Positions 1 through 30,694 of a DNA stretch of 30,694 nt are shown here, in pieces (position 1 is the stretch's first letter; every line of letters begins with the position of its first letter). This stretch comes from a virus. Below the pieces are notes generated by a model. That model searched no databases. It was not told where the DNA came from and saw nothing but the letters and a program-made list of their open reading frames with translations. Made by a program: the position numbers and the translations under genes. Location: positions 1 to 30,694 of IMG/VR virus record IMGVR_UViG_3300048828_000798; one strand, written 5' to 3'.

Positions 1-1703
1 CCTATCTCTGCACCTAAACGATCTGCATCGGTGTCTAAAATGTTTTCCATTCTACCCGCATAGTCATACCCAAAGTTTCCATCAAGTACTCCCTCCATCT
101 TCTTGGCCATATCAAGGTCAGCTTGACCATTAATGACATTCTCCATCTTTCTTGCCATTCCAACATCCGCTCCTCCCCTTCTCTCGGCATCACGGATCAT
201 GGCATCAGCAAGAAGGTCACCTCGTTGCTGTCCGAGTTGTGAACGAATCATGGCATTTGCCATATTCTGACCTGTTCCTGTGCCCTGCCCTACGGTTGCA
301 GACCTTATGCCTCGTTGATCTGCATTGGCGGAGTTTTCAATATTTGCACCAGCGGCTAAAGCTTTTGCTCTTTCTGCCTGCTGGATTCGATCTGCGGCAC
401 CATATTCTGCATCCCTAGTGTCCCTAAATCTACCACCTAGTTCACTGTAAACATCTCTAAGTCTATCCCTTGTATTGCCAAGTCTACCCTCAAGCTCTCT
501 GTTTAATCCAATACCCGCATCACGAGTGTCAGCAAATCTACCTTGTAGTTCTGTGTTTTGATCACGCTTGATTTGCTCAAGTTGAGATAACTCATCGAAT
601 GCAGAATTTGTCAGCCCAGTTTGTAAAGCCTTTGAATCCCTTAATGCATTGGCATAGTTTGATCCTTCGGATAATACATCATCTACTAATCCTTGATTGG
701 ACATAGCAGTAATCATATTTAGATCCTGCTGATCTCCTGCTAGGTCATTAAATCCGTCTTGAAATTGTCTATACCTACTCTCCAAACCACCGGGTCCACG
801 ATCGTAAACCGATCCAAGCTCGGACATTGCATCCAAGTTCATGCCCTTCATGCGATCTAGCACAGGCTGAAAATCATACATTCTTTGATCCGCAGACCCT
901 AAATAATCATTCGCATATTTACCCGTGTTATTAATGGTATCATTAATAGTGTCCCCACTCTCCCTTAACCATCTAGGAAATGGATCCATATCCTGACCGC
1001 CCAAAGAAAAACCATCTTCATATGTATCATCTCCCGGCGAAGCCAGTAGAGTTTGCATACGTTCTGTATCTGAGGGATCAAGCAAGCCTGACTTTCCTCG
1101 ACTAACAAGATTGGTCATTAACCCTCGTTGATTTGCTATATCGTCCGTGCTCAAATTTGCTGCCCTATCTTTTGCGGCGTTCGCCTGGTAATCAGCTCTT
1201 GCTTTCGCTATATCCTCTCGCTGTTTTTGCCTACCACTTGTATCGCCTGAGTTGTTTTCTATTACCTTGTCACCAATCGTCCAAAGTAGTGCACCAGGTA
1301 ATCCGCCCCCTGCTAGACCGACCGCAGTACTCGCAAGGTCGTCCCATGTTGCATCACTAATTCCAAAAGTTTTAGAAGAATCAATCCCCAACCAATCGTC
1401 CTTGACTGTATTTAATGCACCACCGAGGAATGTTTTATTCTTCATTCCAAGGAACTTATTGTCATCAATCCCCATGATGTCATCTACGATCTTCTTCTTG
1501 ATCCACTTGAAGATTCCGTAAGAAGGCACATCAGGGTCACCTTGCTCCTCGACTCCCGGGATAATGGTAGCACCCGAACCACCAATCGACTTAAGGATAT
1601 CCTCCTCAAGTGGATTTAAGTATGCAATTCTTTCCTTACCGAACTTCCCGTCTACCGGGGCACGTTCGTTGAGTAATTTAGCAGCTTTTTGATACTTGTC
1701 CAT
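1..1703 (-). CDS. Large virion-associated protein, N-terminal part (runs off the window)
   Basis: An uninterrupted frame begins at ATG 1703 and is still open at base 1, giving 567 codons. The product starts MDKYQKAAKLLNERAPVDGK and is rich in Gly, Asp, Asn, Arg and Gln. A Gly/Ala-rich stretch near residues 125-140 (STAVGLAGGGLPGALLWTIG) could be a weak membrane-active segment. Beyond it are long helical, charged stretches, an 18-residue repeat (about residues 386-439) and a 16-residue repeat (about residues 516-563). I recognise no catalytic motif. Large helical proteins at the end of a podovirus structural block are often internal or ejection proteins, or fibre-associated proteins, so that is the inferred role. 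The frame lies 20 bases after the chaperone-like gene, and an inverted repeat covers its start codon. The gene is certain; the function is not. Confidence 0.8.
   Translation of the reverse strand, partial: MDKYQKAAKLLNERAPVDGKFGKERIAYLNPLEEDILKSIGGSGATIIPGVEEQGDPDVPSYGIFKWIKKKIVDDIMGIDDNKFLGMKNKTFLGGALNTVKDDWLGIDSSKTFGISDATWDDLASTAVGLAGGGLPGALLWTIGDKVIENNSGDTSGRQKQREDIAKARADYQANAAKDRAANLSTDDIANQRGLMTNLVSRGKSGLLDPSDTERMQTLLASPGDDTYEDGFSLGGQDMDPFPRWLRESGDTINDTINNTGKYANDYLGSADQRMYDFQPVLDRMKGMNLDAMSELGSVYDRGPGGLESRYRQFQDGFNDLAGDQQDLNMITAMSNQGLVDDVLSEGSNYANALRDSKALQTGLTNSAFDELSQLEQIKRDQNTELQGRFADTRDAGIGLNRELEGRLGNTRDRLRDVYSELGGRFRDTRDAEYGAADRIQQAERAKALAAGANIENSANADQRGIRSATVGQGTGTGQNMANAMIRSQLGQQRGDLLADAMIRDAERRGGADVGMARKMENVINGQADLDMAKKMEGVLDGNFGYDYAGRMENILDTDADRLGAEI
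15..158 (-). repeat. Three tandem 16-residue (48-bp) protein repeats
   Basis: In the frame of the partial gene, three successive 16-residue units read MARKMENVINGQADLD, MAKKMEGVLDGNFGYD and YAGRMENILDTDADRL. The shared core is (M/Y)A-x-(K/R)-M-E-(N/G)-(V/I)-(I/L)-(N/D). The DNA copies have diverged, so this is an old protein repeat and not a recent duplication. It may continue beyond base 1. Confidence 0.7.
387..548 (-). repeat. Three tandem 18-residue (54-bp) protein repeats
   Basis: Three consecutive 18-residue units read LQGRFADTRDAGIGLNRE, LEGRLGNTRDRLRDVYSE and LGGRFRDTRDAEYGAADR. All share L-x-G-R-(F/L)-x-(D/N)-T-R-D. The period of 18 is close to five helical turns, which fits a helical rod or bundle. 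It sits in the middle of the partial left-edge protein. Confidence 0.75.
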
Positions 1704-1722
1704 GACGGGATCGTCCCGTCAT
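1702..1722 (-). promoter_or_regulatory. Perfect inverted repeat covering a start codon
   Basis: The arms ATGACGGGA and TCCCGTCAT are perfect 9-base complements separated by a 3-base loop. It lies in the 20 bases between the stop of the chaperone-like gene and the ATG at 1703. In the transcript, the 3' arm contains the AT of that start codon, so a folded hairpin would hide it. No U-run follows, so it does not look like an intrinsic terminator. Inferred roles are translational control, RNA processing or protein binding. Confidence 0.6.
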
Positions 1723-1723
1723 T

Positions 1724-1984
1724 CTAGGCGGACGGAGGCGTTGGCCAGGAATCGGAATCAGGCAGGAGTAGACCGCCGCTAATAATATCCCTTAATTGCT
1801 GTCTGTATAATGCCCACTCCGCTTTCTTTGCATCAGGTAAAGGTGAATCACTTGCTTGAGTCCAGTCAGAAGCTGAAAGCAGTTGGTTCCTATGTGCCCT
1901 CATTTTACCCATATGATATATTGGAGGAATTGAAACCTTAGGTGGCTCTATAACCTCGGTATTGAAACTTATATTTTCGCTCAT
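1724..1984 (-). CDS. Phage tail assembly chaperone-like protein (86 aa)
   Basis: The C-terminal half has the pattern RNQLLSASDWTQASDSPLP, then KKAEWALYRQQLRDI and a terminal WPTPP. This matches the phage tail assembly chaperone family (Phage_tail_APC type) usually found beside tail-fibre genes. The N-terminal 25 residues are Pro/Ile-rich and unrecognised. The family is thought to help fold or assemble fibre tips, although the name comes from context in many annotations. It starts 2 bases after the 676-residue fibre gene, which fits a fibre partner role. No Shine-Dalgarno sequence is evident. Family assignment is by recognised motif; function is inferred. Confidence 0.75.
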   Translation of the reverse strand: MSENISFNTEVIEPPKVSIPPIYHMGKMRAHRNQLLSASDWTQASDSPLPDAKKAEWALYRQQLRDIISGGLLLPDSDSWPTPPSA

Positions 1985-1986
1985 AA

Positions 1987-4017
1987 TTACAGTAATAAAA
2001 ATGTTGTATCTGGGGTGGCTTGCCTTGTTGCTGCTCCATCAACGTAGATGTCTTGATTTGAGTGACGGGCTACAATATATCGAGGGTCCCCATTGGAATA
2101 TTGATTTAATTCGCCACTCGTATCTTGATACACTGGCATCTCAATGTAGTTATAGACTGGAGCAAATAATCCAACAGATGACGCTGTTTCATTATTTGCA
2201 CCTGGGTAACCTAAGTCCCTGTCGTGCCTTAAGTAATTGCCGAGTAAGTTGTATTCAAGATTTATTCCGTCATTAGGTGCAATACCACTAAAGTTCACAC
2301 AATTGTACAGACCCCTAAACTCAATGGCTGGGTAGAATTTCTTAGCGGTGGTTGTTGTTGTCTCCGAAGATACAACATCGGGGTATGAATATACAGGAAC
2401 AGTTACGCCCTGAATAGTTTTACTTCCTGCAAACTTCCAAAATACTGGCCTGAAACTCCCTCCTCCTTTTTGGCTTGGATGAATGGTTAGACCAGATTGA
2501 TTCTCCATAATGGCAGTTTTGAATAGCCCGTTGAATACAATTCCATCTGTTGGAGTATAAATAGTGCACTGCGAGGTCGCTAAGTAAAATAAGGGCACAG
2601 CGTGATCCATGTCATTGGCCGAGTGAGCAGTTACATCTGACCTATTTGCCTCCATGGCTCCATTTATTGTAACGCGAGATCCATCATAAGCCTCTATGAG
2701 AGCTGTAAGGGGTGGCTGAGCCTCAATATTAAAAGCACATGTGTCGATGTACAGAAACGCAGCACCTTCTGCGGCAACTATACTAGAACATTGTGTATTT
2801 GAGTTTGATCGAATGTGGAAATTTACATTCATCAGCCATGTAAAGTTGCCCCTTTTACCCGTATATGCACCCCAGATCGGACGCACACCTACAAAATCTG
2901 TAAGAGTAAATCGAATATCGCATCTTGCGGGACCTCCGGTAATGGGGTCACCACTCCACCCCTGGATTATTATGTTCCTTCCATCAATGCGTGTTCCCCC
3001 TGATAATGTTTGATTAACTGTGCCAATAACTCGATAGGTTATCTGTATGGCATCATACCCAAAATGGTGATTAAAGTACTGTTGAGCTGTTACGAGATCG
3101 GGGAATGTTACCTGCGGGACAACCTGACCGGAGAAAACGCTAGTGGGATGCTCTGTTGTAAACTGTGCAGTTGTAATTAATGGGTAACCGGTTGCCCCCG
3201 TTGCGGAAATACGGAATATAAAGGACTGGGGGTGAATGCTACCGTAATCGTAATAATCTAGAGTCACGCCAGCACCTGTGGCAGAAATTACATTTCCTGA
3301 AATTGATATACCAGTACCTTGGGTGTATGTAGTGTTAGTGTCCGTGTCAGTCCAAGGAACCTCGACAAACATCTTACCACTAGCAAGTTCGACGGGATAC
3401 TTCTTTCCGTTTTCAGAGTATCCAATTTTTACCAATCCTGCATCACTTGAAGTTGCGGTAGAATATGTGGTGTTGGTGTTACTCCAAGGTACATTAACAA
3501 CTAATTGATCGGCAGAATTATGCTGTACTGCATAGGTTCTATTAGCTGTAGGTGTTACACTATTTGCGGCAGTGTTTTGCTGTGTGTTACTACCTAGCTT
3601 ACTAAGGCCAGGAAGGGAGGAAGTAGCGGTACTGTAGGTTGTATTGCTCCAAGGAACATTAACAACTGCTTGGTTAGCGCTATTTAATTGTATTCCGTAA
3701 GTTCTGCCTGCGGTAGTTGAAACACTATTTGCGGCAACAGTTTGGTCAGTATTACTAAATAGCTCAATACCGCCAGGTACTGTATGAGTCGCAAGCGGGA
3801 GGCTGTAGTTATTTGCACCAGTTGCAATGCCGGAAAGTTTTGTTGTGTTAGTTCCGACCTCTCCAATAACTTCGTTTATTTTAGCCCGAAGGTTTTCAAA
3901 ATTAGTATCAACATCATCGTGTGACATCGGAACCCCTGAGCTGTTAGCGCGCAGCTTGATGCCACTACCGGTTGAATTTAAGTTAGAACTGCCGTCGTTT
4001 GCTAATGTCTGTGCCAT
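1987..4017 (-). CDS. Tail fibre with tandem repeats and a beta-rich distal region (676 aa)
   Basis: The N-terminus (MAQTLANDGSSNLNSTGSGI) contains KLRANSSGVPMSHDDVDTNF, typical of phage fibres that attach near the tail. Residues 81-236 hold three repeats of about 55 residues, marked by AANSV..TA.RTY..Q.NSA.Q.VVNVPWSNT and TTYSTATSS. A bridge with GISISGNVISATGAG follows. From about residue 310 the sequence is Asn/Thr-rich with short strands (IDGRNIIIQGWSGDP, SRVTINGAMEANRSD), consistent with a beta-helix or similar receptor-binding region. It begins the left-most unit controlled by a 24-bp element ending at its ATG. The ATG directly follows GTAAC, leaving no room for a Shine-Dalgarno sequence. 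Fibre role is confident; receptor unknown. Confidence 0.85.
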   Translation of the reverse strand: MAQTLANDGSSNLNSTGSGIKLRANSSGVPMSHDDVDTNFENLRAKINEVIGEVGTNTTKLSGIATGANNYSLPLATHTVPGGIELFSNTDQTVAANSVSTTAGRTYGIQLNSANQAVVNVPWSNTTYSTATSSLPGLSKLGSNTQQNTAANSVTPTANRTYAVQHNSADQLVVNVPWSNTNTTYSTATSSDAGLVKIGYSENGKKYPVELASGKMFVEVPWTDTDTNTTYTQGTGISISGNVISATGAGVTLDYYDYGSIHPQSFIFRISATGATGYPLITTAQFTTEHPTSVFSGQVVPQVTFPDLVTAQQYFNHHFGYDAIQITYRVIGTVNQTLSGGTRIDGRNIIIQGWSGDPITGGPARCDIRFTLTDFVGVRPIWGAYTGKRGNFTWLMNVNFHIRSNSNTQCSSIVAAEGAAFLYIDTCAFNIEAQPPLTALIEAYDGSRVTINGAMEANRSDVTAHSANDMDHAVPLFYLATSQCTIYTPTDGIVFNGLFKTAIMENQSGLTIHPSQKGGGSFRPVFWKFAGSKTIQGVTVPVYSYPDVVSSETTTTTAKKFYPAIEFRGLYNCVNFSGIAPNDGINLEYNLLGNYLRHDRDLGYPGANNETASSVGLFAPVYNYIEMPVYQDTSGELNQYSNGDPRYIVARHSNQDIYVDGAATRQATPDTTFLLL
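3310..3777 (-). repeat. Three fibre-shaft repeats (about 55, 57 and 44 residues)
   Basis: Copy 1 covers residues 81-135, copy 2 residues 136-192 and copy 3 residues 193-236. Copies 1 and 2 share AANSV, RTY, NSA and VVNVPWSNT; copy 3 is shorter, with (F)VEVPWTDT. The repeat is also visible in the DNA, for example the recurring TTGCTCCAAGG or TACTCCAAGG segments on the plus strand. Repeats of this type form fibre shafts and can recombine to change fibre length. Confidence 0.8.
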
Positions 4018-4041
4018 GTTACAATAATATTAGTGTTACAA
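4018..4041 (-). promoter_or_regulatory. 24-bp element copy A (putative phage promoter)
   Basis: Read on the minus strand it is TTGTAACACTAATATTA, then TT, then GTAAC. Two GTAAC boxes start 17 bases apart. The second box abuts the ATG at 4017. It lies within a 74-base gap between the 838-residue and 676-residue protein genes. The other copies are at 8245-8268, 23891-23914 and 28206-28229. Promoter function is inferred from repetition and position. Confidence 0.65.
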
Positions 4042-4091
4042 TTAAATTAGGTGCTAGATCCAAATAGGTCAAGCGTCCATGTTAGTAAAAT

Positions 4092-6608
4092 TTATAAGAG
4101 TCCAGGAATGAGATTGGAGTTGTTGTTGGTTGAATTGATTTTTGCATTTGAGTTAAGAGCCTCATCAATCTGAGGTTTAATATTGGCGACCAATGCTCCT
4201 GTATCTAAAGATAAAGGCTTGTCGCCATCCACGGCATAAAGTACAGATGCGCCATCTTTTCGGAAAATCCTACCACCCGATATATTTACTGCTACCGTGC
4301 CAATGTTTTGAATTTTAATATCCGCAATAGCTTGGTCAATTTGGTAGTTACTACCATCAATTGCGCGTATTACATTAAACCACTTATCCACTCCATTTTG
4401 TGTGGTCTGTTGATACACGATGTATGCGTAGATTTCTTGAACGCTTGCTCCTCCATCTGACTCACTTAGGTCTACCCCCATAGGAGTGTTTGTGAAGTCT
4501 GCCGTCCATGCATTTATGGCACTACCATCTATGGCATTGGTGTTGTAAATAGTGTCTGCCTGTTGGTCTATGGAGAAATTTAGTCCTGCAGTTGTGGCAA
4601 CACCAGTTGTTACAACAGGAATCATCGCTTCATCTCCTGTTACACAGGTTACACGAAGCCTTACAATATCTCCTACTGCAATCTCACTAGATGTATAAGT
4701 TCCATCTGTATCCACTAATGCTCCAGCGGTACCTGAAAGTTTTGTAGTAATAACCTCAGTATCTTTAGTTACATTGTATAACTGCAATCGTGATGTTGCT
4801 TCTATATTTTTTATCTCCCAAGGAAGAACCGTGGTCGCCCCAAATGTACCAATAACTTCTGCTCCATTAGATAAGGTGGCGGAACCCGAGGTACTTATAT
4901 TACCCACAAATGTAGTGGCTTTGATTGTTAAAGTAGTGCCGCTAATCGCAAATACTGAACTTGCTGAAGCATCCACCACCACATCATAAGAGCCCGCGTT
5001 AATATTACTACCATTACGGGAAACAATAGTGGAGGTTTCACCTGCATAATTATCTACTAGGTATGCCTTTGCCTTGTTGTAGAATTTCTCTGGTGTATTA
5101 ATTACTGAGTACGCATCCGTAGTTGCTCTTGTGTCAGTAATTAGTGCATCATCAAACAACACCCAATTAACAGCGAGTTCACCCAATCCTTTAAGTGCTT
5201 GTGTTGAGGTGGAAAATGAGTGCCCATAAGAGCAAAACTTAAATGTGAAATCGTCTGCATTAGAATTGGAATCAGACCTTCTGTCTACACGATAAAAGCC
5301 CCCAAAGTTAGCAGTGTCCCAGTCTGAGTAAGCGGGCCCTCTATTATCAGAACTGTTAACAGCCCAATATCCATTTGAACGAATGTGCATGCCATAGATT
5401 GTAGCTGCATCTGAATCACTAGAATTATACTCGTGTATTTGTACTCCTGTCAGAACTTCAAATTTTGCTATATCACCGCTTGCATCTGAAGTTTTACTAT
5501 AGACCCCGGGGGTGCTGTAATCGTAAACCATATCACCATTAGCATTTACAACGCCTCTCGTTATGGTTGAATCACCTGAAGAGGCGTATCCGTTGGTAGT
5601 GTCAGAAGATTTACTTTTAAGAAATACTGCGTTTTTAGCGTATGTAGATGGATTGTCTTCCAAATATAATTTAACATCCTCAAGAGCCGTTCCGCTTGCG
5701 TCTTTAATATTAAATGATACTTCCTTCTTGATTGTGACTACACCACGCTGACCTGTATTGCCTCTAGTGTTACGCCACATCTTAACGACATCAGTTCCTG
5801 TAGCGGAGTTTATGACTTCGTACTCACGATGGGTCCTTCCATTCATTCCGTCTGAGCCAATGTCGTAGTCGTTAATATTCTGCGACACATCAAACTCTCG
5901 GAGTGTGTGTTCCGTTATGTTCCCTGTGTTGATTACCTCGCCAATAGACGAATTAGCAAACTTAAATGTAGCGTTGAAAGCTGGCAGCAACACAGCAACA
6001 CCGTCAAATGTGCCATCGAACGATCCGTTGCTATTACCGAATGGATTACGCCACTCTAGTCCTGATGTAGTTCCCCGCCAAGTAGTACCTATAACATCAA
6101 GATTCATTGACCCCGAACAAGGTCTTCCCGTAAGTATCACACCGCCTCTGCCAACAAAATTTGAGCCACCGCCATTGCCACCCATACAAGCATCACTTGG
6201 ATGCCAATTAGAAAGCCTAGCTCCCGCAAAGATTAAACCTGTGCTTTTAGAATTAGTAGATGTACCTCTAGTTGAATTAGTTCTAGTAGTCCCGTAGTAA
6301 TAATAAGCTGGATTCGCATTCGTCCCGCTAATACTCATAGCGTTTACTGCATCAGCATTTGATAACCCTGCATTCGTGTGCCGTAGGATAAGTATCTCAG
6401 TATCTGGATTATGATACAATGTGCCTTTGATGACTATCTTTACTGTAGGTGCAATTTCGTAAACATCTATATGGTTTTCATTTATGTAGTGCGTTACACC
6501 CGTTAATCCGATTAAGCTACTAAGGTCATTCTCAGTTGTTCCTGATGTTAACTCTAAAACATTTCTATTACCCGATGAGTGGGAGGAAGCGTTGTAAGTC
6601 CAAGCCAT
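4092..6608 (-). CDS. Large virion/fibre protein with a C-terminal assembly-like domain (838 aa)
   Basis: Starts MAWTYNASSHSSGNRNVLEL. It is Ser/Thr/Asn/Gly-rich with many predicted strands and no enzyme motif. An N-terminal portion (residues 1-80) contains DVYEIAPTVKIVIKGTLYHN, and residues 300-320 (GVVTIKKEVSFNIKDASGTA) resemble an Ig-like or carboxypeptidase-regulatory-like strand set. The C-terminal 110 residues (WFNVIRAIDGSNYQIDQAIA, IKIQNIG, SGGRIFRKDG) resemble a terminal module I associate with environmental phage fibres, from memory. It overlaps the upstream gene stop by one base (TAATG), with AGGA about 10 bases before the ATG. Structural role is likely; the exact part of the virion is unknown. 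Confidence 0.7.
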   Translation of the reverse strand: MAWTYNASSHSSGNRNVLELTSGTTENDLSSLIGLTGVTHYINENHIDVYEIAPTVKIVIKGTLYHNPDTEILILRHTNAGLSNADAVNAMSISGTNANPAYYYYGTTRTNSTRGTSTNSKSTGLIFAGARLSNWHPSDACMGGNGGGSNFVGRGGVILTGRPCSGSMNLDVIGTTWRGTTSGLEWRNPFGNSNGSFDGTFDGVAVLLPAFNATFKFANSSIGEVINTGNITEHTLREFDVSQNINDYDIGSDGMNGRTHREYEVINSATGTDVVKMWRNTRGNTGQRGVVTIKKEVSFNIKDASGTALEDVKLYLEDNPSTYAKNAVFLKSKSSDTTNGYASSGDSTITRGVVNANGDMVYDYSTPGVYSKTSDASGDIAKFEVLTGVQIHEYNSSDSDAATIYGMHIRSNGYWAVNSSDNRGPAYSDWDTANFGGFYRVDRRSDSNSNADDFTFKFCSYGHSFSTSTQALKGLGELAVNWVLFDDALITDTRATTDAYSVINTPEKFYNKAKAYLVDNYAGETSTIVSRNGSNINAGSYDVVVDASASSVFAISGTTLTIKATTFVGNISTSGSATLSNGAEVIGTFGATTVLPWEIKNIEATSRLQLYNVTKDTEVITTKLSGTAGALVDTDGTYTSSEIAVGDIVRLRVTCVTGDEAMIPVVTTGVATTAGLNFSIDQQADTIYNTNAIDGSAINAWTADFTNTPMGVDLSESDGGASVQEIYAYIVYQQTTQNGVDKWFNVIRAIDGSNYQIDQAIADIKIQNIGTVAVNISGGRIFRKDGASVLYAVDGDKPLSLDTGALVANIKPQIDEALNSNAKINSTNNNSNLIPGLL

Positions 6609-7342
6609 TATGCGTAATCCTTTGTAATTGACTCTAAATTTCCATCAGAATCGTATGTTAAAGTTTTTGTAAGAGTAGTAACATCTGAGCCGTCTTTTTC
6701 TACTACGCTAGTTAGATTACCACTTGTATATGTAAACGCCTTCGTTCCTAATAATGGTCCTCCGGATTCATCTACTTTTGTGAGGGAGCTTCCACTTAAA
6801 TTTAATCCTCCCCCTGTGGGGAATACACTTGAAGTAGCACCTGAGAGCATCTCTACAGTTACACCTTGTTGTGATTCTGCAGCAGTGATTACATCCGCAA
6901 AATTTAGGCTTCCACCTGGAGTATGGAAATACAAAATGGTACCTAGGATTTTCCATTCGTTTACTGTGGTTCCCCCGTTATTGCTTTGATAACCACCGCA
7001 CATAGCAGATGTTACATTTGACACATCTGCATAACCTGAAAATGTTGTGCCAAGCTTTACCCTGGCAGAAGTTCCATTGTATGAAATATCACCATAATAA
7101 TGTTCCGGTATTAGTGGAGTGGTGTACTTAGATTGGCCAGTAAGAACACCATTCGTAAATGTGTTCTCAGTATAGGAATCTTCTCCTGCGCCCGATGGCT
7201 CAGAAAGCACAACAATATTGCTACCACTCCGACCATATATCTTTCGGTCAGAGTAGTTGATTGCTATTTCAAATTCAGCGAGGTCGTCAGTACCGGGGGC
7301 AGAACCCCCAGTACTAGACCTCTTTGGAAGAATTTTAGCCAA
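6608..7342 (-). CDS. Tropism-type fibre paralogue, TTG start (244 aa)
   Basis: The start codon is TTG at 7342, two bases after the TAA of the neighbouring gene. It is supported because the resulting N-terminus, MAKILPKRSSTGGSAPG, aligns with MATIKIKRKTTTGGSAPS of that neighbour. The first 45 residues resemble the N-terminal domain of phage major tropism determinants (K-R-x-(2)-T-G-G-S-A-P, then a D-(R/K)-x-(I/L)-(Y/F) turn). The middle carries GSLNFADVITAAESQQGVTV. The end (FTYTSGNLTSVVEKDGSD, then LTYDSDGNLESITKDY) repeats a Y-(D/T)-S-(D)-G-N-L-x-S motif. Likely a receptor-binding or baseplate-attached protein; weak initiation may keep its level low. Confidence 0.7.
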   Translation of the reverse strand: MAKILPKRSSTGGSAPGTDDLAEFEIAINYSDRKIYGRSGSNIVVLSEPSGAGEDSYTENTFTNGVLTGQSKYTTPLIPEHYYGDISYNGTSARVKLGTTFSGYADVSNVTSAMCGGYQSNNGGTTVNEWKILGTILYFHTPGGSLNFADVITAAESQQGVTVEMLSGATSSVFPTGGGLNLSGSSLTKVDESGGPLLGTKAFTYTSGNLTSVVEKDGSDVTTLTKTLTYDSDGNLESITKDYA

Positions 7343-7344
7343 AC

Positions 7345-7881
7345 TTAGTAAGTTCCGCCGTCAACGGATTGAGTTGATTGGTCAAGAGCTGCAGTTGAGG
7401 AGAACCCAACAACAAATCCAGCGTCAGTTGAACCAGTAACAGTAAGGTCATTACCAGCTTCTGCGGTCACCCCAGAGTTAGTGTTATCAATCTTATCCCA
7501 GCCTGTGCCATTGTAGACAACTGAGTCATCAACATTAACAAAGAAAGCGGCTGAGTCAGCTGCGCCATTCTTTTTTACAAACCCTGCAGTGGTAATCTTG
7601 TAGTAATCACCATTTTTGGGAGATGCAGCTAAGGCAGTAGAGGAAGCGGCAGCAGCAGTAGATGCCTGTCCATTACCTGCGATTGAACCTTTGTAAGTAA
7701 AGGCAGACGTTAATGCGGTAGTAATCTTTGTATCAACTGCAATATCATCAATAAACTTGATTGCGGTTGTGCCATCACCGATAAACAATTCTTTATCAGC
7801 AGTGTTACAGGAGATTTCTCCGAGCGTTGAAGGTGCGGATCCACCAGTGGTGGTTTTCCGTTTAATTTTAATAGTAGCCAT
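7345..7881 (-). CDS. Tropism-type fibre protein (178 aa)
   Basis: The N-terminus MATIKIKRKTTTGGSAPSTL continues to GEISCNTADKELFIGDGTTA. This is the compact strand-turn pattern of the major tropism determinant N-terminal domain, seen in many phage fibre proteins. After residue 50 the sequence is Ala/Ser/Thr-rich, with YKITTAGFV and FFVNVDDSVVYNGTGWDKID, a pattern of fibre and carbohydrate-binding appendage proteins. It ends DQSTQSVDGGTY. It is flanked by a paralogue on each side: 24 bases after the first, 2 bases before the TTG-started third. A virion attachment role is inferred; no ligand can be named. Confidence 0.75.
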   Translation of the reverse strand: MATIKIKRKTTTGGSAPSTLGEISCNTADKELFIGDGTTAIKFIDDIAVDTKITTALTSAFTYKGSIAGNGQASTAAAASSTALAASPKNGDYYKITTAGFVKKNGAADSAAFFVNVDDSVVYNGTGWDKIDNTNSGVTAEAGNDLTVTGSTDAGFVVGFSSTAALDQSTQSVDGGTY

Positions 7882-7905
7882 TGTATTGTGTGTTTTGTGA
7901 TTAGT

Positions 7906-8241
7906 TTAGGAGAATACGCCTCCATCAATTTCTGTTTCTAAAGCTGTTACCCGGTCACTTGTTGTAGTTAAGGTGTCGCCAAGGTAATTTAATGCATCTT
8001 CTGTTGTGTGAATATGCGGAGGAAAGATAAGACCAGTGTTTGTCCAGTTAGTAGTCTCCATATTTTGGACATAGGGCAATGCACTCCATTGACTTACACC
8101 ATCTCCAATCTTAAATTTTTTAACCGTAGTATCTACGGAAGGTTCCGCATCCATAAGAATTGGATCAGCGGCAGCCCATTCAGCCGTAGTTCCCTTGCGG
8201 AAACTTATCCTAGCAGTTACATGTCTACTTGGCTGTGGCAT
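7906..8241 (-). CDS. Tropism-determinant N-terminal domain protein (111 aa)
   Basis: Residues 10-60 (RISFRKGTTAEWAAADPILM, then EPSVDTTVKKFKIGDG and W..LPY) are a strong match to the phage major tropism determinant N-terminal domain pattern, R-x-G-T-(T/A)-x-E-W. The rest (HIHTTEDALNYLGDTLTTTS, VTALETEIDGGVFS) looks like a short trimerising coiled coil. At 111 residues it may act as an adaptor on which longer fibres sit. It is the first gene after a 24-bp element and has no visible Shine-Dalgarno sequence. No C-type-lectin domain, template repeat or reverse transcriptase is seen, so there is no evidence for diversity generation here. Confidence 0.8.
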   Translation of the reverse strand: MPQPSRHVTARISFRKGTTAEWAAADPILMDAEPSVDTTVKKFKIGDGVSQWSALPYVQNMETTNWTNTGLIFPPHIHTTEDALNYLGDTLTTTSDRVTALETEIDGGVFS

Positions 8242-8244
8242 TAT

Positions 8245-8268
8245 GTTACTTTAATATTAGTGTTACAA
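8245..8268 (-). promoter_or_regulatory. 24-bp element copy B (putative phage promoter)
   Basis: Minus-strand reading: TTGTAACACTAATATTA, then AA, then GTAAC. It is identical to copy A except at the two variable bases. The second GTAAC ends three bases before the ATG at 8241. It fills most of the 36-base gap after the coiled-coil gene and precedes the three tropism-type genes. Confidence 0.65.
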
Positions 8269-8277
8269 TAACTCAAG

Positions 8278-8622
8278 CTAGTTTGTGTCTTCATATATAT
8301 CTCTTACTTTTCGGTCGGCTCGTCCTATATCTAAAGAGTTATTGGTGTACGGAACTAGGCTTCCACTAGATGTGATTTCCCAAAACTGCATGAATCTAGC
8401 AAGCTGTTCGGCTTGTGCGTCGGTAAACTGATTGGTGACTTCAGATAATTGATTCCTCAGGGATTGGTTCTCAATCTGTAGTGAGGTTATTTGATCTTTT
8501 ATGCGGTCAAGATTTTCCCTCGTTTCAACCCACCATTCCTTCATGTCTTTAGGGACAGCATCTTCCTCGGGAAACCTAACTTCTGTATCTTGCGCAAAAC
8601 TTCTTATTACTGGATCACTCAT
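8278..8622 (-). CDS. Short coiled-coil virion protein (114 aa)
   Basis: Starts MSDPVIRSFAQDTEVRFPEE. Residues 28-80 form a heptad-rich helix (ENLDRIKDQITSLQIENQ, LRNQLSEVTNQF). The end (NNSLDIGRADRKVRDIYEDT) resembles the conserved I-G-x-(S/A)-x-x-(K)-(W/V)-x-D-(I/L)-Y motif near chaperone or trimer-tip segments of fibre proteins. It overlaps the 855-residue gene as ATGA, so translation is probably coupled. A small trimeric connector or a fibre assembly factor is the best guess, with modest support. Confidence 0.65.
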   Translation of the reverse strand: MSDPVIRSFAQDTEVRFPEEDAVPKDMKEWWVETRENLDRIKDQITSLQIENQSLRNQLSEVTNQFTDAQAEQLARFMQFWEITSSGSLVPYTNNSLDIGRADRKVRDIYEDTN

Positions 8623-11186
8623 CCTTGATTGTATGTTTGCGTAGCTGACCTGCTATCTATTCCACTGACCTCAAATGTTCTGCCAACTATCTTTACGGGA
8701 TTATTTATAACAACCGGAGTTTCGGTTTCAAAGAACTCCTCTTGCGCATCAATGTAACCATCTTCCGCAAACACTTGATCTGAATACTCTAAGTCTGCGG
8801 TTACAATTATTTCATCCCTTATATAAGGTGCCCGCACATACATTGGTATTACATTTTCATCCACCAAATTATTAAGCTCCACATAGTCAATGTCCTTTCC
8901 ATCGACCACCTCCATAGTTTCAATTTGCTCAGTTCCCTGAGGTGCAGAGCTTGTGCTTATCTTTACCCTTAGTGGGGTTGTTCCGTACTTACTGGATAGC
9001 TCAAGCTGATAAGACCTCACCTCTTTATCGGAAAAAGAATCACCAAAATCAATTAGTCCACTCTTAAGCCTAGATTCATAACCAAACCCTAGTCTATTAT
9101 ATACTCTATAGGGTTCTCGCTCGCCAATCTTTGGCGGGCCGTATCCATATCTTACTAATACTCCCCCGTAATTATAGTCTTCCCTGTATTGAGTACCGGG
9201 ATACACAAAATTATTATCATTAGCTTGATGGATGCCCATAATGAACCAAGCTTCCTCTGGTCCTACCCTATTGTGTTTTGGTTTTCTTATGTAGGAGGAT
9301 GCAGTAAAGGATGCATCTATGGTTGATAATGTATTACTAATGTAGTCATAAGCAATAGTTCCCCACTCGAGTTCGTTGTTTTCCTTTCTTCCGACTGGGC
9401 AATTAATAAATATTTCACGAGTTATCGGGTTATCTACCGCATAAATATACTCAGACAATTCCGGTGGAACAGATTGCCAAAACGGTGGTCCAATTTCAAA
9501 CATGCTAATCGGCTTAGGTTCAGTAGATGATCTAGTAATGGAATATATCCCACTATTCCCCATGAATATATGTTGCTTCCCATCCACATCAATAATCGTG
9601 TGCCTAAAGTCAGCCACCCTTCCACCCTTGTACCTAGGTTCAATCGCAAAGGGAACTTCTTGACTGTTAGTTCTTGAAACGAAAAAGAACCCAGAATCTC
9701 GGTAAACAACCAACTTATCCGCAAGCTCCTTCATTTTTAATATCCTTGAGCCATCTTGAGAAAATTCCCTAAAGGCAGCGGGTGACCTTAATTGCTCGGC
9801 ATAAGGGCGAAGTACGACTGTATAGTTACCAGCAACAAACGGAAGTGCCGTTTCAGGGTTCTGTAACACTAAGTCATCTTGATTGCTATCCACGAGTAGG
9901 TAGTCACTAGAAAGATTAAAGTACTCATACTCCTGGTCATCTATAGTTCCGTATAATCCGTCCGCTCCATAGTCTATTGCGTATAATGCGGTAGGGTCTT
10001 GAGGGTCTTTTGCGTATGCATCATCCGTTACCGAGCTATTACTTCCTTGGCTAAGAAATATTCCGCTCACTAACAAGGAGTTTGTTTTTTCATCCACTGA
10101 CTTAATAGTCGCTACGGGATTTACCATATTTAAAGTGTATGCTTCATCCCCCTGAAAAACACCTTGATTGTAAAACTGGTACATGCTCCCAGGTGTTCCA
10201 ATCTTGTAGTTGTAGTCAAAAGTAAGCTGGTATTGCCCTGCGGCTTTAACTGTTAGTGTACATGGCAAACCACCGGACTCCATTACTACCGAATTTCCTG
10301 CAATAATTCCTGAGTTAAATAACTTCGGTTCCCCTTCTGCGGAATAAACCATTCGGTACTGATACCTTTGCGTCCTTACTACACCAGACTGAAATAAAAT
10401 ATTATCCCCAAGTGAGCCATACGGATCAGCACTCTCAAATAAATCCTCATATCCCGAGACTATAACAGTTAGGTCTGCACAAAATAATCTATCTTGAAAC
10501 ACTCCAATTGTCCCGCACGACGCAACACCGTTCTCCCTTAAGCCATAAAGTGGTTCAGCTACACCCCATTCGCTCTTGTACACAACAGGTAGATCAACTC
10601 CATTATTTATGATGATATGGTTTTGTACATCTACGATCTCCCATCTATAAGCACCTCCCTCAAATGGATCTAGCAACCCTCCATTCTCATCAAATTTATC
10701 AATATAGTTACTAAATGTATAAATCGGATCCCAGTAAAAGTCTTCAGCTCGAGACAACCAATATTCAGAGCCCGACCCATCTGTTGCGTAAAACTGACCT
10801 GGGGAAAGGTAGTTTTTGGCATATGTATCCTCAGATGTTTTTAGTCTCCAAACTTTATTGCCTGCAATTACAATTAGTACAGGTGTTCCATTAGTTCCGG
10901 GAAACTGATGGATTGCCCGTATTGGGAACTGAGAGTCAATTGCATCAAATGTATTGGATGCACCATACTGCTTTAAGTTAGTACCTAACCCAAATATCTC
11001 CCATCCTTCCCTTCTTAATTCTCCATCTGTTTCACGGCGGAAGTTTAGCTTCTCGGTGTAATTAGCAGAGGAAGATAAGTAATTAGATTCCTGCGTGATC
11101 GGCACATCATCAGATGCGGATCCAATTAATGCACCACCTTGTGCGGGGTGAATAGTTACATTCTTATATGGTCTGCGCTTAGCCAT
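8619..11186 (-). CDS. Putative tail nozzle/tubular protein B-like protein (855 aa)
   Basis: The N-terminus (MAKRRPYKNVTIHPAQGGAL, then LNFRRETDGELRREGWEIFG) leads to FPIRAIHQFPGTNGTPVLIV and IAGNKVWRL. This order, a cargo of strands with an I-R-A-(I/L)-H-(Q)-(F/Y) turn and repeated short blades, is typical of large tail-tube nozzle proteins of short-tailed phages, whose usual length is about 750-900 residues. The middle has HIIINNGVDLPVVYKSEWG and a later FMGNSGIYSITRSS. Residues about 395-425 (YAIDYGADGLYGTIDDQEYE) match motifs in the neighbouring 1207-residue fibre. The start overlaps the fibre stop by one base (TAATG). No sequence search was possible, so the name rests on pattern, size and position. 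Confidence 0.55.
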   Translation of the reverse strand: MAKRRPYKNVTIHPAQGGALIGSASDDVPITQESNYLSSSANYTEKLNFRRETDGELRREGWEIFGLGTNLKQYGASNTFDAIDSQFPIRAIHQFPGTNGTPVLIVIAGNKVWRLKTSEDTYAKNYLSPGQFYATDGSGSEYWLSRAEDFYWDPIYTFSNYIDKFDENGGLLDPFEGGAYRWEIVDVQNHIIINNGVDLPVVYKSEWGVAEPLYGLRENGVASCGTIGVFQDRLFCADLTVIVSGYEDLFESADPYGSLGDNILFQSGVVRTQRYQYRMVYSAEGEPKLFNSGIIAGNSVVMESGGLPCTLTVKAAGQYQLTFDYNYKIGTPGSMYQFYNQGVFQGDEAYTLNMVNPVATIKSVDEKTNSLLVSGIFLSQGSNSSVTDDAYAKDPQDPTALYAIDYGADGLYGTIDDQEYEYFNLSSDYLLVDSNQDDLVLQNPETALPFVAGNYTVVLRPYAEQLRSPAAFREFSQDGSRILKMKELADKLVVYRDSGFFFVSRTNSQEVPFAIEPRYKGGRVADFRHTIIDVDGKQHIFMGNSGIYSITRSSTEPKPISMFEIGPPFWQSVPPELSEYIYAVDNPITREIFINCPVGRKENNELEWGTIAYDYISNTLSTIDASFTASSYIRKPKHNRVGPEEAWFIMGIHQANDNNFVYPGTQYREDYNYGGVLVRYGYGPPKIGEREPYRVYNRLGFGYESRLKSGLIDFGDSFSDKEVRSYQLELSSKYGTTPLRVKISTSSAPQGTEQIETMEVVDGKDIDYVELNNLVDENVIPMYVRAPYIRDEIIVTADLEYSDQVFAEDGYIDAQEEFFETETPVVINNPVKIVGRTFEVSGIDSRSATQTYNQG

Positions 11187-14100
11187 TATGCTGAGTATAA
11201 ATTGTCCGTAATTGCTTTCAGCAAGTTATCCACTTCACTTTCTGTATAGTACCTCGAGTCATGATTGTGTGATGTTGGCGTTCTTGCATTGGATAACCTA
11301 GAGTCATTACCTTTGCATACCGTGGTTGATGATGTTCCAGTAGGTATTCTTGATATGCTTAGCGTGCCGCTTGTTATATTGGAAGCACTATGGTTGTGAG
11401 AGGATGAAGCATAAGATCCCGCTACTTGAGCTCCAATATTTGACCTAGCTCGACTCTTCTCGGTAGAGCTTAAGGACTGCGATGCATCAAACCTTACTCG
11501 CTTCCCAAGTGCAGTAGTAATAGTGGTTGAGAAATTTGCATCATCACCGAGTGCGGAAGCTAGCTCGTCTAATGTATTAAGGGTAGCTGGTGCCGAGTCC
11601 ACAAGTGCAGATATTGCTGCATCTACATCCTTTATCGGAAACGATGCGCCATTCCCTGTTCCGTTATAAGCGATCCACTTATCCTCAACTACATCATAGA
11701 TAATAGATGGATTGTCAGATAGACCAATATCTACAGTTAGACCCCTAGATACAGTTGAGGATGACTCAAGCTCCCAATATTCTTGATCGCCCGCCACACT
11801 TGGATCATCTGCGTAAAGTTGTCCTACTTCGTTATACTCCTGGTATGCGTATCCACTGTCGGCACCACCTGTTGTTCCGTCCAAAGTTAATCCACTTTGG
11901 ATAATGGTGTCACCTTCATTTACTATGGTGGTGTCGCCTTCATTGGTAATATTATTTACTACCGCACCAATTGTAACTACATCACTGCCGTTGTAGGCAA
12001 CCCAATCTCCTGCTGATGGATCAAACCTAATGTACGGCATATCATTCGTGCCATCATCTACTGAAATACCGGTGGGTACTGCGGCATTATTGTGAATACC
12101 ATTAATTACTATATCAGTAGCGCCGGAAATCCCCGAAGTCATAGCGACCCTAGATTTAAGTGCATACGAGTTTAGTAGATTATTGGTTTCGGTTTTTGTA
12201 TAACCTGTTCCCGTTAATGCGTACCTATTGTTTGATTCAGACTTGGTGTAGGAACTATCAAATGGCTCATATCGGCTATCTGATTCCGTCTTACTATAAG
12301 AGTCTTTTAGCTCATAGGAAACTCCACCTCCATTACTAAAACCCCATTTAGATTCTTGTGTGTCATACCTTAAGAATGGATTATTTACTCCATCCCCAAG
12401 GTTGATCACTAGACCCGTACTGCTTGTAGCTGACACTTGCGTAGACCAGTATTCAGCTTGTACATCATCAGCAGTGCCTTCAGTTTCGTCAGGGCCGTAA
12501 TCTATTGCATAAAATCCTGCACCTTGCTCAAAAGCATAACCCGATTGTGCTCCACCAGTTGTACCATCGAGAACTAAATCGGTACCTGTTTCTCCACTAC
12601 TTCCGTCTCCTCCACCGCCACTACCACCTAATCCATCAAGATCGGTCTTTAGGGCATAATCAGATAGATCCTCAATGAATGCCAAGCTTCTTGTGGTCGT
12701 ATCTTCCTGTAAGGTAAGCCGGGTAACTCCGTTGCTTGGATTATCAAGATCGAAAACCCCAAAACTTGCCTTCAGTTTAACATTTTGAGGCACACTTTGT
12801 ATTGCAGTGTCACCAGCACCTCCAAATTTATGAGCCTGCCAGAAGTCCACTTCGTAAGTGTCAATTTCCTTAAGACTTGCTTCGTCTGTGTATATGTTCT
12901 CGGATACAAGACTTGGAGCGTACAGATACTTGGACCCATCTATATTTGTTTTTACCTCAAATACATTGGATACTTTTATTTCAGTCGCCTCAAGTACTCC
13001 ATTAACAATTGTATCTCCTTGGATATTAAATGTACCCGTAGATGAATAAAGGTTTTTGTTAATCGTGGTATCGCCCGTGGATGTGAAATTGCTGACATTT
13101 GTGTCACCCGCAATATTTACATCTCCATCTTCAGTAACCTCAAATATAGTATCACCTTCATTGGTTACATTGAGCGATTTATTAATCGTTGTATCACCAG
13201 CGATTATGGTGTCACCTTCTTCGGTAACCTTAAATACAGTATCTCCCTCATTCTTTACGAATAGCTTTTGCTCAATCGTTGTATCACCCTCAATGACGGT
13301 ATTGTCCTGAATGGTAACAATCTCGGTACTAGATGATATATTTTCATTAACAATTGTATCACCTTCAATTGTTACATTCTCAACTATGGTAGATGTTAAA
13401 TGTACATCCCCTTCCTCGGTGAGATTTATTACATTATCTCCTGCCTGATTCGTAATATTAAAGTTTTCGGTGACATTTATATTCGTCACCTGAGGAAGTT
13501 CTACTTCATTAACCTCTATAACTTCACCTACTTCCGTGGCAATTCCCGCATCCACATCTTCCTGCGTCGCGTCTCGCGATATATACACTGGAAGAAATGG
13601 TATCTTAGCCCACGATGTTGCTCCAGTTTTGAAGTATAAACTACTTGAGTCGTAAGCGAAATCACCTATAGCACCCGCTGAATCACTATTAGCTAGTGGG
13701 GTAAAGGCATACCTAAGTGAGTCTATATAAAATTGAGTCCTGGTATCTGCCTCTGCTTTTGCATAAACATCAAAGAATGTAAGATCTATTCCGTGCGGAT
13801 TAACCTCATTAAGGTGCTGATCTAGTAATACTTGTGGATTCAAGTTAGGTACATCACCTAATCCTAAATCTGACTTTGTAGTTCCATGCGGATTACTTTG
13901 CCCCTTGTGTGATGTTAAGTCCGCTTGTACTCCATCTATCTCAAGTTGCGTTACTCCACCAGCTAGTGAAACTATTTCAGATGGTGTTAAGTTCTCGACT
14001 TTACTAAGTCCAACTTGTGCTTTTGTAACACTATGAGGGTTGTTGGTCAGATCACTATGGTCTGCAACTAAAAGGTTTGTCTTTGCTTGTATCTCAGAAC

Positions 14101-14809
14101 CCAGGTCTGTTATGTCGGCCGCTACATGAGTGTGGTCGCTTGTGTCAATTCCGGCAATGAGGGTGTCTACTTCAGTCTTATTATATATATCTGAGTGTAC
14201 ATGAGCTGATGATGCCTTGTCCGCTAACTGCGCCTCAAGTGCATCTATCTCATCATTAAGCGTAGAAATGGAACTATTTACTCCCGATAAGTCTACTGAG
14301 CCACCGCTTGTATCTATTGCACTAATGCTTGCGATTAAACTATCCCGCACGCTATTAAGTTCAGCTATAGAAGCCTTTACATCTAGTGCTGACTGCAAGC
14401 CAGATACATTTGATATTTCAATTCCCGCAGGAGAGCCCGTGGTATCTATATTATCAACCTGCCCCTGCAGGGCATCTATTTGCGACTGGTAGTTAGCTAG
14501 AACTAATCCATCTAATAAACCATCTGTAGTACTAAATCTAGTGTCTACTTCTGTTTTATTATAGTAGTTAGATGCAAAGTCTGCTTCCTCACCCTCTAGT
14601 GATGCAACCCGTGATGTGAGAGCAACAATAGAGTCGTTTAAAATTTTACCAAGCGAAGCAGCTAATGGATCCGTTGTGGATGTAGATGTAAGACTTGTTA
14701 CTATATCCTCTACTAAAAGAGTTGAGTCTATTAGGTTTCCGAAATCTGCCTCATCGGGAGATGCCCCCGTTATGAAGTAACTCTTTAATGTAAGCCTATC
14801 CTGGATCAT
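11186..14809 (-). CDS. Long repeat-rich tail fibre (1207 aa)
   Basis: Residues 1-230 hold helical segments interrupted by YYNKTEVDTRFS and IYNKTEVDTLIA. Residues 250-330 have the classic fibre motif NPH(S/G)(V/T)TKxxxGLxxVxNL twice. Residues 465-600 contain about ten (E/A/T/Q)-G-D-T turns, suggesting a triple-stranded beta shaft. Two longer modules beginning L(V/T)LDGTTGGA(Q/D)SGYA follow, with a partial third between them. The C-terminus (SHNHSASNITSGTLSISRIP and ARTPTSHNHDSRYYTESEVD) is a recognised fibre-tip or assembly pattern with H-x-H pairs that could bind metal. The gene starts at an ATGA overlap with the connector-like gene; GGAGGAGG lies 12 bases before the ATG. Fibre identity is firm; receptor unknown. 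Confidence 0.88.
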   Translation of the reverse strand: MIQDRLTLKSYFITGASPDEADFGNLIDSTLLVEDIVTSLTSTSTTDPLAASLGKILNDSIVALTSRVASLEGEEADFASNYYNKTEVDTRFSTTDGLLDGLVLANYQSQIDALQGQVDNIDTTGSPAGIEISNVSGLQSALDVKASIAELNSVRDSLIASISAIDTSGGSVDLSGVNSSISTLNDEIDALEAQLADKASSAHVHSDIYNKTEVDTLIAGIDTSDHTHVAADITDLGSEIQAKTNLLVADHSDLTNNPHSVTKAQVGLSKVENLTPSEIVSLAGGVTQLEIDGVQADLTSHKGQSNPHGTTKSDLGLGDVPNLNPQVLLDQHLNEVNPHGIDLTFFDVYAKAEADTRTQFYIDSLRYAFTPLANSDSAGAIGDFAYDSSSLYFKTGATSWAKIPFLPVYISRDATQEDVDAGIATEVGEVIEVNEVELPQVTNINVTENFNITNQAGDNVINLTEEGDVHLTSTIVENVTIEGDTIVNENISSSTEIVTIQDNTVIEGDTTIEQKLFVKNEGDTVFKVTEEGDTIIAGDTTINKSLNVTNEGDTIFEVTEDGDVNIAGDTNVSNFTSTGDTTINKNLYSSTGTFNIQGDTIVNGVLEATEIKVSNVFEVKTNIDGSKYLYAPSLVSENIYTDEASLKEIDTYEVDFWQAHKFGGAGDTAIQSVPQNVKLKASFGVFDLDNPSNGVTRLTLQEDTTTRSLAFIEDLSDYALKTDLDGLGGSGGGGDGSSGETGTDLVLDGTTGGAQSGYAFEQGAGFYAIDYGPDETEGTADDVQAEYWSTQVSATSSTGLVINLGDGVNNPFLRYDTQESKWGFSNGGGVSYELKDSYSKTESDSRYEPFDSSYTKSESNNRYALTGTGYTKTETNNLLNSYALKSRVAMTSGISGATDIVINGIHNNAAVPTGISVDDGTNDMPYIRFDPSAGDWVAYNGSDVVTIGAVVNNITNEGDTTIVNEGDTIIQSGLTLDGTTGGADSGYAYQEYNEVGQLYADDPSVAGDQEYWELESSSTVSRGLTVDIGLSDNPSIIYDVVEDKWIAYNGTGNGASFPIKDVDAAISALVDSAPATLNTLDELASALGDDANFSTTITTALGKRVRFDASQSLSSTEKSRARSNIGAQVAGSYASSSHNHSASNITSGTLSISRIPTGTSSTTVCKGNDSRLSNARTPTSHNHDSRYYTESEVDNLLKAITDNLYSA
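11650..12582 (-). repeat. LDGTTGG modules of the long fibre
   Basis: Two modules of about 80-85 residues lie at 12327-12582 and 11650-11891. Each begins L(V/T)LDGTTGGA(Q/D)SGYA, passes a Y-A-x-D block and an E-Y-W, then (T/R)GL(V/T)(I/V)(N/D)(L/I)G, and ends W-(G/I)-(F/A)-(S/Y)-N-G. A shorter relative at about 11975-12076 keeps TGISVDDGTND and DWVAYNGSD. They probably repeat a folded fibre domain. Confidence 0.7.
12992..13420 (-). repeat. G-D-T turn repeats of the long fibre shaft
   Basis: The protein has about ten G-D-(T/V) turns at irregular spacing of 8-20 residues, such as IEGDTIV, IEGDTTI, NEGDTVF, AGDTTI and QGDTIV. At DNA level the plus strand shows many copies of GTATCACC or GTGTCACC. 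Regular Gly-Asp turns between short hydrophobic strands fit a triple-stranded beta-helix or spiral shaft. Copies are similar enough that slippage or recombination could alter length. Confidence 0.7.
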
Positions 14810-15576
14810 CCTACTACAAATCCTCCTCCGCCAACGCCTGTGCTATTGGCGATCTGCTCTATCGACGATGTTTGATATTCTTTTCGGTTAATAAATATTT
14901 GCGCACGCTCCTTCTGATACATCTGCATGTATGCTTGATATTGCTGTAGGTCATTATCTACATCCCTGGCAAGGTGCGCCTTTACATATCCAGCAGATGC
15001 TTTTGCCTCCATCTCATCAAAGATAACAGGTGTATTCTTTTCGTCATCCGTTGCTCTGTATATAGGTGTTGGGCGAAATTCACCCTCAAAGTAAATGTAC
15101 ATTGCCTCATCCTCGCGAAGCATAGGTGCAGTCCAGAATTTATTTTCCCCAAAAGTTATACGACCAGGTATATTAGATGTTCTTTCAGCTATACCCCCGT
15201 CAATTAACGAGAATCTTGATTCCCATGGAATTGAGTGCGGGTAGTAATATCGAGATATGTCCTGATTATTGTCACTTGTTGCAACTCTCCGTACGACTAC
15301 TTGCTTAACTCGTACATTTGACATAGCAAAGTCGCCCTTGTGAACATTGAGATCCTCTGCATTTACCTGGCTTAAGTCCTCAGGGTTAGGTTCTACTAAT
15401 GAACCTTCAGAGTAAAACTTGTATTGGTTTTGCCTAATTGTAGGAACATACCTCTGCATATCAACAACGGATGCCACAATGAGTGAATCGATATTTTCCT
15501 GTACCCCCCTGCCCTTTCTTTCGCTGTCTACAATAAGAAAGACACGCACTTGATCATTAAATTCCTGCCAATTCAT
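14806..15576 (-). CDS. Putative head-tail adaptor/tail tubular protein A-like (256 aa)
   Basis: Starts MNWQEFNDQVRVFLIVDSER. The first 60 residues are helical and include SLIVASVVDMQRYVPTIRQN. A central strand region has MYIYFEGEFRPTPIYRATDD, and the C-terminal third is a long helix (YVKAHLARDVDNDLQQYQAY, QKERAQIFINRKEYQ). Helix, beta domain and helix at about 200-260 residues is the usual build of short-tailed-phage adaptor proteins that sit under the portal. It lies two genes upstream of the nozzle candidate, separated by the fibre. GGAGGT about 6 bases before the ATG is one of the best ribosome sites here, and it overlaps the upstream stop as ATGA. The name is by architecture and context, not a diagnostic motif. 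Confidence 0.55.
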   Translation of the reverse strand: MNWQEFNDQVRVFLIVDSERKGRGVQENIDSLIVASVVDMQRYVPTIRQNQYKFYSEGSLVEPNPEDLSQVNAEDLNVHKGDFAMSNVRVKQVVVRRVATSDNNQDISRYYYPHSIPWESRFSLIDGGIAERTSNIPGRITFGENKFWTAPMLREDEAMYIYFEGEFRPTPIYRATDDEKNTPVIFDEMEAKASAGYVKAHLARDVDNDLQQYQAYMQMYQKERAQIFINRKEYQTSSIEQIANSTGVGGGGFVVG

Positions 15577-16037
15577 CGTCTACCTCCGGGTGTAAAATAA
15601 AATCCTATAATTAGAGGCAATACTACTGTTGCCTCAAAGAGTGCAATGTGTCCCGTTGTAACGACCAGAGCGGTTTGCTCAGCTGGAAAACTGATGAGCC
15701 CGAAAAGAAACTCTCGCTTACCTTCTCCCGTGATGTTTGTTGTACTGACGAGTGGAACGCTGGGATAAATTGTTGTGATGCATGTGATGAACGAGAGCGT
15801 GCACATTCCGATGAGCGCGAGCATCCTGCGTGTAGCCCTAGTGAAAGCGCCACTAGGACCGCTATTAAGTGCCTCTTGAAATTTAATTGCTTGTTCATTG
15901 TTTCTTGCCTCCCTTGCCATCTCCATCTCAAACTTTTGAGCACGGGCATCCGTGATGGCACCAAATACACCCTTAAGGATACTGCCCATTGCGGCAGACC
16001 CTCCGCCAGTTAGGAATAATGTTAGTAGTTCAAACAT
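15573..16037 (-). CDS. Three-segment membrane protein, candidate holin (154 aa)
   Basis: Three hydrophobic stretches are visible: residues 2-28 (Gly-rich, weak), residues 72-91 (MLALIGMCTLSFITCITTIY) and about residues 122-148 (ending ATVVLPLIIGFYF). A basic amphipathic helix with KFEMEMAREARNNEQAIKFQ joins the first two. The architecture resembles the 3-TM holin family of gene-transfer-agent and marine phages; a structural membrane protein is the alternative. Start ATG overlaps the tailspike stop by one base (TGATG). No endolysin is in the window. Another frame inside this gene encodes a lipoprotein-like peptide. Confidence 0.55.
   Translation of the reverse strand: MFELLTLFLTGGGSAAMGSILKGVFGAITDARAQKFEMEMAREARNNEQAIKFQEALNSGPSGAFTRATRRMLALIGMCTLSFITCITTIYPSVPLVSTTNITGEGKREFLFGLISFPAEQTALVVTTGHIALFEATVVLPLIIGFYFTPGGRR
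15623..15898 (-). CDS. Candidate embedded lipoprotein frame (91 aa)
   Basis: This frame lies wholly inside the membrane-protein gene in a different register. ATG 15898 is preceded by GGGAGG at 9 bases. The product begins MNKQLNFKRHLIAVLVALSL and continues GLHAGC, a basic N-region, hydrophobic core and lipobox-like cysteine at residue 26. Position -3 is His instead of the usual Leu, which weakens the lipobox. The rest is Ser/Arg/Gln-rich, ending SLRQQ. Outer-membrane spanins of many phages are short lipoproteins embedded in another lysis gene, so this could be one, but it is not proline-rich and the host frame is not a typical inner-membrane spanin. Chance remains quite possible. Confidence 0.25.
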   Translation of the reverse strand: MNKQLNFKRHLIAVLVALSLGLHAGCSRSSECARSRSSHASQQFIPAFHSSVQQTSREKVSESFFSGSSVFQLSKPLWSLQRDTLHSLRQQ

Positions 16038-19000
16038 CAGAAGTTGTTTTGTATTCTGTTGGCAACCAAAGTTGTGCCAGGATTGTTGTCCTCATATGTG
16101 AACTCCAAATATTGACCATTCCAATGAGTCTTAAGTATTCCATTTTGCTGGTTTGCATTAGGGTCCAAGTTAGTTGTGGCCATATTACCATACGCCACAT
16201 TGGCTGAAGCAGTTGAACCAAACTTCACCATGGGCTCATCACTTGCCGCACCCGCCACCCTCGTTGGATCAATCGTAAATGTGTTACTTGATACCAAGCA
16301 AGCATGACCATTAATCTCAATGGATGGACCCCAACCTCCATTGTCCAAAACATTGTCATCATTACCAATTACATCACTAAATGTATTTCCATTTATAATT
16401 ACATTGGACGACTTATTCTGAATGTAGATACTACGATGCGTAATATTTGGCTGTGCTGACCCGTATGCGTTTGAATTATCTATACCATAGAAAGAGCAAC
16501 CCTTAATCATGATCTGCCATCCGTTCTGAATATAAATATTATTTTCATTGCAGTTCATGTGGCAATCGGTGACTACAAGCAATGGCCATTGAGCCACATT
16601 TGTCGTCGCCGTGCCATCAGTGGATCCGGATGTGAACTGCCCTGTTGCAGTATCAAAAGCAGCTTGCCCCCCCACCATCTCCTGAACATTCCAGTATATA
16701 CCATGTTGCGAATGCACCCATGTACTTTGGTGGCAGGTAACACCCTCAATGTTTCCATCACATAGGATGCCGTACTTGAAGCCAAAAAACCTATTTTGAT
16801 TTAAATAATAATCAGTACACTTTGCGTCTCCAGTTATATGGATACCCGAAGTAGATGCCCACCACTGCGATTGATCTGAGGCACCACCAACATAGGAAGT
16901 AAAGTTACAACTCCTTACATCAGTTATTTGTGAGTCTTCAATTACTACGCATTTATCCCATCCCGCGTGCGAGTAATTCCACCCCATAAAATTACAGTTT
17001 TCAATTAAACATGATGGCTTTAATCCTAATCCCTGCAATTTAGTAAAGGATGCATGTGGGTTCACCGCACTTACCTCGGCTCTGTTTCCATTTATATGAA
17101 GTGCCGTGCCTGTTGCGCCTAGGTTACCCTCGGCAACAGATGTAGCAGCACCAACGGGATCACCGCTTGAATTAAATCCTTGATTACCCAATATGAAGTC
17201 TACGTCCCGTATGGACACTTTTTGCGAGATTGTGGCACCATAAGGGCCTAGCTCAACAAGCATACCCTTGCTCGAGGAACTATTAGTCCAGCAAAGTTGT
17301 GAATTACCCATCCCCTCACCTTGTATGGTAAGTGAACCAGGTAGATTATGCCCATATGTGCCAGGCATTGTAATGGTTATCTTTTCATTTAAGTAGATTC
17401 GCCCCGCGGGTAGCTTAACTACTCCAGTAAAGTTTTGCTCGGCTAAAACATTATTGGGATCGCATAGTGCACGCTCTATCGCTTTCCTGAGTGCAATTAC
17501 ATTGTGTGATGCTATTGTCTCAATGTTACTATTACTTACATCTGTTATTGGCCCTCTTGACGGTTCAACGGTAGCTGAGGTTACAATTTCAAACTTCTTA
17601 CTAGATGTAGGACCAGGAGTGCCGTGAAATTCAATCGAATTATCACTATACTTTTGGTATACAACGCCTGTTGCCTCCATAGCAAATTTTTGATCAGCAC
17701 CAATTCTAATTGCCGCACTAGAATAAGTTGCTTCATCTAAGCCGATGCCGATTGCGGCATTTGATGTATCACGAAAAGAAAAAGTAGGCGTGCCTTGTGA
17801 TTGGAAGTGTGCGTATGTTGTGCCAAGTGCGCGGTAGGCAGTGTTTCCCCATGGGTTAGCTCCATCGTCAGAGTTGTCCCCAACGACCTCAGCGCTGAAT
17901 GCACTTATTTTTGTAGCACCCTTAAACTCGTAACCATTATAGAAGAACCCACCGGAGCCATCCTCGTGGTTATCCCTCATCCTCATTCCAGCTATGACCC
18001 CTGGTCTATCCAAACTTTCGTTTGTCTTACGAAGTACGGTATCAACAATAACTCGATTTGCACCTGCATCAAAATTTGCAGTCATATCTAGCTCTAGGGT
18101 CACACATGACCCAACCAATACATCTGCGTATGAGTCTGCCAAGTCCCATGCCTCGATGGTTGCCCCCCATGTCTTACCCCCGGATCCATGCCTTTTTCCC
18201 TGAAAGTAACCACCGACATGCTCTGATTCTGCATGAGCGAATCCACTACTAGGATTAGGAAAGTTTTCTACCACCCCGAGGATAGCCCACTCATTACTTT
18301 TTACATTAGGGCCGACTATTGCTTTTGCATTTAAGCAGGTATTAACCTGACCGGATACACCCACAGGTTGACTTGCTGCGCCAAAATTCCCCCTATCTGT
18401 ATGCCTCTGAAGCTGAAGAGTATGCCTGTCATCTGATGAAACGCTTGGTATGGATGGATTAAAGTCATATACTCTCAGTGCTCCATCTGAGTAATCAAAG
18501 ACCATTTTGTCACTAGCTACTTTCGATATTATCGTTTCCGCATTTGCGACAACATCAAAAGTTGCGTCATCACTTATTGTTACGGAATCTCCAGCCTCTA
18601 AAACCTCTAAAGTTCCTGCTAATGTTGTTTGCCCAGTAGTAGCAACGTCACTCAGTAGCGCATAAGATGCCCCAAATGTAGTAAGTTCGGCTCCCGTTAC
18701 ATAGTCCGTAAGTTCTGTTTGTGTCGCAAAATTTGTATCAACCTCAGCTTTTGTATAAGCATCTACTATGTCAGAAGGTGTTGCATATCGAGCATCTCCC
18801 GCTGTTAGTGTAAGGTAATCGTTAAACTTGGCATCAAGAGTAGAGTAATTGGACTGTATGTTTTCATTTATAACAGCAATCTCCGCCCCATAATCTACAT
18901 CTTCCCTGACCACTGCAATGTCATCAACTAATGAATTTACAGAGTACCGTAAGAGTTCAAAGTTGTTATCAAACTCAACCCACGACATAGGATCATCTTG

Positions 19001-19087
19001 TGCGGTGCGTAAAGTAATAAACTTCTGGTTTGTAGGAATGTCGTTGGCTGAATAACCAGGGTAATTTGATGTAAGTTTAGTAGTCAT
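16037..19087 (-). CDS. Tailspike with pectate-lyase-like beta-helix (1016 aa)
   Basis: The N-terminal 60 residues (MTTKLTSNYPGYSANDIPTN, DPMSWVEFDNNFELLRYSVN) look like a virion-binding segment, followed by a helical region with DAYTKAEVDTNFATQTELTD. Residues 200-500 are Gly/Asp-rich beta sequence of unknown fold. From about residue 525 the sequence resembles pectate-lyase-superfamily spikes: HNVIALRKAIERALCDPNNV, VVKLPAGRIYLNEKITI, then LTIQGEGMGNSQLCW and recurring short N-rich turns such as NCNENNIYIQNGWQIMIKGC. This is a right-handed parallel beta-helix typical of depolymerase spikes acting on host capsule or O-antigen; catalytic residues cannot be assigned by eye. It starts one base after the stop of the LamG-like gene. 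Confidence 0.8.
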   Translation of the reverse strand: MTTKLTSNYPGYSANDIPTNQKFITLRTAQDDPMSWVEFDNNFELLRYSVNSLVDDIAVVREDVDYGAEIAVINENIQSNYSTLDAKFNDYLTLTAGDARYATPSDIVDAYTKAEVDTNFATQTELTDYVTGAELTTFGASYALLSDVATTGQTTLAGTLEVLEAGDSVTISDDATFDVVANAETIISKVASDKMVFDYSDGALRVYDFNPSIPSVSSDDRHTLQLQRHTDRGNFGAASQPVGVSGQVNTCLNAKAIVGPNVKSNEWAILGVVENFPNPSSGFAHAESEHVGGYFQGKRHGSGGKTWGATIEAWDLADSYADVLVGSCVTLELDMTANFDAGANRVIVDTVLRKTNESLDRPGVIAGMRMRDNHEDGSGGFFYNGYEFKGATKISAFSAEVVGDNSDDGANPWGNTAYRALGTTYAHFQSQGTPTFSFRDTSNAAIGIGLDEATYSSAAIRIGADQKFAMEATGVVYQKYSDNSIEFHGTPGPTSSKKFEIVTSATVEPSRGPITDVSNSNIETIASHNVIALRKAIERALCDPNNVLAEQNFTGVVKLPAGRIYLNEKITITMPGTYGHNLPGSLTIQGEGMGNSQLCWTNSSSSKGMLVELGPYGATISQKVSIRDVDFILGNQGFNSSGDPVGAATSVAEGNLGATGTALHINGNRAEVSAVNPHASFTKLQGLGLKPSCLIENCNFMGWNYSHAGWDKCVVIEDSQITDVRSCNFTSYVGGASDQSQWWASTSGIHITGDAKCTDYYLNQNRFFGFKYGILCDGNIEGVTCHQSTWVHSQHGIYWNVQEMVGGQAAFDTATGQFTSGSTDGTATTNVAQWPLLVVTDCHMNCNENNIYIQNGWQIMIKGCSFYGIDNSNAYGSAQPNITHRSIYIQNKSSNVIINGNTFSDVIGNDDNVLDNGGWGPSIEINGHACLVSSNTFTIDPTRVAGAASDEPMVKFGSTASANVAYGNMATTNLDPNANQQNGILKTHWNGQYLEFTYEDNNPGTTLVANRIQNNF

Positions 19088-19088
19088 T

Positions 19089-19841
19089 TTAGTAAGCTAA
19101 TTTTGCCTCTTCCCATATTTTAGTGGATGCAAGATTGGTTGTGTCCCCTAGGTGTATTGTGGCTTCCGTGAATGAACCCGAGTAATACCTTTCACCTTGT
19201 TTGCCTATGGTAATTCTATTGAAATCATTAGTGGTATCGGAGGGAACTAAGTGCCCTTCCCCGCCATTATCACTCTTCATTGATATAACTCGCTTCCCGT
19301 TTTGAGTAGATTCTATACCGGAAAATAATTGCGTTACCTTATTGTTGGCATTTTGCACAATCGAACCCATATCGTTATTAAAAGTAAATCGACTTGTCGT
19401 CTCACCAGGCTCCACCGTAATAGAGTCACTCACCCCCCAGATCGCAAGCATAGGACGAGGAAAATCGCTTTCACCAATGGTTGTTATGGTGAAATCTTTA
19501 TCAATAAATTGTGCCGGATTACCTGCAAACTCTAGGTACTGACCAAGATTGAATACTGCCTTTACCACGCCGTTGACTTTTTCCAACGCTGGTTGCCTGA
19601 GTTCATCCTCTTGGGTCGCATTAAAAGCAGGGAAGCCATATTTTTCCTTTTGGTCATACACTTCTATAAGTTTACTACCTTCGCTGATATCACTCTCAGG
19701 GTAAAACTTTTCAGTTTCGCCGTCCCTAAATCGGAAGAAGTTACCTCCGTACATATATCGCAACTTGCGATTCAGTGACACGGCAAGCAATGGATGGTAT
19801 GCATCCGCTGGTAGTTTGTATCTTCTCCCGAGTGCGATCAT
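19089..19841 (-). CDS. Small virion protein with lectin-like domain (250 aa)
   Basis: I set the start at ATG 19841 (MIALGRRYKLPADAYHPLLA), giving an ATGA overlap with the gene before it and GGAG about 8 bases upstream; a longer frame opens at 19892 but would overlap by 55 bases. After a short N-terminal region, residues 75-235 (YLEFAGNPAQFIDKDFTITT, ending with RITIGKQGERYYSGSFTEAT, IHLG) have the strand order and the final G-x-x-x-E-(A/V)-x-I turn of concanavalin/LamG-type lectin domains. In phages such domains bind glycans or decorate fibres. It directly precedes the tailspike, so it may be part of the same appendage. Fold assignment is from pattern only. Confidence 0.65.
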   Translation of the reverse strand: MIALGRRYKLPADAYHPLLAVSLNRKLRYMYGGNFFRFRDGETEKFYPESDISEGSKLIEVYDQKEKYGFPAFNATQEDELRQPALEKVNGVVKAVFNLGQYLEFAGNPAQFIDKDFTITTIGESDFPRPMLAIWGVSDSITVEPGETTSRFTFNNDMGSIVQNANNKVTQLFSGIESTQNGKRVISMKSDNGGEGHLVPSDTTNDFNRITIGKQGERYYSGSFTEATIHLGDTTNLASTKIWEEAKLAY

Positions 19842-20611
19842 ACTAAATCTCCAAATCCATACCAGCGTCCCCCGTTCCGATAAACCGAGCAAACTGAGAA
19901 CTGCTCGGATAAGATACTGCCCCGTGCGTTAAGGTTTGAAAATGTCACCGTTTTCCCTGCTTCTGTATTTATAAAAGTAAAAGAAATCCCATCCTCCGCA
20001 GTTACTGGAAGAAGTACATCTACATTAGCTGCCGCAGGGGCACAGTGGTAGACCCCTCCACTTTTATTAACATCAGCAGTGAAGCTACTTTCTTTATTTA
20101 TTACAGATAGCCTTAAATTAGAAACTCCTTTTATATTACCCGCCTCCACATCACCAGTAGATGATACAGAAAAAGAACCATTAGCGTAAGCAATGCTTGA
20201 TGGAATTATACTTCCTGTAAATTCTACTGTTCCACCTAGGTTAGCATCTCCATCAATGGTTAAGTTCCCATAAATTCGTGCATCATCTACATATAAATTG
20301 TAGTTATGGACTGCTGATGGAATCCTTAGTGTATTGTAGTCGGATATACTAAAGTCAATGTATGGTCTTATTCTATCTCCATCTAGTTGCCCCTCCCAGT
20401 ACTCACTACTTGGGTAGACAAGTATATCTGTCACCCATGGGGAGAATCCATCCGTAGGGTCTCCTCCATCGAGGTAATTTAGATTATGATCGGCGGCAAG
20501 GACTTGCAGTGGATATGCGGATTCATCAGGTGCCTCAGAAGATGATCCTTCAACAAAACTGATAAATTGATGAGCAGGCTGATTGCCCACGCTAATATCC
20601 GCTGATGTCAT
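19838..20611 (-). CDS. Virion/fibre protein, strand-rich (257 aa)
   Basis: Starts MTSADISVGNQPAHQFISFV. Residues 100-160 carry a short-strand series (LYVDDARIYGNLTIDGDANL, TVEFTGSI, SFSVSSTGDVEAGNI) like fibre shafts. The C-terminal 80 residues (VYHCAPAAANVDVLLPVTAE, ISFTFINTEAGKTVTFSN, YRNGGRWYGFGDLV) match a small beta domain I know from many phage appendage proteins, in which a final W-(Y/F)-x-x-G ends the chain. It overlaps both neighbours as ATGA. A capsid- or tail-attached fibre is most likely; no enzyme motif is seen. Confidence 0.6.
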   Translation of the reverse strand: MTSADISVGNQPAHQFISFVEGSSSEAPDESAYPLQVLAADHNLNYLDGGDPTDGFSPWVTDILVYPSSEYWEGQLDGDRIRPYIDFSISDYNTLRIPSAVHNYNLYVDDARIYGNLTIDGDANLGGTVEFTGSIIPSSIAYANGSFSVSSTGDVEAGNIKGVSNLRLSVINKESSFTADVNKSGGVYHCAPAAANVDVLLPVTAEDGISFTFINTEAGKTVTFSNLNARGSILSEQFSVCSVYRNGGRWYGFGDLV

Positions 20612-21387
20612 CTTGAATAAAATCCGCTAATTGATATTGTTTGCGTGTTATCTGAGTAGTTCATCGCATCGCTACCCAGGTTAATTATCTCATACTCGGA
20701 TGTTTCTGCATTACACGGGTAAACATAATTACCTCCATGCCCAATATGCTCCACCGAGTGATTAACCTTCTTATGGTATATGATTGGGTCAACTACGACA
20801 TGCCTATCTCCTTCTATTGCGACAATTGAACTAGCTAAGTTATTTGGCCCAAACTGACCGTCCTCATCGGTATCAATTGATACTTTATCCTTACCATCTT
20901 CTTGAAGAAAGGTATCAAACTTTGAGGTTGTCGGATTAAGTCTAATTGTAACTTTATATTTCGTGTTACTTTTTGAGTTAGATTCTGAAACTGTAATAAA
21001 TCCAGCGCCATCCATTCCAACCCGATCTACATCATCATACACAGAAAACTTAATCGAATATGTATCGGAACCTGGTGTTACGATTGAAAACTCAACCTCC
21101 GCACCATCAAGAACTATTTGAGGCGTAAGTGATCTATGTGCAGTTGCAGTAACTTTTGCAGCACCCGTGCCCTCAAGCTCAGATGACAAATACTCAATAC
21201 CGCCAGTCCATTCCGTAAAGTCAACATCATCAAAGTTGTCAACTACCTCGGAGTAGTGCCTACGGCGAATCCCTACAACCTTCCCCGTGAAATTAGTTAC
21301 CCTAAATGAGGTAGCCCGATGATACGGTATGGTTGTGTAACTGTTATCTGTGGTCGCTGCGAATGTCCCTGCCTTATTTAGATCCAT
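20608..21387 (-). CDS. Virion protein of unknown function (259 aa)
   Basis: Starts MDLNKAGTFAATTDNSYTTI, preceded by GGAAGG about 9 bases before ATG. It reads as alternating strands: FRVTNFTGKVVGIRRRHYSE, VDFTEWTGGIEYLSSELEGT, then a jelly-roll-like stretch (AEVEFSIVTPGSDTYSIKFS, KYKVTIRLNPTTSKFDTFLQ) ending TISISGFYSR. The middle resembles a carbohydrate-binding or lectin-like beta-sandwich, but I cannot name a family. It overlaps the 55-residue membrane protein by 14 bases and the next gene as ATGA, so it belongs to the same unit. A head or tail decoration protein is inferred. Confidence 0.6.
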   Translation of the reverse strand: MDLNKAGTFAATTDNSYTTIPYHRATSFRVTNFTGKVVGIRRRHYSEVVDNFDDVDFTEWTGGIEYLSSELEGTGAAKVTATAHRSLTPQIVLDGAEVEFSIVTPGSDTYSIKFSVYDDVDRVGMDGAGFITVSESNSKSNTKYKVTIRLNPTTSKFDTFLQEDGKDKVSIDTDEDGQFGPNNLASSIVAIEGDRHVVVDPIIYHKKVNHSVEHIGHGGNYVYPCNAETSEYEIINLGSDAMNYSDNTQTISISGFYSR

Positions 21388-21541
21388 CTTTTTTGTCCTT
21401 CCCCTTTAGCTTTTGGTATATGCTAACACTCAGATGGATTGCCGTCAATAGGGCGCATACAGTTGCCGTAACTAAATGTATGGTATCTAAGGTAAAACTA
21501 GCAAATGTACCCGCAAATCCCACAGCGGTGTCTCTGTTCAT
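21374..21541 (-). CDS. Small single-pass membrane protein, candidate holin (55 aa)
   Basis: The 55-residue frame runs from ATG 21541 to TAA at 21374-21376. It is supported by an ATGA overlap with the preceding gene, a GAGGG box about 6 bases upstream, and a coherent product: MNRDTAVGFAGTFASF, a hydrophobic segment with LVTATVCALLTAIHL at about residues 23-37, and a tail rich in Lys (YQKLKGKDKKDGSK). One membrane helix with a basic C-terminus is the layout of small class II holins of T7-like phages. Its place between virion genes is unusual but known in compact phages. An alternative is a membrane-associated virion component. Confidence 0.6.
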   Translation of the reverse strand: MNRDTAVGFAGTFASFTLDTIHLVTATVCALLTAIHLSVSIYQKLKGKDKKDGSK

Positions 21542-21906
21542 TTCTTACCCTCGAGCGGATCTTCTACTTCTGCCTTCCCGACTTTAACTAAATCCTGAGC
21601 TTTCTTTTTAGACTCCCCCGCTGGTTTGCTTTCTTTCTCTGCATACACTGCATTGGGATTTTTGTCTGCCTCCTGCTGTTGCGTCGCGAATAGACGATAC
21701 GATACCTGGGGAAGCGTCAGCTTTTTTTTTAGCCCTTCGTAGGTTTCCTTGGAGAGTTCAGAAATTAAGTCACCGTGCATCTTGATAAGAATCTTAGCAT
21801 CCTTATCTTCGTATGCCCCGAACCCTCTTTCCTTTGACCCAATCATTAGGGAGTCGTAATCTGCTCCGTATTCGTAAGGTACCTTATTAAATAATAAATA
21901 CTTCAT
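21538..21906 (-). CDS. Small charged protein after the capsid gene (122 aa)
   Basis: Starts MKYLLFNKVPYEYGADYDSL; the first 70 residues look folded (FGAYEDKDAKILIKMHGDLI), followed by a Lys/Glu-rich, probably disordered tail ending EDPLEGKK. No family is recognised. It is the first gene after the hairpin terminator that follows the capsid gene, so it is presumably made from read-through or a separate weak promoter; no copy of the 24-bp element lies before it. Position suggests a head-completion, decoration or head-tail protein. No ribosome site is visible before its ATG. Confidence 0.6.
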   Translation of the reverse strand: MKYLLFNKVPYEYGADYDSLMIGSKERGFGAYEDKDAKILIKMHGDLISELSKETYEGLKKKLTLPQVSYRLFATQQQEADKNPNAVYAEKESKPAGESKKKAQDLVKVGKAEVEDPLEGKK

Positions 21907-21914
21907 ATATAAAG

Positions 21915-21963
21915 AAACCCTACCCCCTCTCCCCCGATATTCAGTGGAGAGGGAAGTAGGGTT
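21915..21963 (-). terminator. Hairpin terminator after the capsid gene
   Basis: Outer arms AACCCTA/TAGGGTT and inner arms CCCTCTCC/GGAGAGGG form a long GC-rich stem with a small interior mismatch. On the minus strand it is followed by a T-rich tail (TTTCTTTATAT). It fills the 68-base gap between the capsid gene and the next gene. It would end or reduce transcription after the capsid gene. Confidence 0.75.
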
Positions 21964-21974
21964 CTATTTAAGGA

Positions 21975-23870
21975 TTAAAGGTAAGATGACCAGCTAGTAG
22001 CCTCTACATTTGCATCGAAATTCTCGATAATCAAGTGGCGAGCAGGAACATCCATCATGGTTGTCCATTTAGTGGAACGCAAGGAGTACTCAGTCTCTTT
22101 GTGCGCCATACGACACTTGTATTTCTCTTGAGTTTCAGGATGTGGTTGCTTGCGGGTTACTGCGTTAGTACCGGCAATACCGATTTTAACATCAGACCAA
22201 TCAATGAACCACATTGCACGCAACACTTTGGATGCTGTAGTGGCACCTACGATTGCTTGAGCAGAACGCTTTCCGTCAGACTTAATGACTTTATCTCCAT
22301 CAGCAGGACCGTTAGCTCCGAAGAAGCTGGACTGATGATTCAAGATGTCATCGAAGTAAGGATCATGGAAGACAGCTAACTGACAACCAACTTCAGGAAG
22401 ATCATACATGGAATAGTTGAATAACAAAATTCCGTTATGAGTGATCTGCTGGTTGATTTGAGCATTGCGATCTAATCCCCAACCGTAACGAGCCTTGTAG
22501 TACTTATTAAATACTTCGAAAAGCTTGTTGTAGGTGAAGCGGTCAGTCATGCAGTCAATAACACTGATGTTTGATCCGTCTTGCTCCCGGTTGCGCTTCA
22601 AGTAGTAGATGTCAGCCATCAAAGACTCAAGGGTCAAAGCTCCACCGCCGTTATTTTTGATCCGGCTAGACTCACGAAGCAATGCGCGAATACCAAGTGC
22701 ATTTGACTTGTACTCGAGCGTGCAGGAATCATCTTCCGGATCAGTAACAGCAGGAAGATTCATGTAGGTTTCTGGAGTTTGATTCTCCGAGATAGCCTGA
22801 TTGAACCAAGTGGCGCGTAACCATTGCTCTTGAGAAGCTTTTGCGGCAATCTTGTTTTGCTCAGCAAGTGGTTGATAAACCATGGACTTCAAGTAAGGGT
22901 TCACATCACCCGACATGATCTTTTGAAGAGTTTCCTTATAAGTTTGATCAACTGTACGAGATTCACGGGTAGTTTGCAACCAGTTGACGATCAACTTAAC
23001 ACTGAGGTCGGTTGGCTGATTTCTGCACCATTCTTCGAAATCATTAACATTATTGGCGATAGTTTGAACTACACCTTTAACGATCTCATAGTCGAGTTTG
23101 CCAGCAAAGCCAGAACCTACATTTCCACGGGTTCCCCATTCTGCAACAGAGTAACCGGATTCACCATTTGCTTTCTCTTGCTTGATGTCGGGACCGACAG
23201 GGCGAAGAGTAACTTTAGCTTTGGCAATTCCACCTGCAGTAGCATCAGCAGAACCAATGATTTTAAACTGAGACTCAATTGGGTCTTCGTTTGAATCCCA
23301 TGAGTTTGCAATTAAGAAACCGCCAGCCAAGAAGTAACGTTCGATGTGTTCGATTGGGGAAGCCCAGTCAGAAGCACCGAGGTTTACGGTAAACTCTTGG
23401 TCACCACCACCGATTGTGTATCCAGAAACAACAGGGGAGTTTTGATCGGCAGCTTTTCCGCCCTCTACTGCAAAGTACCCACTATTGATAACCGAACGCT
23501 GACGGCGTTGGATGTATGGAAGAATGATTGATTGCTCGGAAATATTTACACGATTAATCAACGGCTTGATATTAGTTACTGAACTATTAAGAAGAGCAAC
23601 TAAGCCACGCTCTTGCACACCAAGCATTTTTGCTTCTGCAGAGCTAGCTATCACGCGAGCTAAATCAATCTCTTTATTAGAAAGAGCTTCAAATTCCGCA
23701 GGAGTTAAACCCTTGATGGATGCGTTAGTAAGTGTGCAACCAGTGGAATCATCTACTTTAATGATACGCCCAAACCCAGCATCACGCGTAAGGTTAGAGC
23801 TAGTGATTGCGGTGTTTCCCGGCTCAACAGATTGACCTGGAGTGGGCATGTTTGGATCGCTTATAGCCAT
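21975..23870 (-). CDS. Putative major capsid protein (631 aa)
   Basis: Position after portal and scaffold, a private upstream 24-bp element, and a strong terminator behind it all indicate an abundant head protein. Starts MAISDPNMPTPGQSVEPGNT. Helical stretches (LTPAEFEALSNKEIDLARVI) and a strand-rich region (SGYTIGGGDQEFTVNLGASD) precede a long helix-rich middle (DFEEWCRNQPTDLSVKLIVN), and the end has YSLRSTKWTTMMDVPARHLI. At 631 residues it is much larger than a typical 300-450-residue HK97-fold capsid protein, so it may carry an inserted domain. Arginine codons in the parts I checked are mostly CGT or CGC, unlike the AGA/AGG/CGA mixture of its neighbours, which fits high expression. A decoration or tail role is a weaker option. 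Confidence 0.7.
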   Translation of the reverse strand: MAISDPNMPTPGQSVEPGNTAITSSNLTRDAGFGRIIKVDDSTGCTLTNASIKGLTPAEFEALSNKEIDLARVIASSAEAKMLGVQERGLVALLNSSVTNIKPLINRVNISEQSIILPYIQRRQRSVINSGYFAVEGGKAADQNSPVVSGYTIGGGDQEFTVNLGASDWASPIEHIERYFLAGGFLIANSWDSNEDPIESQFKIIGSADATAGGIAKAKVTLRPVGPDIKQEKANGESGYSVAEWGTRGNVGSGFAGKLDYEIVKGVVQTIANNVNDFEEWCRNQPTDLSVKLIVNWLQTTRESRTVDQTYKETLQKIMSGDVNPYLKSMVYQPLAEQNKIAAKASQEQWLRATWFNQAISENQTPETYMNLPAVTDPEDDSCTLEYKSNALGIRALLRESSRIKNNGGGALTLESLMADIYYLKRNREQDGSNISVIDCMTDRFTYNKLFEVFNKYYKARYGWGLDRNAQINQQITHNGILLFNYSMYDLPEVGCQLAVFHDPYFDDILNHQSSFFGANGPADGDKVIKSDGKRSAQAIVGATTASKVLRAMWFIDWSDVKIGIAGTNAVTRKQPHPETQEKYKCRMAHKETEYSLRSTKWTTMMDVPARHLIIENFDANVEATSWSSYL

Positions 23871-23890
23871 AATATTATATTGATTTGTTA

Positions 23891-23914
23891 GTTACACATT
23901 AATTCGTGTTACAA
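23891..23914 (-). promoter_or_regulatory. 24-bp element copy C (putative phage promoter)
   Basis: Minus-strand reading: TTGTAACAC, then GAATTAATGT, then GTAAC. The two GTAAC boxes start 17 bases apart as in copies A and B, while the centre has diverged. It lies 20 bases before the capsid ATG, leaving an AT-rich leader without a Shine-Dalgarno sequence. Confidence 0.65.
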
Positions 23915-23929
23915 TCATAATATCATGTA

Positions 23930-23950
23930 GAATGCCTTAAATCGGCATTC
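23930..23950 (-). promoter_or_regulatory. Inverted repeat upstream of the capsid gene
   Basis: Arms GAATGCC and GGCATTC pair perfectly over 7 bases around a 7-base loop. It is the strongest of three hairpins in the 160-base gap before the capsid gene and lies 15 bases upstream of the 24-bp element. No T-run follows, so it could be a protein site, an RNA processing site or a weak terminator. Confidence 0.45.
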
Positions 23951-23964
23951 CGTAACATTTTTAC

Positions 23965-24030
23965 CTAAATTCCCCAATAAAGGGGTTTAAGTTATATGTT
24001 TAGCGATTTCCTAAAACTATGTTTTAGAAA
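23965..24030 (-). promoter_or_regulatory. Two further hairpins after the scaffold gene
   Basis: At 24011-24027 the arms CTAAAAC and GTTTTAG pair perfectly around a 3-base loop, with adjacent TTTC/GAAA pairing, directly after the scaffold stop. At about 23966-23988 a weaker hairpin has CCCC/GGGG plus TAAA/TTTA. Together they may slow transcription leaving the scaffold gene or stabilise RNA ends. The rest of this gap shows no gene. Confidence 0.4.
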
Positions 24031-25380
24031 CTACAAACCAAGGGTATTGAATAGTGCGTTGGTTTGGATGGGCTTTGGCTTAGAGTCAACTTGAGTACCT
24101 TGCCTTGGTGTAGCATTTACAATTGGCGGTTTAGCTTTAGGTTGTGGTGCTTGCTCCTGTTTATTAACTCCCCTCTTATATCCTGCCGCTTCCATTTGCT
24201 TTCTATGGTTAGAAATACCATTGGTAATCATATCTTGATACCTTAATACTAATAGTTTCATTAAGTCATTATCCGACCAAGTGTAATACTGACTGCGTTT
24301 ATTCTCGGGAGTCTGAAAGTATCTCTCTCTTCGCATGAAAACTTTACCGTCTTGCTCGGTCTGCCCAGATTTAACAAAATTGCTCTGCTCCATCTCAAGC
24401 CAATCATTTAAATCTTTATGCACTTGGTTATTTTCAACATCCAACTGAGTAGCTGGATCAAGGAATATATCAGTTAGTGCATCCGCGTGGGTAAGCATTT
24501 TTTGAGTCATGCCTTCGAGGATCTGAAACTCAAATGGGTTTTCATCAGATAACTTCTTTATAGCCTCATCACCACCTTCTGCGAGTTTTTGCCTATACTC
24601 TTCCGGTATTACTCTCTGCTGGGCAACTCTCCTGAAATTAGCCTTAGCCTCATTCAGTTTAGGGGCAGATTCAAAATGATTAATCTTATTCTTTAATTCC
24701 TGTATTTCCTTTTGATGTGCCTTGGATGCTCTAGATTCCGCCTCATCAATGATCATCTCCCGATTGACTTTTTCTTCATCAAGCCTCGTAAATGATGGTC
24801 TGTTCTTTTTAATAAAAGATGCGTATTCTTCGTCCGTACTTGGATCAAAGTGTACATCTTCATCAATTCTCTTATCGAGATATGCCTTACTTTTCTTTAG
24901 GTAGGATTTGAATTGTGTCGATTTACCCTTATGCCCATCTAGCTTTTTCTCTGCATACTTGACTTTTTCGTATAGCGACCTCTCTTCCGGAATTAGTGAG
25001 TTGACGAACTCTATCTCCTCGGGATCCTCTTTGGGTTCTTCCTTAAGGTTGAAAGTTGGTTGCTTAAGAACATCTTCGGGAACTTCAGGGTCTACTACCT
25101 TCCGTAGTTTTTTCTTTTTGGGTTCTGTCTTTTCTGGCTCCGTAACAGGCTCAACTTCCTCTTCCCCTAAATCCTCTTGGGGTTGCTTGGATAAATCTAT
25201 CTCGTCTACTGCGTCCGCAATACTTATAGGTCTACCTAAATCCTCTTCGGGTTCTTCTTGAACCGGTGCAGCTTCTTCAGCAACATCAAATAATGTTTTA
25301 AATAAAGGGTTATCAGCCCCTTGCTTAATTGGCTGTTCAGCCACTTGCTCTTCTACTGCTTCTTGATTTTCTTCACTCAT
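24031..25380 (-). CDS. Putative scaffold protein (449 aa)
   Basis: Located between portal and capsid genes, the classic scaffold position. Residues 1-90 are very acidic and Pro-rich (MSEENQEAVEEQVAEQPIKQ, EEDLG repeated), residues 90-260 are charged helices with likely coiled coil (DEAESRASKAHQKEIQELKN), and the C-terminus is basic and Pro/Gln-rich (GVNKQEQAPQPKAKPPIVNA). NPLFKTLFDV near the start and NALFNTLGL at the very end look alike, perhaps two short binding motifs. Low hydrophobicity and no enzyme motif agree with a head-assembly scaffold; a head-maturation protease cannot be excluded but no Ser/His/Asp signature is apparent. Its start overlaps the portal stop as ATGA. Confidence 0.65.
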   Translation of the reverse strand: MSEENQEAVEEQVAEQPIKQGADNPLFKTLFDVAEEAAPVQEEPEEDLGRPISIADAVDEIDLSKQPQEDLGEEEVEPVTEPEKTEPKKKKLRKVVDPEVPEDVLKQPTFNLKEEPKEDPEEIEFVNSLIPEERSLYEKVKYAEKKLDGHKGKSTQFKSYLKKSKAYLDKRIDEDVHFDPSTDEEYASFIKKNRPSFTRLDEEKVNREMIIDEAESRASKAHQKEIQELKNKINHFESAPKLNEAKANFRRVAQQRVIPEEYRQKLAEGGDEAIKKLSDENPFEFQILEGMTQKMLTHADALTDIFLDPATQLDVENNQVHKDLNDWLEMEQSNFVKSGQTEQDGKVFMRRERYFQTPENKRSQYYTWSDNDLMKLLVLRYQDMITNGISNHRKQMEAAGYKRGVNKQEQAPQPKAKPPIVNATPRQGTQVDSKPKPIQTNALFNTLGL

Positions 25381-27656
25381 AATTGTACTTGTTGCTCGGG
25401 TGACGTCATTGCTTGTTGCTCGGGCGCTATTGGAGGTCCTTCTCCTTCAACACCTGGTGCGACCTCCCCTTCTTGTATATCCTCCTCTTTTTCTGCTTTC
25501 TGCAAGAGGGCTTGTAATACCTGCATAACCTGAGGCCACTGCTCTTTAAGTTTTGTTACAAATTGTTCGTTGCCGACATTGTTTAACTCCTGCTCTTGGT
25601 CGGCTTCATCTGTTTCTAGTTTAAGATCATGAGCTCCGGACATACGGAATATTTCGTTAAACATCGTAAATACGCGCTCTTTCCCGAGTGCCTGTGCCAT
25701 ATCTGGAACTTGCAGTAACTGCATTACCAACTGACCCAACACCTGTGCAGATTGAGTATCCCTTGCTCTTTCGGCGCCATCTCGACCACTAAATAAATAT
25801 TCATACACAAGGCTATCGGGTTTACCAATTACATTTCGAGATGAAATACTTTCGCCTCCTGATGTCTCAACATCAAACCCCGCTTCTCTGATAATATTCT
25901 CTGAGTATCTACCTTTGATTGGGACAATGAAAGAATCAGTGGAGCATGAAACTAAATGCTCATATAAAACCTTCTTCATGGCGGCCCTCATATCATCAAT
26001 TCCCTCGGAGATAAATGAGTAGATGGCATTTGTAGTGTTACTTATCTCAGCAACTTCGGTTGCACTGATTTCTCGAGGAGCGGGCTGTCCTAACTCTTGT
26101 GGAGAAAGGATCAGCAATCGCTCAACGAGATTTAGCAACTGGAGGATTGCTTGGATCGACTGATTAACACCAGCAGAAAGTTCTTTTTGTACATCGACTA
26201 CTTTAATGAAGTCGTGATTATTTATACCTAGATCGGCAGCTTTTTGACCAGAGTAGAATAGTGCTTTTGGCTTTGAGTAAAAACTATCGTCAGCTAGCGC
26301 ATCCTTTATGTATTCTTTTACATCATCATCTAGGGCATCTTGGTCGATAGCGAATATCTTAAACATACTCATCTTCATCTGCTCCAGCATTGAACTAAGT
26401 ATGTTAGTCAACTGGTCTTGGTAAGGCATGATCTCATGAGCTACTGATATATTCGCCATGCGATCATCGTTCTCATTTATACCACCATATATAGCAGGAA
26501 GAGATGGAAGGTACTCGGCATAAACAACTGTCTCATCACTTGCTACAGTTAATTTTAGCCAAACCTCATGCGGGTATTCACCTAAACCATCACGCTTGGG
26601 ATTTACCTTCATGCACATTTGAGTAACGAACATTCCTTTATCTTCTTCCTCGGAAGCATAAATTCCAACCTGTGCGGTACGCTCATTTCTGAACGCATAT
26701 GTATCATTGACCTTCGGGAAGGAGATGTCGTCATTAAAGTAATATCCGAAGAAATCTGCGTAGGTGCTATATAGGGAAGATAAACTATTGGTAAAGCTGA
26801 TCTTATCGGAGTTCCATGTTTCAGGGTTTCCGTGTATATCTCCGTATCTAACAATATCCCAATACCCTATCCATTCGGGTCCCTGGTTGTTATTAATATC
26901 ATGCAATGGCCGAGAAGTGTCTCGCAGTACTCTCGATGGATGAGGTGTAGTGAATTTAACTCCACCCTTCTCGCAATAAGATTCAAGATTTCGTTCGCCG
27001 GTTAATGAATCCTTATTATATCTCCATTGAATATCCTCAGTCCAAGAAGTAGTAGGGAAGGCAACGCTATGACCATACATAAACATCTGGCGGATCGTCT
27101 GCTCAAATTGATGGCGATACCCAAACTGCTCGGTCATCATCTCTACTCGTTGGGATAAAACATCAGCCCTAAGCTTGTCAGCAAGGTTAGTACTTCTTGC
27201 TTCAAACTTGAAATACGGGAATAGGTTACTGAATCTACTAGCCTGTGCCGCAACACGACGGGTAACATAGGACCTAATTATATTAACTGAAACTTCATAT
27301 AACCTAAGTGCATTTATGCTCTTTAATTGACCTTCATCATCATACTCGCAGAACTTATCCGCCATACCAAGGTCATCAAGCTTACCGTGAGTTTGCTCTA
27401 AAGATATCTTTCCTTGTGCATACTGTAATAACGGAATTGTTGACTTATTAATGGGGAGCGAATCCCACGCCATATCAACACTCATATAAAGCTTGGAATG
27501 TTCAGCACAGGAGCGAATACCTTCTATTATTCTTGATTGGACTAAATCTTGAAACCTGGTTCTTGTCTCAAAGTCTGCGCCTTCAGTTGAAGTAAATATA
27601 TCACGCAAGCGCTCCTGCGTGCATCCAAACTTTTTTAGTATATCTTTATTTACCAT
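25377..27656 (-). CDS. Portal protein (759 aa)
   Basis: The first 110 residues are helical. Residues 118-160 (LRLYEVSVNIIRSYVTRRVA, then P.FKFEAR) begin a core resembling large podovirus portals, and FGYRHQFEQTIRQMFMYGHS follows. The middle has the usual loop and long helices (QDQLTNILSSMLEQMKMSMF), then REISATEVAEISNTTNAIYS, similar to the stem/wing region. The last 60 residues are Glu/Gln/Pro-rich and probably disordered. At 759 residues it is like the largest short-tailed-phage portals. The ring of twelve would form the DNA channel and terminase dock. It overlaps the gene before it by 11 bases. Confident from position and pattern; it lies two genes after the terminase. Confidence 0.8.
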   Translation of the reverse strand: MVNKDILKKFGCTQERLRDIFTSTEGADFETRTRFQDLVQSRIIEGIRSCAEHSKLYMSVDMAWDSLPINKSTIPLLQYAQGKISLEQTHGKLDDLGMADKFCEYDDEGQLKSINALRLYEVSVNIIRSYVTRRVAAQASRFSNLFPYFKFEARSTNLADKLRADVLSQRVEMMTEQFGYRHQFEQTIRQMFMYGHSVAFPTTSWTEDIQWRYNKDSLTGERNLESYCEKGGVKFTTPHPSRVLRDTSRPLHDINNNQGPEWIGYWDIVRYGDIHGNPETWNSDKISFTNSLSSLYSTYADFFGYYFNDDISFPKVNDTYAFRNERTAQVGIYASEEEDKGMFVTQMCMKVNPKRDGLGEYPHEVWLKLTVASDETVVYAEYLPSLPAIYGGINENDDRMANISVAHEIMPYQDQLTNILSSMLEQMKMSMFKIFAIDQDALDDDVKEYIKDALADDSFYSKPKALFYSGQKAADLGINNHDFIKVVDVQKELSAGVNQSIQAILQLLNLVERLLILSPQELGQPAPREISATEVAEISNTTNAIYSFISEGIDDMRAAMKKVLYEHLVSCSTDSFIVPIKGRYSENIIREAGFDVETSGGESISSRNVIGKPDSLVYEYLFSGRDGAERARDTQSAQVLGQLVMQLLQVPDMAQALGKERVFTMFNEIFRMSGAHDLKLETDEADQEQELNNVGNEQFVTKLKEQWPQVMQVLQALLQKAEKEEDIQEGEVAPGVEGEGPPIAPEQQAMTSPEQQVQL

Positions 27657-28005
27657 CTTCTGTGAAGTTAAACGGGTTGGGGATCGTATCCTTTGTGTAA
27701 TGCTGTAAATACCTGTGCTCGATTACCGTAAGGAGCAGTGAGAGCGATCCGGAGAATGGCTTTATTGATGTCAAGGTTTTGCAGAATGAATCGTGAGGCG
27801 TATGCAATAAACTTGAAAGTTCTCCGTAGTTCATTCTTAGGAAACCACATAATCTATCTACTCTCTGTTTGTCCCATCTTTTTCTTATTCCTAGACGCTC
27901 ATAATGAGCATCCATTAATACAGAAGCGGATGTAGCAAACTTAGAGTCCCCCGGAGCCTTCCTCTGTATCTCCCTCTTCCTCGGAGCTACTCTCGCTTTC
28001 TTCAT
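27646..28005 (-). CDS. Small basic protein before the portal (119 aa)
   Basis: I prefer ATG 28005 (MKKARVAPRKREIQRKAPGD); GTG at 28011 is an alternative, and an internal ATG at 27915 would avoid overlap but drop the basic N-terminus. The N-terminal 25 residues are Arg/Lys-rich. The rest (DRLCGFLRMNYGELSSLLHT, PFSGSLSLLLTVIEHRY) is helical and looks like a helix-turn-helix-type regulator or packaging accessory, but I recognise no family. It overlaps the end of the acidic gene upstream by 65 bases in another frame, and the portal start by 11 bases. Real gene likely, function unknown. Confidence 0.6.
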   Translation of the reverse strand: MKKARVAPRKREIQRKAPGDSKFATSASVLMDAHYERLGIRKRWDKQRVDRLCGFLRMNYGELSSLLHTPHDSFCKTLTSIKPFSGSLSLLLTVIEHRYLQHYTKDTIPNPFNFTEDGK

Positions 28006-28201
28006 CGTCACCGCCAGTTTTTGAAATAGTTATATCTGAATCATTGTCATTAAATGATGCAGAGAATTTTTTATCGGACAATTCCTTGACAGTAAAAGCC
28101 GCAGACAATCTAACCTCGTCTCCGACTTGAATGCCATCAAGCATTGTTAGAATATCTGGATACATTTCCAGGTCAAAATTTGCTAGTGATTCCATATGCA
28201 T
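27941..28201 (-). CDS. Small acidic head protein, capsid-staple-like (86 aa)
   Basis: Starts at ATG 28201 (MHMESLANFDLEMYP) or ATG 28195. Residues 20-62 (LDGIQVGDEVRLSAAFTVKE, then KFSASFNDNDSDITIS) have a V-G-D-x-(V)-x-L strand and a final I-x-I-S, similar to small capsid staple or head-stabilising proteins of tailed phages. The last 22 residues are almost only Glu, Asp, Ser and Gly. The pattern match is from memory and short, so the name is tentative. It begins the head unit: a 24-bp element lies in the 31 bases after the terminase stop. The sequence before the ATG has no Shine-Dalgarno box. Confidence 0.5.
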   Translation of the reverse strand: MHMESLANFDLEMYPDILTMLDGIQVGDEVRLSAAFTVKELSDKKFSASFNDNDSDITISKTGGDDEESESSSEEEGDTEEGSGGL

Positions 28202-28205
28202 ATTT

Positions 28206-28229
28206 GAAACTTATGTTTTAGTGTTACAA
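28206..28229 (-). promoter_or_regulatory. 24-bp element copy D (degenerate, putative phage promoter)
   Basis: Minus-strand reading: TTGTAACACTAA, then AACATAA, then GTTTC in place of GTAAC. The second box again starts 17 bases after the first. It occupies most of the 31-base gap between the large terminase and the acidic head gene. Confidence 0.55.
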
Positions 28230-28232
28230 AAA

Positions 28233-29777
28233 TCAAGCACCAATATCCATGATTTCAGTTTTAACCTCAGGAGTTGGACCAAGGCTCATTGAGTCGTAAT
28301 GAAGAAACACATACGACATTGCATCAAAGGGGTGTACATAAACGCTTCTCTTCGGTTTATATGATATATTTGGATCGTATGTTTTACCTTGTTTTTCAGA
28401 TATTAGATTCTGAAACATCTTACATATTGAAGTACATTGAGCAGATACAAGGAACTGCTCGCTCTGCAGTTTTGCGATTGTCAAGCGAACCCGTGACTCT
28501 ACGGATCCATTGAACTTCGGGGCGGCTCGCATCTTTATAGGTCGCAACTTGAATGTTTCTGCCTTCGATCTCGAAATCTCTTCTATATCTTTAACATCAT
28601 AGGATCCTGTCTTTGCCCTAAATTGATTGAATGCGGAGTTATCTGATACATGGTTAAATGTAAAGTCATGGTCGCACTTTCTATTCCAGTATGCCATTTT
28701 TCTCATGAGTAATGGAACTAAGGTAGTATATGGAAGCTTCTTATTTATGGTAACCAACTCATCAAACACCGTCCATATTGTTCTGTCGGCACCTGGTAAA
28801 GCTTGCATGAAGATACAGGCATTATTTACAGAACCGGGATCCCATCCGACTATTATCGGGTAATTTACATTTGGGAGAATGCCTGTTTTCGCATCCCCCC
28901 TCACATGTAGTGACTTATTAAAGTATGGGCCAAATATTGCATTACCCGCCGGTCGATCAATCCATTCACCCCGCACCATTCGTGCTTCCTCAATTGGGTC
29001 GGACTTAACTGCCTCTTGGATTCTGTCGTAGTATCCCGCAGGTAGGTTATCTATATTATCCTCTATCTTTACATGATAAACTGCGTAATCTGTATTCCAT
29101 ACTCCATCTTTATTGTATGGATCTTCAAAGAATCTCTTATATACCCAATGGCTCGGACCATCTGGATTGCAGGCTGCTAAATATTGCTGTGGGCCATGAA
29201 TGCCCTGCCTGCGACCTAACTGCTGAACTACTGCATTGAAGTAATCATCTGTATCTAAGTTTGTAAGCTCATCCACAAATATCAAAGACGGTTCAAAACC
29301 CTTAATTCTATCTTTAATGAAAGACCCATAAGGAACTGATATTAGGCACACTCTAGAGGATCCACCAAACCGATTCGTTATATCTATAAACAAGTTCTTT
29401 TGAGTGTCTTGCTTCTCATCTGTATGCACCAGGTTAATACCGTCCACCCACTCGGGAAGTATCTCCACTTGCAACTTGTGCCATACCCCACCCATTGTTG
29501 CCTGAGATCGCACACCGACAATTATTAAAGCTAGAGCATTAAAGTTTTCATAGCAATGACGCACCAACTTATGCCCACCAAGTGAATAGGTTTTCCCGGA
29601 ACCCCTTTCCCCATATGCAAGTATGTAATTAGATGGATCATCAAAGATCAGTCTCTGGGTTTTGGTTAACGATGGCAACCAAGGCTCAGACTCACCCTCT
29701 ACTTCAGGAGAGCTTGCCTCAGGTGCAAACTTCTCAATCAGTATTTTGTGGTCAATCTTTGTTTTCTTCTTTGGCAT
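28233..29777 (-). CDS. terL: Terminase large subunit (514 aa)
   Basis: Walker A is GERGSGKT (residues 56-63) and Walker B is LIFVDE (165-170), with the following Glu as the catalytic base. AACNPDG (201-207) fits the coupling motif. The nuclease domain starts at IIVGWDPGS with Asp313, continues with DNSAF near residue 380 and ends with FDAMSY near residue 490, matching the three acidic positions of the RNase-H-like nuclease. A Gln before Walker A (Q41) may be the adenine-binding residue. This ATPase-nuclease cuts concatemeric DNA and pumps it through the portal. It overlaps the small-terminase candidate by 26 bases. Length is normal; no key residue seems missing. Confidence 0.95.
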   Translation of the reverse strand: MPKKKTKIDHKILIEKFAPEASSPEVEGESEPWLPSLTKTQRLIFDDPSNYILAYGERGSGKTYSLGGHKLVRHCYENFNALALIIVGVRSQATMGGVWHKLQVEILPEWVDGINLVHTDEKQDTQKNLFIDITNRFGGSSRVCLISVPYGSFIKDRIKGFEPSLIFVDELTNLDTDDYFNAVVQQLGRRQGIHGPQQYLAACNPDGPSHWVYKRFFEDPYNKDGVWNTDYAVYHVKIEDNIDNLPAGYYDRIQEAVKSDPIEEARMVRGEWIDRPAGNAIFGPYFNKSLHVRGDAKTGILPNVNYPIIVGWDPGSVNNACIFMQALPGADRTIWTVFDELVTINKKLPYTTLVPLLMRKMAYWNRKCDHDFTFNHVSDNSAFNQFRAKTGSYDVKDIEEISRSKAETFKLRPIKMRAAPKFNGSVESRVRLTIAKLQSEQFLVSAQCTSICKMFQNLISEKQGKTYDPNISYKPKRSVYVHPFDAMSYVFLHYDSMSLGPTPEVKTEIMDIGA

Positions 29778-30426
29778 CCTTTAATTCTTTAAGAGGTCGA
29801 AACCCTGGCTTTTTCTTTGTGCCCTGCTTTTCTTTTTCTCCTGCCAATTTAAGCTGAAACTCTAACCCTTTCAAAAGTCTGTCATAAAACTTACCCTGCT
29901 GTTCAGTTGCTTGGAGAAATAATCTAGTTTGCAGTATTCTCTCCTCAGCATCCATCTCCGGATCGTCAAGTGCATCTTTAAGTGCTTCCGTAACTTCAAA
30001 AAGAGACATATTCTGCCTAATGTTTACCTTCTGCGTAACTCTTAACGCTTCTGCCATTAGCAACCCAACAGAATCATCGAAGTCCTCAAATATCTTTAAC
30101 TTCTCTACATTATTTGGATTAGATAAAATATTCTCTAGCTCATTATTAAATATAAACTTACTGTTTTTATCAATAGCACCAATTAATCTACTCCCCTCAG
30201 GGTCATCAAATTCGTTCTGTCGCTCCATTAACTCAATAGAATCGGGTTTTATATCCTTAGTGCCATTCTTTACCCAGATAGAATAAAGCTGGGGATCATG
30301 GTAGACGCGCTCCCTGATTTGCTTTGCGGGGACACCGAAGTGTTCACCTACTTTCCCGTAATCTCCATCTAGCTCTTTCATTGCCGCGGCTAGCACATCG
30401 GTTTTTATTTTATGAGTTCTGGGCAT
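29752..30426 (-). CDS. Putative terminase small subunit (224 aa)
   Basis: I set the start at ATG 30426 (MPRTHKIKTDVLAAAMKELD); a longer frame opens at 30519 but would run through the end of the upstream gene. Residues 8-45 (LAAAMKELDGDYGKVGEHFG, VPAKQIRERVY) look like a helix-turn-helix DNA-binding domain. Residues 95-190 are helical with VGLLMAEALRVTQKVNIRQN, suited to oligomerisation, and the tail is Lys-rich. Position just before the large subunit and the HTH-helix-basic layout fit a small terminase that recognises the packaging site. Sequence does not give a named family, so a regulator is possible. It overlaps the upstream gene by 17 bases. Confidence 0.6.
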   Translation of the reverse strand: MPRTHKIKTDVLAAAMKELDGDYGKVGEHFGVPAKQIRERVYHDPQLYSIWVKNGTKDIKPDSIELMERQNEFDDPEGSRLIGAIDKNSKFIFNNELENILSNPNNVEKLKIFEDFDDSVGLLMAEALRVTQKVNIRQNMSLFEVTEALKDALDDPEMDAEERILQTRLFLQATEQQGKFYDRLLKGLEFQLKLAGEKEKQGTKKKPGFRPLKELKDAKEENKD

Positions 30427-30694
30427 TTTGCAGTATTGATATGAGTGGAACAAATGTAGTCTCCCAATGACTACTCCTACGAAGGAAGGCATAAGTTCCC
30501 TTTCTCGTATAAGCTGCAACTCGGTTGCGATCTAAGTAATCAAACGGATCAAAGTTACAACCCTTACAGAATTGCTTAGCCTCACCAACGGTTACATTAT
30601 CCCAACTTGTTAGTTTAGATATACGACGAACTGATTCAAGTTGTATGCCCCCACGGATAGCAACCTCTTGATCGCTCAGGGCACAGTGAATCCT
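30410..30694 (-). CDS. HTH-like small protein, 3' part only
   Basis: A frame is open from the right edge to TAA at 30410, 94 residues, lacking its start. LSDQEVAIRGGIQLESVRRI and SKLTSWDNVTVGEAKQFCKG look like a helix-turn-helix, and FCKGCNFD follows with two cysteines, reminiscent of short regulators of phages and prophages that I recall only loosely. The tail is basic (YTRKGTYAFLRRSSHW). It overlaps the small-terminase candidate by 17 bases, so it belongs to the same transcription unit. A DNA-binding role is inferred. Confidence 0.5.
   Translation of the reverse strand, partial: RIHCALSDQEVAIRGGIQLESVRRISKLTSWDNVTVGEAKQFCKGCNFDPFDYLDRNRVAAYTRKGTYAFLRRSSHWETTFVPLISILQNAQNS

What the first reader, a model, noticed from the sequence alone, without database searches (positions are those of the whole stretch)
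4015..4041. Element abuts the start codon: possible leaderless or near-leaderless fibre mRNA
In copy A the second GTAAC is immediately followed by the ATG at 4017, and in copy B only three bases intervene. If the element is a promoter of the length seen, transcription would begin within or after it, leaving almost no 5' leader. The four genes behind the element have no Shine-Dalgarno box, whereas several genes inside units do (GGAGGT before 15576, GAGGG before 21541, GGAAGG before 21387).
Basis: partly seen in the sequence, partly recalled or inferred. Interest (0 to 1): 0.55.

Follow-up and report, generated by a model that had tools for sequence, protein, structure and literature searches.

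The report
Phage switch boxes at leaderless genes
A short, nearly symmetrical DNA box that recurs in front of genes in a family of uncultured phages looks like the docking site of a phage-made gene regulator, set over promoters placed so close to the start codon that several messages probably begin at their first codon, although the flagged fibre gene itself more likely has a leader of about 20 bases.

Summary
In detail: on the minus strand the box GTAACACTAATATTATTGTAAC touches the ATG at 4017, a second copy lies three bases from the ATG at 8241, and none of the four box-fronted genes shows a Shine-Dalgarno motif. It is not chance: 7 window matches against 0.17 expected. But the box is not the promoter. 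It is an imperfect 22-bp palindrome (GTNAC is self-complementary), replaced in a sister clade by another palindrome at the same genes, as expected of an operator coevolving with a phage regulator. Sigma70-type promoters lie over or beside it. In 23 of 49 non-redundant genes with a box next to the ATG, a promoter-like pair ends its -10 5-8 nt before the ATG (shuffles 2.5, maximum 6), so transcription would start at about the AUG; in the window this fits 8241 and 28201. For the flagged fibre gene (4017) and the 631-aa gene (23870) the better promoter lies upstream of the box, giving leaders of about 20 and 40 nt. So leaderlessness is supported for a class of genes, but probably not for the fibre gene. 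No transcript is mapped; regulator and host are unknown.

The parts
4018..4039 (-). Box (operator-like) copy A, GTAACACTAATATTATTGTAAC, in front of the fibre-like gene
4067..4072 (-). -35-like TTGACC of the best promoter for 4017 (spacer 17)
   Evidence: same geometry in G003 2367 and G007 30208
4044..4049 (-). -10-like TAATTT, ends 4 nt before the box; predicted +1 at 4037, leader about 20 nt (inferred)
   Evidence: not reported by the consensus scan
1987..4017 (-). 676-aa gene, fibre-like by position (followed by a tail-fibre-assembly-like gene 1724-1984); no Pfam or PHROG hit itself
8245..8266 (-). Box copy B, GTAACACTAATATTAAAGTAAC
8271..8276 (-). -35-like TTGAGT for 8241 (spacer 17)
   Evidence: not reported by the consensus scan
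8248..8253 (-). -10-like TAAAGT inside the box, 6 nt before ATG: predicted +1 = A of the ATG at 8241 (leaderless, inferred)
   Evidence: relatives G003 79453, G007 34081 and L027 17518 have TTGAAA-N17-TATTGT in the same geometry
7906..8241 (-). 111-aa gene with Mtd_N / tail-fibre N-terminal domain
23891..23912 (-). Box copy at the 631-aa gene, GTAACACGAATTAATGTGTAAC
23917..23925 (-). Extended -10-like TGATATTAT, ends 4 nt before the box; predicted +1 near 23910, leader about 40 nt (inferred)
   Evidence: TANNNT ending 2-7 nt before the box in 22 of 23 non-redundant orthologues with a recognised box, shuffles 6.3, maximum 13 of 500
21975..23870 (-). 631-aa conserved protein (probably major capsid protein, by position only)
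   Evidence: no PHROG or Pfam hit
28206..28227 (-). Box copy (one mismatch) in front of the 86-aa gene, GTAACACTAAAACATAAGTTTC
28231..28236 (-). -35-like TTGATT that contains the terL stop codon TGA (28235-28233)
   Evidence: not reported by the consensus scan
28208..28213 (-). -10-like TAAGTT, 6 nt before ATG 28201: predicted leaderless (inferred)
27941..28201 (-). 86-aa gene, first gene after terL
28233..29777 (-). terminase large subunit
   Evidence: phrog_2, 9.1e-24
20948..20969 (-). Box match inside gene 20608-21387; a match at a similar place in the gene of some relatives, where similar residues are encoded

Best explanation
The box is the operator of a phage-encoded, dimeric, sequence-specific transcription regulator, most likely a repressor, distributed over roughly ten sites or more per genome. 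It is combined with sigma70-type promoters in two layouts. Class I: the box lies between -35 and -10 and over the -10, and the -10 ends about 6 nt before the ATG, so the host RNA polymerase starts at the A of AUG (or within a couple of bases) and the first cistron is translated from a leaderless message without SD. Class II: the -10 ends 2-7 nt upstream of the box, transcription starts inside it, and the box becomes the first part of an SD-free leader (about 20 nt for the fibre gene, about 40 nt for the 631-aa gene). In both layouts the bound regulator would block the polymerase. Shown: the box, its recurrence, its near-palindromy, the swap between two clades, its closeness to ATGs, lack of SD enrichment, ATG-aligned -10/-35 enrichment. 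Inferred: that the promoters work, the start sites, that the regulator represses and is phage-coded, and leaderless translation.
For: Recurrence: 19, 19, 18, 11 and 9 matches (up to 1 mismatch, both strands, palindromic places counted twice) in G001, G002, G003, G006, G007, against means of 0.15-0.55 in 20 first-order Markov copies. Class I: of 49 non-redundant genes with the box -2 to 8 nt before the ATG, 23 have a promoter-like pair (score 6 or more) with the -10 5-8 nt before the ATG, against 2.5 (sd 1.4, maximum 6) in 200 shuffles that keep the box and the ATG; the best promoter lies exactly 6 nt before the ATG in 14 of 49 against 3.0, maximum 7 of 300 shuffles. Other genes: 0 of 134 intergenic, 6 of 214 operon-internal and 1 of 15 unclassed genes pass. 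Class II: 22 of 23 non-redundant 631-aa orthologues with a recognised box have TANNNT 2-7 nt before it, 18 of them with an extended-10 TG, against 6.3 (maximum 13) in 500 shuffles (these are related sequences). terL/86-aa junction: in 37 non-redundant loci the distance from terL stop to ATG is 33-39 nt in 28; in 27 of the 28 loci with terL identity of 57% or more the stop codon lies in a TTGA; best -10 5-8 nt before ATG in 19 of 37, exactly 6 in 12 of 37, although the box between them differs between clades. Operator swap: clade-1 pattern (up to 2 mismatches) 17, 20, 16, 10, 9 hits in G001, G002, G003, G006, G007 and 1, 0, 1 in G004, G005, G008, the pattern read backwards giving 4 in G001, 1 in G003, 1 in G005 and 0 elsewhere; clade-2 pattern 11, 10, 6 in G004, G008, G017 and 0 in six others, backwards control 0 in all nine; same genes. 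SD: 82 of 220 operon-internal genes against 34 by shuffling, 3 of 49 near-box genes against 2.2. Precedent with a mapped 5' end: acuR of Rhodobacter (PMC3017554, passages).
Against: No RNA data. 23 of 49 near-box genes show no promoter of score 6 in either class. In the window alone the hexamers are weak: the consensus scanner reports none of the proposed pairs at 4017, 8241 and 28201; at 8241 it reports another minus-strand pair (TTGTAA, CATAAT) that runs into the start codon, one found against 0.6 expected. The promoter matrices are E. coli values from memory, and the host is unknown. That the -10 follows the ATG rather than the box is only a trend: with all 36 promoters of score 6 or more the two spreads are alike (sd 7.6 and 7.8); only the 26 with a gap of 3-12 show it (1.7 and 2.7). 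With full -35/-10 scoring, class II is not clearly enriched (near 4 of 49 against 2.0; far 6 of 29 against 2.1, shuffle maximum 7); it rests on the -10 of the 631-aa gene and on three fibre genes. The regulator is not identified. G002 1419 and 2108 carry AAAGGA inside the box, an SD-like motif. The box at 20948 lies inside a gene. The two clade-2 records with most hits, G004 and G008, look very alike, so the swap counts as few independent events.
Confidence: 0.66

Rival explanations
1. The box is itself the promoter of a phage RNA polymerase or a phage sigma factor, with transcription starting at its 3' edge.
For: Length of 22-24 bp, strong conservation, many sites co-oriented with and just before genes.
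Against: No single-subunit RNA polymerase (PF00940) in 8 relatives, though the control genomes did not ring either, so this is weak. Nearly palindromic, and the distance to the ATG varies (-2 to 25 nt, the limit of the search), while host-type hexamers are enriched at a fixed distance from the ATG. In the 631-aa gene a TANNNT hexamer lies upstream of the box in 22 of 23 orthologues.
Confidence: 0.15
2. The box is a site for an activator (late-gene activator) rather than a repressor.
For: It marks virion operons; -35 boxes of several sites are imperfect.
Against: It overlaps the spacer and -10 or lies at about +1 to +22, where binding blocks polymerase; near-consensus promoters such as TTGACA-N17-TAAATT (G003 40683) also carry it; the integrase gene carries it too.
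Confidence: 0.15
3. The box acts in RNA, as a 5' hairpin or translation signal in the leader.
For: Near the start codon; the GTTACAC..GTGTAAC leader of the L006-type 631-aa gene folds well (-8.1 kcal/mol, z -2.2).
Against: The two window leaders tested do not fold better than shuffles (z -0.09 and 0.24); many copies have A opposite A in the arms; in class I most of the box would not be transcribed.
Confidence: 0.06
4. For the fibre gene 4017: truly leaderless, from TATTAT at 4029-4024, 6 nt before the ATG.
For: TATTAT in the right place; the fibre relative in G001 (70841) has TTGACA-N17-AATATT 6 nt before ATG (class I score 9.5).
Against: No -35 in the window copy (class I score 2.1 against 8.1 for the upstream promoter, also 8.1 and 9.8 in G003 and G007).
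Confidence: 0.25

Closest known systems
acuR-acuI-dddL leaderless operon of Rhodobacter sphaeroides (PMC3017554; passages seen)
   Same: -35 TTGATT and -10 TATTAT placed so that the message starts exactly at the AUG; an 8-6-8 inverted repeat (22 bp) overlaps the promoter as operator; no SD at the first gene; downstream genes have SD.
   Different: One chromosomal autoregulated operon with a TetR repressor; here many sites over a phage genome, regulator unknown, start sites unmapped.
MrpR and the SPbeta repeated element (PMC10516654; abstract and one section seen)
   Same: A phage-wide set of repeated sites in promoter regions bound by one phage master repressor (ten peaks).
   Different: 15-bp motif, Bacillus prophage; no leaderless layout in what I read. 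A recombinase-like candidate exists here (int2) but is untested.
Stoperators of Cluster A and the 17-bp dyads of Cluster O mycobacteriophages (PMC4351075; passages seen)
   Same: Tens of short repeated sites scattered over the genome.
   Different: Stoperators are asymmetric; Cluster O dyads are described there as not closely linked to translation starts; here the box often sits at start codons.
Start-Associated Sequences of Cluster K mycobacteriophages (PMC3203893; passages seen)
   Same: Repeats tied to translation starts of a subset of phage genes.
   Different: SAS is a 13-bp asymmetric motif thought to act in translation initiation; here a palindrome, no SD enrichment, with promoter hexamers.
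TA-led (leaderless) genes of bacteria (PMC3160421; abstract seen) and -10-adjacent ORFs of Deinococcus-Thermus (PMC12340547; listing, short abstract and headings seen)
   Same: -10-like signal about 10 bp before the start codon.
   Different: Chromosomal genes without a shared operator.
Leaderless phage messages in general (PMC5312081 remarks that phage transcripts 'are often leaderless', two passages seen; lambda cI as the first case, in PMC3017554)
   Same: Phage messages without a leader are known.
   Different: No operator-fused, genome-wide layout is described in those passages.

Membership tests
Leaderless (TA-led) genes | -10-like hexamer about 10 bp before the start codon (with a -35 further upstream) | tested here: met
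   8241 and 28201: gap 6, spacer 17; class: 23 of 49. For 4017 not met by score (2.1).
Leaderless (TA-led) genes | No SD | tested here: met
   3 of 49 near-box genes against 2.2 expected; none seen at the four window genes
Leaderless (TA-led) genes | Message 5' end at the AUG and translation from it | not testable with these tools
   needs 5' mapping
Multi-site phage repressor regulon (MrpR/SPBRE-like) | One motif repeated in promoter regions over the phage genome | tested here: met
Multi-site phage repressor regulon (MrpR/SPBRE-like) | Phage-encoded repressor that binds it | tested here: inconclusive
   Candidates only: int2 in 9 of 16 records, the H of HxxR (motif recalled) replaced by D or N in 4 of 4 aligned copies, no PDB relative by phmmer at E up to 1; RHH-like protein in 3 of 16; MerR-like in 5 of 16; second RHH-like in 5 of 16. 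RHH and MerR are my reading of the sequences, not database hits. Most records are fragments.
Single-subunit phage RNA polymerase promoter | RNA polymerase gene in the phage | tested here: inconclusive
   PF00940: 0 of 8 records, but no control rang
Single-subunit phage RNA polymerase promoter | Asymmetric motif at a fixed distance from the start site | tested here: inconclusive
   Nearly palindromic, variable distance to ATG, host-type hexamers at two positions relative to it; start sites themselves are unmapped
Cluster K SAS | 13-bp asymmetric motif 5'-GGGATAGGAGCCC at translation starts | tested here: not met
   box sequence against the motif in PMC3203893

The most novel reading that the evidence does not exclude
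A whole family of uncultured phages runs its integrase and virion operons through one fused module: a 22-bp operator of a coevolving phage regulator laid over a sigma70 promoter whose +1 is the A of the AUG, so that the first cistron of many operons is leaderless by design and repression and start-codon placement are locked together, even using the terL stop codon as part of the next -35 box.
Probability: 0.5. Interest if true: 0.6.

Novelty: new variant of a known kind. Interest (0 to 1): 0.45.

Why it matters
In Proteobacteria several proven leaderless genes are low-level regulators (so PMC3017554, passage); here a conserved, systematic use in phage virion and integrase operons is predicted from a comparative signature, while the likely capsid gene keeps a leader. 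It gives direct predictions (5' ends at the AUG of 8241 and 28201, about 20 nt upstream of 4017, about 40 nt upstream of 23870) and a hunt for the regulator guided by two swapped operator specificities.

Tried and rejected
Set aside: box = T7-type promoter (no PF00940 hit, weak; behaviour); box as RNA hairpin; box as chance repeat. Host: one genome-contig scan confirmed 5 loci, all in metagenome bins (three contigs in one 'uncultured archaeon' bin, one Deltaproteobacteria bin, one Planctomycetaceae bin), not reliable; no match in the phage collection for the 631-aa and 759-aa proteins (tblastn, E 1e-5). Clades 3 and 4: CCTAA..TTAGG-like boxes at the same places in several loci, but the simple pattern ACCTAAN5TAGGT is found in 2 of 9 records and in neither G005 nor G018, so only the clade-2 swap is firm. 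Literature: searches; none of the listings showed a phage with this layout; the library is open PMC papers only. A Pfam hit to a T4 y05I-like putative transcription factor domain (4.9e-4, one of 35 proteins) did not appear among the 10 proteins rescanned and stays unassigned.

Full report
1. What is there. The window is a 30,694-base virus record whose recognisable genes lie on the minus strand: terminase (28233-29777), tail and fibre-like genes. The box stands at 4039-4018, 8266-8245, 23912-23891 and, degenerate, 28227-28206, before ATGs at 4017, 8241, 23870 and 28201 with gaps of 0, 3, 20 and 4 nt. Seven matches against 0.17 expected; of the seven, one is copy A read on the other strand, one is a doubtful intragenic match and one is intragenic at 20948.

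2. Relatives. A scan of viral contigs with the 631-aa protein gave 46 loci; a profile scan gave 79 (80 kept of 151, many the same). Five long relatives (56-81 kb) were read whole (with loci). They show 9-19 matches each with up to one mismatch, both strands, palindromic places counted twice, against 0.15-0.55 in Markov copies. In G001 I found two integrase-like proteins, a DnaB-like helicase and a 2926-aa polyvalent protein; one search lists their relatives in the other long records.

3. What the box is. GTNAC is self-complementary, so 'direct repeat' and 'inverted repeat' cannot be told apart from GTAAC alone. Relatives hold palindromes found on both strands at one place; my consensus is GTNACACGAA..TTCGTGTNAC. 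In L024, L025, L041, L042, L043 and L097 the place before the 631-aa gene holds GTTACTA-N10-GTAAC instead; boxes of this second kind also stand before the 86-aa gene (L041-L043), the 154-aa gene (L024, L025, L043, L097) and the 8241 orthologue (L025). Record-wide, each pattern is nearly confined to its own group: clade-1 pattern (up to 2 mismatches) 17, 20, 16, 10 and 9 hits in G001, G002, G003, G006, G007 and 1, 0, 1 in G004, G005, G008, with 4, 1 and 1 hits of the backwards control in G001, G003 and G005; clade-2 pattern 11, 10, 6 in G004, G008, G017 and 0 in G001, G002, G003, G005, G006, G007. The integrase gene carries a clade-1 box 0-8 nt before its ATG in 5 of 5 clade-1 records and a clade-2-like box 1 nt before it in G004 and G008; in G005 and G009-G012 only CCTAA-like sequences are seen, in G013 none, and in G014-G016 I did not settle the start. 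That is how operators of a coevolving phage regulator behave, and not how a host-recognised core promoter behaves.

4. Where the promoters are. I collected 78 non-redundant cases (upstream identity under 75%) of a box followed by an ATG within -2 to 25 nt: 49 with the box -2 to 8 nt before the ATG, 29 further away (about two thirds of them the 631-aa gene). With E. coli sigma70 matrices recalled from memory, the best promoter in the 49 has its -10 exactly 6 nt before the ATG in 14 and 5-8 nt before it in 24; 300 shuffles that keep box and ATG give 3.0 and 9.1 (maxima 7 and 16); the 29 far cases show no excess. With a threshold of 6, 23 of 49 pass in class I (shuffles 2.5, maximum 6) and 4 of 49 in class II (shuffles 2.0), one in both; 23 of 49 pass in neither. 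Of other genes, 0 of 134 intergenic, 6 of 214 operon-internal and 1 of 15 unclassed pass (gene calls are crude). Whether the -10 follows the ATG rather than the box is only a trend: sd 1.7 against 2.7 in the 26 promoters with a gap of 3-12, but 7.6 against 7.8 in all 36. Window genes: 8241 scores 7.2 and 28201 scores 6.2 in class I; 4017 scores 2.1 in class I and 8.1 in class II, with fibre relatives 8.1 (G003) and 9.8 (G007) in class II but 9.5 in class I in G001; 23870 scores 4.6 in class II, where the matrices ignore its extended -10 TGATATTAT. For this 631-aa gene, 22 of 23 non-redundant orthologues with a recognised box have TANNNT ending 2-7 nt before it, 18 of the 22 with a TG in the extended -10 position, against 6.3 (maximum 13) in 500 shuffles (34 non-redundant orthologues in all, 11 without a recognised box). 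A plain consensus scan of the window reports none of the pairs proposed for 4017, 8241 and 28201, so the case rests on the comparison.

5. The terL junction as a further test. In 37 non-redundant loci the distance from the terL stop to the next ATG is 33-39 nt in 28, and 33-38 nt in 25 of the 28 loci with terL identity of at least 57%; best -10 5-8 nt before ATG in 19 of 37, exactly 6 in 12 of 37. In 27 of those 28 loci the stop codon lies in a TTGA, the start of the -35-like box. The sequence between them differs by clade. The -35/-10/ATG frame is thus more conserved than the box sequence.

6. Translation. SD-like 4-mers stand before 82 of 220 operon-internal genes (34 by shuffling, 30 in a control window), so these phages do use SD. 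Near-box genes have 3 of 49 (2.2 by shuffling).

7. Mechanism and precedent. The acuR operon shows that an inverted-repeat operator over TTGATT/TATTAT with the message starting at the AUG is a working design (PMC3017554, passages). Multi-site phage repressors are known (PMC10516654, abstract and one section), and phage messages are said to be often leaderless (PMC5312081, passage). The combination, spread over a phage genome, did not appear in the search listings made. The regulator is open: int1 is in 16 of 16 records, int2 in 9, three other candidates in 3, 5 and 5.

8. Verdict. Observation confirmed. Interpretation partly supported: leaderless messages are well supported by comparison for a class of box-fronted genes, including 8241 and 28201, but the fibre gene of the title more likely has a leader of about 20 nt made of the box itself.

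Noticed in passing
window 20948-20969 (-), inside gene 20608-21387: A box match inside a gene; box matches lie inside the corresponding gene of some relatives too (G001 53663, G003 66597, G007 44201), where by my reading similar residues (SNTK..VTIR.NP) are encoded. Operator, roadblock or protein constraint is open.
   Followed up: partly
L079 18092-18700 (-) and other early genes of record G001: An E2-like hit (PF14460) here, and ThiF (E1-like) and prokaryotic-ubiquitin hits among 35 other G001 proteins (places not assigned): a possible ubiquitin-like conjugation set in the phage.
   Followed up: no
L079 64-8844: 2926-aa protein with a polyvalent-protein kinase-like stretch (PF18762) at the end of the record, with relatives in four other records.
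   Followed up: no
L079 9295-9432 and relatives in G002, G003, G006, G007: A conserved open frame of about 40-45 aa (MHTHII.. in G001) directly behind a box; possible small leaderless gene.
   Followed up: partly
L011 1585-2601 (+): Second recombinase-like protein with the H of HxxR replaced by D or N in 4 of 4 copies, about 200 bases before a palindromic box (G001 43571); possible regulator.
   Followed up: partly
window 3476-3777: A 137-base direct repeat, 165 bases apart, 70% alike, in the fibre-like gene.
   Followed up: no
G010 62991-63563; G006 45058-46098; G003 21115-22155 and others: Single stop codons are counted in several recombinase matches; they may lie at the end of the match; not pursued.
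   Followed up: no
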